Source of the DNA: a virus
Reading direction: 5' to 3' (one strand)
IMG/VR virus record: IMGVR_UViG_3300037230_000036
Span: 27,269 to 91,268 of that record
Length of the DNA: 64,000 nt
The notes beneath the pieces were generated by a model. The model was not told the DNA's origin. It saw nothing but the letters and a program-made list of their open reading frames with translations, and made no database searches. The position numbers were made by a program, and so were the translations under genes. Below, piece by piece: positions 1-64,000 of this stretch. How positions within the stretch are numbered: the stretch's first letter is position 1; every line of letters begins with the position of its first letter.

Positions 1-2
1 GC

Positions 3-1502
3 GCCTTCTACTGGATGCTGGGGGCGAACGCCGCGACCACCGCCAAGATCATGCTGCATGGACCTCTCCGCGGCGTCCCGATCCTGACCACCGGACTCGG
101 CGTCACCGGCCGGGCCCGTGCCGCGGCAACCTATCTCGGGGCCAGCAAGGACATCCTCAAAGGTTTCCGGATCGGCCGCGACGGGCTCCAGGTCGATATC
201 GCTGCCGGCGCTCGAGACGGGGCCGAGCGTGCCCTCGTCGCCGACGCGGAGCGCCAAGCCATCGTTCATCCGCAGACCACCGACGAAATGGCCGCAGTGC
301 GCCAGCGGGGCGAGGATGCGCTGTCGCCGCGCGCCAGGGGAATGCGCCGGTTCCTCAACATCTGGTCCTCGAACGTCTCCGCCGCGGACCGATTGACCCG
401 GGGGGCCGTGCTGCTCTCCGGCTACCGCACCGCTAAGGCCGAGGGCATGGAGACCATCAACCGGGTCTGGGATCGCGACCTGAATTGGCGGGACAACCCG
501 GAGCGCACCCCGGAAGGTTTCGCGAAGTTCCTCGTCGACCAGACCGTTGGTATCTGGGGCGACATCAACCGGATGCCGTTCATGCGGTCGCAGCTCGGCG
601 GGATGCTGGGCCAGTTCCGCCAATACGAGGTCGGCTATCTCTCGAACCTGCACCAGATGCTGACCCGCATGGGGCCGGAGGGGAAGGTGACGGCGGCGCT
701 GATGCTCGGCGGCCTCGGCATGATGGGTGGCCTCGTCGCGCTGCCCTTTGCGAAGGACGCCATGCAGGCCGGGCAATGGGCCTATGGCGCCATTACGGGG
801 ACGACGCCGGATTGGCAGGATGATCTCCGCGAATCGATGGATTGGATGATGCCGGGGGCCGGCGCCGAAATCATGCAGGGGACGCGACCGCTCGGCATCG
901 ACTGGTCCGGGATCGGCTTCGGCGACCTCATCGGCCGCAACGCGCAGTCGCCGCTCGATCTCCTCGGTGCCGCCGGGTCGATGGCGGTTGGTGCCCCGCA
1001 GCGTGCGATCCAGCGGGAGCGCAGCGGCCAGAGCGATCTCGCAGCCTTCGCCGAACTGACCCCGAACGCGGTCAAGCACATGCTGCAGGCGCTGTATCCG
1101 GAAATCAGTCTCTACTCGGCGAGCGGATCGACGAAGATCGCAGAAGCCCCGACCGAAGCGGATCGCGTCCGCACCGGGCTCGGGTTCCAGTTGGGCTCCC
1201 GCGCCGAGCATTTTCAGCAGAGCAGCGAAGCCTATCGCCGCAGCGACGCTGCGCATGCTGCGCTCACTATGGCGGAAAACCGGATCGCGAACCTGCGGGA
1301 CCGCGGGGAGCCGATCAACGATGCCCTCGTCGATGCCGAGCATGTGATCCAGCAGGGAGAGCGCAGCGGCGTCTTTTCGCCGACGGAAGTCAGCACCTTC
1401 CGCCGCGATCTCCAGCACAAGTTCCAGCAGCGCGCCAATCCCCAGGCGGGATCGCCGACGATGCGGAGAATTCAGGCGATGCAGCCGACAGTCCAGCAAT
1501 AG
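3..1502 (+). CDS. C-terminal part of a giant polyvalent virion protein
   Basis: The frame is already open at the left edge (AFYW precedes the first Met at 15), so this is the last ~500 residues of a longer protein. About residues 187-205 after that Met read PFMRSQLGGMLGQFRQYEV, which resembles the PLxRFG domain of giant phage polyvalent proteins. A Gly/Met-rich hydrophobic stretch follows (~226-246), possibly membrane-active. The rest is helical and polar. In Bcep22-like podoviruses such proteins are ejected with the DNA and may act in the infected cell; that role is inferred. The next gene starts 71 bases later after a promoter-like box. Family assignment rests on the motif only. Confidence 0.7.
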   Translation, partial: AFYWMLGANAATTAKIMLHGPLRGVPILTTGLGVTGRARAAATYLGASKDILKGFRIGRDGLQVDIAAGARDGAERALVADAERQAIVHPQTTDEMAAVRQRGEDALSPRARGMRRFLNIWSSNVSAADRLTRGAVLLSGYRTAKAEGMETINRVWDRDLNWRDNPERTPEGFAKFLVDQTVGIWGDINRMPFMRSQLGGMLGQFRQYEVGYLSNLHQMLTRMGPEGKVTAALMLGGLGMMGGLVALPFAKDAMQAGQWAYGAITGTTPDWQDDLRESMDWMMPGAGAEIMQGTRPLGIDWSGIGFGDLIGRNAQSPLDLLGAAGSMAVGAPQRAIQRERSGQSDLAAFAELTPNAVKHMLQALYPEISLYSASGSTKIAEAPTEADRVRTGLGFQLGSRAEHFQQSSEAYRRSDAAHAALTMAENRIANLRDRGEPINDALVDAEHVIQQGERSGVFSPTEVSTFRRDLQHKFQQRANPQAGSPTMRRIQAMQPTVQQ

Positions 1503-1517
1503 CCGGCGCATCTTCCT

Positions 1518-1541
1518 TTTCACGAAACGTCGCTGTAGTAT
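1518..1541 (+). promoter_or_regulatory. Promoter-like box, class A copy 1
   Basis: TTTCAC, exactly 10 bases, then TGTAGTAT, lying between two genes. Four other intergenic sites (34072, 41726, 60200, 63626) have the same layout upstream of a gene start. Read as TTTCAC-N12-TAGTAT it has the short spacer of alphaproteobacterial housekeeping promoters. It would drive the secreted fibre-like gene at 1574. Confidence 0.5.
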
Positions 1542-1573
1542 CTCCGCGCTCAACCCTGCGTCTGGAGATGGCG

Positions 1574-2995
1574 ATGTCGCGCAAACTCACGAAGCTCTTT
1601 GCGGGTGCCCTGTTTGCGGCGTCGCTGTTCCTGCTCCCGCTGACCGCCGCCATTGCCCAGAGCGGGTCTGTCGGCTGCCCGATTTCGAGTACCATCGAAA
1701 AGACGGTCGCCGGAACGTCCTACACGGTCTTGCTGTCCGACCAGTGCAAGTTGCTCGCCTTTACGAACAGCGGCTCCGTTGCGGTCACGCTGCCCAATGC
1801 GGCAGCGACCTTCCCGGTCGGGTTCCGCGTCAGCATGCGGGCGCAAGGGGCCGGCACCGTCACCGTGACACCGACCACATCGACGATCAATGCCGGCTCG
1901 ACCGTCTCGGCGGCGTCCGGCTTCGGCTTCGATATCTGGACCGACGGCGTCAACTACTGGACCCAGGGCGGCGGCGCCCCCGGCGGCTCCGGCTCCTTCA
2001 ACACCGTGACCTTCGGTGCGTCCTCGACGATCGGTGGCACTCTTGCTGGCGGCTCGACGGCCGCAACGATCGCCGCCACCGGCGCTTCCGGAAACCTGAT
2101 CGTCGGCACGGCGGATCAGAGCGGCGGCGTCTATCTCGGGGGCGGCGCGACCACCGTCGGCAATGCGGCTCTCCAGGCTGCTCCGGGCACCGGCACGATC
2201 GTCAACCAGGTCGTCGTTACCCCTGGCGCGACGGGCACGGCCCCTTCGGTTCTCGCCGGCGGATCGCTCGCCGATGCCGGAGAGGGGGCCGTCTTCGGAA
2301 CGAACGGCACCGGCACGCTCAGCTTCGATACCAGCGGATCGACGGTCCAGTTTCAGGTTCTCCGCACGGCTTCGGCGGTCAACAATCTGACCGTCACGGG
2401 GTCCACCGGAACCGGCGCCGTCACGCTCGGCACGAGCGGCACCGGGGGGACGATCCCGATTGTCATCGCACCGAAATCGACGGGTATTCTTGCGCTCGGC
2501 GGCACGACAGTCGCGAACTCCGCCGTGCAGATTACGCCGGTCGCGAGCAGCGTCGACTTTCTCGCTGCCACGGGCTCCGCCGCGGGTACGCCCGGCTCGG
2601 TTAGCCTCTACGCTGCCGGCACGGACACCAATGTCCTGCTCAATCTCGGTCCGAAGGGGTCGGGATATCTCAACCTCGCGTCGTCGGCCGGCACCCCGGC
2701 GCACATCGTCACCACGCAGACGACGCCGCCAGCGTTGACCTCATGCGGCGGCGGTTCACCGGCTATCACCGGGTCCGATACCGCCGGCATCGTCACGATG
2801 GGGACGTCTGCCACGGGTTGCGTGATTACGTTCAACGTTGCCTACACGACGGCGCCGTATTGCATCGTGAACTGGATCGCGACGCCGCTCGCTTCGCAAA
2901 GCTGGGCGACAACCAACACGGCAATCACGCTGACGCAGACTTCGGCCAGCACCAACAAGGCCGTGTATTTCTGCTCTGGCACCACCGGCGGCTGA
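1574..2995 (+). CDS. Secreted fibre-like structural protein
   Basis: 473 residues. The start at 1574 is chosen because GGAG at 1564-1567 lies 6 bases upstream; an in-frame ATG at 1568 would touch the GGAG. Residues 1-28 form a clear Sec signal peptide (basic n-region, Leu/Ala core, AIAQ). The mature part is Gly/Ser/Thr-rich beta repeats of the kind found in phage fibres (many GTGT, GSTxx and TLPNAA-like turns), with cysteine pairs near both ends. There is no enzyme motif. A signal peptide on a fibre-like protein is odd, because virion proteins normally fold in the cytoplasm. It could instead be an exported surface protein made during infection. Confidence 0.7.
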   Translation: MSRKLTKLFAGALFAASLFLLPLTAAIAQSGSVGCPISSTIEKTVAGTSYTVLLSDQCKLLAFTNSGSVAVTLPNAAATFPVGFRVSMRAQGAGTVTVTPTTSTINAGSTVSAASGFGFDIWTDGVNYWTQGGGAPGGSGSFNTVTFGASSTIGGTLAGGSTAATIAATGASGNLIVGTADQSGGVYLGGGATTVGNAALQAAPGTGTIVNQVVVTPGATGTAPSVLAGGSLADAGEGAVFGTNGTGTLSFDTSGSTVQFQVLRTASAVNNLTVTGSTGTGAVTLGTSGTGGTIPIVIAPKSTGILALGGTTVANSAVQITPVASSVDFLAATGSAAGTPGSVSLYAAGTDTNVLLNLGPKGSGYLNLASSAGTPAHIVTTQTTPPALTSCGGGSPAITGSDTAGIVTMGTSATGCVITFNVAYTTAPYCIVNWIATPLASQSWATTNTAITLTQTSASTNKAVYFCSGTTGG

Positions 2996-3018
2996 TCCGA
3001 AGTATTTGAATGCTGAAG

Positions 3019-3046
3019 CCGGGAGGGCTAGGTTCAGTCCTCCCGG
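3019..3046 (+). terminator. Hairpin after the fibre-like gene
   Basis: Inverted repeat with an 11-bp stem (one G-T pair) and a 6-base loop: CCGGGAGGGCT / AGTCCTCCCGG. It begins 23 bases after the stop at 2995. No T-run follows, so it may be a stabilising hairpin rather than a true terminator. Confidence 0.45.
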
Positions 3047-3066
3047 ACACCATCGGAGATGCCTCG

Positions 3067-3378
3067 ATGCGACTCATATTGACCGCGAGCGCGGTATTGT
3101 TCCTCGGCGCGGCCGGCGTATCAGCCGCCGCCGATTCCAACACCCCGAAGCAATACACGCTTACCGTGACCTCGGATGAGGTGAACGAGATCGGCGCCGC
3201 TCTCGGCAACGAACCCTTCAACAAGGTCTCCGCGCTGATGGAGAAGCTGAAGGCCCAGGTCACCGAGCAGACGCTGAAGGCCTCGGCGGCGGCATTGCCG
3301 AAATCTGACCCCGACAAGGCCGCGGGGGCGCCGGCCGCAGTTCCCGCGAAGCCCGACGAGACCGCACCCGTGAAATAG
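3067..3378 (+). CDS. Small secreted protein
   Basis: 103 residues. Start 3067 has GGAG at 3055-3058 with 8-base spacing; an upstream in-frame ATG at 3010 would read through the hairpin. Residues 1-20 are a Sec signal peptide ending near VSAAA. The mature protein has a short beta-like segment (YTLTVTSDEV), a helix rich in Lys/Glu, and a disordered Pro/Ala/Lys tail. It stands directly before the endolysin, so a periplasmic role in lysis is possible, but I do not recognise the family. Confidence 0.7.
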   Translation: MRLILTASAVLFLGAAGVSAAADSNTPKQYTLTVTSDEVNEIGAALGNEPFNKVSALMEKLKAQVTEQTLKASAAALPKSDPDKAAGAPAAVPAKPDETAPVK

Positions 3379-3404
3379 TCCTGGGCCCTGTTGGAAGTCC
3401 ATAA

Positions 3405-3932
3405 ATGAGCACCTGCGCCTCTCTCCCGGACTCTGCCGCGAATGCCGTTCTCGACTTTGTGTCGGTCGAGGAGAGCGACGGCAATTACGACGCCTATATC
3501 GGGCACGCCGGGGCACCGGCCGGGACGATCACGGGCAAAACGATCGCCGAGGTCTATGCATTCCAGCGGCAACTCGTCGACGATGGGGAGCCATCCTCGG
3601 CGGCTGGCCGATATCAGTTCATCCAGGTCACGTTGGAAGAATGCGTCCAGACCGCTGGCCTGCCATTGACCACCCTATTCACGCCGGCCGTACAGGATCA
3701 GCTTGCCCTTCAGCTGTTGAACACCCGCGGCTTTGCTCGCTGGAGGGTCGGGGAGTTGTCGGACGCGGCGTTCGCCCACAACCTGTCATGCGAGTGGGCA
3801 TCGCTTCCAGACCCGCAGAATGCAGGGAAGTCGCATTATGACGGTGTGGGACCGAATCATGCCGGGCGCACGCTCAGCGAGGTCTATGCAGCCCTGGCCG
3901 CGGCACGAGCCTCGACGGTGTCCCCGACGTAA
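3405..3932 (+). CDS. Endolysin, lambda-R-like (GH104-type) muramidase
   Basis: 175 residues. It would cleave the glycan strands of peptidoglycan. The pattern matches lambda R endolysin: an early acidic site (VEESDGNYDAY, E22/E23 as catalytic candidates), AGRYQF at 67-72, a QDQLALQLL helix, and CEWASLPD near 129-136. Length fits the family (lambda R is 158). There is no signal peptide or N-terminal anchor, so export would need a holin; the candidate is the membrane protein at 4087. Whether it is a transglycosylase or a hydrolase cannot be told from sequence. Confidence 0.85.
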   Translation: MSTCASLPDSAANAVLDFVSVEESDGNYDAYIGHAGAPAGTITGKTIAEVYAFQRQLVDDGEPSSAAGRYQFIQVTLEECVQTAGLPLTTLFTPAVQDQLALQLLNTRGFARWRVGELSDAAFAHNLSCEWASLPDPQNAGKSHYDGVGPNHAGRTLSEVYAALAAARASTVSPT

Positions 3933-3934
3933 AA

Positions 3935-3954
3935 GACCCCGCCGGAGCGGGGTC
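3935..3954 (+). terminator. GC hairpin after the endolysin
   Basis: GACCCCGC, loop CGGA, GCGGGGTC: an 8-bp perfect stem 2 bases after the endolysin stop, preceded by AAAA and lacking a T-run. The 132 bases from 3955 to 4086 hold no gene; a weak box resembling class A (TGTAGACT at 4023) is the only other signal there. Confidence 0.5.
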
Positions 3955-4086
3955 AAGGTCGGGAGGAAACGCCTAAGAGACGTACAGCACGAGCGCATGC
4001 GCCCTCATACCGTGAGCGGCAATGTAGACTTTGGGATCAATTTCCGGTAGCCCTTATTGCAGAGTTCTTACCTCGCGGAGCCGGTC

Positions 4087-4458
4087 ATGGATTCAACGCA
4101 TGCGGCTGTTGGCGTCAGCGCTGGCGGTGCTGTCGGCATCCTGACGGGGCTCATCGCCGGGACCTGGAAGCTCGACCCGACGCTCGCATCCGATTGGGCG
4201 ATGGCGGTTGTCGGCACCGCAGGATTCGCAGGGGGTTGGCTGACCTGGTTCATCCGCTGGAAATGGCCGAGCGCCCCGCCGTTGCCGGGCGATACAATCA
4301 CTCTCGCCGGCCCCGTGACCGCAACCGTGGCCGAGCCGGCACCTGTGCCGCCGCTCGCAATGGCTGCAGCGAGCCCGATCCGACCGCTGGCACCCGCGCC
4401 GCTGCCGTCTACCATTATCGGGATCGGCGGCCAGCCTATTCCGGAACAGGGGCACTGA
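4087..4458 (+). CDS. Small membrane protein, holin candidate
   Basis: 123 residues. Start 4087 is preferred (GCGGAG at 4075-4080); an ATG-independent extension to 4057 is possible. Two hydrophobic segments, ~8-27 and ~39-60 (WLTWFIRWKW at its end), are followed by a Pro/Ala-rich polar tail. Two membrane spans next to an endolysin suggest a class II holin. The Pro-rich tail is longer than in typical holins. I could not name a family. Confidence 0.6.
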   Translation: MDSTHAAVGVSAGGAVGILTGLIAGTWKLDPTLASDWAMAVVGTAGFAGGWLTWFIRWKWPSAPPLPGDTITLAGPVTATVAEPAPVPPLAMAAASPIRPLAPAPLPSTIIGIGGQPIPEQGH

Positions 4459-4459
4459 A

Positions 4460-4627
4460 ATGAGCATCCTCCTCATCGTCGTTCTGGTCCTCGTGCTCGG
4501 TGGGGGCGGCTGGGGCTATTCCCGCTATGGCTACTCCCGATACGGCTACGGCGGCGGGTTCGGCATCGGCGGAATCCTGCTGCTGGTCCTGATCGTGTAC
4601 CTCATCTTCGGTCGCCTGCGGTTCTAG
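4460..4627 (+). CDS. Tiny Gly/Tyr membrane protein, DUF3309-like
   Basis: 55 residues: hydrophobic N-terminus (~2-13), a Gly/Tyr/Ser/Arg repeat (YSRYGYSRYGYGGG), then a second hydrophobic segment (~34-50). This layout matches DUF3309, short membrane proteins common in proteobacterial chromosomes, so it may come from the host. It starts one base after the stop of the preceding gene. Function unknown; an accessory lysis protein is conceivable from position. Confidence 0.65.
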   Translation: MSILLIVVLVLVLGGGGWGYSRYGYSRYGYGGGFGIGGILLLVLIVYLIFGRLRF

Positions 4628-4636
4628 GGGTGGCGC

Positions 4637-4975
4637 ATGCTGGACCTCGGGGGAGTAGGAGAATTTCTTCTCGGCATCGCCGCCATAACGCCGACCGTAG
4701 TGTCCGGATTCGGAGCATTCGCGGCGTGGGGTGCGCGAACCGAGGCGAGGGCAGCGCACCGCTTTGGGAAGGCCGCGGCCGTGATCGCCGATGAGGTCCG
4801 CGTCGACATGAAGGAGCTTGCCGTCAACACGAACAGCAAGATGGACGCGACGATCGAGGCGATAAAAGCCGAGGGTGCCGCGCACGCGATTGTCACCGGG
4901 CTTGAGGGTGAGAAGGCAGGAATTGCAACAGGTGTCGCGCAGGAAGTGGCGCGGCAGAACAAGGAGACGACGTGA
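4637..4975 (+). CDS. Membrane-anchored helical protein, inner-spanin candidate
   Basis: 112 residues. One N-terminal hydrophobic span (~7-32) then a charged, Ala/Glu/Lys-rich helix likely to form a coiled coil in the periplasm. An N-terminal anchor plus coiled coil directly upstream of overlapping lipoprotein genes is the arrangement of Rz/Rz1 spanins. The sequence has no diagnostic motif, so the call rests on topology and neighbours. Its stop overlaps the next start (TGATG). Confidence 0.55.
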   Translation: MLDLGGVGEFLLGIAAITPTVVSGFGAFAAWGARTEARAAHRFGKAAAVIADEVRVDMKELAVNTNSKMDATIEAIKAEGAAHAIVTGLEGEKAGIATGVAQEVARQNKETT

Positions 4976-5538
4976 TGCACAATTTACTGAACCCGTATCT
5001 TCCCGCTCGCGCCGCCGCTTGGTCGCTCAAGCTGGCCGGGGCGACGATTCTTGCTGTTGGGCTCGTGCTGGCTACGAGCGGATGCACGCTCCCCGTTGCC
5101 CCAACACCCCCGTCATCGGAGCAGGCCACATTTACGAAGGTGCTGAACCAACTCGGCAGCACGCAAATCCCGTCCCTACAAGATCAGGCCAACGCGGCGA
5201 TGGCTGAGACGCCGCCGAACACACACATCGCGCAATGCGCAGGCACGCTGCCCGACCCGGCCAATCCGCAAACCGGGACTGGCGCCATGTCGGTTGCGGG
5301 GGCCATTCAGAAGCTCGCCGCCGCTGCCGGGCCAAATCCGAGCGCGCTGGTGCAGACGACCGTTGCGCTCGCTTTTGCGCCCCACAGCGCGCAGTTTGAT
5401 TGGGCGGCCGGGCAGATCGAGCAGGGTTGTGTCCAGGCTCTTCAGGACGCTATCAATGCCGGAAAGGCGACGGCGGCTGATCTCCAGACCATGAACATCG
5501 CGACCGTTCTTGCGCTTGCGCAGGCGGGCACTCTCTGA
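4975..5538 (+). CDS. Lipoprotein
   Basis: 187 residues. ATG 4975 is chosen (AAGGAG at 4961-4966, 8-base spacing); GTG at 4972 is an alternative. A long n-region, a hydrophobic core and the lipobox LATSGC (Cys ~37) mark it as a lipoprotein. The mature part is Ala/Gln/Pro-rich and helical with two further Cys. It is too long for a classical Rz1 outer spanin, but it is the first of three lipoprotein genes in a row. Overlaps the next gene by one base (TGATG). Confidence 0.75.
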   Translation: MHNLLNPYLPARAAAWSLKLAGATILAVGLVLATSGCTLPVAPTPPSSEQATFTKVLNQLGSTQIPSLQDQANAAMAETPPNTHIAQCAGTLPDPANPQTGTGAMSVAGAIQKLAAAAGPNPSALVQTTVALAFAPHSAQFDWAAGQIEQGCVQALQDAINAGKATAADLQTMNIATVLALAQAGTL

Positions 5539-5687
5539 TGACGAGGCGCCCCAAACTGCATGCGGCGGTCCTCATTCTGGGACTGCTGGCGCTCGCCGGC
5601 TGCAACCAACTTGCGGCGGTGCAAGCCCAGGTCGATCAGCGGGCGCTTGTGCTTCCGCCGGAGCCTGGAAAGGACGTAGCGCCATGA
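5538..5687 (+). CDS. Small lipoprotein, outer-spanin candidate
   Basis: 49 residues, not obvious by length alone. Signal with lipobox LALAGC (Cys 22), then 27 polar residues with Pro-Pro near the end, much like Rz1. The ATG overlaps the upstream TGA, and its own stop overlaps the next ATG (ATGA), which supports real translation in a coupled cluster. Confidence 0.65.
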   Translation: MTRRPKLHAAVLILGLLALAGCNQLAAVQAQVDQRALVLPPEPGKDVAP

Positions 5688-5830
5688 AAACCATCGTGAT
5701 CCTCGCTCTCCTGGCACTGGCAGCATGTGCGTCCGCTAGCGGAGGAGCCCCGCTGCCGCAAGGTTCGACCATCGAGCCGGGGTTCTCGCTCTTCTGCGAC
5801 ACGCACCCGCATCAGGGAACATGCCAATGA
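5684..5830 (+). CDS. Small lipoprotein
   Basis: 48 residues with lipobox LALAAC (Cys 15) and a short mature part containing two more Cys (FCDTHPHQGTC). Starts in an ATGA overlap with the upstream lipoprotein. It is the third consecutive lipoprotein gene; a disulfide-linked outer-membrane partner for the inner spanin is one reading. Confidence 0.65.
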   Translation: MKTIVILALLALAACASASGGAPLPQGSTIEPGFSLFCDTHPHQGTCQ

Positions 5831-5880
5831 CCCCCGTCCAGGCCGTCAACCTCGCCGCCACGAGCTACGGAGAATTTTGA
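5827..5880 (+). pseudogene. 17-codon relic of a lipase-type gene start
   Basis: A frame in ATGA overlap with the preceding gene encodes MTPVQAVNLAATSYGEF. Its first ten residues closely match the first eleven of the lipase at 7514 (MITPVQAVTLA), and the nucleotides match too. After that the similarity ends. It looks like a duplicated or deleted gene start whose tail now supplies the GGAG for the next gene. It could still be translated for coupling. Confidence 0.45.
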
Positions 5881-6209
5881 TGGGAAGCATGTACCGGGAT
5901 CAATCTCAGGCAGAGATTGAGAAAGAGCGGAGGCGGTACGAGAAAGAACTGGAGAAGGAGCGCATCGAGGACATCGATGGAGAAATCAACTGGGCCTACT
6001 CGCAGATGCGGATCATCGAGGCCTGGTTGGAAGGCGCGATCGAGCGGAACGAGGCGCTGCTATCCGACAAGGACCAGAAGCGGATCGACAAGGCGATTGT
6101 CGTAACCCGGACCGGACTGAAGATGCTGAAGAAGGTCGTCAAGAGCCGCGCGCCGCATTTGGATACGGCGGCGTGGAAGGCTGAAGCCAAACAAACGACT
6201 CAGCAATGA
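5880..6209 (+). CDS. Charged coiled-coil protein
   Basis: 109 residues beginning in a TGATG overlap, with GGAG 8 bases upstream. Residues ~8-30 are a strongly charged helix (EKERRRYEKELEKERIED); the rest is helical with many Lys/Arg. No membrane segment or signal. Function unknown. Four-base overlap with the peptidase gene that follows. Confidence 0.65.
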   Translation: MGSMYRDQSQAEIEKERRRYEKELEKERIEDIDGEINWAYSQMRIIEAWLEGAIERNEALLSDKDQKRIDKAIVVTRTGLKMLKKVVKSRAPHLDTAAWKAEAKQTTQQ

Positions 6210-6592
6210 TCCCCGATCAGATCGCCCAACTCAGCACCGTCAACACGCAGATCAACGCCGAGCCGTTTGTTCTCGACTCGCCGATGGAGCTGCCCGACAC
6301 CTGGAAATGCAAGCCTGACGGCAAGGGCTGGCTCTGCCGGGACTACGTGCAGTGCAAGGCCGAGACGTTGCGTGAGGCCGGATGGGACAACGCGGCTATC
6401 CCGCTGCTGACGATCCTCTGCTACGACGAACTCGGCGATTACCATGCCGTTCTTGGTGTCGCCGATGGGCCGGACGTGATGATCCTCGACAACCGCGCGC
6501 CCGATATCTACCGCCGCTCGACCCCGCCCTTCGCCTATCGATGGGATCGGATACAGATCGTCGGTAGCGACGAGTTCGAGCCGCTGACGTGA
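6206..6592 (+). CDS. BTLCP-type transglutaminase-like cysteine peptidase
   Basis: 128 residues. The catalytic layout of bacterial transglutaminase-like cysteine proteinases (Peptidase C93) is visible: Cys44 in WLCRDY (family usually GDCEDY), His80 in YHAVLGV, Asp95-Asn96 in ILDNR. Length is short for the family and there is no signal peptide, so it would act in the cytoplasm or after lysis. Starts in an ATGA overlap. A protein-processing or lysis role is possible from position; the substrate is unknown. Gly-Asp before the Cys is replaced, so activity should not be assumed. Confidence 0.75.
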   Translation: MIPDQIAQLSTVNTQINAEPFVLDSPMELPDTWKCKPDGKGWLCRDYVQCKAETLREAGWDNAAIPLLTILCYDELGDYHAVLGVADGPDVMILDNRAPDIYRRSTPPFAYRWDRIQIVGSDEFEPLT

Positions 6593-6894
6593 ACACGAGT
6601 GTCAGACTTAACGATGCCGTTTTACTTCTCGCGCACGATCTTGTGCGACCGGAAGATGGCGGGGATCACTTGCCAGTGAAGTTGGCGTCAGCTCGATCGT
6701 CTGCCGATACCATCGCGGTCGCTACCGAAATCCAAGCTGTCGTCGATGGTCTGAGGCAATCCGAGCGCGAGGCGATCGTCAACTTCATCGAGCGCTGCGC
6801 CGATAAGAGCGGCCAGCCGGCAAAGAACGTCCTCGAAAACATGGCAAGCACGATCCAGGCGCTGACCGATGGGGAAATGGAGGAGTTTCGGTGA
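6589..6894 (+). CDS. Hypothetical protein
   Basis: 101 residues in ATGA overlap with the peptidase gene. Helical, acidic C-terminus (DGEMEEFR), no membrane segment, no recognised motif. Its stop overlaps the next start. Confidence 0.6.
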   Translation: MNTSVRLNDAVLLLAHDLVRPEDGGDHLPVKLASARSSADTIAVATEIQAVVDGLRQSEREAIVNFIERCADKSGQPAKNVLENMASTIQALTDGEMEEFR

Positions 6895-7517
6895 CGCGAG
6901 TTGCCGCGCTCTTTGTGGAGGTTGGCGGCTGCTATTTCGGCCATCCAGACGTTGATCCATGGGATGAAACGCGCGACGCCAGAAAATATCATGGGCCGCA
7001 TCCAGTCGTGGCGCATCCGCCCTGTCAACGCTGGGGACGGTTCTGGCACGGCTCGACCAGGAAGCCGCATCAATTCACACTCGGCGACGACGCCGGTTGC
7101 TTTGCTACTGCGTTGAATGCCGTTCGCACTTACGGCGGTGTGTTGGAGCACCCTGCCGACAGTCGGGCGTTCGGGCATTTTGGACTACCGATCCCTAAGC
7201 GCGGATCGGGGTGGACCATCGCCGACGATCATGGCGGGCGATCCTGCTACGTCGAGCAGGGTCACTATGGCCATGAGGCGCGCAAGGCAACGTGGCTCTA
7301 TGCGGTCGGCGTAGAGTTCCCTGCGCTGAATTGGGAACGTGGCGAACAGAAAATCCCGCAGTGGATGACCGACCGCTACGGCTATGCCAAGGCTCGCAAA
7401 ATAGGCGTCGTCGCGATGGTTGGCGGCAAGGACAAGACCGCAATCCGCAACCGGACACCCGAACCGTTCCGAGACATACTGCTCAGTATCGCTAGGAGTG
7501 TGACGGCATTCCGATGA
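6891..7517 (+). CDS. Cytosine-5 methyltransferase-related protein
   Basis: 208 residues. VAHPPCQRWG (Pro-Pro-Cys at 43-45) resembles motif IV of DNA cytosine-5 methyltransferases, and VLEHPAD (~84-90) resembles motif VI. The N-terminus lacks a convincing SAM-binding motif I (no FxGxG) and the protein is short. It may therefore be a reduced methyltransferase or a DNA-binding derivative. Unexpected inside an exit cassette. Overlaps both neighbours by four bases. Confidence 0.55.
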   Translation: MTRVAALFVEVGGCYFGHPDVDPWDETRDARKYHGPHPVVAHPPCQRWGRFWHGSTRKPHQFTLGDDAGCFATALNAVRTYGGVLEHPADSRAFGHFGLPIPKRGSGWTIADDHGGRSCYVEQGHYGHEARKATWLYAVGVEFPALNWERGEQKIPQWMTDRYGYAKARKIGVVAMVGGKDKTAIRNRTPEPFRDILLSIARSVTAFR

Positions 7518-8179
7518 TAACCCCCGTCCAAGCCGTCACCCTCGCCAAAGCGATTTACAACCCAGGCCCGAGCGACTTCGACTGGCACGGCGGCTGTGGC
7601 TTCGTCACCCTCGGCGTGAGGCATCTACCGGACTGCGATGTTGTCGTGCCGGAAGGATCGATCACGACGCTGGATTGGTTCCGAGACGCGCTGTCTGAGG
7701 CTGGCGCGGCGATCCCCGGTTTTGAGGCGCTGGGGCCGATCCCGTTCGGATTCGCGCTGAAGCTGCCCGAAGCGCACCGGGATTTGGAGCCGTTGCTGCG
7801 GCCGGGAATCCCGACAGTCTACAGCGGGCACAGCCTTGGAGCCGTGACGGCCATTCTGCTAGCCGGGATGCATGTCTTAGCCGGCGGAAACCTCGGCGGG
7901 GTCTTCGCATTCGAGCCGCCTCGGGCCGGAACCGCGCTGCTAACGAAACTGCTCGCCCCGTATCCGCTCTACCTGACGATCAACGGGATGGACCCCGTGC
8001 CGCATCTCCCCACCCCGCCGTGGGAGCGCCCGCGCGAGGCTGTGCGGCTGGACGCGGCACCGGCGGGGATCCTGGCCTACGATCCAATCAAGTGGCACGC
8101 GATCGGGCTCGTTGCGGCTGGCGTCGCGGCATATGAGGCGTCTAACTCGGCGGCGCTCTCCCCGCCGGACCGCGCGTAG
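7514..8179 (+). CDS. Lipase / alpha-beta hydrolase (class 3 type)
   Basis: 221 residues. The nucleophile elbow is GHSLG with Ser107, flanked by a hydrophobic strand and helix. Asp160 in NGMDPVPHL and His195 in KWHAIG complete a plausible triad in the order of class 3 lipases. No signal peptide. It would hydrolyse acyl esters; membrane lipids or outer-membrane components at lysis are plausible substrates by position, by analogy to mycobacteriophage LysB. It is the last gene of this operon and converges with a minus-strand operon. Confidence 0.8.
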   Translation: MITPVQAVTLAKAIYNPGPSDFDWHGGCGFVTLGVRHLPDCDVVVPEGSITTLDWFRDALSEAGAAIPGFEALGPIPFGFALKLPEAHRDLEPLLRPGIPTVYSGHSLGAVTAILLAGMHVLAGGNLGGVFAFEPPRAGTALLTKLLAPYPLYLTINGMDPVPHLPTPPWERPREAVRLDAAPAGILAYDPIKWHAIGLVAAGVAAYEASNSAALSPPDRA

Positions 8180-8231
8180 CGGCATACCACAGAATCGCGG
8201 CGACGATCGGAAGCCAGGGCCAGAGGGTCAT
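8142..8231 (-). CDS. Tiny membrane protein
   Basis: 29 residues (MTLWPWLPIVAAILWYAATR plus a polar tail): one short membrane span. It starts in an ATGA overlap with the upstream minus-strand gene and its end overlaps the 3' end of the convergent lipase by 38 bases. Support is the coupling geometry and hydrophobicity only. Confidence 0.45.
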   Translation of the reverse strand: MTLWPWLPIVAAILWYAATRGPAGRAPPS

Positions 8232-8683
8232 GGTCTGGTGGTTAGGGCGCGGATAACCGCCGAGGCGCCGTAGATTTCAGCAGCGTCCAATTCCTGCGCG
8301 CACCGCTCTCGCTCGGCGGTGGCTACTTCGGCCCGAAAGTCGTCGAGGGTGATGGCCAACTCCTCGATCATGCCATGAACGGTCGACTGTGTCGTGATCC
8401 GTTCGTACCATGCCTTGCTCGCAGCCTCTCTCGCCTCAGCGGTCGTCGGCTCGTTGGACTTGGCACGTCCGGCATCGACCAATACGCTTACTGCTCGGTC
8501 GATATTGTATGGCGCTGATGTACGGGCTTGGGCAGCGAAGTCGTCGAGATAGGCAAACAGCTCGTCTCGTGTGATCAACGCCATATCGGGATAGTCTGCC
8601 GGGCTCGTGCGATCGTCCTTCTCCAACAATCCCCGCCAGATTGCCTCTCGCGTCTCAACGCTCGGTTCACGATCTTGCGTCAT
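8228..8683 (-). CDS. Hypothetical helical protein
   Basis: 151 residues. The start at 8683 has GGGAGAG upstream; longer versions from 8704 or 8725 would run into the repeat at 8703. Helical and acidic, with AEREACEL-like segments; no domain recognised. Last full-size gene of the recombination operon. Confidence 0.6.
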   Translation of the reverse strand: MTQDREPSVETREAIWRGLLEKDDRTSPADYPDMALITRDELFAYLDDFAAQARTSAPYNIDRAVSVLVDAGRAKSNEPTTAEAREAASKAWYERITTQSTVHGMIEELAITLDDFRAEVATAERERCAQELDAAEIYGASAVIRALTTRP

Positions 8684-8702
8684 TACTCTCTCCCTCTCAT
8701 CC

Positions 8703-8735
8703 ATGCTTATCCGGTTAGGACACACAGGAGCTACC
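8703..8735 (+). repeat. Dispersed leader-peptide repeat, copy 1
   Basis: ATG CTT ATC CGG TTA followed by CACACAGGAGCTA. It encodes MLIRLGHTGATS on the plus strand, close to MPIRLSHTGAR at 19483 and at 31474 (minus). Here it faces away from the flanking minus-strand genes, so it is not in the leader of a convincing gene. Confidence 0.6.
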
Positions 8736-8743
8736 AGTTGCCC

Positions 8744-8875
8744 CTATCCGCACTCAACCCACCCGCGCCACGCCGGGTCCGGGTTTTCTCGACAGTCCCA
8801 CCTGTCCATCCTGACGCAGGCGCTCAAGATGAGGCAGAGGAGGAATAGGGCGGTTAGTTTTGTAATGTGTGCCAT
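8744..8875 (-). CDS. Small lipoprotein
   Basis: 43 residues: MAHITK, a hydrophobic core and lipobox LILSAC (Cys 20), then a short Trp/Cys-rich tail. It begins one base after the stop of the upstream gene. Typical of tiny phage lipoproteins such as outer spanins or exclusion proteins. Confidence 0.6.
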   Translation of the reverse strand: MAHITKLTALFLLCLILSACVRMDRWDCRENPDPAWRGWVECG

Positions 8876-8876
8876 A

Positions 8877-9512
8877 TCAGCTTACCGCGTGTTTTTCGAT
8901 GGCGACTGAAGCTTCTCGGCCCTTAAGTTCGGCCACTGAAAATTCATACGCCGCCAACAACGCTGCATCATCTGCCGTGCGCCAGTCATCTACATATCCA
9001 GCGACGGTTCCGATCTTCTTGTCGCCGATATCCCATTTCACGCGCGCACCTAACCTCGCCTCGAAATTGTCAGGATCGCGGCTGAACTCCGCGTAAAGAG
9101 GGGGATAAATATATCCGTCGTTATGGTCACGACATAAGCGAAACCAATGATCATTCAGCGCGTGTTGTTCGTCAGTCCAGCGCCATTCAGGATGACTGGC
9201 AACTTGGCCCGGATCGTAGATCAAGAACGAAATGTTGCACCAATCACAGACTTCGCCATCCTCGATGCTTTCCAGCCCATAAGATGGGCATGTATGGCCC
9301 GCAGGCCACTTCTGATCGACCACCCAAGACAGATACCACTTGCTCGGTGGAGCCGCCTGCATGGCCACCAATGACCCATTAGGTGCCGTATCACTAATTC
9401 TGAACGCCATATCCTCCATAGGAGGAAATGGATGTCCGCTCGCATGAATTCGGCCCAGCGAGAACTGCGCTATGTAACTCAGCAGAAGGATTCGCGCGCG
9501 TTCTTTCTTCAC
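8877..9512 (-). CDS. Hypothetical protein with Cys pair
   Basis: 211 residues from a GTG at 9512 with GGAGGA upstream at 8-base spacing. The middle has CPSYGLESIEDGEVCDWC, possibly a metal site, and the C-terminal third is Trp/Asp-rich (KWDIGDKKIGTVAGYVDDW), suggesting a small beta domain. A shorter start within MEDMAFRI is possible. Function unknown. Confidence 0.55.
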   Translation of the reverse strand: MKKERARILLLSYIAQFSLGRIHASGHPFPPMEDMAFRISDTAPNGSLVAMQAAPPSKWYLSWVVDQKWPAGHTCPSYGLESIEDGEVCDWCNISFLIYDPGQVASHPEWRWTDEQHALNDHWFRLCRDHNDGYIYPPLYAEFSRDPDNFEARLGARVKWDIGDKKIGTVAGYVDDWRTADDAALLAAYEFSVAELKGREASVAIEKHAVS

Positions 9513-9514
9513 AG

Positions 9515-9607
9515 TCAAAATCCTCCAAATGCGTGTTTGGGCACAACCCAAAATCCAGCCGCAGCGTATGGTCCTAACATCAACAAAGCGGCTATGTAGG
9601 GGGCCAT
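9515..9607 (-). CDS. Tiny membrane protein
   Basis: 30 residues, one hydrophobic span (MAPYIAALLMLGPYAAAGFW), with a strong GAGGAGG 7 bases before the ATG. A 20-codon frame (9592-9654) in ATGA overlap with the gene upstream contains this ribosome site near its end and may be a leader. Confidence 0.5.
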   Translation of the reverse strand: MAPYIAALLMLGPYAAAGFWVVPKHAFGGF

Positions 9608-9650
9608 AGATAATCCTCCTCGGCGGCGGTGCACGCGTGGTCGTCAGCGG

Positions 9651-9920
9651 TCATTGCTCGTGAAACCCAAGCCGCACCATCGCCTCCAGGAACCGGCGCG
9701 CAACGTCTCGCGGCTCCATCTTCGGGTCCATCTTGATCGTCGGCGGGGCGCCGGCGCAGATCGTCAGGCCGGGGATCGAGACGCACGCCGGCTCCAGGTT
9801 CACCGGCCCACTGATGGGCGCCACCCAGTTCTTCAGGTCAAAATGGGAGGTTTCCGCGCTCTGCCCCCACGCTGCCGGAGCGGCGAGACACAGGGCGGCG
9901 ATGAGGGCGAGGCGGGTCAT
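9651..9920 (-). CDS. Small secreted protein
   Basis: 89 residues with a Sec signal peptide (MTRLALIAALCLAAPAAWGQ). The mature ~69 residues hold two Cys, probably a disulfide, and end in a helical segment. Starts in an ATGA overlap. Exported by the early operon; an envelope-directed function such as superinfection exclusion is possible but unsupported. Confidence 0.65.
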   Translation of the reverse strand: MTRLALIAALCLAAPAAWGQSAETSHFDLKNWVAPISGPVNLEPACVSIPGLTICAGAPPTIKMDPKMEPRDVARRFLEAMVRLGFHEQ

Positions 9921-10441
9921 GGCATCGGCAACCTTTTCGGGTTTTCACAGGTCGGGCACGGCTGGTAATGCCCACGAGTACACCGCGGGCACTTGATCCA
10001 ACCGTCTCCAGCGCAGGTCTCGCATCCTTGTCGAATATCGGACGCGGCACCATTCCCGCCCATCCGCGCCCGGATCGCATCGAAATCGTCGGCGGCTCTA
10101 GTGGCCATCACTCTTTCTCCGACCCAGACCGCCATCCTCCGCGACGCCGGGGGCTCATGCGTTAGCGCGATATGATCCGGAGTTTCCGATGGTGGATTGC
10201 CGCTCTCACAGGCCGGGGGTTCGTCGGTCGCGGGGTCGACCACGAACGGAATGCGAGCGCGTCGCTCAAACAAAGTCTCTATCCATCCCTGCTTCCGCCG
10301 CTCGTCGCGATAGGCGGTGATGCACGCGGTCGCGGTCTCGGCGAGCTCCTGACCCGTGAAGCATCCCATGATGATCGGGTCGTCGCGCACCATTGCGGTC
10401 ATCGCCGCTTCTAGGGCGGTGGGGTCGATAGGATCGGTCAT
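9917..10441 (-). CDS. Hypothetical protein with C-terminal zinc motif
   Basis: 174 residues. A helical N-terminus and Pro-rich middle precede three CxxC pairs at the C-terminus (CETC, CPRC, CPTC), resembling the DnaJ-type zinc-finger arrangement. A similar Cys pattern occurs in the gene at 26233. Probably zinc-binding; function unknown. Confidence 0.6.
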   Translation of the reverse strand: MTDPIDPTALEAAMTAMVRDDPIIMGCFTGQELAETATACITAYRDERRKQGWIETLFERRARIPFVVDPATDEPPACESGNPPSETPDHIALTHEPPASRRMAVWVGERVMATRAADDFDAIRARMGGNGAASDIRQGCETCAGDGWIKCPRCTRGHYQPCPTCENPKRLPMP

Positions 10442-10463
10442 GTGGTCTGCCCTTCCTGGTTGC

Positions 10464-12065
10464 CTATTCCGCCGCCTCCCACGCCGCGACGTGCTGCCAC
10501 TGTCGCTCGATCGCCGTATTGGCCAGCACTCCCTCGTTCGCTCCGGCTTCTCGCTGGTACTGCTGGATCAGATCCGCGTTACGCCCGAGCAGGCGCGCGA
10601 GGTCGGCGGTGTTTTGCGCGGTCTTGAGCCGAGGCAGAAACTGCGCCGCGTACCAGGCGGACCAGTTCGCGCGGCCGGCGTGGCGGGTGGGCTCCAGGCG
10701 CAGGCTCTCCCGGTCGTACCAGTCGCTGCGGTGGGGACGCTGCGGGGGCGCCACAGCGCGGGGAGCCGAGGCGGGCGTTGGAGCAAGCGGCAACTCGGCT
10801 TCGCGGGCTGGTGCGGCTGGCGCCGGGCTTCCACCGGCCTCCCCGTGCGATACCGGGTTCGTCAGCAAGTCTGGTGCTGTGCGTGGCCGCTCGTCCTCCG
10901 CAGGGACGTACTGCCGGGCATTGGTCTCACTAAAGGTTCCAGGCGGATCATCGACGGGTTCGCCATCGGCTGTCTCCCCGCGTTTTCCCTTCGGTTCATC
11001 GGCCTCTGCCCGCTCTGGGATGGGGTCGGCCGGGGGCGGAGGGGAGCCCGCTGATCCCGGCCGCTGCACCGGGTCGCCCGGCGGCAGCTTGTGCGCGAAG
11101 GCTTCCTCGACCGCGCGGACGTGATCGGGGAACTCGCCGCGATATTGTGACAGGAGGTCGGCGCTGGCGTCGCGCATCCGCGCCACGGACTCCGGTCGAC
11201 CATCCTCGATGTTGTGCATCATCCGGCCGCGCCATTCCTCGATCGTGCCGAGCTCGATCTGCTTGGTGCCGGTGTCGATCACAAATTTGCGATGGTCGAG
11301 ATCGGTGGCAGTCGGGGCGCCGGCGCGTTCGTCCGGGGCTGGGGACGCCATGCCCTCAATCACCACGCCGCGCATCGGATCGATGTAGCTGTGTTTGCCG
11401 CGCTCCTCGTGGGCCTCTTCCATGACGGCGGCGTTGACCATCAGGTTAACCGGCATGTCGCGGGCGAGGCGACGGCGCGGCGTCTTCTCGCACATTGCCG
11501 GGAAACCAATCTCCGCGTCGTTCCACGGCGAATCGGATTTCTTCGCGCCAGGGCTGCGGCCTTTGACGAACATCAGCTCGTCGATGTCCATGACGCGGAC
11601 AATGCTGCTGTGGCCGGGCCGGCTCGCGGTGGCCCACGCGCCGAGGATGCGCCGGCCGCGACCTGCGCCGAGTTCCGGCTTGTGGTGCACGTAGGCAGTG
11701 CTGCCGAGCTCGAAATCGAATTGATCGCCTTCCCGCACGACGGCGCCATTGATCGTGAAGCCGGATCGGCCCGCGAGGGTCGCGTAGCCGCGGTAGCCGA
11801 TTACAGGCTGAGCCTTCCCGGCGAAGGGGATCATGTAGAACTGGCCGAGCGCCCCATCGGCCTCGAGCCCGAGGACGGCCGCCGTCATCGCCGCCTGGAT
11901 GATCGATGGCACCGAGCAGTTCTGCAGGCTCGGCGTCTTCTCCAGCGAGACGAGGATCGTGCGTAGCAGCTTTTCGGGGGCGAGCCCGCTACCCCTCAGA
12001 GCCTCGGCAAAATGGGGCATCAGCGGGGTAAGCTGCCGTTCGATGACGGCGAGTTCCTGGGGCAT
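10464..12065 (-). CDS. recT: RecT-family single-strand annealing protein with long C-terminal extension
   Basis: 533 residues from ATG 12065, which overlaps the upstream stop (TGATG). Residues ~10-245 follow RecT: early helices (MPHFAEALRG), the core QAAMTAAVLGLEADGALGQFYMIPF, VIGYRGYATLAGRSG, and a later segment with MCEKTPRRRLARDMPV. It anneals complementary single strands for recombination, with ssDNA made by the YqaJ-type nuclease at 13799. RecT is usually 270-330 residues; here a Pro/Glu-rich linker (~330-450) leads to an extra ~80-residue helical C-terminal domain, possibly a partner-binding module. Confidence 0.85.
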   Translation of the reverse strand: MPQELAVIERQLTPLMPHFAEALRGSGLAPEKLLRTILVSLEKTPSLQNCSVPSIIQAAMTAAVLGLEADGALGQFYMIPFAGKAQPVIGYRGYATLAGRSGFTINGAVVREGDQFDFELGSTAYVHHKPELGAGRGRRILGAWATASRPGHSSIVRVMDIDELMFVKGRSPGAKKSDSPWNDAEIGFPAMCEKTPRRRLARDMPVNLMVNAAVMEEAHEERGKHSYIDPMRGVVIEGMASPAPDERAGAPTATDLDHRKFVIDTGTKQIELGTIEEWRGRMMHNIEDGRPESVARMRDASADLLSQYRGEFPDHVRAVEEAFAHKLPPGDPVQRPGSAGSPPPPADPIPERAEADEPKGKRGETADGEPVDDPPGTFSETNARQYVPAEDERPRTAPDLLTNPVSHGEAGGSPAPAAPAREAELPLAPTPASAPRAVAPPQRPHRSDWYDRESLRLEPTRHAGRANWSAWYAAQFLPRLKTAQNTADLARLLGRNADLIQQYQREAGANEGVLANTAIERQWQHVAAWEAAE

Positions 12066-12280
12066 CAGTCGGATTCTCCCGCGCGGACGATTTTTGAAAA
12101 TGACGCAAACTCTCCCCGCTTTTCCATGAGTTTCATTCCATGAGGAAAGTTGAAATTGCAGCAGATTGCGCCACCGTGAACCGTATACGACCTGCGCCAT
12201 GTCCAGCACGCCGTTATCTGCCATAGTCGCGCTACAAGCCGGTCACCTTCGCATAGGTCGCTGTCGTGGATTTCGGCCAT
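12065..12280 (-). CDS. Hypothetical small protein
   Basis: 71 residues between the coiled-coil gene and recT, with its stop overlapping the recT start. Contains a Cys-Cys pair and Trp/Arg residues; no known domain. The tight overlaps argue for real translation. Confidence 0.5.
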   Translation of the reverse strand: MAEIHDSDLCEGDRLVARLWQITACWTWRRSYTVHGGAICCNFNFPHGMKLMEKRGEFASFSKIVRAGESD

Positions 12281-12291
12281 GAGAATCCGCC

Positions 12292-13566
12292 TCAGTACGC
12301 AATGGAAACGTGCGGGACGTGGCCCTTGGCAATCGCGACGATCGCCGCCTCAGCCGCCTGCGCGGAGAGCCCGGCCGCCATCAGCGCAGCCTTGGCCTCG
12401 CCGTTGAACTTCGCCCGGTGCTGGCGGTTCTCTTCGCGCTTCCGGGTCTCCTCGCGCTCCTGCGCCGCGGCCGCAACCTTCGCCTGCCGTTCGGCCTCGA
12501 CCGCCTCGTCGCGCGCCTGCGTCAAAGCTTCTGCATGCCGACGCTCTGCGGCCGCGGCTTCCTCGCCGGCCCGGCGTTCGCCTTCCCGCCGCGCGGCCTC
12601 GGCCTCCTGTGCCCGGCGAGCCTCTGCTGCGGCGCGCTCTTCTGCTTCGCGCTTCGCCTGCTCCTGGCGTGCGGCTTCTGCCTGTAGGGCAGCCTCCCGC
12701 TTCCGGGCGCCCTCCGCAGCGGCTTCGGCTTCCTGCCGGAACCGCTCCTCGGCGGCGACGCGCTCCTGCTCGACGAGCGCAGCCGCGGCCCGCAACTCAT
12801 CCTCGCGGCGCTTGGCCTCCGCGGTGGCTTCCTCTTCCCGGCGCCGAGCTTCTGCCGCAGCGGCCTCGGCCTCACCCGCCGCCTTTTCCTCGGCTTCGAT
12901 CCTGGCGCGCTCCGCAGCCTCCCGCGCGATCTGTTCCTCGCGCTCCCGCCGCTGCTGGGCTTCCGCCTCGACCCGGCGCAGCACCTCGGCTTCACGCTCG
13001 GCGTAGAGCGCGGCAAAGCTCTCCCGCATGTCCTTGAGCATCGTCAGCGCCGCGTCAACCGCGCGGACGCCCTTGATCTCGAATTCCTGCCAGTCCCGTT
13101 CGTAGCCGGTCAGGGAGGCGATCCGGGCGTCGATCTCATGCAGCGGCGGCTCGTCGACGTCGAAGCGAACCATCGAGGCGATCCTGGTGACCTCGGCCTC
13201 GTGCCCTTCGATCCGCGCCGCCTCACGGGCTTCCCAGCGGTCGAGCGGGCCGCGGACCTCGTCCCTGAGCGCATCGAGGTCCTCGCGGATGCGGCGGCGG
13301 TCGGCGTTGATCGCGTCGACCTGTTTCCGCATCTCGTCGCCGAGGGACTTCCCCATGTCGTCGAGCGCGGTTTTCGACCTCGCGATCTTGTAGGCGAGCG
13401 AGGCGCAGGCGGTGCGGCCAGCCTTCGTCGAGATATCGATATCGACAGCCTTTGCCTCGGCCTTGACCTTGTCGAGGATGGCGTCGACCCCGCCGGGACC
13501 GAAGACAACCGCCGGCACCAGCGCCGACGAGACGACCAGCATTCCGCCTTCGCGCGTTTCGCTCAT
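12292..13566 (-). CDS. Long coiled-coil protein of the recombination operon
   Basis: 424 residues. Residues ~20-125 form a conserved-looking globular or helical part (VFGPGGVDAILDKV, SLAYKIARSKTALDDMGK). Residues ~190-385 are an Ala/Glu/Arg heptad-rich coiled coil, often mis-annotated as TolA because of composition. Such proteins regularly accompany phage RecT/exonuclease pairs. There is no signal or membrane segment, so an envelope role is unlikely. Acts in the cytoplasm; exact role unknown. Confidence 0.7.
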   Translation of the reverse strand: MSETREGGMLVVSSALVPAVVFGPGGVDAILDKVKAEAKAVDIDISTKAGRTACASLAYKIARSKTALDDMGKSLGDEMRKQVDAINADRRRIREDLDALRDEVRGPLDRWEAREAARIEGHEAEVTRIASMVRFDVDEPPLHEIDARIASLTGYERDWQEFEIKGVRAVDAALTMLKDMRESFAALYAEREAEVLRRVEAEAQQRREREEQIAREAAERARIEAEEKAAGEAEAAAAEARRREEEATAEAKRREDELRAAAALVEQERVAAEERFRQEAEAAAEGARKREAALQAEAARQEQAKREAEERAAAEARRAQEAEAARREGERRAGEEAAAAERRHAEALTQARDEAVEAERQAKVAAAAQEREETRKREENRQHRAKFNGEAKAALMAAGLSAQAAEAAIVAIAKGHVPHVSIAY

Positions 13567-13577
13567 AGTTTCCCCTT

Positions 13578-13796
13578 TCAGATATCGTGCGCTCGTGAGG
13601 CGCTGTCATTTCCGTCGCCGCGGTAGCCGTACCTCGTCGACATGATCGTATCGACCCAGACCGAGTGCTTCGTCGCGTCGTAATGCCGGGCAGCAACGGC
13701 GAGCGTGTTCTTCCCGTTCCACGCTTTGCCGCAGTCAAAACAGCCACCTTGCTGCTGACTGATGAAGCTAAAGCCGTCGCGGTCATTGCGGGCCAT
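13578..13796 (-). CDS. Small protein with CFDC motif
   Basis: 72 residues. The start at 13796 is 2 bases after the upstream stop and has a purine-rich GTAGGG before it. Contains CFDCGKAW and a His/Trp-containing second half. Possibly a mononuclear zinc site; function unknown. Confidence 0.55.
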   Translation of the reverse strand: MARNDRDGFSFISQQQGGCFDCGKAWNGKNTLAVAARHYDATKHSVWVDTIMSTRYGYRGDGNDSASRAHDI

Positions 13797-13798
13797 CC

Positions 13799-14758
13799 CT
13801 ACGCCCCCAGGTAGTCGGCAGGATCGCGTGTCGCCTTGGCGGTATCCGCCACGGGCGCGCTGTTCTCCTCGACGATCTCGATGTTGATCCGGGTCGACGC
13901 CTTCCGCGTGACCTTCGGTTCGAGGTGCGGTTCGCACATCCCGGCGGCGACCTCGGTCCGCTTGATGAACGCGGTGAAGCCATCGGTCTTGAGGATGCCC
14001 GCCGGCCCGGCGCGACCCAGCAGTTTCGCCTTCATCTGCTCCGCCAGTTTCTTCGCGAAGGACTCATCGCTCTTGGCTCTGGCGTACTGCCGCAGCACCA
14101 GCGACATTTCCTCGTCGCCGAACGCCTCGACGATCGACGCCTTCTCGCTGAGCGGGTAGAGCGCGGCGAGCATCGGCAGCTCGAGCGGCGACCCCAGCGG
14201 GTCCGGCTCCTTCCCGGTCTTCAGGCTGTCGAAGAACGATGCCGCCTCGTCGCGCAGCCGCTCCTGCATCTCGCGGTTAGGCTCCCGCTCCAGGACGCGG
14301 AGGTCGTTGCCGCCGATCAGCACCGCGATCATCCCGAGCTCGGCCTTGTCGACCATGACTTGCGTCTGCACCTGGATCTCGACGTGCATCGCGGCGGCGG
14401 TTTCGGTCCAGGTCTGTTTCCAGCGCAACCAATCGACGCACTTCGCCTCGACAATGACCTTTCCTCTGTCCGGCATCACCATCCGGCCGTCGACCGTCGC
14501 GCCGAGGAGCCCGTCGCGGACATACTCGTCGGCGTCGTTGTGCTGCATCTCCAGCCGGTACTGCTTGGCGACGGCTTCGAGGATCGGGTGCTGTAGGGCC
14601 GTGCCCCAGTCGATCCGGTCGTCGGCGTCTGGCTCGATCATGGAGAGGTCGCGCTTGCGGAAGCAGTGGAACAGCATCCACCTGGTGCAATATGGACTCC
14701 GGTCGAAGAGGGCCGGCGCTTGACTGGCGCTGACGGTCTCAAAGCTCTTATCGGGCAT
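13799..14758 (-). CDS. YqaJ-type recombination exonuclease
   Basis: 319 residues. The PD-(D/E)xK core is visible: Glu61, Asp90 in ATVDGRM, Glu104 and Lys106 in VIVEAK, then VEIQVQTQVMV (~126-136), the family's Q-rich helix. The start has GGGAGAACGAGG upstream. With RecT it forms a two-component recombination system: this enzyme resects 5' ends and RecT anneals. The C-terminal ~100 residues are extra and basic. Identity is clear by motif; polarity is inferred from the family. Confidence 0.8.
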   Translation of the reverse strand: MPDKSFETVSASQAPALFDRSPYCTRWMLFHCFRKRDLSMIEPDADDRIDWGTALQHPILEAVAKQYRLEMQHNDADEYVRDGLLGATVDGRMVMPDRGKVIVEAKCVDWLRWKQTWTETAAAMHVEIQVQTQVMVDKAELGMIAVLIGGNDLRVLEREPNREMQERLRDEAASFFDSLKTGKEPDPLGSPLELPMLAALYPLSEKASIVEAFGDEEMSLVLRQYARAKSDESFAKKLAEQMKAKLLGRAGPAGILKTDGFTAFIKRTEVAAGMCEPHLEPKVTRKASTRINIEIVEENSAPVADTAKATRDPADYLGA

Positions 14759-15206
14759 CGCCTCGTTCTCCCATAGCTCGGCCCTTTTCCGCCTCCCGAT
14801 CTGGCACTTGGCCTCGGAAGAGAGCCTTGTCCTTTGGCTCTAGGGCAGGATGCCCCGCGTACTCAGGTCCCTCCGGCTCTCGCCGCTCTGCCATAGCAGG
14901 TCCGCTGGGTGCTTTTTTCGGCGCACCCCGGCTTGGGTTCGGACTATCCCCTTGCCGTCCGTCACCGCCCTCTGGGAGGCCGCCGGTTGGAATGGGCTCA
15001 CCAGAGCCGGCGATTTTTACAGGGACGCTTTTGCTCCACCGGCTTTTTGGGAGACGGAAGCCGGGCAACGCTGGGTGGCGATCGGGCATCCGGGGATTGT
15101 GGATTGCGCTGGGCTGCGCTATATCCCCGGCAGGAATGCAGGTCGCTACCACGACTGCGATCCAGAAGGCCGGTAGACGGTTGGTGCCGTCCCGGCCTTC
15201 GCTCAT
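14748..15206 (-). CDS. Hypothetical protein with possible N-terminal membrane segment
   Basis: 152 residues starting one base after the XRE gene stop. Residues ~10-27 (AFWIAVVVATCIPAG) are hydrophobic; the remainder is Pro/Gly/Lys-rich and looks disordered. The frame opposite is also open for 800 bases, so coding on this strand rests mainly on gene spacing. Confidence 0.4.
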   Translation of the reverse strand: MSEGRDGTNRLPAFWIAVVVATCIPAGDIAQPSAIHNPRMPDRHPALPGFRLPKSRWSKSVPVKIAGSGEPIPTGGLPEGGDGRQGDSPNPSRGAPKKAPSGPAMAERREPEGPEYAGHPALEPKDKALFRGQVPDREAEKGRAMGERGDAR

Positions 15207-15207
15207 T

Positions 15208-15519
15208 TCAGGATGCCGCATCGACTTCCTCGGCGCAAGGGGTTTTGTCAGCATCGTAAACCCCGCGCAGAACGATCCAATCGCGAGGAATGCGGCTCGG
15301 CGCTGGTGCCAGAGCGGCGGGAGATGTCAGCAGGGCGCCGGCGATATCGTAGAGATGATGCACGAGCATGCTTTGCCGCCCTTGCTCGATATTCACGATC
15401 GAAGGCCGACTCACCCCGACGCGCGAAGCCAACTGGCTCTGTGTGAGTGCCATGAATTTCCGACGCTCGCGAACAAGGCGGCCGATCTCGCGATAAAGCG
15501 CGACGTGCTGCTCATTCAT
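15208..15519 (-). CDS. XRE-family transcriptional regulator
   Basis: 103 residues. The helix-turn-helix lies at ~24-50 (ALTQSQLASRVGVSRPSI, then NIEQGR), the Cro/C1 pattern. The start at 15519 is chosen because the coupled upstream mini-frame ends there; 15546 is the longer alternative. Sits mid-operon, so it probably acts in trans on phage promoters such as the divergent region at 18281-18395. Confidence 0.75.
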   Translation of the reverse strand: MNEQHVALYREIGRLVRERRKFMALTQSQLASRVGVSRPSIVNIEQGRQSMLVHHLYDIAGALLTSPAALAPAPSRIPRDWIVLRGVYDADKTPCAEEVDAAS

Positions 15520-15581
15520 TCCGGTGTTCCGTTCCTGCGACGGCACACCTCGATCACACCTTCGAGTTCGTCGTCAGCCAT
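15516..15581 (-). CDS. Possible 21-residue leader peptide
   Basis: Encodes MADDELEGVIEVCRRRNGTPE. Its ATG overlaps the upstream stop (TGATG) and its stop overlaps the XRE start (ATGA). Such double overlap is hard to get by chance, but the peptide has no known relative. It may couple translation of the regulator. Confidence 0.35.
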   Translation of the reverse strand: MADDELEGVIEVCRRRNGTPE

Positions 15582-15823
15582 CACGCCACCGCCGGCAACG
15601 CAAGCCCGCAGAACCCGCTGTCCCTGGTCCCCATGATCCAGCGCCACGCCATGCAATCGGAGGCGAGACAGCGACATGATGCGAGCGCTTTTGGGCCAGC
15701 AGTTTCAGGGTCAAAGCGATTGGCCGCGCCCGAAGCGGTTTTCCATTGAACCGCATCGCCCCGAATTTCCGGATGGTAGCGTGCGAAAGGACACCACTTC
15801 TGCCGCGCTTGATCCTCGGTCAT
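15581..15823 (-). CDS. Small Cys/Trp-rich protein
   Basis: 80 residues from ATG 15823 with GGGAGCGAG upstream. Four to five Cys are spread as in small metal-binding phage proteins (KWCPFARY, CRCLASDC, GFCGL). A phage protein type seen near recombination genes; function unknown. Confidence 0.6.
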   Translation of the reverse strand: MTEDQARQKWCPFARYHPEIRGDAVQWKTASGAANRFDPETAGPKALASCRCLASDCMAWRWIMGTRDSGFCGLALPAVA

Positions 15824-16023
15824 CAGTCTCGCTCCCATTCCTTCGCGTTGGCGCACTCGGCTAGAAACTCCGCATCATCCCGCCGCATCCCGTAGCCCTC
15901 GTGACCGCAATCCGTGTTCCAGCCGGGCTGATCGGGCTCTTGCGACAGCGTCCAGATGCGGGCGTGGGGATCAGCTTTTGCCTCTACATCAGCGTCGGGA
16001 TCAGCGACCACGAACCACGCCAT
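15823..16023 (-). CDS. Hypothetical small protein
   Basis: 66 residues, strong purine-rich ribosome site (GATAGGGGGGGG). Begins MAWFVVADPDAD; acidic, with two Cys. Overlaps the next start by TGATG. No recognised family. Confidence 0.55.
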   Translation of the reverse strand: MAWFVVADPDADVEAKADPHARIWTLSQEPDQPGWNTDCGHEGYGMRRDDAEFLAECANAKEWERD

Positions 16024-16052
16024 CGAAGCCCCCCCCTATCGTCGTCCTGGCT

Positions 16053-16472
16053 TCATTCCGGCGCACTCTCCACGCGCACGTAGCCGCCGATGAGCCCGGC
16101 CCCGGCCAGATGCGGCGCGGCCTTCCCGGCTTCGACGAGCCGCTTCAGCGCGGCCTCGATCTGCCCCGGCTTGACGTTGCCGATCTTCTCGACCAGCGCA
16201 TCCAGCGACTGCGGCTCGGTGGTCAGGCGGTCCAGCGTCGCGGCTTCGAGGTTCCGGCGCTGGCGACTCGGCGCGTCGTGGCCGTTGGGCGCGGGCGAGC
16301 CGGCGTCCTCGCGCATGGCCTCGACGGCGCGATCGTGCGCAGCAATCGCGGTTCGCGCGACGTCAATGCTGGACTCGGCATCGGCCAAAATCAGCTTTGC
16401 CCGCTGGTAAGCCTCTACCGCGTGCTGTTGCCTGCCCAGCAGTTCGGCGCGGATATCGTCGATCTTGCTCAT
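16053..16472 (-). CDS. Coiled coil plus winged-helix-like protein
   Basis: 139 residues from ATG 16472 (GGAGAGAG upstream). Residues 1-55 are a helical coiled coil; residues ~85-130 (LDRLTTEPQSLDALVEKIG, then ALKRLVEAGKA) look like a winged-helix DNA-binding fold. Starts inside an ATGA overlap with the 419-residue protein gene. Confidence 0.6.
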   Translation of the reverse strand: MSKIDDIRAELLGRQQHAVEAYQRAKLILADAESSIDVARTAIAAHDRAVEAMREDAGSPAPNGHDAPSRQRRNLEAATLDRLTTEPQSLDALVEKIGNVKPGQIEAALKRLVEAGKAAPHLAGAGLIGGYVRVESAPE

Positions 16473-17728
16473 GCTGTTTCTCTCTCCGGTATAAGTGCGA
16501 AAAATCTGCGGAGGCGCGGAGCCTGGCGACGCCACACCATGTCTTCGATCTCTCGGCCGTAGTGGTTGCCATAGGCGCGCTCATAGGCCTTTCGCATCTG
16601 ATCTTGGCGCGTCATGTCGTACCCAGGCTGGCGTCGCGCGAAGAAAGGACGCCCTGCGGCGACCGTCGCCGGTGCCCTTCCGGTTAGCGCCGGATGCGCC
16701 GTTCCAGCGGTGGTCATGTTGAATAGGTTTCCCGTGTTGAGAAGTTCGCCAGCATTCCCCGCCTCGACGTGGAGCGCGATGGCGACCAACTGGTCGAGCG
16801 GCGGCGTCTCGTCAAAATAGAGGCAGAGATCGGCGAGCTTCTCGCCGCGGATCGCGGTCAGCCCGACGCGGATCCCACTATGCCCCAGCGCCGTCACGTT
16901 TTCCGACCGCACCTGGAAAATAAGATCGTTCGTCGTCGGGATCGCGACAGTCTCGCCGCGAACAAATGCCTGCACCGGCGCGGGACCGAGGATCTGCGCC
17001 GCCGTTGTCGCCGATCGCGCAAGGCGCTTCCGGTTGTCGCGGATCATGCGGCGCAGCGGCTGCCCGATTCGTTTCGCTTCCTGCTCGATGAGGAATTGGT
17101 TCAGCGCCTCCGTGCGGCGCCGGCCGCGCTCTTCATCCGCAGAGGTGAAGAGCGCGTCGAGCAGTTTCACTTCGTCCGGGTGCGCCGGCCACGGCAGCGA
17201 GCAGATACCCTTCGCGAGGCGCGCATGGTGGCCAACCGCGCGGCCGGGATCGGTGCGGACGTAGCGGCGGATTGCGGCTGGCGACCGGAGCCGACGCAGC
17301 ACGCGGGGCCTCGGGCTGCCATCGGCGCGGAGGCGGATGTCGCTGCCACGGCGCCAGTGTTCCAGCGCCCCGCCGATCGTCGAATCGTCGTAGTTCCAGG
17401 CGGCCAGGACCTCGGCGAGTTCGTGGATACGATAGCGTTCGCGGATAAGGGCTGCCGCCACAAAGGCACGCTGATGAGGCGCATCGAGTTCCGTAACGAT
17501 CGCCCGGGCATAGTCGCAGAGGCCGAAACACATTGCTTGGCGTCTACCGAGGTGCGTGTCGCTGTAGTCGCCATTGCGTTTAGGGCGCTCGACCAGATTG
17601 TCGATGACCCCTCGGTCGCCCAGCAGGTTGAGTGCGGCGTGGGACAGGCCGTCGAGCTCGCCGTACTCCACCGCCCCATCAAGGACGTATTGGATGTCGG
17701 GGGGAAGCGGCGACGGCCTGATCTGCAT
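16469..17728 (-). CDS. Unrecognised 419-residue protein
   Basis: The largest unidentified gene of this operon. Largely helical and Arg-rich; the C-terminal third has Pro/Gly loops and ends with an Arg-rich helix (WRRQAPRLRRFFALIPE). No nucleotide-binding or catalytic motif seen. The opposite strand is also open here through codon bias. Stop and start overlap its neighbours, supporting operon membership. Confidence 0.65.
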   Translation of the reverse strand: MQIRPSPLPPDIQYVLDGAVEYGELDGLSHAALNLLGDRGVIDNLVERPKRNGDYSDTHLGRRQAMCFGLCDYARAIVTELDAPHQRAFVAAALIRERYRIHELAEVLAAWNYDDSTIGGALEHWRRGSDIRLRADGSPRPRVLRRLRSPAAIRRYVRTDPGRAVGHHARLAKGICSLPWPAHPDEVKLLDALFTSADEERGRRRTEALNQFLIEQEAKRIGQPLRRMIRDNRKRLARSATTAAQILGPAPVQAFVRGETVAIPTTNDLIFQVRSENVTALGHSGIRVGLTAIRGEKLADLCLYFDETPPLDQLVAIALHVEAGNAGELLNTGNLFNMTTAGTAHPALTGRAPATVAAGRPFFARRQPGYDMTRQDQMRKAYERAYGNHYGREIEDMVWRRQAPRLRRFFALIPERETA

Positions 17729-18114
17729 CAGCCGCCCCTGGCAGGACGTACCGCGACGGTTGCGGGCGATGCGACGATCTCTTGGGCATTGTGCGCGATG
17801 CGGCCTTGGCGCTTGCGTGGCGCCTCCGCAGTCTCGTTGTCGGTCTTGACGACTGTCACGTCGCCAATCCCGACAAGTGCGGCGAAATCTTTATCCGCCA
17901 TCGCGAGGGCCCGCCGCTCGCGCACTTCAGCAACGTCCTGCAGCGGCACGCGCCGCGGCGGGGCAAGACCGCCCGCGACCGGTTCGAGGAGGAAGAAGAC
18001 GACGCCCTCGGCCAGCTTCTTTTCGATCACCGGCAAAACCGCAGCATCGCTCGACTCGTCCCAGATCAGAGTGGTATCGCCGGTGCGGTCAAGCATCGTG
18101 AGTGAGCGTTGCAT
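17728..18114 (-). CDS. Hypothetical protein
   Basis: 128 residues. N-terminal beta-like segment (LDRTGDTTLIWDES), central helix, basic C-terminus (RKRQGRIAHNAQ). Position near the head of the operon suggests early expression. Family not recognised. Confidence 0.6.
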   Translation of the reverse strand: MQRSLTMLDRTGDTTLIWDESSDAAVLPVIEKKLAEGVVFFLLEPVAGGLAPPRRVPLQDVAEVRERRALAMADKDFAALVGIGDVTVVKTDNETAEAPRKRQGRIAHNAQEIVASPATVAVRPARGG

Positions 18115-18115
18115 C

Positions 18116-18280
18116 TTATCTTGCCCCTTTGCGGTCGAGTTCGTCTTCCAGCCGGACGATCTGCTGCGTGATCGGGCCGCGCCGCTTGTCGTTCATCGGC
18201 AGAGATTTCAGCTTCGCACGGAGGTCCGCCAGCGCTTCGGAAAGGCTGCGGGGTTCGTGCCGGACAAGCGGGCTTAGCAT
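18116..18280 (-). CDS. First gene of the leftward recombination operon (small)
   Basis: 54 residues, MLSPLVRHEPRSLSEALADL onward: a short basic helical protein, with AGGAGAACC in the right place before the ATG. It is the promoter-proximal gene of the operon. Function unknown. Confidence 0.6.
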   Translation of the reverse strand: MLSPLVRHEPRSLSEALADLRAKLKSLPMNDKRRGPITQQIVRLEDELDRKGAR

Positions 18281-18395
18281 CGTGGTTCTCCTAAATTCTC
18301 ACTTCATAGTGGGTATTCTCGGATGGGAAGGCAAGAAATAAATTATCACCACCAGGCTTGAGTTTTTCTGAAAGCGCGCCCATCGTTATGAAACT
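18281..18395. promoter_or_regulatory. Divergent control region
   Basis: 115 bases, clearly AT-richer than the flanks, between oppositely oriented operons. ATTCTC occurs twice, 16 bases apart, around CACTTCATAGTG (an inverted repeat with 4-bp arms); this is a candidate operator for the HTH protein at 18396 or the XRE protein at 15208. No textbook -35/-10 pair was convincing. Confidence 0.5.
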
Positions 18396-18650
18396 ATGAA
18401 CCTGGAACAACGAGCCTCCCAGATCGTCGATGCCGTCCGCCTGTGGATGGACGAGCATCGCGTCACGCCGTATCGCCTGGCGAAAATGGCCGGCATAGCT
18501 GAGTGGCAGGTGCGCTGGATCCGACGGGACGATTTCACCGCGTCAGTCGAAGTGCTCGACAGGATCGACGAGGCGCGGCGGCGAAATCCTGCGCCGACGA
18601 TTCCAAGGCCCGGCCGACCGCGCATTGCCGATAAAGCCACAGCCCAATAG
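18396..18650 (+). CDS. Small HTH DNA-binding regulator
   Basis: 84 residues. VTPYRLAKMAGIAEWQVRWI (~23-42) fits a helix-turn-helix, followed by a second helix and a basic Pro/Arg tail. It is the first gene of the rightward replication operon and faces the divergent region, the position of a cro-like switch protein. Confidence 0.65.
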   Translation: MNLEQRASQIVDAVRLWMDEHRVTPYRLAKMAGIAEWQVRWIRRDDFTASVEVLDRIDEARRRNPAPTIPRPGRPRIADKATAQ

Positions 18651-18658
18651 GAGAAGGC

Positions 18659-19234
18659 ATGGACACCATCGCCACCGACCAGAACCCAGGCGAAGCCGAG
18701 CCCACACCGGCACCGGGATCCAACGTCACGTCCGAAACCGCGCTGCTCCTGCACTCAAGGATGACGGTGCTGGAGAGCGAGAAGGCCGAGGCGGCTGCGG
18801 GTGTCCGCGCCTGCAGCCGCGCGATCAAGACGCTGAAAGGCGAGGTCGAGGCCGCCGGGATCGACCTCAAGGGTTTCATGCGGGCGCGCGAGGATGCCGA
18901 ACTCGCCGGCTCCGAGCGGGAGCGCATGATCGCCGAGCACCAGCGGCAACTGGCCTGGTTGAAGAAACCGATCGGGTTCGAGCCGACGCTCACCCTGGCG
19001 GAGCCGATCACCTTCACACCGACCGAACTCGAATTGATCGGGCAGAAGGGGCACGGCGCCGGCAAGAGCAACCGGAACCGCGACGCCAACCCGGAGAATG
19101 TCGGCACCGAGGCCTACGTCGCCTGGGACAACGGTTGGATGAAGGCGCAGAAGGAGCTCGCCGCTGAGATGGGCGAGGCTCCGGCGTCGGAGAAGAAGCG
19201 GAGGCCGACAGTTGCCGGCAGCGGGCGCGCGTGA
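18659..19234 (+). CDS. Protein with GapR-like helix and RMF-like tail
   Basis: 191 residues. Residues ~30-100 form a charged helical region reminiscent of DUF2312 (GapR-like: repeated E/K heptads, VEAAGIDLKGFMRAR). Residues ~143-165 (NPENVG then AYVAWDNGWMKAQ) recall the ribosome modulation factor pattern. GapR is an alphaproteobacterial nucleoid protein. Both similarities are by eye and tentative. Confidence 0.5.
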   Translation: MDTIATDQNPGEAEPTPAPGSNVTSETALLLHSRMTVLESEKAEAAAGVRACSRAIKTLKGEVEAAGIDLKGFMRAREDAELAGSERERMIAEHQRQLAWLKKPIGFEPTLTLAEPITFTPTELELIGQKGHGAGKSNRNRDANPENVGTEAYVAWDNGWMKAQKELAAEMGEAPASEKKRRPTVAGSGRA

Positions 19235-19479
19235 TGCTCACCGATCAGCAGGGGTCTCGGCTCTACGTCATTCGCCATTCGCGAAGTCAGACGGAGGACG
19301 AGCGGTTCTTGATTTCGATTATCGACGCGCTCAGCGAGGGATCGGCGCGAGAGCTCGCTGGCGAGATCGACGCGCGCCACAAACTCGAACTCGCCCTTTC
19401 CGGCAAGGATAGAGCGATGGGCGTGTTGTTCGATCGTCTCGGAAAAGCCGGCATCGACTGCTCCGACCTCATCCCCTGA
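19234..19479 (+). CDS. Hypothetical protein
   Basis: 81 residues; ATG overlaps the upstream stop (GTGATG). Helical, mixed charge, no motif. Its stop lies just before the dispersed leader repeat. Confidence 0.6.
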   Translation: MLTDQQGSRLYVIRHSRSQTEDERFLISIIDALSEGSARELAGEIDARHKLELALSGKDRAMGVLFDRLGKAGIDCSDLIP

Positions 19480-19517
19480 ACCATGCCTATCCGGTTGTCG
19501 CACACAGGAGCTAGATG
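19479..19517 (+). repeat. Dispersed leader-peptide repeat, copy 2
   Basis: 39 bases identical, in inverted orientation, to 31440-31478. It holds a mini-frame starting at 19483 (MPIRLSHTGARC, stop at 19519-19521) and the AGGAG that serves the next gene. The mini-frame stop overlaps an ATG of that gene. Confidence 0.75.
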
Positions 19518-19652
19518 TTGATGACCAAACAGCAGTTACGAATGGAGCCACTGAGATGGTGGCAGTGGCCGGCGGTGCTCTGCGGCCTTCCGCTGTTTCT
19601 CTTGCTGGCGTGGGTCGTTCTCGGGCCGTTTGGCGTGCAGAGTAAATATTGA
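19515..19652 (+). CDS. Tiny membrane protein
   Basis: 45 residues: basic, Trp-rich start then one hydrophobic span (~18-36, PAVLCGLPLFLLLAWVVLG). AGGAG comes from the repeat. ATG 19521 is an alternative start that overlaps the leader-peptide stop. Its stop overlaps the next ATG. Confidence 0.6.
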   Translation: MLMTKQQLRMEPLRWWQWPAVLCGLPLFLLLAWVVLGPFGVQSKY

Positions 19653-19828
19653 TGCAATACCCGGCGTTTAGCGGCCTGCCCGGAGGGGTTCTTTGGGACT
19701 TTATCTACGCCCATCCCTGGCTTTTGGCCCCGTTGATGTGGGTCGCTTGCGTAGGGCCATACGTCATCGGCCTCGGCGCTATCTGCTACGTTCTCTACAG
19801 GTGGTGGCGATGGGTAACAACCGGATAA
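19652..19828 (+). CDS. Tiny membrane protein
   Basis: 58 residues in TGATG overlap with the previous gene. One long hydrophobic span (~24-48) and a Trp/Arg-rich end (YRWWRWVTTG). The pair may form a two-component membrane factor. Its 3' end contains the inverted core of the dispersed repeat (CAACCGGATAAG). Confidence 0.6.
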   Translation: MQYPAFSGLPGGVLWDFIYAHPWLLAPLMWVACVGPYVIGLGAICYVLYRWWRWVTTG

Positions 19829-19842
19829 GCACGCCCTGAACC

Positions 19843-20496
19843 ATGTCTGGCGACGAAACTCCTCTTCCGATCGCTGGGCTGCTGGCCCTCGATATCGCCA
19901 CAGTGTCCGGATTTGCCGCCTGTTTACCCGGCGGTCAGCCGATCTGGGGTCACCGCCGTATGGGGACGCCAGAGGCACCGATGGGAGAGACGCTGCATTT
20001 CTTCGGCACATGGATCGGCATGACGCTCGATAAGCTGCGACCGAAGCATGTGATGATCGAGCAGCCCTACGTCCCGACGGGTGCGCCTGCGGGACGCCGC
20101 GCCAGGCTCGCCAACTCGAGCATGACATTGCCGATCGCCGGATTACCCCTTGACCTCGTTCCATCGATGGCGGCCCCGATCAATTTAGCGACGATCTGGC
20201 GGCTCCTGGCCATGACGGGGCGCGTCTACGAAGCCTGCTTCGAGCGCGGGATCGAGTGCCGCCATGTGCCAACGCAAACATGGTCGAAGTTCTTCGTTGG
20301 ACGCGGCTCCGGGTTCAAGACGAAGCAGGCAAAGAAGCAGGCGGCTATCGACACGGCGCTCCGTTATGGCTGGGTGGCGACGAATGACGAAGCCGACGCC
20401 TTAGGGATTCTCCTTTACGCGGAGCACATCTTCTACCCGCAGATCGCGGCAAAGCGCCGGCCGACCGGGCCGCTGTTCGCGAGGGGCGGCCGATGA
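19843..20496 (+). CDS. RuvC-like Holliday junction resolvase
   Basis: 217 residues. RNase H fold active-site acids are in place: Asp17 in LLALDIATVSG, Glu73 in VMIEQPY, Asp182/Asp185 in NDEADALGI. Phages use such enzymes to resolve recombination and replication branches before packaging. The family also includes non-resolvase members, so the substrate is inferred. Confidence 0.75.
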   Translation: MSGDETPLPIAGLLALDIATVSGFAACLPGGQPIWGHRRMGTPEAPMGETLHFFGTWIGMTLDKLRPKHVMIEQPYVPTGAPAGRRARLANSSMTLPIAGLPLDLVPSMAAPINLATIWRLLAMTGRVYEACFERGIECRHVPTQTWSKFFVGRGSGFKTKQAKKQAAIDTALRYGWVATNDEADALGILLYAEHIFYPQIAAKRRPTGPLFARGGR

Positions 20497-20561
20497 CGAT
20501 TGATTTTGCGCCGTTCGCGATTCGGCCCCTTGAACGGGCGCCCATGGTAAGCGTAGCGTAG
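20493..20561 (+). CDS. Possible 22-residue peptide
   Basis: MTIDFAPFAIRPLERAPMVS plus two residues, starting in an ATGA overlap with the resolvase. No relative known; could be chance. Confidence 0.25.
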   Translation: MTIDFAPFAIRPLERAPMVSVA

Positions 20562-20576
20562 GGACCAAGAAAGCCG

Positions 20577-20613
20577 AACGCCCCGGTTCGCGTCCAACGA
20601 TCCGAGGCGTTCT
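20577..20613 (+). terminator. Imperfect hairpin before the next gene
   Basis: GAACGCC and GGCGTTC pair across a 23-base interior that adds CGG/CCG after one mismatch. No T-run. Could be a weak terminator or a leader structure for 20625. Confidence 0.35.
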
Positions 20614-20624
20614 CGCCGACCCCG

Positions 20625-20885
20625 ATGATCTGGATCGAGGAAATGGCTTGCCGCGTATTTAACTCACGGAAATGGCAGTTTCAAGGCGGCGGCGGTCATC
20701 GCGCCCGCATTGCGCTGCTGTCCGAGATCGCGCGCATCGACGAGACGATCGCCGAGATCGAGGAGTTCGATCCGGAACCCGACGAGCCGATCATGCTGGC
20801 GCACGTCCAGGTATCGACCCGGGCCGAGGCTGTGGCGCTGCTGCGGCGGTGCCGGCGCGAGATCGAGCGGCGGATGGCGGCATGA
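20625..20885 (+). CDS. Hypothetical protein
   Basis: 86 residues, two helices separated by an acidic loop (EEFDPEPDEP), basic C-terminus. No good ribosome site; the internal ATG at 20643 is an alternative start. No recognised family. Confidence 0.5.
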   Translation: MIWIEEMACRVFNSRKWQFQGGGGHRARIALLSEIARIDETIAEIEEFDPEPDEPIMLAHVQVSTRAEAVALLRRCRREIERRMAA

Positions 20886-21058
20886 GGGCGATCCGCCACG
20901 ATTTTGACTGGTCGAAGGCGCCGACGCCCTGGCGCTGGATCGGCCCCGCGTGGCGGGACGAGTGCGGGGCACGTCCGCCATCCCGTCTAAACGCAGCGCC
21001 GCTAAAAGCCGGTGACCTGCCGGAACCCCATCACCTCCGCAAAAGAGAGAAGTTATGA
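20882..21058 (+). CDS. Hypothetical small protein upstream of the reductase
   Basis: 58 residues in ATGA overlaps with both neighbours; Trp/Pro/Arg-rich (DWSKAPTPWRWIGPAW). The region before the reductase start supplies AAAAGAGAGAAG. Unknown function. Confidence 0.5.
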   Translation: MRAIRHDFDWSKAPTPWRWIGPAWRDECGARPPSRLNAAPLKAGDLPEPHHLRKREKL

Positions 21059-22845
21059 GCGACATCTACGGTCCGCGCAGCGATTTCGGCCAACTGATGC
21101 ACGCGATGAAGTACCGCGCGCCCGAAGAGTCGTTCGACGATTACTGCGTCCGCTACGCCCGCACGACCGCCAACGACAACCAGGCTCATTTCCGCCGGCT
21201 CCTCGCATACCTGCGGGATCAGTCGATCCTGCCCGGCGGTCGGCAGCAGCTGGCCGTCGGCCGGCCTCGCGAGACGACCGCCTACCAGTGTTTCGTGATG
21301 GGGGAGATCCCGGACAGCACGCGCGGCATTTTCGACTCGGTGCGCGATACCGCGCTGACATTGCGGTCTGGCGGCGGGACCGGCATGGACTTCTCACCGT
21401 TGCGGCCGGCGGGCGAGCCGATCCGCGGACTCGGGCACGGCGCCTTCGCGAGCGGCCCGGTCAGCTTCATGGGCGTCTGGCACTCGGCCTGCGGCACGAT
21501 CATGTCCGCCGGCGAGCGCCGCGGGGCGATGATGGCGACCCTGCGCATCGACCATCCCGACATCCTTCTTTTCATCAAGGCGAAGCAGAACACGGGCGCG
21601 CTGACCAACTTCAACATCTCGGTCACGGTCACCGACGAGTTCATGGAGGCGCTGGCGGTGGACGGTCTCTACACGCTGCGGTTCGGCGGGGTGGAGTTTG
21701 GCCAACTCCGGGCGCTCGATGTGTGGTCGATGATAATGGAGTCGAATTGGGATTGGGGCGAGCCCGGCACGATCTTTATCGACAGGATCAACCGGCTCAA
21801 TCCTCTCGCTTATTGCGAAACGATCCATTCGACCAACCCATGCAGCGAGCAACCCCTGCCGCCTTGGGGCGCCTGCCTTCTGGGCTCGCTCAACATGGTC
21901 AAGTTCCTCGTCCCGATCCACGAGGCGGCCGACGGGCTGAAACTCGCCGCGGAGTCCGGCCATCAGACGGTTCGGTACGAGATCGACTTCGAGCGGCTCG
22001 ACGATGCGGTCGACGCTGCGGTGCGCGCTTTCGATGCGGTGATCGAGCGCACCATCTATCCGCTCGAGCAGCAGCGCGCCGAGGCTATTGCGAAGCGGCG
22101 CATGGGCGTCGGCGTGACCGGCATGGCCAATGCGATCGAGGTCTGCGGCGCCCCCTACGGAACGCCCGCCTACCTTGACCACCAAGACATCCTCCTCGAG
22201 CGCATCAACACGCAGGCCTATCGAACCTCGGCGGCACTGGCGCGGGAGAAGGGCACCTTCCCGCTGTGGAATGCCGAGCGCTATTGCGAGGGGGAGTTCT
22301 TCCGCACCCGGCTTCCGGATGACCTGCAGGACGAAATCCGCCGCAACGGTCTCCGCAACGGTCTCCTGACATCGATTGCCCCGACCGGCACGATCAGCAT
22401 GGTCGCCGATTATGTGAGCTCGGGGATCGAGCCGGTGTTCTCACCGCGGCTTTCCCGCACGATCAAGACGCCCCAGGGCGAGCGCCAATTCGAGGTCGTC
22501 GACTATGCGACCCAGTATTACGGCGTGAAGGGGCGCGCGGCCTCGGATGTGTCTGCCGAGGAGCACATCGACGTGCTGTGCCGGGCGCAGCGCTGGGTCG
22601 ATAGCTCGATCTCGAAAACCTGCAACGTCACCGGCCAGATTGCCGGCGAGGGCTCCGGCATGAGTTTCGCCGACTTCAAGAACCTGTACCTGCGAGCGTG
22701 GGAGGGTGGCGCCAAGGGGTGCGCGACTTTCAACTCGAACGGAAAGCGCCGCGGCATCCTGGCGCCGCTGCCCGATGCCGAGGCTGCGGATGGAGCCGCA
22801 TGCTTCATTGACCCGGAGACCGGCAACCGCGCCTGTGGGGATTAG
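21055..22845 (+). CDS. nrdJ: Class II (adenosylcobalamin-dependent) ribonucleotide reductase
   Basis: 596 residues. Reduces ribonucleotides to deoxyribonucleotides for phage DNA synthesis. Landmarks: Cys79 in TTAYQCFVMG, the SGGGTGMDFSPLR loop, Cys263 in TNPCSEQ with its catalytic Cys, GPTGTIS-like PTGTISMVADYVSSGIEP, and a C-terminal RACGD. The single-chain form with no partner small-subunit gene nearby fits the B12-dependent class. Class II activity needs host cobalamin. Located directly upstream of primase. Confidence 0.85.
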   Translation: MSDIYGPRSDFGQLMHAMKYRAPEESFDDYCVRYARTTANDNQAHFRRLLAYLRDQSILPGGRQQLAVGRPRETTAYQCFVMGEIPDSTRGIFDSVRDTALTLRSGGGTGMDFSPLRPAGEPIRGLGHGAFASGPVSFMGVWHSACGTIMSAGERRGAMMATLRIDHPDILLFIKAKQNTGALTNFNISVTVTDEFMEALAVDGLYTLRFGGVEFGQLRALDVWSMIMESNWDWGEPGTIFIDRINRLNPLAYCETIHSTNPCSEQPLPPWGACLLGSLNMVKFLVPIHEAADGLKLAAESGHQTVRYEIDFERLDDAVDAAVRAFDAVIERTIYPLEQQRAEAIAKRRMGVGVTGMANAIEVCGAPYGTPAYLDHQDILLERINTQAYRTSAALAREKGTFPLWNAERYCEGEFFRTRLPDDLQDEIRRNGLRNGLLTSIAPTGTISMVADYVSSGIEPVFSPRLSRTIKTPQGERQFEVVDYATQYYGVKGRAASDVSAEEHIDVLCRAQRWVDSSISKTCNVTGQIAGEGSGMSFADFKNLYLRAWEGGAKGCATFNSNGKRRGILAPLPDAEAADGAACFIDPETGNRACGD

Positions 22846-22850
22846 GTGCG

Positions 22851-23768
22851 ATGCGTCTCAGCGACGAGCAGATTGCCCGCGCCCGCGCCCGCACGGACAT
22901 CTACGCAAAGGCCACGACGCTGCGTCCGCACGGAAGCTGGCTCACGGGCCGGTGTCCGCTCCACGATGATTCGAAGCCCAGCTTCGGGATCAAGAACGGT
23001 CGGTGGACGTGCTTCTCGGGATGCGGAGGCGGCGACCCGATCGCCTTCCTGCAGCGCTGGCATGGCCTCTCATTCGAGGAGGCCGTGCGCGAGCTCACCG
23101 ACGACGGACCCCTGCGCGGCACGCCGGTCGCGCCAGTGCAGGGCGCCCCACGCCGGGAGGAGGATACGACAGCGGTGCGCGACATCCTCCGCGGCTGCGA
23201 GCCGATCACCCCGACGACAGCGGCGCACCTCTATTTGTGGTCCCGCAACCTGCCGACCCGACAGCCTGGACTCCTTGCGCACCGCGGCCTGATGTGCGTG
23301 GAGCAACGCCGCCCACTGCCGGCTTTGGTGGCGCCGATCTCCGACGCCGAGGGCAACGTGACGGCGCTGCAGCGGATCTGGTGCCGGTCCAGCTTCGACA
23401 GCGACGAGAAGGATGGCCGCGCGCTCCTAGAGACGCGCCGGAAATCGTTGGGCTCGATGGGGCGCGGCGCCGTGCAGCTGAGCCGGCCCGGCCCGATCCT
23501 CGGGATTGCCGAGGGTGTCGAGAAGGCCATCGCGGCGTCGGCCATGTTCGGGGTTCCGGTGTGGGCCTCCTGCGGGGCGCAGCGGATGGCGCGGCTTGAT
23601 CTGCCGCCGATCGCCGAAAAGGTTCTGCTGTTCGCCGACAATGATGACGCCGGGCGCGCGGCGGCGCGGGACGCCGTTGACGCCTATCGTCCCCGCCGGA
23701 TCGTGCCGATGTTCCCGGAGCCCCGGTTCAAGGACTGGGAAGACCAGTACCGGGAGCAGGCATCGTGA
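22851..23768 (+). CDS. DNA primase (CHC2 zinc finger plus Toprim)
   Basis: 305 residues. Zinc finger Cys35, His38, Cys54, Cys58 (GRCPLHDD, CFSGCGG) is followed by a short linker and a Toprim domain with EGVEKA (~221) and FADNDDAGR (~262). It is compact compared with ~580-residue bacterial DnaG and lacks the helicase-binding domain, as in phage primases. The helicase candidate is at 24837. Confidence 0.85.
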   Translation: MRLSDEQIARARARTDIYAKATTLRPHGSWLTGRCPLHDDSKPSFGIKNGRWTCFSGCGGGDPIAFLQRWHGLSFEEAVRELTDDGPLRGTPVAPVQGAPRREEDTTAVRDILRGCEPITPTTAAHLYLWSRNLPTRQPGLLAHRGLMCVEQRRPLPALVAPISDAEGNVTALQRIWCRSSFDSDEKDGRALLETRRKSLGSMGRGAVQLSRPGPILGIAEGVEKAIAASAMFGVPVWASCGAQRMARLDLPPIAEKVLLFADNDDAGRAAARDAVDAYRPRRIVPMFPEPRFKDWEDQYREQAS

Positions 23769-24099
23769 GCACGGCAAGCCTATTCCCGGCCGCGCCTCGG
23801 GGCGAAGACCGCATCCGGGTCGACCATGCCCGCGTGAGATCAGATTGGTATGTGGAGCCGTCATGGAGTGTGGGGCTGCTGCTCGATGCGGTTTCGTTTC
23901 ACGGCCCGGTGCATGATCCTTGTTGTGGGGGAGGGACGATCCCGAGAGCGGTGCTCGCGCATGGGGGAACGAGGTTTGTCTCGGCCTCCGATCTGGTCGA
24001 CCGCGGATACGGCGAGGGTGGTCGATCAAATGGGATCCCCGGAAGCGCAGGGCGCCGCACCGGTTTGAGGACAGCGCCCGCCGGGAGGGTGCCGCGTGA
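23765..24099 (+). pseudogene. Truncated DNA methyltransferase relic
   Basis: The GTG at 23765 overlaps the primase stop. Residues 1-82 look like the start of a phage adenine/N4 methyltransferase: RSDWYVEPSW, then HDPCCGGGTIPRAV (SAM motif I) and SDLVDRGYG. The catalytic DPPY region is missing. After ~24000 this frame runs on without a stop to 24808, whereas frame 1 carries a protein-like tail (WSIKWDPRKRRAPHRFED) ending in a GTGA overlap with the next gene. The best reading is an internal deletion plus frameshift. Confidence 0.5.
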
Positions 24100-24401
24100 G
24101 GCCGCGGGTCGCCGAAATCCAGTACGCCGTCGCAGGTCGGTTCCGCATCAAGATGAGCGATATGGTTTCCCGTCGGCGCGCCCGGTGCGTGGCGAGGCCG
24201 CGCCAGGTCGCGATGTATCTGTCCCGCCAGCTGACGTCGCTGAGCCTGCCCCAGATCGGCCGGCATTTCGGGGACCGCGACCACACCACGGTCATGCATG
24301 CCTGCCGGGTCATCGAGACGCTGCGGGAAAGCCACGCCGACCTCGACGCCGCCATCACCGAGATCATCGCCACCCTATCCGAGGAGCACCCACCGATATG
24401 A
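24096..24401 (+). CDS. Stand-alone DnaA domain IV-like DNA-binding protein
   Basis: 101 residues from GTG 24096 with GGGAGG upstream. Residues ~24-75 match DnaA domain IV: RPRQVAMYLSRQ, then SLPQIGRHFGDRDHTTVMHA, including the DHTTV signature loop that contacts DnaA boxes. The AAA+ ATPase part is absent, so it could bind DnaA boxes without initiating: a competitor of host DnaA or a binder of the phage origin. The role is inferred. Four-base overlap with the GcrA-like gene. Confidence 0.8.
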   Translation: MRPRVAEIQYAVAGRFRIKMSDMVSRRRARCVARPRQVAMYLSRQLTSLSLPQIGRHFGDRDHTTVMHACRVIETLRESHADLDAAITEIIATLSEEHPPI

Positions 24402-24808
24402 GCGAGCAGCATTTTGCGTGGAACGAGGAGACCCTGGCCGCGCTTCGGCGCCTGGTCTGCGTCGAGGGGAAGACTTTTGCGGCGGCCGCGGAGAAACTCG
24501 GCACCTCCAAAAATGCGGTCGTCGGCAAGGCGCACCGGCTCGGGATCTATCCGTCCGATGCCGTGGCCTCGCCGCGGTCGGCGGCTTCGCGGCAAGCGCA
24601 GGAACGGCGCTGGAATCCGCCTCGGCCACCGGCAGCCGATCGCTTCCCACCAAAGGGATGCTGTCTCTTCCCAATTGGCGATCCCCGCGCAGATGACTTC
24701 CACTTCTGCGGCGACAAGATCGCGGCCCCTGGGGAACCCTACTGCGATGACCACCACCGGCTCTGTTGGCAGCCGGCGCGGGTGCAGCGTCTCGACGCCG
24801 CGGAATAA
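24398..24808 (+). CDS. gcrA: GcrA-like cell-cycle transcription regulator
   Basis: 136 residues. The N-terminal helix-turn-helix (WNEETLAALRRLV, then FAAAAEKLGTSKNAVVGKAH, RLG) and the C-terminal CLFPIGDPRADDFHFCG with PYCDDH are the two hallmark parts of GcrA. In Caulobacter, GcrA with sigma-70 reads GANTC sites methylated by CcrM and times cell-cycle genes. A phage copy could redirect host or phage transcription. Sits between the DnaA-like gene and the helicase. Confidence 0.8.
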   Translation: MSEQHFAWNEETLAALRRLVCVEGKTFAAAAEKLGTSKNAVVGKAHRLGIYPSDAVASPRSAASRQAQERRWNPPRPPAADRFPPKGCCLFPIGDPRADDFHFCGDKIAAPGEPYCDDHHRLCWQPARVQRLDAAE

Positions 24809-24836
24809 TGAACGAGATCAGGGTAAGGACGGCACG

Positions 24837-25988
24837 ATGGCACGCGGCGCAGAGGTCTTCCGGCCCCCGCAATGGAACGACGCGCCGGCGGCACCTCGCC
24901 CGTTCCGCCCCTTCTTTGCGGCCAGCCTTGACGGCGAGCCCGACACCAAGCCGGAGTGGTTAATCGACGGTTTGCTGATGCGGGGAACGATCGCGCTCTT
25001 CGCCGGCGTGCCGAAGGTGGGAAAATCCCTCCTGATGCAGCAACTCCTTTCCGCCGTGGCGCTGGGCAAGGATTGGCTGGGCCGGGAAACGGTCTCGGCG
25101 CGGTGCTTCGGCCTCTTCTGTGAGGACAACCACAAGACGCTCGTGAAGCGGCAACGCGACATCAACACTCATTTCGGGGTCGAGGCGCCGGACTACGAGA
25201 CGGGACTGTCCTGGGAAAGTCACGACACCGAGGATGCCACGCTGGTCGCCTTCGAGAACTGGAGCGACAAGCCGCTTTTCACCGATCTCTGGCATCAGCT
25301 CTGGCGGCACGTCGACGAGAACGGCATCGAGCTTCTGGGGCTGGACCCCGCCGGGCGCATCTTCGGAGGCAACGAGAACTACAAGCGGCAAACCTCTAAT
25401 TTCATTCTCGAATTGCACAAGAAGATATCGGAGCGCAACGGCGGTCTGATCCTTGCCGCGCACCCTCCGAAGAACGATCCCCGCGGCTATGCGGGCTCCG
25501 TGGCGTGGCACGGCTCGGTGCGGCTCGGCATGTCGCTGCAGCGGCCAAAGGGCTACAACGAGGACAAGGACGAGCCGCGGGACAGCCGCGTGCTGAAGAG
25601 TCTCGGCGGCAACTACGTGCCGGGCCGGTCGTCGGACAACATCCGCTACGAGCATGGGGTTTTCGTTGTCGACGAGCCGGAAGAAACCGAAAGACCAGAA
25701 CGCTTTAGCATGGACGAGTTGAAGTATCGCGTCATGCAGGGGATGCGGCGAGTGATTGATAACGGCGGCTTGGTCCTGGCCGACGAGATGCACCCGAAAT
25801 CGATGCCGATGCGGGCCCGGCGCAGCGGCGACGCGGTGCTGTTAAGAACGCCCTTTAACTCGTTGTATATCGCGCAGGAAACGCTGCTGCGTGAGGGGAA
25901 GGTGGTCCGGGTCAAGGTGCGGGGGCAGTGCGTGCTGCGCCCCGCTGACGCCTCGGCTTACGACAACGAGCAGCCCTGGGAAGGCTAG
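24837..25988 (+). CDS. RecA-fold ATPase, RepA/DnaB-type replicative helicase candidate
   Basis: 383 residues. Walker A GVPKVGKS at 57-64, a hydrophobic strand ending in LLGLDPAG (~167-173) as Walker B, and HPPKNDPRGYAGS as a sensor-like loop. The pattern is that of RepA/AAA_25 phage and plasmid helicases. It lies with primase in one operon and probably unwinds DNA at the fork. The C-terminal ~90 residues look like a winged helix. TAAGGA precedes the ATG. Confidence 0.75.
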   Translation: MARGAEVFRPPQWNDAPAAPRPFRPFFAASLDGEPDTKPEWLIDGLLMRGTIALFAGVPKVGKSLLMQQLLSAVALGKDWLGRETVSARCFGLFCEDNHKTLVKRQRDINTHFGVEAPDYETGLSWESHDTEDATLVAFENWSDKPLFTDLWHQLWRHVDENGIELLGLDPAGRIFGGNENYKRQTSNFILELHKKISERNGGLILAAHPPKNDPRGYAGSVAWHGSVRLGMSLQRPKGYNEDKDEPRDSRVLKSLGGNYVPGRSSDNIRYEHGVFVVDEPEETERPERFSMDELKYRVMQGMRRVIDNGGLVLADEMHPKSMPMRARRSGDAVLLRTPFNSLYIAQETLLREGKVVRVKVRGQCVLRPADASAYDNEQPWEG

Positions 25989-26116
25989 GGGCCGGGATTG
26001 ACCGCGCCGCCGTCGTCTTCCCAGCGCGGCAGGTCGATGGTGGCGATTCAGAAGCTGATTTCCGCAACATGCGAGTTTACGTAAAGTGTAAAATCGTGTT
26101 GACGATTGAGGAGCAC
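25989..26116. other. Convergent intergenic region with AT-rich palindrome
   Basis: 128 bases between the ends of two converging operons. The middle is AT-rich and holds TTTACGTAAA (26076-26085), a perfect 10-bp palindrome, followed by GTGTAAAA. No classic hairpin with T-run was found although termination from both sides is expected here. Confidence 0.4.
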
Positions 26117-26236
26117 TTAGAACTGATCCGGCTGTCGCGCATAAGGGTTTGACCAGGAACCGGAACCACGTTCAAAGGCTCGCTCACCAGCGCGCTCCGC
26201 TTCCCAGCGGGTAGGGCAATCCCAACGATGACTCAT
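26117..26236 (-). CDS. Tiny ribosome-modulation-factor-like protein
   Basis: 39 residues. EAERAGERAFERG followed by NPY resembles the A-x-x-G-x-x-A-x-x-G and (C/N)PY pattern of ribosome modulation factor. The ATG overlaps the upstream stop (ATGA). RMF dimerises ribosomes under stress; a phage version could tune translation. Last gene of this operon. Confidence 0.5.
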   Translation of the reverse strand: MSHRWDCPTRWEAERAGERAFERGSGSWSNPYARQPDQF

Positions 26237-26472
26237 GGCGATCTCAGTCCTTCGGGGTTGTTACAGGAAGGGCACTCGCGGAAATGTGGGTCGGCCACGC
26301 CGAGCGCGTAACATTCCCAGCCGCTCCCCTCACAGACGGGGCATGGATCGTCCTGGTAGCCGCCGCCCTCCGGCAGCAAACCTCCGCCGACGCCGCGACC
26401 GTCGCAGCAGGAGCAGAGGAAGCGCTTGCACACACCGCAGCATGCAATCTGGTCAGCCAGCGCATCGGCCAT
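26233..26472 (-). CDS. Zinc-binding protein, DnaJ-finger-like
   Basis: 79 residues with ten Cys in CxxC-type pairs (CCGVC, CSCC, CPVC, CPSC) separated by Gly-rich loops. This is the composition of the DnaJ central zinc domain without its J domain. Starts 20 bases inside the end of the upstream gene. Confidence 0.6.
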   Translation of the reverse strand: MADALADQIACCGVCKRFLCSCCDGRGVGGGLLPEGGGYQDDPCPVCEGSGWECYALGVADPHFRECPSCNNPEGLRSP

Positions 26473-26653
26473 CGGCGCCCTCGTTGATGAGCCGGTCGAG
26501 CTCGCCGCAGAGCGCGCCCATCTCGCTCCACAGCCGCTCCCGGTCGTCTGGATCGCGCGCCGCGGAGATCCGACCCCCGACGTCGACGATGGCCTCCCGC
26601 ACGGCTGCGGCGCGGTCCTGTGGCGCCCGCGCGGGGAACGGGATCACGGTCAT
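26453..26653 (-). CDS. Hypothetical helical protein
   Basis: 66 residues, two amphipathic helices, acidic middle. ATG overlaps the upstream stop. No family recognised. Confidence 0.55.
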   Translation of the reverse strand: MTVIPFPARAPQDRAAAVREAIVDVGGRISAARDPDDRERLWSEMGALCGELDRLINEGADGRCAG

Positions 26654-26829
26654 TCGTCAGCCTCTTCGAGTTCGAGCAGGTCGGCTACCGCCTCTGCCTC
26701 GGTCGAGCCCCATCCGACCTTGGCGCCGAGATCGTAGTCGCCGCGCGTGGCAGACCAGTCGGCGCTGCGGTACGGGATCGGCGGGTAGACGTGTTCGGTA
26801 ACGATCTTTTCGGCCTCGATCTCGGTCAT
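26650..26829 (-). CDS. Small conserved-type phage protein
   Basis: 59 residues. The stretch PPIPYRSADWSATRGDYD with a following GWGSTEAEAVADL is a pattern common in small phage accessory proteins. ATGA or TGATG overlaps on both sides. Function unknown. Confidence 0.6.
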   Translation of the reverse strand: MTEIEAEKIVTEHVYPPIPYRSADWSATRGDYDLGAKVGWGSTEAEAVADLLELEEADE

Positions 26830-27065
26830 TCTATCACCGAGAAATCGACGCCGAGGGCAACGAGTTCCTCCCGCAGCCGCGCCGCGTAGCGCTCGGCGAT
26901 CTCGCGAGCCTCGATCGTAGTGATGCGCAGCGTGAGGTGGGGGCCGGCCGGCATGTCAAGATCGATCGCCGCTGAATTACCCCTCCTCGAGGCGCGCACG
27001 AACGTCTCGACCGCCTTCAACTCGTCATCCAGTTTCATTGCGGCAGTAAGGTTGTAGCGCTTCAT
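26826..27065 (-). CDS. Hypothetical protein
   Basis: 79 residues from ATG 27065 (GGGGAGAATCCC upstream). Helical N-terminus, a beta hairpin-like middle (GPHLTLRITTIE), helical C-terminus. Unknown. Confidence 0.55.
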   Translation of the reverse strand: MKRYNLTAAMKLDDELKAVETFVRASRRGNSAAIDLDMPAGPHLTLRITTIEAREIAERYAARLREELVALGVDFSVIE

Positions 27066-27244
27066 CGGGATTCTCCCCTCTCCGCGAGTTTCCTGCACCG
27101 ATCCCGCCACTGGAACAGAGCGTCCAAGATCGGGTCTGAGGCGCCGATGTCCTCGCGCTTTATCCGCCGCATGAACGCGAGGATCAGGTCGTTGGCGATC
27201 ACGCTCGTCTGCTGAGCGTGGCGGCGGAGGTCAGAGGGCTTCAT
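27062..27244 (-). CDS. Hypothetical protein
   Basis: 60 residues, basic and helical (RRHAQQTSVIANDLILAFM), overlapping both neighbours by about four bases. Unknown. Confidence 0.55.
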   Translation of the reverse strand: MKPSDLRRHAQQTSVIANDLILAFMRRIKREDIGASDPILDALFQWRDRCRKLAERGESR

Positions 27245-27627
27245 GGCTTGTCTCCGGGCGAGGGCGAGCGAACCACAATCGTCTCGACGTGGTCGGGAAC
27301 GCCGTCAGTCGGCAGCATCGCCGTCAGCCCTGACCCTTTGCGGATCGTCTGGGTCGGGCCGAACTCCGCAAGCATCTCGACGAGTTTTTCGCGCCAGTTC
27401 TCGGAGGTGATCTGGTCCGCGCGCGCTAGCATACCGGGGGATTGTTGTTCCACCATCGCGCGCATATCTGCCATAAGCTGTTTATCGGCGAAATGATGCG
27501 TCCAGATTGGGTGTCCCATCAGGTATTCGGCCGCTTCATGGATTTCTGAAAAGCTTTTGCAGAGCATGACCCCACTCGCAATTGAAGCGATGACGCCAGT
27601 AGGAAATTCGCGAGCTTCGGGTTTCAT
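27241..27627 (-). CDS. Hypothetical protein
   Basis: 128 residues from ATG 27627; longer in-frame extensions overlap the upstream gene and read as Arg-rich antisense. Helical first two thirds (SGVMLCKSFSEIHEAAEYLM), short beta-like end. Unknown. Confidence 0.55.
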   Translation of the reverse strand: MKPEAREFPTGVIASIASGVMLCKSFSEIHEAAEYLMGHPIWTHHFADKQLMADMRAMVEQQSPGMLARADQITSENWREKLVEMLAEFGPTQTIRKGSGLTAMLPTDGVPDHVETIVVRSPSPGDKP

Positions 27628-27845
27628 CGGATCGCCACCAGAAAGAGGACGATCGCGCCGAACAGAAACGCCATCGCGATCCAACCGAGCAGCGAGACAG
27701 CCGCGCGCTCGCCCTGTGGCGCGATGCTGACCGGCCCACCGACAACCGCGATGTCGCTGATGTGCCGAGCCATCGCATCGCGCTGGAACTCGCCGTCGCG
27801 CGCATCCAGTTGCGCCGGCCATGGGCGCGTGATGCCTTTGTCCAT
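27624..27845 (-). CDS. C-tail-anchored membrane protein
   Basis: 73 residues; ATG 27845 is fixed by GGAGGAATTGG. Cytosolic N-terminal ~45 residues, then a C-terminal span (LLGWIAMAFLFGAIVLFLV). Unknown function; a membrane anchor for a cytosolic partner is one option. Confidence 0.6.
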   Translation of the reverse strand: MDKGITRPWPAQLDARDGEFQRDAMARHISDIAVVGGPVSIAPQGERAAVSLLGWIAMAFLFGAIVLFLVAIR

Positions 27846-27866
27846 TTCCAATTCCTCCGTCAAACA

Positions 27867-28079
27867 TCATTTCGTCCCCAGCGCCCGGAGATGCTCCTGC
27901 GCGTCGGCCAGGAACAGCCTTGCATGGGCATAGTCGCCCGCTTCTGCCGCTGCATGTGCGGTCTTGAGCGCGGCGAGCATGGCGATCTTGCGAGCGGCCG
28001 GCAGCGGGGGCCGCAGCCCGAGCACGTCGACCAATTCCCGCAGCGGCTTATTCAGATAGTCCGATTGAGCGTCAACCAT
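27867..28079 (-). CDS. Hypothetical helical protein
   Basis: 70 residues, TPR-like helical pattern (AALKTAHAAAEAGDYAHARL, then LADAQEHL). Its ATG lies within the last codons of the upstream gene. Confidence 0.55.
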   Translation of the reverse strand: MVDAQSDYLNKPLRELVDVLGLRPPLPAARKIAMLAALKTAHAAAEAGDYAHARLFLADAQEHLRALGTK

Positions 28080-28335
28080 TGGTCATCTCCTTGGCGTTGA
28101 CGGCTTCGATCTCAGTGCGCCATTTCTCGATCAGGGCATGGATGGCGGCGATGGCGTCCTCCGCAGTGTAAAAGGCCCCATGCCGGCTCGTAACCTCTTC
28201 GCGACGGAACCGGCCGCCCGCGCTTTGATAGGCGATCCAGCCATCGGCGGTCGCGCAGACCTCGGCATCGAGGCGCCCCAGGAACGGCGCGGCGGCATAG
28301 ATCGCGTTCAGCTCATCGAGGGCCTTTGGGATCAG
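28072..28335 (-). CDS. Small protein with apparent CTG start
   Basis: 87 residues. The frame reads (L)IPKALDELNAIYAAAPFLG and continues with good coding character to the stop at 28072, but there is no ATG, GTG or TTG at its beginning. The only fitting codon is CTG at 28335-28333, which overlaps the upstream TGA as CTGA, the exact geometry of the ATGA junctions elsewhere in this operon. Either CTG initiates, or an ancestral ATG mutated and the gene is crippled. Confidence 0.5.
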   Translation of the reverse strand: MIPKALDELNAIYAAAPFLGRLDAEVCATADGWIAYQSAGGRFRREEVTSRHGAFYTAEDAIAAIHALIEKWRTEIEAVNAKEMTNG

Positions 28336-28712
28336 CGTCGAGTCCGCAAGCGCGGGGCCGGCATCTCGACAAAAGCAATGCAGGACACCGCCAGCGTGCG
28401 GACCAGGGCGAGGTTGGCCGCATCCTCGGCCAGGACGATGATTGCCCTCAAGGCGGCGTCCATCAGCGGGAGAGCCCGCATCGCCATCGCGATCTGCCCC
28501 TCGGTTTCGTCATCGATATCCCCACGCGGGTTGACCAGCGCGACCTCGCGACCGCCCCACACGATCGAGCGCGTAACGGTCCCCTCTTCTGCGGCACAGG
28601 TCCATTCGCCCCCAGGCGGGGTAGCGGCGTTGACGATCGCCTCGTCCTGGCTGTAGGGGCGCCGGGATTGGGCGGCGAAGAATGCCTGCCTGATAGCGTT
28701 CGCGTCGCTCAT
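28332..28712 (-). CDS. Hypothetical protein
   Basis: 126 residues from ATG 28712 (AAGGAG upstream). Beta-rich N-terminal half (EWTCAAEEGTVTRSIVW), then a helix of a common phage type (LPLMDAALRAIIVLAEDAAN). Function unknown. Confidence 0.6.
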   Translation of the reverse strand: MSDANAIRQAFFAAQSRRPYSQDEAIVNAATPPGGEWTCAAEEGTVTRSIVWGGREVALVNPRGDIDDETEGQIAMAMRALPLMDAALRAIIVLAEDAANLALVRTLAVSCIAFVEMPAPRLRTRR

Positions 28713-28717
28713 CGGAT

Positions 28718-28966
28718 TCACTCCTTGTTACGGTGTCTCTGCGCGGCCTCGACGTCGCGCCAGTATTGGCCCCAATCCGCAACCACGTCGTCGAGGCGTA
28801 GGGTGCGATCGCCCCGCAGCCGGATGCCGATCGCGTTGAGGCGCTGCTCGGCCTCGCGCCACGGGGTTTCGTTGGTTCGCGCCTGTACGAAGCGGCGCTC
28901 TTCGGCGAGGACTTCGGGGAAGTGTTCGGCGAGGTAGCGGTTGGGGCGGGCGTAGGGGGCGGTCAT
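28718..28966 (-). CDS. Hypothetical protein
   Basis: 82 residues from ATG 28966 in ATGA overlap with the upstream gene. Charged, helical, Trp-containing (DDVVADWGQYWRDVEAAQRH). Unknown. Confidence 0.55.
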   Translation of the reverse strand: MTAPYARPNRYLAEHFPEVLAEERRFVQARTNETPWREAEQRLNAIGIRLRGDRTLRLDDVVADWGQYWRDVEAAQRHRNKE

Positions 28967-29220
28967 CCTCGGCTCCGCTCGTTGCGATCGTTCCACACCA
29001 CCCGGCAGTTCGCCGGCGCGTTGTTGTTCCGGTTGCCATCGATGTGGTGAATGCTGAAGGCTCCAAGCAGCGTGTGCATGTAGTCGGCGCGCTCGGTGTC
29101 GCCGCGAGCGCGGTAGAACTTCTCCAGCGCCCGCAGGCTCACTAAAGCCTCGAGGAAGTCCTGCGACGCGACGAGGGGGTCGGCTTCGCGTTCCTCGGCT
29201 GGGGTGGTGGGTTTCGGCAT
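28963..29220 (-). CDS. Small protein ending in an HNH-like segment
   Basis: 85 residues. The end, FSIHHIDGNRNNNAPANCRV, then VWNDRNERS, matches the middle of HNH nucleases (HHxDGNxxNN, N-L-like). The first His pair and the Asn are present but the downstream His helix is cut short. It could be a nicking remnant or an inactive relic. Confidence 0.5.
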   Translation of the reverse strand: MPKPTTPAEEREADPLVASQDFLEALVSLRALEKFYRARGDTERADYMHTLLGAFSIHHIDGNRNNNAPANCRVVWNDRNERSRG

Positions 29221-29229
29221 GGGCTTTTC

Positions 29230-29718
29230 CTAGAGCTTTTGGGCGTCGGGATGAGGGAGGCACGGGATAAGAGCCTCGATCTCTCTCTTGGTTTCCCGCT
29301 CCGAAACGTCTTTTGACGGGGGCGCAGACGCTTTTGCGAGTCCGTCTTTGCCATACCTCTCGTCGATGCGCTGGGTATCGTAATCGAGCCAGCCCTGGAA
29401 CATGCCGCGGGTACGGCTGTCGTCCACGGACGATACCCACGGCTGCAGCGCGGCGATCTTGGATCGGCATTCCTGCACAAAAGCGGCCGGAGCGCCCTCG
29501 TCTCCGCACTGTAAATTTAATCCTGCGTTGGCCAATATCTCCAGCGCAGAACGCCTTAGCACCTCGTCGGATGGTTCTGTCGGACCGCAGAAGGTGGAAA
29601 TTTCGTCGGTGAGCCGGTGGCGCACTGCGTCGCGCGCCTCAGGCGACAGAAACCATGTTGCCGAGGAAATGCCCGCAATCGTCACGATCGTCCCGGCGAC
29701 AAGATATCCGGTCTTCAT
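29230..29718 (-). CDS. Membrane-anchored protein
   Basis: 162 residues. Residues ~5-24 form a single signal-anchor (YLVAGTIVTIAGISSATWFL); the rest is polar, helical, with three to four Cys. Likely periplasmic. No family recognised. Confidence 0.6.
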   Translation of the reverse strand: MKTGYLVAGTIVTIAGISSATWFLSPEARDAVRHRLTDEISTFCGPTEPSDEVLRRSALEILANAGLNLQCGDEGAPAAFVQECRSKIAALQPWVSSVDDSRTRGMFQGWLDYDTQRIDERYGKDGLAKASAPPSKDVSERETKREIEALIPCLPHPDAQKL

Positions 29719-29791
29719 CTCAGAAATCCTCCAGAGGCGTGGCGCTTCCCGAGCGGCAAGCCGGAGCCTGCCGCCACGGAAGAACCCGCGT

Positions 29792-30034
29792 TCAGCACTC
29801 GACGCCGAGTTCCCTCAATTCCCGGCGGTAATGGTTGGCACGCTCGACCAGCCAATCGACCCCGGCGTCAGTGGTGGGGAACAAAGCCTCGGTGACCCGC
29901 TGATTATCCAATTGCACGATTACGAAAACGTTGGCGCGTACCGGCGTGTTTTTGTCGAGAGCCTTCAGACCGGCGTTGATCTCTTGCAGCAGGGCGTTCA
30001 ACCCCACGACGCGGGAGAGATTGGATAATTTCAT
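29792..30034 (-). CDS. Hypothetical protein
   Basis: 80 residues, alpha/beta (ANVFVIVQLDNQRVTEALF), preceded by the repeated leader at 30039-30062 that carries its ribosome site. Unknown. Confidence 0.6.
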   Translation of the reverse strand: MKLSNLSRVVGLNALLQEINAGLKALDKNTPVRANVFVIVQLDNQRVTEALFPTTDAGVDWLVERANHYRRELRELGVEC

Positions 30035-30038
30035 CGTG

Positions 30039-30062
30039 TTCTCCTATGGCACGGGAAGGGTC
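30039..30062 (-). repeat. Intercistronic leader repeat, copy A
   Basis: On the minus strand: GACCCTTCCCGTGCCATAGG followed by AGAA. Nearly the same sequence occurs at 30807-30828 and 31477-31500, each between genes and each supplying the AGGAGA before a start codon. Confidence 0.7.
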
Positions 30063-30067
30063 GGTGC

Positions 30068-30799
30068 TTAGTCTCTATAAGCGTGTTCCCATCTTGCCCA
30101 ACGGTCGATCGCGCCGAGTTGATGAAGGTCAAGATCGGGCTGAATGCCCTTTGCGTGGTCGGATTTGATGACCTCAAGCCACGCGAGCATTGCCGCGTAG
30201 ATGAGGTGCGTGCACTCGTCTCGCGTCGCCTCCTGTAGCGCGATCGGTTCATCCAGAAGGTTGCTGCGCCAGTCGAGCGGGTGACTGGTTGCCTCGAACC
30301 CTTCGGGCCACTTCTTTCGACCCCAGTGGCAACCGCCATTGTCGTCGACGGCAGGCCAAGCGCAGCCGGCATCAAGATCCTCTTGGGCTTCGCACCCTTC
30401 CTGGTCGCAGACCGGCGGATTGGCCTCGCGCCACTCCTCGGGCGAATACATTGACAGGCTCTGGCCGCAATACCCGCATCGAGCAGTCCCTAATTCTTCT
30501 TCAAGATGCGTGATGATCTCCTCGATGAATTCGCCGATGTAAAACTCATCGTCTTCGCGGCCAGGATAATCGTTTCCACAATCCCATCCGCTGTCGCCAC
30601 GGATCACCCAGTATCGGGGGCGCTGATTGATGGTCCCGACATAGAAGAGGGCGCGACCGTCACCGTAGATTGTGTTCATCAGATAGGGGGTGAAGGTGAT
30701 CGCACCGCTCGGTGTCCAAAGATGAGCCGTGGTCTCGATCTCGATCGCAGCCTTCAGGCGCGCGTGGATCGTGTCGGGCTTTCGTCTGATAAGGTCCAC
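30068..30799 (-). CDS. Unrecognised 243-residue protein with CxxC
   Basis: Starts at GTG 30799. N-terminal alpha/beta part with a beta-rich segment (WVIRGDSGWDCG), acidic middle (DDEFYIGEFIEEIITHLEEE), a CGYC pair with later Cys (possible zinc site), helical C-terminus. Largest gene of the operon. No enzyme motif found. Confidence 0.6.
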   Translation of the reverse strand: MDLIRRKPDTIHARLKAAIEIETTAHLWTPSGAITFTPYLMNTIYGDGRALFYVGTINQRPRYWVIRGDSGWDCGNDYPGREDDEFYIGEFIEEIITHLEEELGTARCGYCGQSLSMYSPEEWREANPPVCDQEGCEAQEDLDAGCAWPAVDDNGGCHWGRKKWPEGFEATSHPLDWRSNLLDEPIALQEATRDECTHLIYAAMLAWLEVIKSDHAKGIQPDLDLHQLGAIDRWARWEHAYRD

Positions 30800-30806
30800 G
30801 GGACAG

Positions 30807-30828
30807 TCTCCTACGCCACGGAAGGGTC
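30807..30828 (-). repeat. Intercistronic leader repeat, copy B
   Basis: On the minus strand: TGACCCTTCCGTGGCGTAGG then AGA. The TGA of the upstream gene is part of the repeat; AGGAGA precedes the GTG at 30799. Confidence 0.65.
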
Positions 30829-30985
30829 AGTGATTAGCCTCGTAGGCCGATTGAAGCGCCTCGGCGATAACGCGAACCACATCCTCGCGCGGAGGATCAG
30901 TCAGCTTACGAGCCGGGTCATAAGCGAGCGCAATAATCCGCGCCAACGCCTCCGCCTCTTTCTGGAAACAGGCAAGAATTTTCAT
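30827..30985 (-). CDS. Small helical protein
   Basis: 52 residues (MKILACFQKEAEALARIIAL onward), with GGGAGAAACC upstream. Amphipathic helices; unknown function. Its leader contains copy 4 of the dispersed repeat in the opposite orientation. Confidence 0.6.
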   Translation of the reverse strand: MKILACFQKEAEALARIIALAYDPARKLTDPPREDVVRVIAEALQSAYEANH

Positions 30986-30996
30986 CGGTTTCTCCC

Positions 30997-31012
30997 ATGC
31001 TTATCCGGTTGT
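30997..31012 (+). repeat. Dispersed leader-peptide repeat, diverged copy
   Basis: ATGCTTATCCGGTTGT on the plus strand (MLIRLL). Only the 5' half of the motif is conserved here; the CACACAGGAG half is replaced. Confidence 0.5.
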
Positions 31013-31028
31013 TGCCCACGGCTGCTAC

Positions 31029-31442
31029 CTATAGCGCCGGAATATCCGACAGCGCGAAGACGATGCCTCGGCAGTATTTTTCGCCGTCCTCTAGAACCTC
31101 GAAGGACGCGTGCGGGATCGCCGTCTCGTAGACCCAAGAGTAGCCCTCAACATCCCACTTTGCCTTAATCGGCGTTGCCGTCTTCATCAGCCGCTTGAAG
31201 TGCGGGCAGTCCTCGTTGTCGCATTCGTTGACCAGTAGACCGCTTCTCGTGAAGAAGGCTTCACCACCTTCATAGCAACCCATCTCATCGTTCACAGCGC
31301 CCCGAAATTCCATCAAGTCATCGCTGGCACCAAACACGACTACCAGGCCGCTTTTTTTGGCGATCTGATTATCGGCTGGACCCGTCTCTTTCCCGTATTC
31401 GCACCCGTTGAGGGCGATAGCGAGTTCCTGGCTATTCATCAT
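31029..31442 (-). CDS. Hypothetical phage protein
   Basis: 137 residues. MNSQELAIALNG, GLVVVFGASDDLMEFRGA and a CDNEDCPHF metal-like site give it the look of small conserved phage proteins of unknown role. The first ATG overlaps the stop of the leader peptide. Confidence 0.6.
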   Translation of the reverse strand: MMNSQELAIALNGCEYGKETGPADNQIAKKSGLVVVFGASDDLMEFRGAVNDEMGCYEGGEAFFTRSGLLVNECDNEDCPHFKRLMKTATPIKAKWDVEGYSWVYETAIPHASFEVLEDGEKYCRGIVFALSDIPAL

Positions 31443-31478
31443 CTAGCTCCTGTGTGCGACAACCGGATAGGCATGGTT
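31440..31478 (-). repeat. Dispersed leader-peptide repeat, inverted copy with coupled mini-frame
   Basis: 39 bases identical to 19479-19517 on the other strand. The mini-frame at 31474-31439 encodes MPIRLSHTGAR and ends in a TGA that overlaps the ATG of the 137-residue gene; it is itself preceded by the AGGAGA of leader repeat copy C. This is the best-placed copy for a real translated leader. Confidence 0.7.
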
Positions 31479-31500
31479 TCTCCTATGGCACGGAAGGGTC
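31477..31500 (-). repeat. Intercistronic leader repeat, copy C
   Basis: On the minus strand: GACCCTTCCGTGCCATAGGA then GAAA, directly before the leader-peptide ATG. It overlaps the stop of the upstream gene. Confidence 0.7.
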
Positions 31501-31936
31501 AGGCGTTGAGGTTGCGGTAGTACGCGCTTCTGGCGGTTGCCGGCGCTGGAGCGACCCGATAAATAATATGACCGTCAATCGGCCCCCATTCGGTCTCCGG
31601 GGTGTATCGAGAGTTGTCCGTCGCCTCCCGCTGCACCCGCGCGATCTCGTTGCACCGCGCCAGCTTGTCGAGGATGGCAGGCGATGCAAACACGGGTTCG
31701 GCGCAGTCGCCGCACGTTGTCCGATCCCAGCAGCCGCCCTGCGCCTCACATAGCCGGCTCCATTCGAGATCGCACGGCTCATGCCCACAGCACATGCCGG
31801 CGAGATCGACAGTGGGGTATTGGCAATCCCCATGCGGGCGCGTGGCGCCAGTGCGCGCGGGCTCAACCTCGGTCTCGACGCCGGACGGGAATAGGCGCTC
31901 GGTTACGTGGTCGCCACGGTCCGCTAGGTATCTCAT
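31499..31936 (-). CDS. Cys-rich hypothetical protein
   Basis: 145 residues. Seven Cys between ~38 and ~95 (CQYPTVDLAGMCCGHEPC, CGDC) suggest zinc or disulfides. Unknown function. Confidence 0.55.
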   Translation of the reverse strand: MRYLADRGDHVTERLFPSGVETEVEPARTGATRPHGDCQYPTVDLAGMCCGHEPCDLEWSRLCEAQGGCWDRTTCGDCAEPVFASPAILDKLARCNEIARVQREATDNSRYTPETEWGPIDGHIIYRVAPAPATARSAYYRNLNA

Positions 31937-31939
31937 CGC

Positions 31940-32128
31940 TCAGCCCTCCGCCGGAACTACGTGAAACCGCATCGCCTCCGTGGCGACCTCTGGCCTCAAG
32001 ATTCCGCCTTGCTCCAGGAAGATCACCAGCCGCGCAGCCCACAGTGCTGCCTCGGCGTCTTTCCCGCAGTCATGGTAGGAGAGGCATTTCGCCAGCGCCC
32101 GGTTGACCTCGCGGCGATCGAAACTCAT
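31940..32128 (-). CDS. Small helical protein
   Basis: 62 residues (REVNRALAKCLSYHDCGKDA and a second helix), in ATGA overlap with the repressor gene. Unknown. Confidence 0.55.
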   Translation of the reverse strand: MSFDRREVNRALAKCLSYHDCGKDAEAALWAARLVIFLEQGGILRPEVATEAMRFHVVPAEG

Positions 32129-32523
32129 TGCGCAGCCTCCGCGCCGGCCGACAGCGCCTCGAACTGCAGCACCGACGTCCGCACCATCTTGCGCAGGGTC
32201 GCCGGCAGCCGCGCGATGCGCCCGGCGATCTCGATGGCGTCCGCGGTCGCCGCGGGGTCGCTGTCCTGCGGCAGGCTGATGTCGTCGAGGAAGAACTGCA
32301 GCGGCAGCTTGGCGGCTGCAGCGATCGAGACGAGGCGCGAGATGCTGACGCGGTTCTGGGCGGTCTCGTTCTTGTGAACCTGCGCCAAGCTGAGCCCGAG
32401 CAACTTGCCGAGGTCGCCTTGCGTCATGCTCTGGAGAGACCGCGCTGCCCGGATGCGGCGTCCCACCGCAATGTCGATCTCATGTTCGGTCTTGGTGGCC
32501 CGCGGCCTTCCGACTTTTCTCAT
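32125..32523 (-). CDS. XRE/C1-type repressor candidate
   Basis: 132 residues from ATG 32523 with GGAGACTAC upstream. The helix-turn-helix at ~34-58 (MTQGDLGKLLGLSLAQVHKN) is of the Cro/C1 class; the C-terminal half is helical. It heads the leftward accessory operon and is preceded by a good promoter overlapped by repeated TACGGT boxes, so autoregulation is likely. No peptidase domain is present, so induction would not follow the lambda route. Confidence 0.75.
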   Translation of the reverse strand: MRKVGRPRATKTEHEIDIAVGRRIRAARSLQSMTQGDLGKLLGLSLAQVHKNETAQNRVSISRLVSIAAAAKLPLQFFLDDISLPQDSDPAATADAIEIAGRIARLPATLRKMVRTSVLQFEALSAGAEAAQ

Positions 32524-32580
32524 ACCGTAGTCTCCATAGCGAGCAAGCGGCAATATGCGCTGTACGGTTATCTCTACGGT
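32523..32580 (-). promoter_or_regulatory. Candidate operator boxes
   Basis: TACGGT occurs at 32563-32568 and 32575-32580, 12 bases apart (about one helix turn), and inverted as ACCGTA at 32524-32529 over the repressor start. They lie at and just downstream of the -10 element. Confidence 0.5.
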
Positions 32581-32608
32581 ATATACGTGGTTGTGATACG
32601 CGATGCAA
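32580..32608 (-). promoter_or_regulatory. Leftward sigma-70-type promoter
   Basis: On the minus strand TTGCAT, 17 bases, TATATA. It would start transcription near 32573 and read the repressor and the accessory operon. Confidence 0.65.
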
Positions 32609-32632
32609 GGGAGTTGACCGCAGAGACGCCGG

Positions 32633-32665
32633 AAACAGAAACGCCCCGCCTGTTGGGGCGGGGCG
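32633..32665 (-). terminator. Intrinsic terminator between the divergent promoters
   Basis: Minus strand: CGCCCCGCC, loop CCAACA, GGCGGGGCG, then TTTCTGTTT. A 9-bp GC stem with a T-rich tail, inside a longer GCAGAG/CTCTGC outer pairing (32620-32625, 32666-32671). It would insulate the leftward promoter from upstream transcription. Confidence 0.65.
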
Positions 32666-32678
32666 CTCTGCGAAACGG

Positions 32679-32708
32679 TTGACGCGGGCACGGCGGCTCG
32701 CGTATATC
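32679..32708 (+). promoter_or_regulatory. Rightward sigma-70-type promoter
   Basis: TTGACG, 18 bases, TATATC on the plus strand. Predicted start near 32715, pointing toward SSB and the late region. Confidence 0.55.
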
Positions 32709-32714
32709 GCTTCG

Positions 32715-33002
32715 GTGATCAAGCGAAGTTTGCCGCTTCGCGAAGATCGTCGGCCGGGACGAACGGCCTTTCCGCGAAATAGCGCAGAAACCCGTCCCTC
32801 GGCAAGTGCTTTGAGGATATCGGGCGTGGGCGCAACGATCATTCATCCCCCGAAATGGTGGCTCCGCCGTCGGAGGAAGATTTCCGCGAAAGCGGTTCAG
32901 CGCGCAAATCGCCAGCTCTTGACCGCGCGCCAGGAACGCGAAACGGCCTTGGCACGGTGCGATGAAATCGGTATCGGTTTAAGGAAGCGAAGCGAGCAAT
33001 AG
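32715..33002 (+). CDS. Doubtful basic protein
   Basis: 95 residues from a GTG at the predicted transcript start, so it would be leaderless. The second half is a charged helix (KISAKAVQRANRQLL then TARQERETALARCDEIG) that could be real; the first half is Arg/Pro-rich and unremarkable. A perfect palindrome CTTCGCGAAG sits at 32736-32745. Low support. Confidence 0.3.
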   Translation: MIKRSLPLREDRRPGRTAFPRNSAETRPSASALRISGVGATIIHPPKWWLRRRRKISAKAVQRANRQLLTARQERETALARCDEIGIGLRKRSEQ

Positions 33003-33536
33003 CGGCTTTGGCCGTCCGCGAGGACTAGGGCAGATCTGACCGGTATCCCAGGTCGTGGAAGCCCGAACGGCGCCGCACCATTCTAGAAAAGGACGCGCAC
33101 GAGCTGCGCGGACTGCCGCACCAGGGGCCTGCCATGATCGGCCCGCGGCAGTTGTTGACACCGTCATACGAGGGCAGAGGAAGCGAAAGCCAGCGGGTAC
33201 AGGATGACCGCCCGCCGCCACCGCTGGGGTGCCCTGCGAAGCCAAGCGACGCAATGCAAACCCCAGCACCAGGCGCCTCCGATCATGGAGTGTCGAGCCG
33301 GCGACCGCGCCGATTTTTCGACCTCACCGACCTCGTAGGGCGGAGTGCGTCCGGAGACACGCCTGGCGGATGTCGCTCCGCTACGCTGCGCTCTCCTACG
33401 GCCTTCGGCCTCCGGGTCTGCGATGCGCAGACTCATCCTTGGCTGAATAAGTCTCCAGATGGTGTTGAGAAATATATCGTAAATGGAATGTCATTAGGAC
33501 GCGCGCGAATCGCAATCTTTGCACGGAGGACAAGAA
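33003..33536. other. Gene-poor region before SSB
   Basis: 534 bases. Frames here (for example 33134-33574 plus) read as Arg/Pro/Gly-rich without ribosome sites and look spurious. It contains the palindromic repeat at 33334-33410 and ends in an AT-rich stretch (33465-33500, AAATATATCGTAAATGG) that probably includes the SSB promoter. Confidence 0.5.
33334..33410. repeat. REP-like palindromic element
   Basis: Starts CGTAGGGCGGAG and ends CTCTCCTACG, imperfectly complementary over its ends, followed by a GGCC-TTC-GGCC hairpin. The composition and layout are those of bacterial chromosomal intergenic palindromes (REP type), not of phage coding DNA. Confidence 0.45.
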
Positions 33537-34004
33537 ATGGCCGGCAGCGTGAACAAAGTCATCGTTCTGGGTAACCTCGGGCAAGACCCGGAAACCCGCA
33601 TATTTCAAAACGGCGGATCGGTCACAAACCTGTCCGTCGCTACGTCGGAAAGCTGGAAAGACAAGTCGTCCGGCGAACGCAAAGAGCGAACCGAATGGCA
33701 CCGTGTTTCGATTCTCAACGATACCCTCGGCGAGATCGTCACGAAGTACGCCCGCAAAGGGGATAAAATCTACATCGAGGGACAGCTGCAGACCCGTAAA
33801 TACACAGATAACGCGGGCGTCGAGCGCTTCAGCACCGAGATCGTCGTCAAGGGCTTCAACAGCACCGTGCAGCTGCTCGGCGAGCGCCGCAGCAACGGAA
33901 ATTCCAGCACCGACCGACAGAATGGACGCGACGACGAATACCAGCCGCCACAGCCCCGCTCGCGTCCCGCGGGCAATGACCTCGACGATGAGATTCCGTT
34001 CTAG
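33537..34004 (+). CDS. ssb: Single-stranded DNA-binding protein
   Basis: 155 residues. OB-fold core MAGSVNKVIVLGNLGQDPE, TEWHRVSIL, YIEGQLQTRKY, then a disordered Gln/Arg/Pro linker and the acidic tip DDEIPF that recruits partner proteins. GGAGGA is 6 bases before ATG 33537. It coats ssDNA in replication and with RecT. First gene of the long rightward region. Confidence 0.9.
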   Translation: MAGSVNKVIVLGNLGQDPETRIFQNGGSVTNLSVATSESWKDKSSGERKERTEWHRVSILNDTLGEIVTKYARKGDKIYIEGQLQTRKYTDNAGVERFSTEIVVKGFNSTVQLLGERRSNGNSSTDRQNGRDDEYQPPQPRSRPAGNDLDDEIPF

Positions 34005-34071
34005 GGCGCGCATTGTCCGTTACCGCGCAAACCTCGGAACCAACTCCCCAAAACCCCCGCGAGCCGTTGAA

Positions 34072-34095
34072 ATCCACACCGCAACGATGTAGAAC
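34072..34095 (+). promoter_or_regulatory. Promoter-like box, class A copy 5
   Basis: ATCCAC, 10 bases, TGTAGAAC, in the gap between SSB and the small membrane protein at 34150. The most diverged of the five copies but with identical spacing. Confidence 0.4.
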
Positions 34096-34149
34096 CGACG
34101 CGGAACCCTTTGCGCCGCCCCGGCGTACCGAGTAGGAGAACAACGCACC

Positions 34150-34419
34150 ATGTCGATCTGGGGCCGCATGCAAAAGATCGAAGACAGGGTCGAGCAGCAC
34201 GGTACCGCCCTCACGCAAGCCGTCACCCTCCTCACCTCGCACGTCCAATCCTGCGACAAGCGCGGCGCTCGCACCGAAAAACTCGGCTATATCGCCATAT
34301 CCCTCGTCATCGCCGTCCTCGGCTTCCTCGTGAAACCGTACTTCGAACAAACCCCCAGACTTCCCCCAGGGTATTACCTCGAAGTCCCCACAAGCCCCGG
34401 AACTCCGAAGCAGCCTTGA
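34150..34419 (+). CDS. Small coiled-coil membrane protein
   Basis: 89 residues: amphipathic helix (~1-40), one membrane span (~47-64, YIAISLVIAVLGFLV), Pro-rich tail. This topology resembles XhlA-type or holin-accessory proteins. Located just before the terminase genes. AGGAGAAC lies 13 bases upstream. Confidence 0.6.
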   Translation: MSIWGRMQKIEDRVEQHGTALTQAVTLLTSHVQSCDKRGARTEKLGYIAISLVIAVLGFLVKPYFEQTPRLPPGYYLEVPTSPGTPKQP

Positions 34420-34455
34420 CGGATAGCCGTACTGAACGCGACTATCCCCCGTACT

Positions 34456-35058
34456 ATGTCGGTACTGAAAAACGCTAAACACGAAGCCTTCGCCCAGGCA
34501 GTCGCCGCCGGGAAATCCCTGGTCGATGCCCATGAGATGGCCGGATATCCACGACATCGCGGCAATGCCTACTCGGTAGCGCAGCGTCTCGACATTAAAG
34601 GGCGAGTGGCTGAACTACTCAATCGCAGGGATCAGCGAGAGTTCGCGTCGACCGAGCGCGCGATCGAGAGAACGGCGATCACAAAGACCCGTGTTGCGAC
34701 CGAATTGGCGAAGATCGCCTTTGCCAGCATGGGCGATTATACGCGGGCTGAGGGCACGTCGAGGGTTCTTGACTTGACCAATGTGACGGAAGACCAACTC
34801 GCTGCTGTTCAGCAACTTGAGACTGACGTTTATGTTCAGGGTAAGGGCGAAACGGCAAAGGCGGTGGTGCGGGTCAAGAAGTTCCGGCTGCACGACAAGC
34901 GCCAGGCCCTCATGGATATCGCGGCGCTGTTCGGCTACGTCATCAAGCGGACCGAGGTTCGGGAGGTCGACGAGTTCGAGACGATGGACGCCGACGCGCT
35001 GAAGGAGCGGGTATCGGAGATCATCGCGGGGGGGCGGGCTGAGCCGACGCGGCATTGA
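34456..35058 (+). CDS. terS: Terminase small subunit
   Basis: 200 residues. An N-terminal helix-turn-helix (KHEAFAQAVAAGKSLVDAHE, then AYSVAQRLDIKGRVAEL) binds packaging DNA; the middle has the LTNVTEDQLAAVQQLE and KFRLHDKRQALMDIAALFGY segments usual in this family. It recognises DNA for the large subunit at 37143, though seven genes' length separates them, which is more than usual. Basic C-terminus. Confidence 0.8.
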   Translation: MSVLKNAKHEAFAQAVAAGKSLVDAHEMAGYPRHRGNAYSVAQRLDIKGRVAELLNRRDQREFASTERAIERTAITKTRVATELAKIAFASMGDYTRAEGTSRVLDLTNVTEDQLAAVQQLETDVYVQGKGETAKAVVRVKKFRLHDKRQALMDIAALFGYVIKRTEVREVDEFETMDADALKERVSEIIAGGRAEPTRH

Positions 35059-35068
35059 AGGAGTGGGA

Positions 35069-36019
35069 ATGATGGACGCAAGCAAGCCTGACGAGTTCGC
35101 GGCCGAGCTGGTCGACGCCTGTGCGCCTGGGATGGTCAAGAGCAAGGCGGAGGCTTTGGCGCTGTACGATCGCCACGACAGCTCCGAGGCTGCGCAGAAG
35201 CGACGGGACGAGTGGGGTGAGCAGGAACAGGGCGACCCGGCGCTTGAGGCTTTGCGGCGCGCGCTGCTGCCGGGATTGCTGATGATCGAGGAGTGCTCCA
35301 GGCAGCTCACGCGGCAGTGGACACGGGTCTTCCGGAAGGTGGCAACGGCACCCATTGGGTTCGTGGAGATTCAGTATCGCGGAGCGCTTCACCGCCTCTG
35401 CTCGATGGATAGCAAGGGAGGTGTGGCGCTTAGGACAGTGCTGGCGCCGGAGAGGGGCCTGGAGGGGTTTGTCGTTCAGGCTATTGGGATGTCGGAGTGC
35501 TCCCTCCAAGTTGAGGAAATGCGCCACGCCAACGTACTGGATGCCGGCCGGGTTGCGGACGCCGCGGAGGGTGGTGGAACTCCGCTGTTCTCGCTCAAAC
35601 ACCAGATCGACACCGGCGTTTACTCGAACATGCTCGACCCGGCTTCGGAGCTCAACGAGATGGCGGTGGAGATGGCGGCTGTGGCGGTTCGCAAGCTGCC
35701 AGACCAAGCTGGATCGCGGGCGTTGGCCAATCCGAAGCTGCTCGTGGTGCCGACAGGGTTGGAGTTCAGCGCCCATCGGCTCTGCAAGGGCGACCACGCC
35801 GCGAGTTGGCCGCAGGATGGCTATTGCGTTCTCGATTATCTCGTAAATCCGAAGGCGTGGTTTCTGACTACCACGATCAAGGGGCTCGTCAGCATCGAGA
35901 AGGCACCGTTCAAGCTGGACCTCAAGGTCGAGGGTGATGCGCTGGTGCTGGAAGGTTCGCAGTCCTACGCCGCCGGCTACATGAACCCGCGTGGGGTCTT
36001 CGGGAGCTTCCCCGGCTGA
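35069..36019 (+). CDS. Diverged second major-capsid-like protein
   Basis: 316 residues; AAGGAG precedes ATG 35069. It aligns along its length with the capsid protein at 52173: LLPGL and RQWxxVF (65-70, 82-87), IExxYxGAL, QAIGMSECSLQVEEMRHANVL against MSIGLAESFAQTEEIVHANIL, LNEMAVE, PDQAG, VLDYL, then TIKGLVSIEKAPFKLDLKV against TIKGLVSYERVPFELDMQV, and MNPRG. It has an acidic ~64-residue N-terminal extension and lacks about 20-30 residues in the E-loop region. It lies between the terminase genes. It could be a minor shell component, an assembly regulator or a decaying duplicate. Confidence 0.8.
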   Translation: MMDASKPDEFAAELVDACAPGMVKSKAEALALYDRHDSSEAAQKRRDEWGEQEQGDPALEALRRALLPGLLMIEECSRQLTRQWTRVFRKVATAPIGFVEIQYRGALHRLCSMDSKGGVALRTVLAPERGLEGFVVQAIGMSECSLQVEEMRHANVLDAGRVADAAEGGGTPLFSLKHQIDTGVYSNMLDPASELNEMAVEMAAVAVRKLPDQAGSRALANPKLLVVPTGLEFSAHRLCKGDHAASWPQDGYCVLDYLVNPKAWFLTTTIKGLVSIEKAPFKLDLKVEGDALVLEGSQSYAAGYMNPRGVFGSFPG

Positions 36020-36038
36020 GGTGCGCGGCGACTGCGGA

Positions 36039-36125
36039 TGTGATACAAACCTCGTCTCTGAGGCTGTTCGTCGTAGCCGAGTGCGGTTGTCGGCAACGAG
36101 CTCGCTCACAGACGAGGTCTATTTT
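36039..36125 (+). promoter_or_regulatory. TGTGATACAAA box joined to a branched RNA hairpin
   Basis: TGTGATACAAA (36039-36049) runs into ACCTCGTCT, which pairs perfectly with AGACGAGGT at 36110-36118; the interior folds further (GGCT/AGCC, and GTTG-TCGG-CAAC). A TATTTT run follows. It could be an attenuator, terminator or short structured RNA. The same box abuts a hairpin at 47365. Confidence 0.5.
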
Positions 36126-36150
36126 CCATAATCGCGGCACGGATGGGGAA

Positions 36151-36354
36151 ATGAGCGAGGAAGTCTGCGATATCGGCTACATCAACCCCGAGAGGAAGCA
36201 CGCGCTGATCAGCATCAAGGCACCGTCGCTGAATAGCTGCCACTGCTCATGGCAGCGCAATATGGCGCAATTTGCGATCACCATCGAGAGCGCGATCGTT
36301 CTCCGCGCGAAGCTGAATGCGTTTCTCGCCCAGCACGGAGTCACATTTCAATGA
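36151..36354 (+). CDS. Hypothetical small protein
   Basis: 67 residues from ATG 36151 (GGATGGGGA upstream). Beta-like start (VCDIGYINPERKHALISI) and a C-terminal helix; three Cys. Unknown. Overlaps the next ATG by four bases. Confidence 0.5.
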   Translation: MSEEVCDIGYINPERKHALISIKAPSLNSCHCSWQRNMAQFAITIESAIVLRAKLNAFLAQHGVTFQ

Positions 36355-36521
36355 GCGACGCACCGCAGGAATGGCACCCGTGGGCCGATTATGGGGGAAG
36401 CCCGGATGAGCCTCCCGTAGCGGAAGCCGGGATCGATCTCGCCGGCCCTCCCTGTGCGGGCTGCCGTTCCTGGGCTGAGTCGACTCCTCCATCGCGCTCT
36501 GAGGAGGAGATGCCGTTTTGA
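36351..36521 (+). CDS. Hypothetical small acidic protein
   Basis: 56 residues, Pro/Glu/Trp-rich with CAGC; ends with EEEMPF, an acidic tip reminiscent of SSB tails. ATGA overlap upstream. Unknown. Confidence 0.5.
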   Translation: MSDAPQEWHPWADYGGSPDEPPVAEAGIDLAGPPCAGCRSWAESTPPSRSEEEMPF

Positions 36522-36742
36522 CCAAAGCCCGGCGCCCCACCGCAGCAGATCGTGACCTCGCCGATCACATTCGCCGGCTCCCGTTCGGCTCGTACAGGAT
36601 CGATTCGATCGATGAGGCGGCGTCCGATGGGACCGCACCGATGCGGTACTGTGGTCTGGCTCGTATGAAGCGCGAAGGGCAGCTCACGCTCGAAATTGGC
36701 GTGAAACGCATCGATATCTATCCGTCCGAGCCGTCCGCATGA
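36518..36742 (+). CDS. Hypothetical protein with TTG start
   Basis: 74 residues. TTG at 36518 overlaps the upstream TGA and follows GAGGAGGAGA at a good distance. Basic N-terminus, alpha/beta content. Unknown. Confidence 0.55.
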   Translation: MTKARRPTAADRDLADHIRRLPFGSYRIDSIDEAASDGTAPMRYCGLARMKREGQLTLEIGVKRIDIYPSEPSA

Positions 36743-37146
36743 CCGTCATGACTCGCGAAGAAGCCGTCGCCGAACTGCTCGACAAAGCTCGTCGTCTGCA
36801 GCCTGAGACGGGGCTGCTGCCCTCCGAGCTGCCGGTGTCATCTCTGATCGCCCATGCCTTCATCGACGCCGTGAACGCCGAGTGGGACGCGCTCTACTCG
36901 ACAACCGCCGAAGTGCGCGAGATCGCCGATAGGGCGCGAGAACTTGCGCGCGCCGCGTCTGCGGCAATGGACCTCGACAAGCCGGACTTCGACTCGTCCC
37001 GCTACCTTGTGTTCGGGCTTGAGCATGCCTACCGCGCACCTGCCGGCGATGACAAGACCGTTCCGCTGCTCCAATGGATGCTCGGCTGCGCAAAGCCGCT
37101 GTGGGCGATGTTCATCCAGGACGCTGCCGCGCCGGCTGAGCCGTGA
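36739..37146 (+). CDS. Hypothetical protein
   Basis: 135 residues, helical (EEAVAELLDKARRLQ; EIADRARELARAASAAMDLD). ATGA overlap with the upstream gene and GTGA overlap with terL. Unknown. Confidence 0.55.
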   Translation: MTVMTREEAVAELLDKARRLQPETGLLPSELPVSSLIAHAFIDAVNAEWDALYSTTAEVREIADRARELARAASAAMDLDKPDFDSSRYLVFGLEHAYRAPAGDDKTVPLLQWMLGCAKPLWAMFIQDAAAPAEP

Positions 37147-38930
37147 TCGACCTCGACACCCTCTCCACCGACGAACTCCGCTGGATCGCCCGCGCCGACC
37201 GCGCCATCAAGCGGAAGGCGGAAAAGCAGGCCTGCGAGGATAGCCTCCTCGAGTTCCTCCGCTGCGCCTGGCCGCACATGGGCGAGGCCGGCGAGTTCAT
37301 CCCGAACTGGCACCACGAGAAGATCGCGACCAACCTTGAGACGATGGCGTGGGATGGCGAGGTCGAGTCGCTGCAGGACGGCGACCCCGATGACCGCTTC
37401 ACGCGCTCGATCGTCTGCAACGTGCCACCGCGGACCACGAAGAGCTTGCTGATCTCGGTAGCCCTGCACGCCTGGGTATGGGCACAGCCGGAAAGCCGCT
37501 GGAGCCCGCTCTGCGGCCCACACGTCCGGTTCTTCTGCCTCAGCTATGGGGCGACGCTCGCCGAGGACTTGGCGGTCAAGGTGCGCCGGCTCATCATGGG
37601 CGCCTGGTATCAGCAGCACTGGGGCGCCCAGGTCGAGATCAGACCGGATCAGGCGGCGCGATCGAACTTCGCCAACACCAAAGGTGGGGAGCGGATCTCC
37701 TGCTCGATCGAGGGCGGCTTGCTGGGCCGCGGCGGCGACTGGCAGATTGTCGACGATCCCCACCATTTGAAGGGTGCCGAGAGCGATACCCAGCGCCGGG
37801 AAACGCTCGAAGGCATGCGCAGCCTCGTCACCCGCGTCACCGATCCCCGCATCGCCGCGCGCGTCCTCGTCATGCAGCGGGTCCACAAGGACGACTCGAC
37901 CAACTACGCGATCGAGAATTGGGGCCCGGTGAGGCATCTCATGTTCCCGATGAAGTTCGATGAGCGCCGCGCCGATCCGGAGGACGAGCGGGATACCGAC
38001 GGCGAGTTGCTGTGGCCGGAAGTCTGGACCGAGAAGGTCGTCGAGCAGGAAGAGCGCGAGCTGCGGCCATATGGCGTCGCCGGGCAACTCCAGCAGGCGC
38101 CGGTGCCGAAAGGCGGCGGCATCATCAGCCGGAACTGGTGGCGGCTGTGGCCCGGCGACTACCCGGAAGCCGCGACCTATGACCCGATCTGCTTCTGTCC
38201 GCTGTGCAAATGGCATTCGAAGGTGCCCCGGGGACAGGTCGTCGAGGAATGCCCGAGTTGCGGCTCCAGGGTCGAGCGCCACGTCCCGTTCCCGGATCTC
38301 TCCTACCGGCTGCTGTCGGTCGACACCGCGTACGGCGAGAAGGACGACAACTCGTACAGCGCCGCGACGGTATGGGGTATCTGGCACGACAAGACCGAGG
38401 CGCCGCGCGCGATCCTGATGCGGGCCTGGCGTGGCCGGCCGCGGCTGCGCGGGGTTCCGGACTCCCCGGTCGCGGCGGAACGCATCGGTCTCGTCGAGCG
38501 GATCCACATGATGGCGGTCGGCGACCAGGTCGATGCGGTGCTGATCGAGAACAAGAGCCGCGGCCAGGACCTCTACCAGGAGCTCGAGCAGCTGATGCGG
38601 GAGTGGCCGTTCCAGCTGATCTACACGACGCCGGTGGTCTCGAAGGAGGTCCGGCTGGAAAGCTGCGTCCCGCTCTTCGTCAATGAACGGGTCTGGGCGC
38701 CGGACAAAGCCTGGGCGGAACTCGTCATCAACGAGGTCGAGGAGCAGAACTACAGCCACAAGGCGCAGCACAATGATCTAAGCGACACCGTCGCGCAAAG
38801 CTTGAGATTTTTCAGAGACTCCGGGATGCTGAGCCTGGGCGACGAGTTCGCGCTGGAAACCCGGCGGTCGATGGCGTTCAAGGGGAAGAGCGGGCGGTTC
38901 GACGCCGGCGCCGCTTACGAGGGGGAGTGA
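37143..38930 (+). CDS. terL: Terminase large subunit with zinc-ribbon insertion
   Basis: 595 residues from GTG 37143. ATPase: VPPRTTKS (~92-99) as Walker A and WQIVDDPHH (~199-207) as Walker B. Nuclease: SVDTAYGEKDD (~392), DAVLIENKSRG (~462-472), HNDLSDTVAQSLR (~542). It cuts and pumps DNA into the shell. Between the domains, CFCPLCKW (~349-356) and ECPSCGS (~369-375) form two Cys pairs, an apparent zinc ribbon not normally found in TerL. A long antisense frame is only codon-bias shadow. Confidence 0.9.
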   Translation: MIDLDTLSTDELRWIARADRAIKRKAEKQACEDSLLEFLRCAWPHMGEAGEFIPNWHHEKIATNLETMAWDGEVESLQDGDPDDRFTRSIVCNVPPRTTKSLLISVALHAWVWAQPESRWSPLCGPHVRFFCLSYGATLAEDLAVKVRRLIMGAWYQQHWGAQVEIRPDQAARSNFANTKGGERISCSIEGGLLGRGGDWQIVDDPHHLKGAESDTQRRETLEGMRSLVTRVTDPRIAARVLVMQRVHKDDSTNYAIENWGPVRHLMFPMKFDERRADPEDERDTDGELLWPEVWTEKVVEQEERELRPYGVAGQLQQAPVPKGGGIISRNWWRLWPGDYPEAATYDPICFCPLCKWHSKVPRGQVVEECPSCGSRVERHVPFPDLSYRLLSVDTAYGEKDDNSYSAATVWGIWHDKTEAPRAILMRAWRGRPRLRGVPDSPVAAERIGLVERIHMMAVGDQVDAVLIENKSRGQDLYQELEQLMREWPFQLIYTTPVVSKEVRLESCVPLFVNERVWAPDKAWAELVINEVEEQNYSHKAQHNDLSDTVAQSLRFFRDSGMLSLGDEFALETRRSMAFKGKSGRFDAGAAYEGE

Positions 38931-38933
38931 GGA

Positions 38934-39264
38934 TGCACACAAACCTCGATCTAACGACATCGGGCACCACGCTGTACTGGGCGCTCACCGTTGGCCGGTC
39001 CACGTCGTTGTCGCCGATCAGAACGGCAACCCGCTGCTGCCGACGAATGTGACCTGGGCGCTGGACTCCGCGCTTACCGGCGTCGTGATGTCCGCCGACC
39101 CGACCGGGTTCTTCTTCTCGTGTCCCGCGGCGACGCCCGCCGAGGCCGGGAATGCCACGGCCACCTATACCGGTCCCGGCGCTGCGGGTGGTTCGGTGTC
39201 CGGTGCGCTGTCGGTTGCCGTCACGATCGAAGCCGTCACGGGGCTCACATTCCTGCAGCAGTAG
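38934..39264 (+). pseudogene. Frameshifted Ig-like (Big-type) domain protein
   Basis: ATG 38934 opens MHTNLDLTTSGTTLYWAL, a typical start of small phage Ig-like proteins, but its frame stops near 39051. The homologous continuation, WPVHVVVADQNGNPLLPTNV and then VTWALDSALTG to FLQQ, lies in the next frame (+1) and overlaps it upstream of any start codon. A one-base change around 38960-38990 would explain this; a sequencing error or programmed shift is also possible. GTG 39049 could start a short 71-residue product. Confidence 0.55.
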
Positions 39265-39290
39265 CTCCCGCGCTGCCGCTGTGGCTGAGG

Positions 39291-39316
39291 CGCCGCTTTC
39301 GGGCGGCGTTTCTCGT
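39291..39316 (+). terminator. Terminator hairpin
   Basis: CGCCGC, loop TTTCGG, GCGGCG, then TTTCTCGTT. It ends the unit that contains terL. Confidence 0.55.
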
Positions 39317-39552
39317 TGGGGGAGATGCTGCGGGCCGGTCGCTTATCTCCGGCTCCCCACCTCGGGCTTTGCGCGTTCCCGCGCTTCAGGCTTTCGCCGA
39401 TCGTTATCAGAGACCGTTCTGGTCTGGGACTAACCCTGGGCCTTCGCAGGCGCGTAGCTTCCGCGCTCCCGCAGCGGTCCCGATATACCACAGCGCTCCG
39501 CCTATGTAACCCACTGTTGCCCCGAGCAGCCGGATTGTGATACACGGGCGGC
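39317..39552. other. Intergenic region
   Basis: 236 bases without a supported gene. There is a GGAGAT/ATCTCC pairing near 39320-39350 and a TGTGATACA box at 39536 just before the next start. On the minus strand a frame reads TIRLLGATVGYIGGALWYIG, hydrophobic but lacking a good start; not annotated. Confidence 0.4.
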
Positions 39553-39738
39553 ATGGACGGATGGATTTCCCTGACCCAGCGCAACGGCAGAGTGCCGCTG
39601 CATCTCCCGATCGAGTTGCTCGTGTTCTCGCCGATCGCGCGACACCAGGAACAGGGCTGCTTCGTTTATCTCGGCGGCGTGAAGATCGAGGTCTGCGAGA
39701 CCGAGGCCGAGATCAAGCGGCTCGTGGGGATCAAGTGA
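39553..39738 (+). CDS. Hypothetical small beta protein
   Basis: 61 residues, mostly beta-like (WISLTQRNGRVPLHLPIELL, then GGVKIEVCET). Slightly reminiscent of FlbD-like proteins in pattern. Begins 9 bases after a TGTGATACA box. Stop overlaps next GTG. Confidence 0.55.
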   Translation: MDGWISLTQRNGRVPLHLPIELLVFSPIARHQEQGCFVYLGGVKIEVCETEAEIKRLVGIK

Positions 39739-39977
39739 GCGACCGCTTCACGATCCCAGAGTTGCCGGCGATGGAGGCCGCTCGTAACCAAGCGCGCATC
39801 GAGGTCCGCGAGAAGATCGCAGCGATGATGCTGCGCTGTAGCCTCTCGACCGGGCATGGCGATACCGTCGACGAGCTTCTCGCCGAGTTGGAGCCGCAGA
39901 TCATGGCGATTCAGCGCAAGGCGCTAGAGCAAACTATCGCCACTCTGGGGATGCCATGCCGCACCTCTGCGCGCTGA
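39735..39977 (+). CDS. Hypothetical helical protein
   Basis: 80 residues from GTG 39735 in GTGA overlap. Two long helices with Met/Arg (ARIEVREKIAAMMLRCSL). Unknown. Confidence 0.5.
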   Translation: MSDRFTIPELPAMEAARNQARIEVREKIAAMMLRCSLSTGHGDTVDELLAELEPQIMAIQRKALEQTIATLGMPCRTSAR

Positions 39978-39999
39978 TCCCGAAGGAGGCCGCTGCCTC

Positions 40000-40212
40000 G
40001 TGACCGACATCTCCGACCACGACGTCGACAAACTGCGCCCCAACGGCTTCGCGCGGCAGCTCAGGGTACGAGCGACGCCGGAGGAGCACGACACCTTTAC
40101 GCGGGCCGCGAAACTGTCCGGGGTAAAGATAAGCTCGTGGGTGCGGATGGCGCTGCGGGCCGAGGCGTCGCGGCAACTGATGAACGTCGGGGAGAAGGCG
40201 CCGTGGGTGTGA
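40000..40212 (+). CDS. Ribbon-helix-helix-like protein
   Basis: 70 residues from GTG 40000 (AAGGAGG upstream). FARQLRVRATPEEHDTFTRA, then KISSWVRMALRAEA fits a short strand plus two helices as in Arc/MetJ or DUF1778 antitoxin-type DNA binders. Possible late regulator. Confidence 0.5.
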   Translation: MTDISDHDVDKLRPNGFARQLRVRATPEEHDTFTRAAKLSGVKISSWVRMALRAEASRQLMNVGEKAPWV

Positions 40213-40448
40213 GCGAGGTCGCATTACCGAAGAATGGCGATATCTGGCGCGAAGTCGATCCGCGCTTCGAGCGATTCGTCAGGATCGAGGCGATCTACAG
40301 TGGCCGGCGCGGCTACCAAATCCGTACCGTGACCCAGACCGAAGGGAAATGGTCTCCGGCGCCGCGGAGCCGCCTTTCCTACGCTGATGCCGAGCGCTTC
40401 AATGGCAAGCGTAGCGGGTACGAGTTCCACGAGTCTGCGCGACCCTGA
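40209..40448 (+). CDS. Hypothetical phage protein
   Basis: 79 residues from GTG 40209, overlapping the upstream stop. IWREVDPRFERFVRI and the following beta segments are a recurring type in phage genomes. Unknown. Confidence 0.55.
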   Translation: MSEVALPKNGDIWREVDPRFERFVRIEAIYSGRRGYQIRTVTQTEGKWSPAPRSRLSYADAERFNGKRSGYEFHESARP

Positions 40449-40984
40449 TGCAGACCGACCGGGACCTCGCCACGATCCTTGCCAAGGCGCGGACGCCCGC
40501 CGGGTTCTCCTGGGGTCCGCTCGCGTTTGAGATCGAGGCGGCGCTGTCCCGGTACGCGCACCTGCCGCGGACGAACCCGGCAACGCTGGGAACCTGGGAG
40601 GAGGGTCGCGCCGCTGGACCGCTTCGGTTCGATGGGACGATGAGCGGTGACCCTGTCGCGCCGTTTCGGATTGGCGATGGGCCCGGCGGTCTTGTGGCGG
40701 AGTGGGTAGGCGGCGAACTCGTGGTCCACGGTGCTGGCCGATCCATCCTCGCCCTGAAGCCGACCCAGACGGAGCGGCTGATGCGCTGGCTGCGGCCGAC
40801 GATCACTGCGGGGGCCGGCAACGGAACCGGCGGTCCGCTCGTTGCCCCGCCTGGCGACTGCGACTTCTGCGACCGGCGACGGCACTACAACTCGGCGGCG
40901 ATGCGGCAGAAGCGCGGGAAGACGAAGACCGGGCGGAAGCGTCGCGCGATCGCTCCAAAGGAGACCGACGATGCCGTCCGCTGA
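40448..40984 (+). CDS. Hypothetical protein with basic Cys tail
   Basis: 178 residues. Beta-rich middle (PFRIGDGPGGLVAEWVGGEL), CDFCDRRRHY near 138-147 and a Lys/Arg-rich tail (KRGKTKTGRKRRAI). Possibly nucleic-acid-binding. Confidence 0.55.
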   Translation: MQTDRDLATILAKARTPAGFSWGPLAFEIEAALSRYAHLPRTNPATLGTWEEGRAAGPLRFDGTMSGDPVAPFRIGDGPGGLVAEWVGGELVVHGAGRSILALKPTQTERLMRWLRPTITAGAGNGTGGPLVAPPGDCDFCDRRRHYNSAAMRQKRGKTKTGRKRRAIAPKETDDAVR

Positions 40985-41315
40985 GATGCTGGAAGCTCCG
41001 CCAGCCGAAGCCCCCCTCGGCCCGACGTTCCAGGAGCGCGTCGACACCCTGGAAGCGGAGCGCGCCGGGCTCGCGCACGCCCTGTCGCAGCACGCGGCGG
41101 CGATCGACCAGACCAGCGGGATCGTCAACGAGATGCAGAAGGCGCTTCAGCGTCTCCTCCAGCAGCGTGCGGTCGCCGAGCAGCAGATGGAGCGGCAGAG
41201 CCGGTATTCCGCGCTCGACCTCGCGATCAAGGCGGCGGGCGAGCGGCCGGAGATCGATGCGATCACGGCGTTTGCTGGGGCATTTCTCGACTGGATGAAG
41301 GCGGGGACGCAATGA
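40971..41315 (+). CDS. Coiled-coil protein
   Basis: 114 residues from ATG 40971 (AAAGGAGA). A long coiled coil (~20-75, heptads in ERVDTLEAERAGLAHAL) then an Ala-rich helix. Located just upstream of the portal; unknown function. Confidence 0.6.
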   Translation: MPSAEMLEAPPAEAPLGPTFQERVDTLEAERAGLAHALSQHAAAIDQTSGIVNEMQKALQRLLQQRAVAEQQMERQSRYSALDLAIKAAGERPEIDAITAFAGAFLDWMKAGTQ

Positions 41316-41680
41316 TGGACGCGCTAGTCCGGCGCTGGTGCGAGCAGAATGAGCATGCGCCGGCCCCATGCGGTGGCTGCGGTTGCCGCGAGTGCTTCCG
41401 GGAGCGTCAGGAGCGGTTGCCGGACGCGCTGAAGGAGATGGTGCAGATACGTCCCGGCGGGGTCGTGTCGACCGGTCCCTCGACCGCGCTCGTTAACCGT
41501 TTCATCGACATCTACTGCGGCGGTCATGCGACCTACGAGGACGCTATGATCGCGCTCGTCAAGGGACTCGCCGCGATGGCGGACGCCGCGGTTCAGGCGC
41601 AGATCGAATGGGCCTGGCAGCAGCTGGCTCTCGGAGAACCGCGAGTTCGCCGTCGAGGCGAGCGAACTGGACCAGGCTGA
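41312..41680 (+). CDS. Hypothetical protein with Cys cluster
   Basis: 122 residues. CGGCGCRECFRER near 20-32 looks like a compact metal site; helical C-terminal half. ATGATG start overlaps the upstream stop. Confidence 0.55.
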   Translation: MMDALVRRWCEQNEHAPAPCGGCGCRECFRERQERLPDALKEMVQIRPGGVVSTGPSTALVNRFIDIYCGGHATYEDAMIALVKGLAAMADAAVQAQIEWAWQQLALGEPRVRRRGERTGPG

Positions 41681-41725
41681 GGCGCAGACGGCGTAACCCG
41701 CCGCTGTAGCGCAGTCCTGCTTTCC

Positions 41726-41749
41726 TTCGACAAAAACGTCCTGTAGTTT
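41726..41749 (+). promoter_or_regulatory. Promoter-like box, class A copy 2
   Basis: TTCGAC, 10 bases, TGTAGTTT, 11 bases before the portal start. Best placed to drive the morphogenesis operon. Confidence 0.55.
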
Positions 41750-41760
41750 CCTCGGCCAGC

Positions 41761-44013
41761 ATGGCCGACGGCGACCACACAGTCATTCTCCCGGGGCAGC
41801 GCCCCCCGACGATCGCCCGCAACGAAGGCGGGATGGCGGAACGATTGGGCGCGCCGCTCCGGCAGCGATTGCCGAATATCCCGATCCTCAGCGGCGACGG
41901 AACCGGTCCGGATGTCATCGTTGACGTCCGGGGCGAGGACGGCTCCGGGGTCGTGGTTGGCGATGACGGCACCGTCCAGGCAGAACTGCCACACGTTTTC
42001 GTCCGCGGCACCGGCACCCAGAACGACAATCCGGCCGACTTCGGCGAGAACCTGGCGCAGACGCTCGACGAGGGCGTCCTTTCGAACATCGCCGCGGAGG
42101 TGATCGAGGGCGTCGAGGCGGACCAGCAGTCCCGCACCGCCTGGGTCGAGCAGTATACGAAGGGCATCGACCTCCTCGCCCTCAAGATCGAGGATCCCGG
42201 TCAGCAGGGCGGCGGCTCCCGTGGGGTGTCCCGCGCCGGGCATACGCTCCTCATCGAGGCCATGGTGAAACAACAAGCTGCTGCTGGGGCCGAAATGCTG
42301 CCGGCGATGGGTCCCGTCAAGGTGCCGACGATCGGCGACTCCTCGGAGGACGAGGAGCAACGCGCCGCCGACCTCGCTGCCGACATGAACTATTACCTGA
42401 CCGATGTCGCGACCGAGTATTACCCCGACACCGAGTCGATGCTGATGCATCAGGCCTATTGCGGCATCGGCTACAAGAAGATCTACCGTGACCCGATCCG
42501 GCGGCGCCCGGTCAGCGAATCCGTGCTGGCCCCAGACATGATCGTGTCGGAGGAGGCCACCGATCTCGACTCCGCGCTCCGGGTCACGCATTCGATCCAG
42601 ATGCTGAAGGGGCAACTCCGCCGGATGCAGCTGGTCGGCCACTACCGCGAGATCGACCTCGGAATGCCGATGGGCGGGTTCGGGCTCGGCCGGCAGGCGC
42701 AGCAGGCCATCAACCGGAGCCAGGGCATCTCGAACACGGCGCAGCGGCCGCAGGATCAGCCCTACGAAATCTGGGAGACCGACACCGAACTCGACGTCGA
42801 CTACCTCGGGATCGATGGCCGCTTCGAACGGCAGACACCATGGGGGTTACCGCTTCCCTACAAGATCACGCTGGATCACCAATCCCGGCAGGTGCTCGGC
42901 GTCTGGCGAAACTGGCGCCCCGAGGACGCCCTCTATCAGCGTCGGAATATGTTCGTGAAGTTCGGGATGGTGCCCGGACTCGGCTTCCACTCCTGGGGCT
43001 TCCTGCAACTCCTCGGCAACCAGACCCGGACCCTGCGCGCAATCCTGCGGCTGATGATCGATTCCGGGATGTTCTCGAACTTTCCCGGCGGGGTGAAATT
43101 CAAGAACGCGAGGACCGCCACCAACGAGATCGCGCCGCGGCCCGGCGAGTTCGTCGACATCGACGCCGTCATGGGGCCAAACGCTGACATCTCGAAGCTC
43201 TGGATGCCGCTGCCGTACAAGACGCTGGACCCCGTCTTCGTGCAGTTGGCGGAGCAGATCAAGAACGATGCCAAGAGCCTCGGCGCCACGGTCGATCTCG
43301 AGGTCGGCGAGGGTCGCACCAACATGCCGGTCGGCACCGTGCTCGCGATGATCGAGCAGCAGGTGCAGGTCATGGCGGCGGTCCTGAAGCGGAACCACCG
43401 CGCGCAGAAGCAGGAACTCCACAAGCTCCGCGAGCTCTTCGCCGAGAACCCGAGCGACCTCTCGACGATGTGCCGGGGTCGTCCGCAGGCGTCGAACGGC
43501 GAACCCCGGATGTGGCAACTCGCCGAGGAGTTCATGGACCTCGATTTGTCGCCGGCCTCGGACCCCAACGTGCCGTCGCGGGTGCATCAGATCATGGCCG
43601 CCAACATCGCGCTCCTCATCGGACAGCAGGCCGGCCCGCTGGTCGACATGACCGAGATTCTCAAAGACGCCTTCCGTGCGATCGGCCGCGACCCCGCCCG
43701 GTACGTCGTGCAGCCGGCACAGGGGGCTCCGGCGCCGCCGCCACCACCGCCGGATCCCAAGATCGTGGCCGCAACCATCACTGCGCAGCAGAAGCAGCAG
43801 CAGGAGATCATGGAGACCCAGGCGCAGCAGCAAAAACTAGAGGTCGACCGCGAGAAGATGGCGGCGCAGGCCAGCGAGGCCGCTGCGGGGAACGAGACCG
43901 CGCTCGAAATCGCCCGGACAAAGGCTGCTGCCGACACCGCGCAGCCCTATCACGAAGCAGCTGCCGCACCGCAGCCGGCCAACAATCCGTTGGGATCCCT
44001 GGGAGAGCTTTGA
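41761..44013 (+). CDS. Portal protein
   Basis: 750 residues. It forms the ring through which DNA enters and leaves the shell. The ~95-residue Gly/Asp-rich start is followed by the stem and wing region (YYPDTESMLMHQAYCGIGY; KIYRDPI; YEIWETDTELDVDYLGIDG), the crown-like helical part with GMVPGLGFHSWGFLQLLGNQ, and a long C-terminal Gln/Glu coiled coil (~680-740). Size and order fit the large portals of podoviruses. No clear ribosome site is present near the ATG. Identification is from family pattern and position after terL. Confidence 0.8.
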   Translation: MADGDHTVILPGQRPPTIARNEGGMAERLGAPLRQRLPNIPILSGDGTGPDVIVDVRGEDGSGVVVGDDGTVQAELPHVFVRGTGTQNDNPADFGENLAQTLDEGVLSNIAAEVIEGVEADQQSRTAWVEQYTKGIDLLALKIEDPGQQGGGSRGVSRAGHTLLIEAMVKQQAAAGAEMLPAMGPVKVPTIGDSSEDEEQRAADLAADMNYYLTDVATEYYPDTESMLMHQAYCGIGYKKIYRDPIRRRPVSESVLAPDMIVSEEATDLDSALRVTHSIQMLKGQLRRMQLVGHYREIDLGMPMGGFGLGRQAQQAINRSQGISNTAQRPQDQPYEIWETDTELDVDYLGIDGRFERQTPWGLPLPYKITLDHQSRQVLGVWRNWRPEDALYQRRNMFVKFGMVPGLGFHSWGFLQLLGNQTRTLRAILRLMIDSGMFSNFPGGVKFKNARTATNEIAPRPGEFVDIDAVMGPNADISKLWMPLPYKTLDPVFVQLAEQIKNDAKSLGATVDLEVGEGRTNMPVGTVLAMIEQQVQVMAAVLKRNHRAQKQELHKLRELFAENPSDLSTMCRGRPQASNGEPRMWQLAEEFMDLDLSPASDPNVPSRVHQIMAANIALLIGQQAGPLVDMTEILKDAFRAIGRDPARYVVQPAQGAPAPPPPPPDPKIVAATITAQQKQQQEIMETQAQQQKLEVDREKMAAQASEAAAGNETALEIARTKAAADTAQPYHEAAAAPQPANNPLGSLGEL

Positions 44014-44014
44014 T

Positions 44015-44482
44015 ATGCAGGAAGCCGCCGTCATCGAGAGGACATCCCCGCAACCGCTGCGACCCGCCGTGAGTGCGTGGCGGCTCCGCATCCGTGACCT
44101 CAGCCGCCAGATCGTCGAGACGATCCAGGCGGAAGCCGAGCCGGAGGCCGCCTATGCTGCGGCCCGCGAGGCTGCGGAGGATGTCACCCATGCGACGAAG
44201 GGATGGCTGCGCGCCGATTACGGCTGCACCTTCGACCGGCTCCTCGACGGCACCGCGGTGCCCCACATGAACACCCACGACGCCGCCGGGGTGCTGAAGC
44301 TGCTCGCCGCGCATCCGGGGGCGACGCTTGCCGAGTTGTCGATGGCTTTCGCCGACCGGCATGACGCCGCGACGATGATCGGCATCCGCAATGCCCTGAC
44401 GGCGCTCGTGCTGAGCGGGAAGGTCCGCTGTGATCGCCACACCTTCGCCAACCGGAACAAATACTTCGTTGCCCACTCCTGA
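44015..44482 (+). CDS. Hypothetical winged-helix-like protein
   Basis: 155 residues one base after the portal stop. The C-terminal ~65 residues (GATLAELSMAFADRHDAATM, then ALTALVLSGKVRCDRHTFAN) look like a winged helix. Unknown. Confidence 0.55.
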   Translation: MQEAAVIERTSPQPLRPAVSAWRLRIRDLSRQIVETIQAEAEPEAAYAAAREAAEDVTHATKGWLRADYGCTFDRLLDGTAVPHMNTHDAAGVLKLLAAHPGATLAELSMAFADRHDAATMIGIRNALTALVLSGKVRCDRHTFANRNKYFVAHS

Positions 44483-44876
44483 GATCGCCCAGCTGCGCCG
44501 CGAGGAGGATTTCAAAGACCTCGCGAACAGCATCGCCGATGCCGCGATCTATGTGTTCCTGTCGGAACCCCGGATCACCGGGCCGATCAAGGCCGAGGCT
44601 GTCCGCGTCGCCGCCGAGCGCTTCGGGCATCGGTTGCCACGGGGAATGATCGAGCAGATCGTTCAGGCGACGATTTCGGCCGAGCTGCTGCACCGGCGCG
44701 AGCAGGCAGCGGCCCGCGACGCGGAGATGAAAAGGCGGGCTGACGGCTCCGGTTCTTCCGTGTTACGTTCGCGGCGCATTCGAGGAGGTCGACGATGGCG
44801 TTCCAGCGCGAAAGTGAATCTCGCAAGCGGGCGCGGCGTGTTGTGGCTGCTACCGGACATCACCTCGGCAAGCTAG
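44468..44876 (+). CDS. Hypothetical helical protein
   Basis: 135 residues if TTG 44468 starts it; GTG 44430 is an alternative. Similar in feel to the preceding gene: EDFKDLANSIADAAIYVFL, then HRLPRGMIEQIVQATISAEL. The last ~40 residues overlap the next gene and look like read-on, so the protein may be recently extended. Confidence 0.45.
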
Positions 44877-45700
44877 GCGGCCACATGCGCAGCCACCCGG
44901 ACGCTGCCGAAGACAAGGAACTCATCGATCACGAGCTGCGCGAAGCTTTCAAAGAACATGACGATCAGTTGCATTCCGGGAAAAAGACCAGACTCCGCCT
45001 CGCTGCGGGCGGTTCCGCAGAAGGGGACCCATCGAAACGCCGAGGGGACCGTAGTGCGCGTGGCAAGGAGCACGGCAGAACCAATGTGAATGTCATCGTT
45101 GCCCCGCGACCCGAAGGTGGTGGCGGGATGCCGATGCCGATGGGAGGCGGTGCGCCGCCCCCGATGCCGCCGCATCCGATGCCGGCCGGGCCTCCGCCGA
45201 TGCCGCCGGGTGGTGGCGGGATGCCGCCGGGGATGCCGGTTGGCGCCGGCCCGATGCCGCCGCGACCGCCGATGGGGATGCCGCCTGGAGCGCCTCCGGG
45301 CGGGATGCCGATGCGAAAAGCCGGTGGCCGCACCAGCCACAAGCACAAGGACATCGGGGGGCCGACAACGGGGCAACCGATGACGCCGCCGCAAGGGGGC
45401 CAGCAGCTGACTCCGCAGCAGATTCAGCAGATGCAGGCGCGCCGCGCGCAGATGCAGGGTGCCGGCGGCGGCGGAATGCAGCCCGGCATGGGGATGCCAG
45501 GAGGCGGGATGCCCGGCGGAAATCCGCCGACCGGGGGAACCGCTGGACCGATGGCGAAGAAAGGTGGCCGCGCCCGTCATGCGGAGGGCGGTCGCGCCGG
45601 TCGCCCGCACATGGAAGCGGGGGAAGGTTCCGGGGAAGGCCGCGCCGAGCAGTCGCGGCAGGTCCACTACGGTGAACGCGGCGGCCGCGGGAGGGCATGA
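44795..45700 (+). CDS. Low-complexity Pro/Gly/Met-rich virion-region protein
   Basis: 301 residues; GAGGAGG precedes the ATG. A basic His-rich N-terminus (~1-100, with KRRGDRSARG) leads to Pro/Met/Gly repeats (~110-170, MPPGGGGMPPGMPVG), Gln-rich helix (QQLTPQQIQQMQARRAQMQG), and basic Gly-rich tails (KKGGRARHAEGGRAGRPH). Modules KRRGDR-ARG and RKAGGR-H recur in the protein at 57643. Probably unstructured and DNA- or RNA-binding; role unknown. Confidence 0.6.
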   Translation: MAFQRESESRKRARRVVAATGHHLGKLGGHMRSHPDAAEDKELIDHELREAFKEHDDQLHSGKKTRLRLAAGGSAEGDPSKRRGDRSARGKEHGRTNVNVIVAPRPEGGGGMPMPMGGGAPPPMPPHPMPAGPPPMPPGGGGMPPGMPVGAGPMPPRPPMGMPPGAPPGGMPMRKAGGRTSHKHKDIGGPTTGQPMTPPQGGQQLTPQQIQQMQARRAQMQGAGGGGMQPGMGMPGGGMPGGNPPTGGTAGPMAKKGGRARHAEGGRAGRPHMEAGEGSGEGRAEQSRQVHYGERGGRGRA

Positions 45701-46068
45701 TGGGAGTCCACACCAATCTCGATCCGATCACCGGGGGATGTCTTGATTGCGGCGCGCGGCGGGAGGAGATCGACGACAACCTGTTTCCGGTCTGCGAGAA
45801 GGTCGTCGGTCCGCATCGGCTCGCCATCATCGCGCTCGGACGGATTTTGCGCGAACGCCAGGGATCGGCGTACCGCATGCGACGGGCCGCAGAAGCGAGT
45901 GAGAACGCGGCAGTCGAATATTCGCGCGCATCGCGCCGGTCTCACGCCGAGGCCGAGGCAATCGCGGCGAGCGCGGCGATGTTGCGCTCACTATCGCCGC
46001 AGCCGGAATCGCCCTCACGGGTAATGCAGCGCGCCGCCGATGCGATCCTCGATCCCCCGCGTTCGTAG
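45697..46068 (+). CDS. Hypothetical protein
   Basis: 123 residues. N-terminal CLDCGARREEIDDN suggests a small metal knuckle, the rest is Ala/Arg/Ser helix (AEASENAAVEYSRASRRS). ATGA overlap upstream. Confidence 0.55.
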   Translation: MMGVHTNLDPITGGCLDCGARREEIDDNLFPVCEKVVGPHRLAIIALGRILRERQGSAYRMRRAAEASENAAVEYSRASRRSHAEAEAIAASAAMLRSLSPQPESPSRVMQRAADAILDPPRS

Positions 46069-46360
46069 CGTCCGCTACAAGGACGGTCGCGCCCCGGTCA
46101 TCGGGGTTATCCGGGCGCCGGACCCCGCCATTGGTCTCGCCCGTGCCCGCGATTTTTTCGAGCAAACCCTGGAAGCGCATGGTGACTGCCGGATCGGCGC
46201 AATGGCGTTGGTGATCTGGGACCACCAGTTCAACGCAACAACGTTTCTTGGCTCCGCCTCGCACTTCCCGGCGGCGCCGGCGATGCTGCCGGACATGGCA
46301 AAGGCGGCCCTCCAGACGCACCGGATCAGATCGTTGGCCCGCGACGTTTTCAATGATTGA
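46040..46360 (+). CDS. Hypothetical protein
   Basis: 106 residues, alpha/beta (GDCRIGAMALVIWDHQFNAT). Overlaps the previous gene by 29 bases. A type seen in phage structural regions; function unknown. Confidence 0.5.
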   Translation: MRSSIPRVRSVRYKDGRAPVIGVIRAPDPAIGLARARDFFEQTLEAHGDCRIGAMALVIWDHQFNATTFLGSASHFPAAPAMLPDMAKAALQTHRIRSLARDVFND

Positions 46361-46374
46361 CGATGGAGATCGAT

Positions 46375-47346
46375 ATGGACGGCGAAAACGAAGGTCAGAC
46401 GAGTTATCAGCAGCCCGCGCCTGAGCTACCGCCGACGGACCTTCGTCCGGTCGACCCTCCGCTACCCGAAGGCACAAATGGTGGCGATCCGGTGTACCAG
46501 CCGCAGAACGCCAGCAACCCGGAGTACGGCTCTCCCCTGCAGCCCGTGGAAGGGGAGACCGAAATGCGGTACACCGGCCTCGCCGAGCTGAAGGCTGAAG
46601 GCGGCGACCGGGCGACCGATCCAGACGCCGATCCGTCCTACGGCCAACCCGCGCCGGACGCCGATCCGCGCGTGGACGCTGCCGCGGCGGATATCTCGAA
46701 GCGCATGACCGTGCTGATCAACAATGCTTCGGCTTTTACGGCTCAAGCCGCTCTGACCCGACCGGCGATCGACAAGGCCGTGACGATCGCGGACGAGGCG
46801 ACTACCGCGGCGGTTTCGGACGTCAGCGCCGCGCAAACTGCGGACACCGCCGCGAAGGCGGCTCACGACGCCGACGCTCACGATGCCGATTCCCTTGCGG
46901 AACTGGCGACGGCGGCCGCGACCAAGGCCAGCGCGATGGGCGAGGCGGCGGCGAAGGCATCGGCTTCCGTTGCGGCGGCCACGGCCTATGACTCAGCGAT
47001 GGCGACCGCGCTTCAGACCGCGATCGACGCCCGCACCACCCAGGCGGACGCTGACGCCGCGCTGGCAGCCAACTCTCCGGACGCCGCCCCCAAGCAGATC
47101 GCCGCCGATGCTGCGGCGGCTTCGGCACTTACCGCCGGGGAGGCTGCGGGCAAGGCCTCTGCCGACGCGAATGCCGCGGCCCAAAGCGCCGCCGAAGCAT
47201 TGGAAGCGGCTCGGGCGCCTGCGCAGTCGGCGCTTGGCAGCGAGTACCGCACCGCCTTTGCTGAACTCAAGGCCTGGACGCGCCGCGAGATCGAGCTGGC
47301 GACCGCCGGCCACTCTCGCGAGACCCGAGAAGTCATCAACAAATAG
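46375..47346 (+). CDS. Ala-rich helical protein containing a capsid-derived segment
   Basis: 323 residues from ATG 46375 (GGAG at 46365-46368); 46363 and TTG 46357 are upstream alternatives. Disordered Pro/Asp-rich N-terminus (~1-110), long Ala-rich helix (~115-300), short basic end. Residues 63-77 (EMRYTGLAELKAEGG) are identical to capsid residues 48-62 and identical in DNA over 48 bases. The segment is foreign to the disordered context. Could be a fibrous or scaffold-like virion protein. Confidence 0.6.
   Translation: MDGENEGQTSYQQPAPELPPTDLRPVDPPLPEGTNGGDPVYQPQNASNPEYGSPLQPVEGETEMRYTGLAELKAEGGDRATDPDADPSYGQPAPDADPRVDAAAADISKRMTVLINNASAFTAQAALTRPAIDKAVTIADEATTAAVSDVSAAQTADTAAKAAHDADAHDADSLAELATAAATKASAMGEAAAKASASVAAATAYDSAMATALQTAIDARTTQADADAALAANSPDAAPKQIAADAAAASALTAGEAAGKASADANAAAQSAAEALEAARAPAQSALGSEYRTAFAELKAWTRREIELATAGHSRETREVINK
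46559..46606 (+). repeat. 48-bp exact direct repeat, copy 1
   Basis: Identical base for base with 52312-52359 and in the same reading frame. Flanks differ immediately on both sides. Confidence 0.95.
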
Positions 47347-47364
47347 CGCCGCCCTACGCCGATT

Positions 47365-47408
47365 TGTGATACAAAGCCCCGGTCTGAACAAACCAGATCG
47401 GGGCTTTT
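47365..47408 (+). terminator. TGTGATACAAA box fused to a terminator hairpin
   Basis: TGTGATACAAA (47365-47375) overlaps the 5' arm AAGCCCCGGTCTG, which pairs (one G-T) with CAGATCGGGGCTT and is followed by TTTTC. A strong intrinsic terminator by form. The next ATG (47412) is only 4 bases beyond and has no ribosome site. Confidence 0.7.
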
Positions 47409-47411
47409 CAC

Positions 47412-47636
47412 ATGGCAGGCAAAATCTACAAACTCGACCACACCGGCCACGGCGTTTTGACCGAGTGGAAGGACAAGCCGAAGGAGATCGCTGCGGCGGC
47501 TCAGATTTTCGGCGAGTTGCAGAAGGCCGGCAACCTGCTGGTCACGATCCCCGACGATGGCAGCGACGGCGAGGTCGTCGAGACCTTTCGGCCCGATGCC
47601 GAGATGCTGATGGTGCCCGCGCTGCAAGGGGGCTGA
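47412..47636 (+). CDS. Hypothetical small protein
   Basis: 74 residues, begins KIYKLDHTGHGVLTEW; alpha/beta. Directly after the hairpin, so translation may depend on that structure. Unknown. Confidence 0.55.
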   Translation: MAGKIYKLDHTGHGVLTEWKDKPKEIAAAAQIFGELQKAGNLLVTIPDDGSDGEVVETFRPDAEMLMVPALQGG

Positions 47637-47639
47637 ACC

Positions 47640-48560
47640 GTGGCGCTCCCGAGAACGTGGGAAGGACTGGCGCGGTATCTGCGGGCACCGGATGTGCCGC
47701 CTGTTGTCGGTGTCCTACGCAATGAATCTGATCGTCCTCCAGCCGTTGACATGCGGGCGGCTGTGTACACCGAGCGCGATATCAGGCGGATGTATGAAGG
47801 CTTGCCCGAGGGTGCCGTCATTAACCGCTCGTGGACGACGGTGTACCGTCGCGATCCGGCGCAGCGTAGTACCGACGCTGAAGTGGGACGGATCGAGAGT
47901 GTCGACGAGACGCTCGCCATGCAGCAGACGACGCAAGCGCTCGAACGATGCAACCGGGCATTGATGCAGGCCAGCGCCATGCCCATCGAGTTGCTGTCAG
48001 GTATCCGGAACGGAGTCGGCATCGCTGAGGAGATCGTGCGCGAAGGCGCTCGCCGGCTTGAGATGATGGCAGCGCGGGCTACTATAGACGTCATTCTGGC
48101 CCCTACGAGCGCGGCATCCCGTGACCGCGCCCGGTCGCTCCTGCTCCGCTTTCTCAAGCCGGAGCAGCGCGAGCAGCACGGCAAGACCGGCGCGTTCGAT
48201 CATCTCGGAAAGTACGGCACCTACACGCTTCGGCTCGGTCGCAGCTACAATGTTCGGTTCGAGCCAAAGCCCGGCGCCGCGGCATCCGTGGAAGATGAGA
48301 AGTACCATTCCGCCGCTGTCCTCTGCGCGATCCCCGCTGGTGCTGGCGAGATGCCGGTCGAGGACATTCTGATCGCGCAGCTGCTGTGGCTGCGGCGCGA
48401 CGAGGATGACTTCTGGTGGCGGGCAAATAGGGGGCCCGGCGAGATGATTGAACTCGATGCGCCGGGACGCACGGCATGGCAATGGCGTGAGTGGTGTCGT
48501 GCGGCGCGCGAGCGGGGCGAGTTCTTCATCATCGATGATCCGCAGACGCCAACCGAATGA
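47640..48560 (+). CDS. Unrecognised 306-residue virion-region protein
   Basis: GTG start at 47640. Alpha/beta N-terminus, an Arg-rich helical centre, then FLKPEQREQHGKTGAFDHLG and KYGTYTLRLGRSYNVRFE, and an acidic Trp-rich end (RRDEDDFWWRANRGPGEMIE). Known only as a phage hypothetical type to me. ATGA overlap with the next gene. Confidence 0.6.
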   Translation: MALPRTWEGLARYLRAPDVPPVVGVLRNESDRPPAVDMRAAVYTERDIRRMYEGLPEGAVINRSWTTVYRRDPAQRSTDAEVGRIESVDETLAMQQTTQALERCNRALMQASAMPIELLSGIRNGVGIAEEIVREGARRLEMMAARATIDVILAPTSAASRDRARSLLLRFLKPEQREQHGKTGAFDHLGKYGTYTLRLGRSYNVRFEPKPGAAASVEDEKYHSAAVLCAIPAGAGEMPVEDILIAQLLWLRRDEDDFWWRANRGPGEMIELDAPGRTAWQWREWCRAARERGEFFIIDDPQTPTE

Positions 48561-48958
48561 GCCGCACCAAGATCACCGCCGACATTCCGGCGGACGCCAC
48601 GAAAGAGCGGCGGACCGCGATCGTTGCTGGCGCGTACCAGGCGGCGCTGTCGATAGCGTCGTCCGATCCAGAGGTGCGGCTGCGGATGATTCTCGGCGAG
48701 GCGTATCAACGTTACTCCGAGGTGTTTGTCTGGATGGCCCGCGAGATCGCCAAGGACGAGGAGCGCGCGCCGGGTCTCATCGCTCTTGCGAAAACGTGGA
48801 GCTCCGACAGGCGGCCGCTTCTGGTGGGATATCCGGATTTTATGGCCGAAGCCATCGGCGCGGTGCAGCAGATGCTGATCGAGGACGCCGCCGTGCTCTT
48901 GCGCGAAAAGCCGTTGGTCGTGGCGTTGCCCCCCGCAGAGCCGATCGCCGATGGCTGA
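48557..48958 (+). CDS. Hypothetical protein
   Basis: 133 residues, helical (AIVAGAYQAALSIASSDPEV). Unknown. Overlaps the next start. Confidence 0.55.
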   Translation: MSRTKITADIPADATKERRTAIVAGAYQAALSIASSDPEVRLRMILGEAYQRYSEVFVWMAREIAKDEERAPGLIALAKTWSSDRRPLLVGYPDFMAEAIGAVQQMLIEDAAVLLREKPLVVALPPAEPIADG

Positions 48959-49199
48959 CGACGATTACGACCTCGGCGATGGCTGGACGCGCTTCGCCCG
49001 CAGGCTGAGAGAACAGCGCGAGGAATACGCCGGGCTTGTCCTCGCCGGCGGCTTGGAGCCCAACGAATACGCCGCTACCTGCGCCCGCGTCCGCCAGATC
49101 GACGACACGATTGCCCTCATTCACGACATCCGTTCCGGCGGCGATCGGGCGAAGAAACCGGGGCGTCTGGTGCTCCCCGAGGAGAACGGTCCGGAATAA
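48951..49199 (+). CDS. Hypothetical protein
   Basis: 82 residues: acidic start, basic helix (FARRLREQREEYAGLVLAG), acidic end. Unknown. Confidence 0.55.
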   Translation: MADDDYDLGDGWTRFARRLREQREEYAGLVLAGGLEPNEYAATCARVRQIDDTIALIHDIRSGGDRAKKPGRLVLPEENGPE

Positions 49200-49255
49200 C
49201 ACACAACTTCGCTGTTCAAATCGTCGTTGACGCGAACAGCGGCTTATCGGATATT

Positions 49256-49282
49256 CCACCGGAAATTTGTACAATCCGGTGG
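49256..49282 (+). promoter_or_regulatory. Hairpin just before the GroES-like gene
   Basis: CCACCGG and CCGGTGG pair across AAATTTGTACAAT, 3 bases before ATG 49286. It would hide the start region or mark a promoter (TTCCAC-N8-TGTACAAT, a near-match to class A). No ribosome site is visible. Confidence 0.45.
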
Positions 49283-49285
49283 TCA

Positions 49286-49702
49286 ATGGCCGAAATCGCC
49301 AGCCAAGCCCTCCAGCTAAACCTGGGGAACGATCCGGCCTCCGCCATTCGGCTGCAGGTCGCGAACTTCCTTGACGGCATCGAGATCGGCGGCGAAGACC
49401 TGCTGGTCGGCATCTTTATCCCGGATGCGAACGCCAAGACCGCCGGCAACATCATCCTGCCCGAGCAGTACCTCAAGGAATACCGCTGGCAGGGGACCGC
49501 CGGCCTCGTCTTGAAGATCGGGCCGCTCGCCTACAACACCGAGGAAACGAAGGACTGGTACGCCAAGGCACCCGCCGTTGGCGACTGGGTCATGTTCGAC
49601 GTGAAGACGGGGCACCAACTCCTCCTCGGTAAGCAGCCCTGTCGGCTGGTCCCGGCCCGCTACATCCTCGGCAAGCTCGCCAACCCAATGCTGGTGTTCT
49701 GA
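49286..49702 (+). CDS. GroES-like co-chaperonin candidate
   Basis: 138 residues. Residues ~38-125 follow the Cpn10 pattern: EDLLVGIFIPD, an AGNIILPE mobile-loop edge, GLVLKIGPLAY, VGDWVMFD, and a C-terminal YILGKL strand. T4 gp31 and RB49 CocO are phage proteins of this fold that help GroEL fold the capsid protein. Position just upstream of scaffold and capsid fits. The mobile loop is shorter than usual, so partner binding is uncertain. Confidence 0.5.
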   Translation: MAEIASQALQLNLGNDPASAIRLQVANFLDGIEIGGEDLLVGIFIPDANAKTAGNIILPEQYLKEYRWQGTAGLVLKIGPLAYNTEETKDWYAKAPAVGDWVMFDVKTGHQLLLGKQPCRLVPARYILGKLANPMLVF

Positions 49703-50781
49703 TGCCCGACGCCCTTTCCCCGGAAACCCAACGCCTTCACGACGCCCTGGCGGCGGCGCGAAACCAGACCTCGGCCGCCGTCGCGCGGGCGACCGTCGCT
49801 GAAGGGCGCCTCCGGCAGGAGACCGGCGCCCGCTTCACCGTCGAGAAGGGCGCCGTCGAGGCGTCGATCGTCGCCACCGAGGAGCGGCAGACCGCGCTCG
49901 AGCACCAGATCGCCGAACTCAACGCCGACGGCAAGTTCGAAGACGCCGCGAAGATGACGCGGCAGATGAGCGATCTCTCCGCTTCGCTCGTCCAGTTGCG
50001 GGGTCGCAAGGAATGGATCGCGGGCCAGGAGGCCCATGCCGCGGCGCAGCCGGTGGCGACAGACCCCTACGCCCAGTTCTCCGAGTCGCAGCGCCGCTGG
50101 ATTTCCGAGAACCCGCGCTACGGCAGCGACGAGGCCTTCACGAAGAAGGTCAATGCGGCCGCGGGCTACGCCACGGAGGTTGCCGGGGTCGCTCCGGACA
50201 GCAAGGAGTTCTTCGAACACGTCGAGCGCGCCGCCTATCCGGAACGCTTCGCCAATCAGCCGGCCGGTGACGCCGGTGACGGCACGGGCGCGGGCGCCGG
50301 GGGCGACAACATCGCCCCGACCGGCGATGCCGGCACGGGTCCCGACATCGCGATCGACCGCGACCATCACACATTGCCGGCACAACCGGCTTCTCAGACC
50401 ACGACGGAACCGCCCGCGATGCGTATCGAGTTCACGCCGGAGCAGGGTGGTCCCGCCGAGCCGGTGCGGCAGCAGCCGTACCAGCCAGCCGTGGGCCGCG
50501 GTAATCAGGGCGACGCGATGCGCATGGTCGCGGCGCCGCCGAGCCGAAACATCGCCGCCGCCGCGCAGCGCGCTGCCGGCGGCGGCCGCCGCGCGATCGA
50601 GCCGACGCAGGAAGAGGTCGACACCGCGATCCAGCTTGCGCAGTCGATCGAGCCGGAAAGCGACATGGTCCGTACCAACAACACCCGCGAGATGGTGCAG
50701 TGGTACTACGCGCTGGCGCACAGCCCGACGCATCAGCACACCAGACGCCGTTCCTGGGCGCGCGACTCGGTGGTGGGGTGA
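49702..50781 (+). CDS. Scaffolding-protein candidate
   Basis: 359 residues, start overlapping the upstream stop. N-terminal coiled coil (~1-110), Pro/Gly/Asp-rich disordered middle (~185-270), basic C-terminal helices (~270-359; VDTAIQLAQSIEPE). Composition and place two genes before the capsid gene match podovirus scaffold proteins, which guide shell assembly and leave. No protease motif. Confidence 0.65.
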   Translation: MPDALSPETQRLHDALAAARNQTSAAVARATVAEGRLRQETGARFTVEKGAVEASIVATEERQTALEHQIAELNADGKFEDAAKMTRQMSDLSASLVQLRGRKEWIAGQEAHAAAQPVATDPYAQFSESQRRWISENPRYGSDEAFTKKVNAAAGYATEVAGVAPDSKEFFEHVERAAYPERFANQPAGDAGDGTGAGAGGDNIAPTGDAGTGPDIAIDRDHHTLPAQPASQTTTEPPAMRIEFTPEQGGPAEPVRQQPYQPAVGRGNQGDAMRMVAAPPSRNIAAAAQRAAGGGRRAIEPTQEEVDTAIQLAQSIEPESDMVRTNNTREMVQWYYALAHSPTHQHTRRRSWARDSVVG

Positions 50782-50786
50782 TCGCG

Positions 50787-51317
50787 ATGACCGAAACCGC
50801 CGCCCGCAGCGATGGCCGTGGGGAACTCCGGCAACCGACCCGCATGCGTCCGCGGGAGCCCCACGAACGGTTCTCGATCGATGACAGCCGCCGGGATCCC
50901 AACCTGGATTACCAGTGGGTATCGCTGGCCTGCCGCGGCGAAACCAATCCAATGCTGAACGATTTCTTCGCCGCCGGGTGGGTCCCGGAGCGCGCCTCGA
51001 ATTTCCCGCGGAACAGCGGCATCGACGTTGCTCTGAGTGAACGCCTCATCGAGCTTGGCCACATGAAGCAGGTCCAGCCGGACGATCCCATCATCGACCG
51101 CAACCAGATGCTGGTCTCCCGCCCGAAATCCTTGAGCACGCAGTCGCGCAAGGAGGATGAAAGCATGGCCGTGGGCCAGGTCGACAACCACATGGGACGG
51201 CTCCGCGCCGTCTCCCGCCGCGCGATCGGCGACAAGACCCAAATCAGCCGCCGGATGACCCGCACCAACGCGAGCCCCGACGGCATGATCCCCGATGACG
51301 CCGAGGTGGAGATCTGA
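50787..51317 (+). CDS. Virion-region protein of a recurring phage type
   Basis: 176 residues. HERFSIDDSRRDPNLDYQWV followed by GWVPERA is a pattern of small proteins found beside capsid genes in podoviruses; basic C-terminus. Exact role unknown. Confidence 0.6.
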   Translation: MTETAARSDGRGELRQPTRMRPREPHERFSIDDSRRDPNLDYQWVSLACRGETNPMLNDFFAAGWVPERASNFPRNSGIDVALSERLIELGHMKQVQPDDPIIDRNQMLVSRPKSLSTQSRKEDESMAVGQVDNHMGRLRAVSRRAIGDKTQISRRMTRTNASPDGMIPDDAEVEI

Positions 51318-51320
51318 TCG

Positions 51321-51914
51321 ATGTCGAACCCCAATATTCCGTTCGGCTTTCAGGAGTCGGGCCTCATCGACGGCATCTCGCCGAACTTCGGGATGTTCCC
51401 CGACGGCCAGATCAGCACTGCGAACACGAACAGCATCTACGGCTGGGATGTCGCGAAGCCGATCAGCGGCGGCTACTTCGATGTCTTCACGGCCCCGGTC
51501 GCCGGCGGCGCCCCGGTCGGCGGCATCTTCGTCCCGCATTTCGCGTGGCCGAGCAAGTCATACGGTGGCACCTTCCGGAACCGGGCCTACCTGAACCAGG
51601 GCTCCGATGTCGTCGCGGGCGGCGCGATCGGCTGCAAGATCGTCAACAACCCGCAGGCGAAGTTCATCGTCCGCTCGGCCGGCCTTTCCGGCGCCGCCGT
51701 TGGGCAGACCGCCATCGGCCAGAACGCGAATTTCGCGATCGGCCCGGCTCCCGGCAACAACCTCATTTCGGCGTTCTGGCTTGACGACTCGACGATCGGG
51801 ACCGGGCCATCGCTGCCCTTCCGCATCGTCGCCATCGTCCCGAACCCGCCGAGCGATCCGACCTCGATCTACAATCAGGTCGTCGTGATGTTCAACAACC
51901 TCGCGCCGCTGTAA
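51321..51914 (+). CDS. Capsid decoration-like protein
   Basis: 197 residues, starts NPNIPFGFQESGLIDG and is beta- and Gly-rich throughout, the type of cement or stabilisation protein encoded next to HK97-fold capsid genes. It likely binds the shell surface. Family call from pattern and position. Confidence 0.6.
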   Translation: MSNPNIPFGFQESGLIDGISPNFGMFPDGQISTANTNSIYGWDVAKPISGGYFDVFTAPVAGGAPVGGIFVPHFAWPSKSYGGTFRNRAYLNQGSDVVAGGAIGCKIVNNPQAKFIVRSAGLSGAAVGQTAIGQNANFAIGPAPGNNLISAFWLDDSTIGTGPSLPFRIVAIVPNPPSDPTSIYNQVVVMFNNLAPL

Positions 51915-51922
51915 AATCCGCC

Positions 51923-52171
51923 ATGTCCCGCCGCGCCGGAAATCCGACAGACTTCGAGAGCTTCCTGACCTGGGAAGCCCTCGTCGACGTGCTGTCGTAT
52001 GACCCGGCCTACGGCGAGTTCCGGTGGCTTGGAACCTTCGATACGAAGGAAGAGGCCGTTCTCGCCCGTGCGCGCTTCGACAATGAACACATCGGTGAAT
52101 TCGCGCGGTCTGACACTTCGTTCCGCGAAGCGCCTGTAGTCGCAAGACTAGGCCAAGTAAAGGAGAAGTAA
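51923..52171 (+). pseudogene. Deleted HNH-AP2 homing-endonuclease relic
   Basis: 82 residues. The front (VDVLSYDPAYGEFRWLG) matches the start of HNH-AP2 nucleases such as 53245 (REVMSYDLATGEFQW). The back (FDTKEEAVLARARFDNEHIGEFAR) matches the end of an AP2 domain. The whole HNH region in between is missing. An in-frame deletion product, so a short protein may still be made. Its stop overlaps the capsid start region. Confidence 0.6.
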
Positions 52172-52172
52172 A

Positions 52173-53081
52173 TTGGCCATCACGAGAGGGTCAGAGCGCG
52201 ATTTGTTGTTACCAGGTCTAGCGGGGGTCGAGGGCAAGTATCCGCAGATTGTTCGCCAATGGCCAACGGTGTTCAACCGCGGCTTTTCGAAGATGGCCGC
52301 CGAGCGTATCGCCGAAATGCGGTACACCGGCCTCGCCGAGCTGAAGGCTGAAGGCGGCGCGACCACCTTCGACAACGCCCCCGGCGAGCGCTTTATCTGG
52401 AACATCGAGGCCAATGCCTACGGTCTCGGCACGGCGATCACCCGTGAGGCCTTGGACGACAACCTCTACAAGGACCATTTCGGTCCGATGTCGATCGGCC
52501 TCGCGGAATCCTTCGCGCAGACCGAAGAGATCGTCCACGCCAACATCTTGAACCAGTCGACGACGAACAACCCGACGATCATCGGCGACGGTCAGCCGTT
52601 GGCCTCGACCGCGCATCCGATCGACAACGGCACCTACGCGAACCGGCCGTCGCCCGACCTCGACCTCAACGAGGCCGCCGTCGAGTACATGACGCAGCTG
52701 ATCCGCGTCTTCCCCGACCAGGCCGGCAACCGCCTCTTGGCGCGCTCCCGGAAGCTCGGCGTCCCCATCGCGCTGCAGTACACCGCGGAGCGCCTCACCA
52801 AGGCCGAGCTCCGCCCCGGCACCAACACGAACGACATCACCGCGTTCCTCTCGGCGGGCGCCCTCCCCGAGGGCTACCAGGTCATGGACTACCTGACCTC
52901 GCCCTACCTCTGGTTCGTGCTGTCGACGATCAAGGGGCTGGTCAGCTACGAACGGGTGCCGTTCGAGCTCGATATGCAAGTCGATCCGATAACCGGAAAT
53001 CTTTTACTAGTAGGTTACCAGAGGTATGGAGTTGGGTGGAAGAACCCCCGCGGTATCGCCATTTCGGCTCCGACAGCCTAG
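52173..53081 (+). CDS. Major capsid protein
   Basis: 302 residues from a TTG at 52173 (AAGGAGAAG upstream, stop of the previous frame overlapping). HK97-fold signs: N-arm, spine-helix region and P-domain (~100-130, EESFAQ-like MSIGLAESFAQTEEIVHANI), A-domain (~150-250) and the C-terminal TIKGLVSYERVPFELDMQVD strand. Similar to the Mu gpT group in pattern. A TTG start for the most abundant virion protein is unusual. A diverged paralogue is at 35069. Confidence 0.85.
   Translation: MAITRGSERDLLLPGLAGVEGKYPQIVRQWPTVFNRGFSKMAAERIAEMRYTGLAELKAEGGATTFDNAPGERFIWNIEANAYGLGTAITREALDDNLYKDHFGPMSIGLAESFAQTEEIVHANILNQSTTNNPTIIGDGQPLASTAHPIDNGTYANRPSPDLDLNEAAVEYMTQLIRVFPDQAGNRLLARSRKLGVPIALQYTAERLTKAELRPGTNTNDITAFLSAGALPEGYQVMDYLTSPYLWFVLSTIKGLVSYERVPFELDMQVDPITGNLLLVGYQRYGVGWKNPRGIAISAPTA
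52312..52359 (+). repeat. 48-bp exact direct repeat, copy 2
   Basis: Inside the capsid gene, codons 47-63. Identical with 46559-46606. The paralogue at 35069 has a diverged version here, so this copy is the native location. Confidence 0.95.
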
Positions 53082-53182
53082 TAAGATATCGGAAATCTGC
53101 GGCAAGTAGAATTCGGAAGTAACCTTTCAGCGATAACCGAATGATGCGTATCGCTGATAACCGAGACGTAAATTGGAACACC

Positions 53183-53210
53183 TTGCGCCAGTCGAAAAAT
53201 TGGATATAAT
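53183..53210 (+). promoter_or_regulatory. Sigma-70-type promoter for the HNH gene
   Basis: TTGCGC, 16 bases, TATAAT. The -10 is perfect. A CCCTTGGT-GAAAA-ACCAGGG hairpin follows at ~53212-53231. The nuclease gene therefore seems to have its own early promoter. Confidence 0.65.
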
Positions 53211-53244
53211 CCCCTTGGTGAAAAACCAGGGAAGGATTATTCCG

Positions 53245-54075
53245 ATGAAAGACCGAGTGCATCGTGTGGCGACGGCTCAGCGCCTCCGCGAGGTTATGTC
53301 CTATGACCTCGCAACCGGAGAATTCCAGTGGAAAATTCGTACCGGGTATCGTGTTCAGGTGGGCGCTAACGCGGGCTGTCTCGGCAGCGAAGGTTATTGG
53401 ATCGTCAGCCTCGACGGCATCAGCTATCGCCGTGCCAGGCTCGCATGGCTTTACGTGACCGGCGATTGGCCGAAGGGTGAGGTTGACCACATCGACCGGC
53501 GCCGCAGCAATGACCGCTGGGAGAATCTGCGCGAGGTCACCAGTGCGCAGAACAAAGAAAACACGCATCGGATGTCCAACAATACCAGCGGGTATCGGGG
53601 CGTGAGCTTTCATAGGCCCAGCGGCAAATGGCGTGCGCGGGTCACCGTGAGCGGCGTCGATCACTGCGGCAGGTATTGGAGCACTGCCGAAGAAGCGAAG
53701 ACCGAGCGCGATGAGATGCGCGCCGCATTAGGTGTCCGCGAGGCCCTCGACGCTTCGCGCCCAGACCTCATTGAACGGCATCAGATTGAATCTGGATTCT
53801 ACGCCGAAACGCTGGCCAAACAGCACGGATGCTGCGCCGCCTGCAAGAGGCCATGGTTTCCATCTGACGATGCCGCGCTGGCGTTCGATGTCGATCCTGC
53901 GACCGGGGAACTGTGTTCGCTCTTGTGCCGCGAGTGCAAAGAGATTGTTGATTTTGCGGACAAGCATCCAGCCGTGATCGGAAGTCTTTCATTGGCTCAA
54001 CTCTACCTCCAGGCCGACTCGCCTCGCTGGACGGGCTACCGTCAGCCGCTAATTCCCCAGAAGGAATCCGCATGA
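53245..54075 (+). CDS. HNH-AP2 endonuclease fused to an endonuclease VII-like domain
   Basis: 276 residues; GGGAAGGA is 8 bases before ATG 53245. Residues ~15-65: NUMOD-like start and ARLAWLYVTGDWP; HNH core VDHIDRRRSNDRWENLREVT (~80-99); AP2-like DNA binding NNTSGYRGVSFHR to WSTAEEAK (~112-155). C-terminal ~185-255: KQHGCCAACKRPW, VDPATGELCSLLCRECK, resembling recombination endonuclease VII. Probably a mobile element invading next to the capsid gene. The His in the C-terminal motif is not obvious, so that half may be structural. Confidence 0.75.
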   Translation: MKDRVHRVATAQRLREVMSYDLATGEFQWKIRTGYRVQVGANAGCLGSEGYWIVSLDGISYRRARLAWLYVTGDWPKGEVDHIDRRRSNDRWENLREVTSAQNKENTHRMSNNTSGYRGVSFHRPSGKWRARVTVSGVDHCGRYWSTAEEAKTERDEMRAALGVREALDASRPDLIERHQIESGFYAETLAKQHGCCAACKRPWFPSDDAALAFDVDPATGELCSLLCRECKEIVDFADKHPAVIGSLSLAQLYLQADSPRWTGYRQPLIPQKESA

Positions 54076-55040
54076 CCGCATCAGCCCAGCCCGGCCCGCT
54101 CAGCGTAACCGGGACGAATCCCCCCGTCAGTGGCCCCACGACCGCGACCGGCGGTGGTGCGGCGCTCGTTTCGGAGAGCAACCCCGATCTCGGCCCATCG
54201 CTGTTCTGGGCGGGCACCGGCATCCGCGATCCCGACTATCCGGCGCGGATCGGGGCCGGCGCGAATATCGCTGGCAGCTATTCGAACCAGGATGTCGGCT
54301 GGTACATGGCGACTGGCGGTCTCGTGGTTTGCGACCAGGCTCCGTCGACCGCCTCGACGACCAATCTTGCCGCAGGACAGGTCGCAGCCAGCGGAACCGC
54401 GCTGACCCTGGCGGTCGCCTCGACCGGCGTCACCGTGCTGGCGGCCCCGCTGACGATCCTTCCGACGGGGAATGTCGTGCCGGCGGGTTGTTTGGTGCTC
54501 GACGGCAACCCGGCGTGGACCGCGGCCAGCTTTGCCTTCATGAACCCGACCACCGGTATCTCGCGAGCGATTGCGGTGACGGCGGCCGGCGGGGCGACCG
54601 GCGGCGCCATCCTGCTCACCGGCTACGACTACCGCGGCAACAAGATGACGCAGACCGTGACCTCCGCTGCGGGGACGACCGTGAACTCGCTCAAGGCGTT
54701 CAAGTTCCTGCAATCGGCGGTGCCGCAGTTCAGCGACGGGGCGCACGACTATTCGATCGGCACGGCGGATGTCTTCGGTCTCGCGATCCGCGCCGACGAG
54801 TTCGCGTATGTGAACGCGTTCTGGAATAGCGTGCTGGCGCTGACGGCAGCCTTTACGGCGGCGGTTACGACGAGCCCGGCGACGGCACTGACCGGCGATG
54901 TCCGCGGTACCGTGGCCCCGGTGAGCGGCAGCGATGGCGTCAAGAAGCTGGTGGCCTTCGTCGCGCCATCGATCCAGAACGTCGCCTCGACCAGCTGGTC
55001 CACGGTCAAGCAGGGCTTGCTGGGCGTTCAACAGGCTTAG
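54072..55040 (+). CDS. Structural protein
   Basis: 322 residues, ATGA overlap. Gly/Ala/Thr-rich beta protein (TAVAAAG-type repeats; LTGYDYRGNKMTQTV), helical end. In the place of a head-completion or tail component. No specific family recognised. Confidence 0.55.
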   Translation: MTASAQPGPLSVTGTNPPVSGPTTATGGGAALVSESNPDLGPSLFWAGTGIRDPDYPARIGAGANIAGSYSNQDVGWYMATGGLVVCDQAPSTASTTNLAAGQVAASGTALTLAVASTGVTVLAAPLTILPTGNVVPAGCLVLDGNPAWTAASFAFMNPTTGISRAIAVTAAGGATGGAILLTGYDYRGNKMTQTVTSAAGTTVNSLKAFKFLQSAVPQFSDGAHDYSIGTADVFGLAIRADEFAYVNAFWNSVLALTAAFTAAVTTSPATALTGDVRGTVAPVSGSDGVKKLVAFVAPSIQNVASTSWSTVKQGLLGVQQA

Positions 55041-55052
55041 GGCGCGGCATAG

Positions 55053-55715
55053 ATGGCCGTCCCGACTGTCCTAACCAAGACGCTTGCGGCAGCGAATGCG
55101 GCCCTCTTTGCCGCGTCGCAGACGCCGGTAAGCGGGACTGCGCTCACCCTGACGGGGACGGGCGCGGATACCCAGCGCCGGGTGCTCCTCACGTATGGCG
55201 ACGAAGCGGCCCCCCGCACGCTGGTCATCACCGGCACGACGGATGCTGGAAACACGATCTCCGAGACGCTGGCGGTTCCCAGCGGCGCCGACGGTACGGT
55301 GGCGACCCTGCAGGACTTCCTGACGGTGACATCCGCCGTTCCGGCCGGCGGCGGCTGGACTGCGGCGGTCACCCTCGGCACCGACGCGACCGGCTCGACG
55401 CGGTGGGTGGTGCCGAACATGCACATCACCCCGTTCGAGTTGACCCTGGGCTACGAGCTCGTGAGTGGCGCGCAGACCGCAACAGCCGAGCAGACCGACG
55501 ACTCGCCGCTGGCCCCGCTCCCGATCTATGTCCAGGGCTACAGCCAAACGCCCCCGGTGCCGACGCCGCAGCCCGTCACGGGCATGAGCGGGATGGTCGC
55601 GAACACGCAGAGCGCCATCACGGGTCGCGCTGCCGCTGCGGTGCGCCTCACGGTGACCGCCGGCAACGGAACCGGAACGCTGACGATCCGGCAGTCCGGG
55701 ATCGCGGGGCCATGA
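55053..55715 (+). CDS. Structural protein
   Basis: 220 residues; beta-rich like the preceding gene (GTALTLTGTG; TLVITGTTDAGNTISETL), so the two may share an origin. No signal peptide. Overlaps the next ATG. Confidence 0.55.
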   Translation: MAVPTVLTKTLAAANAALFAASQTPVSGTALTLTGTGADTQRRVLLTYGDEAAPRTLVITGTTDAGNTISETLAVPSGADGTVATLQDFLTVTSAVPAGGGWTAAVTLGTDATGSTRWVVPNMHITPFELTLGYELVSGAQTATAEQTDDSPLAPLPIYVQGYSQTPPVPTPQPVTGMSGMVANTQSAITGRAAAAVRLTVTAGNGTGTLTIRQSGIAGP

Positions 55716-56092
55716 TGCGCGCCGCTTTTATCGCAGCAGCCCTGGTCTTCGGTCTCGGCGGTTCGGCGCATGCCGGCAATCCGCCGGTCTCGATCTTCTC
55801 TGGCACGCTGACGCCGCTCGGCTACTGCCAGATCACGGCGACCTCGAGCGCGGTTGCGGTGGCCACAGCTAACTGTGCACACGGCAGCGTGCCCACCGAC
55901 GCCACTGTCGCGGACGTGATTATCGAGACCCAGGGCGTCCGCTACCGTGACGACGGAACGGCACCGACGACGACGGTCGGGATGCCGCTCGCCACCGGAA
56001 CCGAGAAGATCTTCGCCGAGCAGAACTTCGGTGCGATCCAATTCATCGCGACGACCGCGGGCGCGATCATCGATATCTCCTTCTACCAGTAG
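55712..56092 (+). CDS. Small secreted beta protein
   Basis: 126 residues with a clear Sec signal peptide (MMRAAFIAAALVFGLGGSAHA). Mature part Gly/Thr-rich with two Cys. Lies in the middle of structural genes, which makes export surprising. Confidence 0.65.
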   Translation: MMRAAFIAAALVFGLGGSAHAGNPPVSIFSGTLTPLGYCQITATSSAVAVATANCAHGSVPTDATVADVIIETQGVRYRDDGTAPTTTVGMPLATGTEKIFAEQNFGAIQFIATTAGAIIDISFYQ

Positions 56093-56099
56093 GTCTCCG

Positions 56100-57380
56100 A
56101 TGCGGCGATTCACCTTCGCCCTGACTGCCGCGCTGCTGGGGCTGGTGCCCATCGCGGCGCAGGCACAACTGCCGAATCCATCGCTTTTCGGACAGCCGTC
56201 GATAGGATCAAATCCCGGAGGTGCCTGCGCGGCACTGGGAGGCGACCTCATTGGAACCTGCGGAGCGGCAACGGTCACGGCGATCGGGGGGAAGGCGGTC
56301 AGTCTCGCTGGGCCGTTCTCGACGACGGGAGCAGCGACGATCACGATGGCTATGCCGACGAGCGGGACGCTGACCTACACGTTTCCGGCCACGAGCAAGA
56401 CGTTGATGGCAACCGATTATAGCAACGGCGCCACGCTCGGAACCGCCAACTCATTTCTGACCAGCAACGGCACGGGCATCCCGAACGCGGTGGCGATCAG
56501 CGGGCTGGTCCTCGGCAATGGGGCGAGTGCACCATCCGCCTATGGTGGCACGTCGAGCGCGGGTAGCGTATTGACGGCACTTAGCGCTGCGGGCGCCGGC
56601 AGTTTTCTCGCCTATACGAATGCGGATACGGCCTCAACCCTAGTCGAACGTGATTCGAGCGGGAACTTCTCGGCCGGTACGATCACCGGCGCTACAGTCA
56701 CGGCCACGACCCTTGAACTGTCGGGGAGTCCCTTCGCGACCAATAGCGGCGGCAACTATAACACGATCTCTAGCGTCTCCGGTTCGCCTGGAACTTATCC
56801 CGATATCGAACTTGGTTACACCGCCGACAACTCGATTTATGTAGACGCCAACACCATCGAATTTCGCAATGGCGCTCACGTCGGCGTTTATCAGATGGGC
56901 AGCAGCGCGTTTCAACCGAGCAGCGACAATGCCAATACGCTTGGCGCGGCGGGGGCGCGGTGGTCCGGGGTTTATGCTGCTCTGGCGAACTCTGCGACGA
57001 CGAGCGCCGTATGCTACAATACCTCGACCGGCGCGTTCACCTACGATGGCACCCTCGGCACCTGCACCACATCGGGATTATGGGCCAAGCATATCGTCGG
57101 CACGCTGAGCGAACCCACCGCACTCAAGGGGATTGAGGGTCTCAGCATCTCCAATGACGTGTGGCGCTATCGCCAGGACGCCGAGTACAAGGGCCGCTTC
57201 GACACCCGGCTTCATGTCGGACTCATCGCCGACGACGTGGCGAAAATGGACGATCGCTGTGTCGGGTACCGCGGCGGCAAGGTCGGCGATTATGACGAGC
57301 GTTGCGTGATCGCCTATCTCGTCGGCGCGGTAAAGGCGCAGCAGCGTGAAATCGAGGCCCTTTCGGGGAGCTCCAAATGA
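56100..57380 (+). CDS. Secreted tail-fibre-like protein with S74-type chaperone end
   Basis: 426 residues. Signal peptide 1-22 (ALTAALLGLVPIAAQAQ). Beta-repeat shaft (~40-300; GATLGTANSFLTSNGTGIPN, typical fibre turn). C-terminal ~90 residues resemble the intramolecular chaperone of endosialidase-type fibres: RLHVGLIADDV, then YDERCVIAYLVGAVKAQQRE. In S74 proteins this part trimerises the fibre and cleaves itself; the usual cleavage Ser-Asp context is weak here. Receptor binding is likely. Confidence 0.7.
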   Translation: MRRFTFALTAALLGLVPIAAQAQLPNPSLFGQPSIGSNPGGACAALGGDLIGTCGAATVTAIGGKAVSLAGPFSTTGAATITMAMPTSGTLTYTFPATSKTLMATDYSNGATLGTANSFLTSNGTGIPNAVAISGLVLGNGASAPSAYGGTSSAGSVLTALSAAGAGSFLAYTNADTASTLVERDSSGNFSAGTITGATVTATTLELSGSPFATNSGGNYNTISSVSGSPGTYPDIELGYTADNSIYVDANTIEFRNGAHVGVYQMGSSAFQPSSDNANTLGAAGARWSGVYAALANSATTSAVCYNTSTGAFTYDGTLGTCTTSGLWAKHIVGTLSEPTALKGIEGLSISNDVWRYRQDAEYKGRFDTRLHVGLIADDVAKMDDRCVGYRGGKVGDYDERCVIAYLVGAVKAQQREIEALSGSSK

Positions 57381-57442
57381 GAACGACCCTCGCTTGGACG
57401 GCCTCTGCGCTCAACTCCCAACAGGCGCCCTACGAGGCATGA
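57377..57442 (+). CDS. Possible 21-residue peptide
   Basis: MRTTLAWTASALNSQQAPYE plus one residue, in ATGA overlaps on both sides. Support is coupling only. Confidence 0.3.
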   Translation: MRTTLAWTASALNSQQAPYEA

Positions 57443-57549
57443 CTGACGACAACGATGGAATGGCGGGAGAGCGCGCGGGCGCAGAGCGGACGCTGCATGC
57501 CTTCGACTGCGGTGCCCAGGCGTTTCTGCGCCGAAATGACCGAAAATAA
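57439..57549 (+). CDS. Possible 36-residue peptide
   Basis: Starts in an ATGA overlap, acidic then basic (DDNDGMAGERAG; FLRRNDRK). No relative known. Confidence 0.35.
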   Translation: MTDDNDGMAGERAGAERTLHAFDCGAQAFLRRNDRK

Positions 57550-57642
57550 CCACGTAAGTTCGCTGTGGAACACGCCTTACGATCCGGTTATAGTCGGCGC
57601 ACCAGGCAGGTGCCATTCTCCCGGTGATTGCGGAGTCGAACG

Positions 57643-58155
57643 ATGGAAATGCAGGAATCCCCGAACACCCCGCATATGAAGCGCGGCGGCGAGGACATGG
57701 AGCACGGTCGGCACGAGCATCACAAGCGGGCGAAGGGCGGCAAGGCCGTTCAAGAATATAACGCCGTCGGCAGCAAGGAAGCCGACGCCGCCGAGGACGA
57801 AGACGAAAGCTTCGAGAAGGGCGGCAAGGTCAAGCGGAAGGCCGGCGGCAAAGCCGAGGGCGAGCACGCCAAGCGCCGTGGCGACCGCGCCGCCCGCGGC
57901 AGGCACATGGAGCATGAGCCCCGGAAGGCCGGCGGCCGCGCCCATGAGGAGCACGAGGAACGCGAACGCGAGCATGAGCGCCGTGGCGGCGAAGCCAAGG
58001 AGCGCGAGGCCAAGGAGCGCGATCACCGGGCGCGGGGCGGCCGCATGGCCGGCCACAGCCCCTACAGCACGGGCCGCATGCTCGAAGGCGAAGAGGGCAG
58101 CACCGGCGCGGCCGCTGGGAAAGAGGGCCAAAAAGTGCCCGCGGAGCCTGGGTAG
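57643..58155 (+). CDS. Low-complexity Lys/Glu/His/Gly-rich protein
   Basis: 170 residues from ATG 57643 (GCGGAG upstream). Repeats of K-x-GG, HE/EH and RGG: KRRGDRAARG, RKAGGRAHEEHEERERE. Shares modules with the protein at 44795. Strongly charged and probably unfolded; nucleic-acid or capsid-surface binding is possible. The opposite strand reads as hydrophobic by codon bias and is not coding. Confidence 0.6.
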   Translation: MEMQESPNTPHMKRGGEDMEHGRHEHHKRAKGGKAVQEYNAVGSKEADAAEDEDESFEKGGKVKRKAGGKAEGEHAKRRGDRAARGRHMEHEPRKAGGRAHEEHEEREREHERRGGEAKEREAKERDHRARGGRMAGHSPYSTGRMLEGEEGSTGAAAGKEGQKVPAEPG

Positions 58156-58244
58156 TCTTCGGGTCTAGATCAAACCCGAACCCGAACGCCCTGCCCCGGC
58201 ACCCTGACAACGGCCTGGCAGGGGACTACAAGAGAGGTGGTCGC

Positions 58245-58463
58245 CTGACTGCTGGAGATCGTCAGCATCTTCCGCGATCGGATTTTGCGCTGCCTGGGAA
58301 AGGCGAAGGACCGAAAGGGGCCGGCTCCGGAAGCTATCCCATCCCCGACGAGAGCCACGGCCGGAATGCCCTTGCGAGGGTGGCGCAGCATGGATCGCCG
58401 GCAGAACAGAGGAAGGTCCGTGCCGCCGTACATCGCAAGTTTCCGGGTATCGGCGAGAGTTAG
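58245..58463 (+). CDS. Conserved phage protein lacking a normal start codon
   Basis: 72 residues if CTG 58245 starts it. The frame holds the well-known phage sequence type SYPIPDESHGRNALARVAQH followed by GSPAEQRKVRAAVHRKFPGI, so it is real coding DNA. No ATG, GTG or TTG occurs in frame upstream near it; AGAGAGGTGG lies 3 bases before CTG 58245, and CTG 58215 is another option. Readers scanning for standard starts would miss it. Function unknown. Confidence 0.55.
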   Translation: MTAGDRQHLPRSDFALPGKGEGPKGAGSGSYPIPDESHGRNALARVAQHGSPAEQRKVRAAVHRKFPGIGES

Positions 58464-58500
58464 AGGGACTGACCGTCGGTCCCACTGAGATGGGTGCGTG

Positions 58501-59802
58501 ATGGCGGCTCCAATGCGCCGGACCTCCGGCACCTATAACTTCCAACCGGCCATAGCCGACCTCCTGATCGAGGCCTACGACCGCATCCAGATTCGTGGCC
58601 CGCAACTCCTCAGCGAACACATCATCTCTGCGCGGCGCTCATCGAACCTGATCCTTCAGGATTGGAGCGGAAACCGCGGCGTCAACCTCGCTCAAGTGGG
58701 CGATGAATTGCTTTGCGTGCCGCTTAATCCTGGTCAGTCGACCTACCAGCTGCCCTGGTACCTCGTCCAAATCTTCGATGCCTACCTCCGCTACTACCAG
58801 CCGAACTCGACTTTCGCGACGCTCGGCAGCCAGCTGACCCCGATGACGGCTGGGGGTGCCCCCGTGGTGACCTCGAGCGGCGAGCCGATGGTGCTGGGGC
58901 CCGGCACCGGCGTCCTGTCGACGATCGCCGGCAATCCCGAGATCGTGATGAATTGGCCCGCGCATGGGCTCATCGTCGGGGCGCCGATCTTCTGGCAGAC
59001 GCCGACCTCGATCGCGACGATGCTGCTGCAAGGCATGTCGGTGGTCGACCGGGTGATCGACAGCAACACGGTGCAGTTTCTGGGGCCGTACCCGGCGCCG
59101 GCGACCTCGACCGGCCAGGGTGCGCCGCCGCTGTTCTCGACGCTCGCCGGCTTCCCGATGGTCGACGTCATCCTGCCGAACCACGGGCAGACCGTCGGCA
59201 GCATGTTCACGACGCAGATCCCGTGTGTGGTCGGGGGGCTCACCGTGCCGCCTGGGTCCTACCCGGTGACGGCGGTGCTGTCGTCCTACGAGTTCCAGTT
59301 CGAACCCGGCATCGGCAACTTCCTGACCGCCGACTGCCAGTTCGAGAACCTCGGCCAGATCGGTGCCACCAGCCAGACCCCGCAGAACCAGTGGAACGAT
59401 GTCTACCTCTGGCCGCTCTCCCGCACCGAGTACGCGGAGCTTCCGAACAAGCTATCGCCGGGCCGGCCGACGCAGTACTGGTTCGACCGCACCATCTCGC
59501 CGTCGCTGACAATGTGGCCGGTCCCGCCGCCGAACTCGTGGTACGCCTTCATCGCCTACCGGATGCGGCAGATCCAGGATGCTAACCCGGTCGGCGGCCA
59601 GGTGCTCGACATCCCGAACCGGGCTCTACAGGCCTTCACGGCGGAGCTCACCGCCGCCGTTTCCGAGAAATACGCCCCGGCGCAGTGGGTCACGAAGATT
59701 GCCGCGGCGAAGGAAAAGTGGGATCAGTTCGCGCTCGCAGATACGGAATATGTTTCGAGTCACCTGCAGCCTGACATGAGTGGTTATTTCGGCAGCTATT
59801 GA
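58501..59802 (+). CDS. Head-tail adaptor / tail-accessory protein (P22 gp4-like type)
   Basis: 433 residues. The start (IADLLIEAYDRIQIRGPQLL, then ARRSSNLILQDWSGNRGVNL) follows the helical pattern of podovirus adaptors that bind under the portal; a large beta-rich insertion (~100-290) follows, then a helical end (ALQAFTAELTAAVSEKYAPA). Longer than P22 gp4 (166), so it may combine adaptor and tail-nozzle parts. A GGGAC/GTCCC hairpin lies at 58465-58484. Confidence 0.6.
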   Translation: MAAPMRRTSGTYNFQPAIADLLIEAYDRIQIRGPQLLSEHIISARRSSNLILQDWSGNRGVNLAQVGDELLCVPLNPGQSTYQLPWYLVQIFDAYLRYYQPNSTFATLGSQLTPMTAGGAPVVTSSGEPMVLGPGTGVLSTIAGNPEIVMNWPAHGLIVGAPIFWQTPTSIATMLLQGMSVVDRVIDSNTVQFLGPYPAPATSTGQGAPPLFSTLAGFPMVDVILPNHGQTVGSMFTTQIPCVVGGLTVPPGSYPVTAVLSSYEFQFEPGIGNFLTADCQFENLGQIGATSQTPQNQWNDVYLWPLSRTEYAELPNKLSPGRPTQYWFDRTISPSLTMWPVPPPNSWYAFIAYRMRQIQDANPVGGQVLDIPNRALQAFTAELTAAVSEKYAPAQWVTKIAAAKEKWDQFALADTEYVSSHLQPDMSGYFGSY

Positions 59803-59814
59803 TAGGAGGCAGCC

Positions 59815-60189
59815 ATTTATCCTCACGATGGGCGCAGCCCCACCGACCCAAACCATCCCGCCGAGATCGGCTACTGCGATCGGTGCGGGTTCCGCTACCC
59901 GTTGTCTCAGTTGGTCTGGCAGTACGACCAGCGCGGCGCGTCGCTTCAGAATCTGAGATTGAGGGTTTGCCCGAGGGATCTGGACGATCCAAGCACCTTC
60001 TTACGCCCAATTCGCATAGAGGGGCCGGAGGGAGTCGTGAAGGACGCCCGCCCCTTCCAAGCCTCTGGCGGATACAACTCGACCGGACCTGACCTCCCAA
60101 CCGAGCCCAACTTCCCCCTTGCGATCGACATCGAGGGCGAGGCTGATCCCGGCCCGATCGGCCCCCAGGGCACCCGCGGCGCGCAGTAG
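59815..60189 (+). CDS. Zinc-motif phage protein with ATT start
   Basis: 124 residues. The frame reads (I)YPHDGRSPTDPNHPAEIGYC, then DRCGFRYPLSQLVWQYDQRG, clearly coding with a CxxC knuckle. AGGAGG at 59804-59809 lies 5 bases before ATT at 59815, where relatives would have ATG. The next normal start, TTG 59902, would lose the Cys pair and has no ribosome site. ATT initiation is known for infC in bacteria and gives low, regulated output. Confidence 0.6.
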   Translation: MYPHDGRSPTDPNHPAEIGYCDRCGFRYPLSQLVWQYDQRGASLQNLRLRVCPRDLDDPSTFLRPIRIEGPEGVVKDARPFQASGGYNSTGPDLPTEPNFPLAIDIEGEADPGPIGPQGTRGAQ

Positions 60190-60199
60190 CGCCTTTCGG

Positions 60200-60223
60200 T
60201 TCCACGCAGTCGCGGTGTAGATT
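60200..60223 (+). promoter_or_regulatory. Promoter-like box, class A copy 3
   Basis: TTCCAC, 10 bases, TGTAGATT, 24 bases before the tailspike start. Confidence 0.5.
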
Positions 60224-60247
60224 GCCGTCCTCTACAGGGGATGGCTG

Positions 60248-63244
60248 ATGCGCCGGTTCGCTCTTGCGGTTCTGCTGCTGTTGGCCGGCTTCGGCCGATC
60301 CGAGGCGCAGACCTACCTGACGACGCAGACGCCGCCGTCTGGGGTCAACGGGCAGTCCTTTCCAGCCTACGTAGGGACCGCCGGCGCCGCGGGGCTTCCG
60401 CTGAGCCCGACCGACGCGCGCCCGATCATTCAGGGCGGTCTCATCCGGAAGCTGTCGGGGCAAATCCAGGCCGGCGAAATCGCGCCCGGGGCCATCACGG
60501 GGTCGATCACCGGCCCGGCGAACCAAGTCTTGGCGACGCCGAACGGGGTGTCTGGCACGGCGTCGGTGCGCGCGCTGGTGCCGGCCGATCTGCCGGTGGC
60601 GACCGCGGCATCCCTGGGTGCCGTACAACCGGACAACGCGACCATCATCATATCTGACGGCGTCATCTCATCGACCATTGCCGATCTCATCGTAGCTGGG
60701 ACGCCGATCGTAAGCGGAACCGCCAATGGCCTGCTCTACAACAACGCCGAAAAGCTCGGGAATCTCGCTACGACGGGCAATGGCGTCCTCGTAACCGACG
60801 GAAGCAACGTGCCGTCGATCTCGACTACGTTGCCGAGTGGTCTCGCGGCCACCAATCTGAGGTTGACGACGCCGATTCTAGGCATCCCTCAGTCTGGCAC
60901 CCTCACCAATGCGACCGGACTGCCCGTCTCGACGGGGCTTGCCGGGACCGGGACCGGTGTTCCAGCGGCGCTCGGGCAGACCGTCAGCGGATCCGGCGGA
61001 ATCGTGCTAGCCACGTCGCCGTCGATCTCTGGACTTACAGTGACCACCGGCTTCTCGGCACCCGGCCTCGTCTCGAATGCCGATCTCGCCAATGACCATG
61101 TTACGATAAATGGTCAGGAAGTCTTGCTCGGTGGCGCTGTCACAGTGACGGCGGTCGCCTCCTCGCTTACAGGAGGAGTCACGGGCGTTACCTCGATCGG
61201 AGCCGGCGACGCGCTCATCAACAGTGGCGGTCTTGTGGGCGGAGTTCCCATCGGGCTCACCGGTAATAGTACGCTGGTCGAGACGACAAGCGGGGGCGCG
61301 CTGAGCCCGGCCCTCGTGGGGATTAGCACGACGGGCCCACACGTCGCGACCGAAGCGATCCTCGCCGCCGCCTCGACCGTTACCTACCCGAATGGCGTTT
61401 GGGTTGACGATATGTACGGCAACGGGGCTCAGCCGTTATTTTTTAAGGCGAGTGTGTCGGCGTGCCCTCTGAATACAGGCTCGGGGGATGGCGGTTCGCA
61501 GGTTTCTAGCGTCAATAGCAAATGCTGGCTTGCTGCATTTCCGCTTAGCGGGGTCGATCTCCGCTGGTTTGGCGCAGTCGCCGACAGCGGCGTGACCGAT
61601 AACGCGCCGATCTTCCAGTACGCAGGCAACGCAGCTATTACCGCCCACCTGCCGCTGGTATGCGTGGGCAACCCCGGAGCCTCGCTCGACTATTACGCAC
61701 TGAAGACGAACCCGGTCACGCTTGTCTCGCCGATCACCGAGGATGGGGCGGCGCAGTTTCAGTTCAATATCGGTCCACAGTGCCGCATCTACTTTAACGC
61801 CGCCGCCGGGGACGCGTTTGATTTCAACCCGCCGCAAATCCTGAACTTTGCGGGGGGCACATCGGGCGGTTCGCCTAACGCGCAGACAGTCACGGCGGCC
61901 GGCTTCTCCCTGACGACGGATTACGGCGTCACCTTCGTGGCCGGGGCCACGAACACGGGCGCGACGACGCTCAACGTGGCGAGCACTGGGGTCAAGACCG
62001 TCGAGAAGTACAACAGCAGCGGCTCGCTAGTCGCGCTGGTCGGCGGGGAGATCCAGAGTGGCGATCCCGTCACCGCCATTTACAACGGCACGGCCTATGT
62101 CCTTCAGACACGCTGGAACTCGATCGTGACACAGGGTTCCGGCTGGATCGAGCCCTATGCTTCGGGTTCGGGGTGGGCGGTCGCAATCTATAGCGCCAAT
62201 CATATTTCGCTCGGCAGCACGCTCCACCTGACTAACCAGGACACGGCCGGGGCTACTTTTAACGGCGCGTTGATCAACCAGGTCTATGCCGGGCTAGGCG
62301 ATGACCCCTTCATAGACGGCGCGGCGATCGGATGGGAGTGGGCCGACGGCGGTAACTCCGTGGTGATCCTGGCTGGCGAGATTGTCGGTACGACATCGCA
62401 CGCCTTGTTCCACACCGGGACCGGAAACACCAACAAGGCGATCGGGACATATCTGGAGAGCAACGCCGGGGACGCGGTTAACTGCGTGGCGGGTGGTAGC
62501 AATCTTCAACTCGGCTACCTCTTCATCAACAGTGGCACTGGTCTGCACGATATCAGCGATAGCTGCGCCTATACCCAGGCGAATAACATCAACGACGCGA
62601 ACAGCGACACGACTGGCTCCGGCGGCGGCGAGCTTTACCTTAATGGCTCTAACCAGCGCTATGATGGGTTCTTGTCGACGGCTATCGCGTCGTCACAGAC
62701 GCCGTTGACGATTGGAGGCTCGGCGACCTATGCGCTTGCCACTAACTTCAAATCGCAGTCGAATCCCTCCGGTTGCTCCGGCGCGACCTGCTACTACAGC
62801 GATGCTGGGACTTCATCTGTCATCCGAGGATGGATCGGACCAGCAGGGCAGTACATCACGAACGATGCATATCAGGTTGCAGAAGGCGGAACCGGAGACA
62901 CGGGTACGGCGTGGACTCATACAACGCCGATTGTGACTTGCGATTCTGGGACCCCTACGACCATGACGGCGAGTGTGTATTCTAAGACGCTCGGTAAGAC
63001 GACATGGATATCTGGCGTGTTAACTGTGACAAGCGTTGGCACCTGCACGGTAGCGGCCATCGTCCCACTCCCGAACACGGCCGCCGAGGATATGACGCTA
63101 GCGGCTTATGACGAGAGTTCCGGTTTCCTGGAGGTCGCGAAAGCCGGGGCTGGCGGTTCCGGGCTTCTCGTGTTCCAACCCGGCTTTACGATTCCATCGG
63201 ACGGGATGGCCGTCAATTTCTCGGGCACTTACACCAATCAATAA
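60248..63244 (+). CDS. Secreted tailspike-like beta-helix protein
   Basis: 998 residues. Signal peptide 1-21 (FALAVLLLLAGFGRSEAQ). N-terminal ~20-390 fibre repeats (GIPQSGTLTNATGLPVSTG). LRWFGAVADSGVTDNAPIFQ (~437-456) matches the entry of pectate-lyase-3 type beta-helices, as in depolymerase tailspikes; the helix region runs to ~800 with paired Cys, then a C-terminal beta domain. It would bind and perhaps cut surface polysaccharide. The signal peptide is unexpected for a virion protein. Confidence 0.7.
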   Translation: MRRFALAVLLLLAGFGRSEAQTYLTTQTPPSGVNGQSFPAYVGTAGAAGLPLSPTDARPIIQGGLIRKLSGQIQAGEIAPGAITGSITGPANQVLATPNGVSGTASVRALVPADLPVATAASLGAVQPDNATIIISDGVISSTIADLIVAGTPIVSGTANGLLYNNAEKLGNLATTGNGVLVTDGSNVPSISTTLPSGLAATNLRLTTPILGIPQSGTLTNATGLPVSTGLAGTGTGVPAALGQTVSGSGGIVLATSPSISGLTVTTGFSAPGLVSNADLANDHVTINGQEVLLGGAVTVTAVASSLTGGVTGVTSIGAGDALINSGGLVGGVPIGLTGNSTLVETTSGGALSPALVGISTTGPHVATEAILAAASTVTYPNGVWVDDMYGNGAQPLFFKASVSACPLNTGSGDGGSQVSSVNSKCWLAAFPLSGVDLRWFGAVADSGVTDNAPIFQYAGNAAITAHLPLVCVGNPGASLDYYALKTNPVTLVSPITEDGAAQFQFNIGPQCRIYFNAAAGDAFDFNPPQILNFAGGTSGGSPNAQTVTAAGFSLTTDYGVTFVAGATNTGATTLNVASTGVKTVEKYNSSGSLVALVGGEIQSGDPVTAIYNGTAYVLQTRWNSIVTQGSGWIEPYASGSGWAVAIYSANHISLGSTLHLTNQDTAGATFNGALINQVYAGLGDDPFIDGAAIGWEWADGGNSVVILAGEIVGTTSHALFHTGTGNTNKAIGTYLESNAGDAVNCVAGGSNLQLGYLFINSGTGLHDISDSCAYTQANNINDANSDTTGSGGGELYLNGSNQRYDGFLSTAIASSQTPLTIGGSATYALATNFKSQSNPSGCSGATCYYSDAGTSSVIRGWIGPAGQYITNDAYQVAEGGTGDTGTAWTHTTPIVTCDSGTPTTMTASVYSKTLGKTTWISGVLTVTSVGTCTVAAIVPLPNTAAEDMTLAAYDESSGFLEVAKAGAGGSGLLVFQPGFTIPSDGMAVNFSGTYTNQ

Positions 63245-63256
63245 GGGAGAGCGAGC

Positions 63257-63532
63257 GTGCCACGATTGTCCTTGCCCCTTGTCTTCCTGCTGGTTGGGGC
63301 TGTTCCAGCGGTCGCGCAACAACCTACGCTCAATCAGCAGTTCGCGGAGTGCAACAAACATCATGCGGAGTTTCCGAACTCGAAGAATCATGCGATCGAT
63401 GGGAAGCATTACGTCGCGGGCTGGCAGAAATGCGAAGCGATCGGACAACAGTGGCTCGACCGGAACAACCAGGATGCCATACCATTCGCGGCAATCTCCA
63501 AGGCGCGGCGTATTCGGCCAGATATGAAATGA
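63257..63532 (+). CDS. Small secreted protein
   Basis: 91 residues. Signal peptide 1-20 (LPLVFLLVGAVPAVAQ), mature part His/Lys/Trp-rich with two Cys (FAECNKHHAEF; GWQKCEAIGQQW). Unknown; stop overlaps the next ATG. Confidence 0.65.
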   Translation: MPRLSLPLVFLLVGAVPAVAQQPTLNQQFAECNKHHAEFPNSKNHAIDGKHYVAGWQKCEAIGQQWLDRNNQDAIPFAAISKARRIRPDMK

Positions 63533-63624
63533 GGAAGGGTTTCGAGCGCGCGTCAGCGGCACTCAACTTGCTCGTGGCGGCGAAGAACGCCGGGACGGAT
63601 GCGGTTCCCAACACGCCGCTTTAA
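63529..63624 (+). CDS. Small peptide gene
   Basis: 31 residues (MRKGFERASAALNLLVAAKN onward) in ATGA overlap. One amphipathic helix. Low support beyond coupling. Confidence 0.4.
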   Translation: MRKGFERASAALNLLVAAKNAGTDAVPNTPL

Positions 63625-63625
63625 G

Positions 63626-63649
63626 TTTCACGTCCCTGCGCTGTATTAT
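63626..63649 (+). promoter_or_regulatory. Promoter-like box, class A copy 4
   Basis: TTTCAC, 10 bases, TGTATTAT, 26 bases before the next gene. It has the -10-like element closest to TATAAT among the copies. Confidence 0.55.
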
Positions 63650-63675
63650 TCGGCCCCGAGAAAACGGGGGTATCG

Positions 63676-64000
63676 ATGCGCTGGCTTCTGGGGCCTATCT
63701 TTTCCGCGCTGCTCCTGCTGTCGGGATCGGCATTCGCGGCCTCGACGATCAATTCTCTCCCGACCGCCTCATTTCCACTGCCCGATGCCGGGTTGCCATC
63801 AGCCTCGACGCTGAACCTCTGGATCGCCAACGGCAACGGCGCCAACAGCGATTTCCGGATCACGCCGAACCAGCTCGGCTACATCCTACAGAACTGCTCA
63901 GCGCCGACGTCGCCGTTCCGGTATGAGCTGTGGTGGAATACCTGCGCGAACCCGGCGGTAGAAGAGGTCTACACCGGCACGACATGGGTGATCGTCGGCA
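63676..64000 (+). CDS. Secreted structural protein, cut by the window edge
   Basis: At least 108 residues, open at the right edge. Signal peptide 1-21 (LGPIFSALLLLSGSAFA), then SLPTASFPLPDAGLPSASTL and TPNQLGYIL, and WWNTCANPAVEEVYTGTTWV, a common N-terminal cap of phage fibre and spike proteins. Fourth fibre-like protein with a signal peptide. Confidence 0.6.
   Translation, partial: MRWLLGPIFSALLLLSGSAFAASTINSLPTASFPLPDAGLPSASTLNLWIANGNGANSDFRITPNQLGYILQNCSAPTSPFRYELWWNTCANPAVEEVYTGTTWVIVG

Follow-up and report, generated by a model that had tools for sequence, protein, structure and literature searches.

The window, that is, the whole 64,000-nucleotide stretch of viral DNA analysed here, carries between its two terminase genes a second capsid gene (P0001), whose product, as judged from its sequence, is a true paralogue of the phage's own major capsid protein (MCP) and may serve as a minor capsomer protein. 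BLASTP aligned P0001 with nearly the whole MCP encoded at 52173–53081, and the values obtained (35% identity, 152 bits, E = 7e-49) place the resemblance far above chance. All motifs named in the original prediction lay inside this alignment. Since the flanking genes were identified as terS (PF03592) and terL (phrog_38), the predicted diverged capsid-fold paralogue beside terS, between the terminase subunits, was borne out, as was the distance of approximately 16 kb between the two capsid genes. The features considered below are as follows.

34456–35058, + strand: terS (Terminase_2, PF03592), match above the PF03592 cut-off.
35057–35063, + strand: Shine-Dalgarno-like GAAGGAG overlapping the terS stop, read from the sequence.
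35069–36019, + strand: P0001, capsid paralogue gene, 316 aa, from its ORF, homology and predicted fold.
35069–35254, + strand: N-terminal extension of P0001, residues 1–62, predicted to be helical, from alignment and model.
35447–35551, + strand: predicted long spine helix of P0001, residues 127–161, with the preceding E-loop truncated, from model and alignment.
36020–37142, + strand: remaining segment between P0001 and terL; in the related phage G020, terS abuts terL directly.
37143–38930, + strand: terL (phrog_38, E = 4e-62).
52173–53081, + strand: MCP gene, Phage_capsid_4/Mu gpT-like, from homology and profile matches.
52392–52472, + strand: MCP residues ca. 74–100 (E-loop return strand to DDNLY), largely gone in P0001, from alignment.
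52809–52847, + strand: MCP segment LRPGTNTNDITAF at the A-domain tip, retained across MCPs but lost or no longer recognisable in each of the three paralogues, from alignment.

The P0001 frame runs from an ATG at 35069 to a stop at 36017–36019, and a GTG is present at 35063. The position of GAAGGAG over the terS stop suggests that translation of P0001 is coupled to that of terS. An antisense ORF longer than P0001 (35021–36109) was rejected; it had no homology support, and the homology and the related genes were all in the + frame. The same 20 kb recurs in a second contig, G001, with one mismatch (19,999/20,000), so P0001 is no artefact of assembly. The 91,268-bp record from which the window was taken has its own MCP, portal and terL genes. 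Since both ends of this record have a 29-bp direct repeat in common and are contiguous in G020, the record probably represents a complete circular genome.

P0001 matched capsid families in Pfam, PHROGs and NCBIfam only below threshold (Mu gpT and phrog_371), its nearest families being Mu gpT, phrog_371 and scaf_prot_MCP2, while the MCP of the window exceeded the cut-offs of Phage_capsid_4 and Mu-like_gpT. One orthologue of P0001, that of record G006, scored above the Mu gpT cut-off. A sequence search of the PDB with P0001 found no relatives, and the MCP profile gave only sub-significant matches there, to Mu gpT-type MCPs. An AlphaFold model of P0001 (med1ac4199534), for which 19 sequences derived from the window and the loci were aligned, was only moderately confident (mean pLDDT 71); the pLDDT of the MCP model was 31. 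The P0001 model contained three short helices within residues 1–51, a helix at residues 57–79, a weak hairpin, a 35-residue spine helix and an A-domain-like sheet. Its top PDB matches were exclusively HK97-fold capsids and encapsulins, including the gene transfer agent capsid, HRP29, T5 and HK97 (best E = 4e-5, probability 1.00), with TM-scores of ca. 0.4 that constitute evidence at the fold level only. According to this model, P0001 is predicted to have an HK97-type fold with a spine helix and P and A domains, in line with the capsid fold proposed originally.

Two orthologues of P0001 were found in IMG/VR; the possession of two capsid genes, confirmed for the window phage, is not unique to it. 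On the 4.3-kb contig L002, 9 nt separate the MCP stop from the paralogue, behind which comes the gene usual after MCP; in the 90.8-kb record G006, the start of the paralogue lies at the end of an N-acetylmuramidase endolysin gene, within the lysis cassette. The order terS-paralogue-terL was therefore not reproduced in these related phages. A search of IMG/VR with the paralogue alignment recovered only the already known records, and none was found among GTDB genome contigs; two contigs found with a discriminating DNA pattern proved to be unrelated. The wider scans required exact short peptide patterns and may have missed diverged paralogues. In total, the distribution is patchy, with the paralogue in 3 phages out of ca. 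40 MCP-bearing records searched. No second copy was found in twelve further MCP contigs or in the other MCP-bearing records, many of which are fragments. The close relative G020 (93,664 bp, MCP 88% identical to that of the window), which is a complete circular assembly as judged by its 127-bp terminal repeat, has the MCP and no detected second capsid copy, and its terS abuts or overlaps terL; P0001 is thus accessory. In MW202675, terS likewise adjoins terL. The terL homology of G003 and G005 was interrupted by ca. 1 kb within a single long frame (1328 and 950 aa), which is suggestive of inteins.

The slot behind the MCP gene is variable: L003 has next to nothing there, L002 has the paralogue, and the window, L004, L006 and L040 each have a gene for an HNH endonuclease. 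In the window, HNH-endonuclease-like genes flank the MCP gene on both sides (51923–52171 and 53173–54075), and a GroES-like co-chaperonin is encoded close upstream (49286–49702; phrog_3188, E = 7e-8); such a gene is annotated in MW202675 and in Caulobacter phage RW, too. Two similar adjacent ORFs lie ca. 182–2222 bases past the MCP stop in L041 and seem to have arisen by tandem duplication of the gene following MCP.

Comparison of the paralogues with the MCPs revealed one gain and several losses. An N-terminal extension of ca. 60 residues with the motifs ALALY and W.EQ is common to all three paralogues and absent from the MCPs compared; in P0001 its ca. 62 residues include 15 D/E versus 7 K/R, in agreement with the acidic extension that had been described. 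No relatives of this extension were found among 50,697 phage records, which do hold relatives of the MCP. All three paralogues lacked two MCP elements, DNLY at the E-loop/spine base and LRxGTxxND before an A-domain strand, both of which are retained in distant MCPs at ca. 33% identity such as that of DSL-LC04. Placed from the HK97 fold in general, LRxGTxxND would lie at the capsomer axis. The shortening of the E-loop noted earlier proved real and was accompanied by the additional loss near the A-domain tip; most of the E-loop hairpin is gone from P0001, while the L002 and G006 copies retain it.

A maximum-likelihood tree of 26 proteins placed the three paralogues in a single clade (100/100), which was sister to the ten MCPs of the subgroup (91/86), all inside one branch (100/98). 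Since the three form one clade beside the MCPs of the group, the simplest account of these sequences would be a single old duplication that predates the diversification of the subgroup, with later loss and relocation; horizontal passage of the paralogue between these phages is possible. The arrangement in L002, which is the one basis for this point, suggests that the paralogue originated by tandem duplication of MCP and was relocated in the window phage and G006. Between P0001 and the L002 copy, codon positions 1, 2 and 3 differed at 0.37, 0.31 and 0.59, respectively, and pN/pS was 0.34/0.69 with synonymous sites near saturation. Since differences at third positions were nearly twice as frequent as at the other two, and in view of pN/pS, the sequences indicate that the paralogue proteins are under purifying selection.

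Our leading, still tentative, interpretation by analogy is that P0001 is a minor capsomer protein, probably at pentameric vertices. Two precedents are available. T4 gp24, probably a product of gp23 duplication, forms 11 of the 12 vertices as pentamers, and gp23 mutations, some of them in the A domain, can remove the need for it (PMC9958956). Like gp24, P0001 is an HK97-fold protein encoded by a separate minor gene and is a paralogue of the MCP of the same genome. It differs from gp24 in that its MCP belongs to another family (Mu gpT/Phage_capsid_4-like), its identity to its own MCP is ca. 35% as compared to ca. 20%, its E-loop is largely lost, and its vertex location is a prediction; no gp23/gp24 model in Pfam, PHROGs or NCBIfam matched P0001. 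Moreover, it is the paralogue, not the MCP, that bears the ca. 60-residue extension, whereas in T4 the longer leader is on gp23, from which 65 residues are removed as compared to 10 from gp24 (PMC9958956). The second precedent, Ccm of SaPIbov5, is homologous to the helper capsid protein and carries an N-terminal delta domain (residues 1–87) in addition to the HK97 core. In the satellite procapsid, Ccm makes up the pentamers and the helper capsid protein the hexamers, and Ccm turns prolate into isometric heads (PMC8569155). P0001 shares with Ccm the homology to a capsid protein and the N-terminal extension, but Ccm is a satellite gene, whereas P0001 resides in a 91-kb phage genome and the paralogue has a different location in each of the three phages. 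Two-component family 2B encapsulin shells (PDB 9bje and 9bix) have, by their entry titles, two HK97-fold proteins per shell; these are cellular nanocompartments and resemble P0001 in fold only. By analogy, P0001 would work like gp24 or Ccm while being a member of neither by sequence or genetic context.

Of the three roles put forward in the original prediction (capping a vertex, binding terminase to the prohead and braking assembly), the vertex role fits best on account of these two precedents, the losses at the A-domain tip and the E-loop/spine base, and the delta-like extension; terminase binding was weakened by the positions of the orthologues, and the brake persists as a rival. The minor capsomer interpretation is favoured since the anatomy of P0001 resembles that of gp24 and Ccm and since the patchy presence suits a gene that changes in the MCP make dispensable. 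We infer that P0001 would be present in the virion, at a vertex position and with a delta-like role. Derived from the MCP of the phage by duplication, it would form specialised capsomers in shells built jointly with the MCP, most likely the pentamers at the non-portal vertices, where its altered A-domain tip would pack around the five-fold axis; the role of its helical N-terminal extension in assembly would be like that of a delta domain, and relatives lacking P0001 presumably build their pentamers from MCP only. The E-loop of HK97-type capsids normally touches the neighbouring subunit. The strongest objection to an ordinary capsomer is that P0001 has lost most of it, and normal assembly into capsomers may be doubtful for such a sequence.

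Copies of MCP pieces also occurred elsewhere in these phages. An exact 48-bp direct repeat (48/48) joins the MCP E-loop codons (52312–52359) in frame to 46559–46606, so that the E-loop peptide EMRYTGLAELKAEGG recurs in an Ala-rich ORF (46357–47346), a late gene unrelated to MCP; this is the only perfect repeat among the listed repeat families of the window, and G001 has a copy too. A 74-aa ORF between P0001 and terL (36518–36742) holds MRYCGLARMKREG, a diverged look-alike of EMRYTGLAELKAEGG with a marginal match (E = 0.12 within the genome) that may be due to chance. In G006, a 185-aa minus-strand ORF (L076, 10941–11498) resembles pieces of the MCP (E = 2e-6), namely its N-terminus, LRPGTANND (the LRPGTxNND motif) and the spine-helix motif ESFKQTEEI, and had no match among phage records. 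No such pieces were found in the non-carrier G020, a comparison of three genomes that are too few to conclude from. It is quite unlikely that the paralogue and these pieces form a capsid-mimic programme, docking on MCP to control assembly or acting as decoys for capsid-sensing factors.

The main rival to the minor capsomer interpretation, and a distinctly less probable one, is that P0001 regulates assembly, entering growing shells or binding free MCP so as to limit or redirect assembly without becoming a stable part of the virion; it might be a size or shape switch, a brake or a means of interfering with a competing phage or satellite. The absence of conserved MCP elements from every copy, the accessory and patchy distribution, and the satellite that redirects assembly with a capsid-protein homologue all agree with such a role. 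On the other hand, genome sizes are similar in the carriers (ca. 91 kb) and the complete non-carrier G020 (ca. 93.5 kb), so that no effect on head size is visible, and no integrase or satellite gene was recognised adjoining the copies; purifying selection does not discriminate here. A non-structural decoy, in which P0001 as an MCP look-alike ties up a capsid-sensing factor of the host or of a competitor, appears improbable. It would account for the further MCP-like pieces in carriers (the 48-bp E-loop copy in 46357–47346 and the G006 mini-ORF) and their apparent lack in G020, but that comparison covers three genomes only, a defence-family search (PADLOC) gave no match, and no sensor was recognised.

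That P0001 is a decaying duplicate without function is very improbable; its long branch, in-frame deletions and patchy presence would be expected of one, whereas the frame is open in three lineages that are ca. 50% diverged, changes at third codon positions are nearly twice as frequent as at the first two, the new extension is conserved and a ribosome-binding site is present. Least probable is a packaging adaptor that links terminase to the prohead. Such a function would explain the position between terS and terL and the likely translational coupling with terS, but the orthologues adjoin MCP (L002) and endolysin (G006) rather than terminase genes, and terS is next to terL without P0001 in the complete G020, as well as adjoining it in MW202675.

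Specialised vertex proteins derived from an MCP have been documented in few systems, of which T4 and one satellite were found here. The present phage group shows the duplicate in three contexts (beside MCP, beside endolysin, and between terS and terL), and together with a complete close relative without the paralogue, these make the gain, retention and loss of a second shell protein directly testable.
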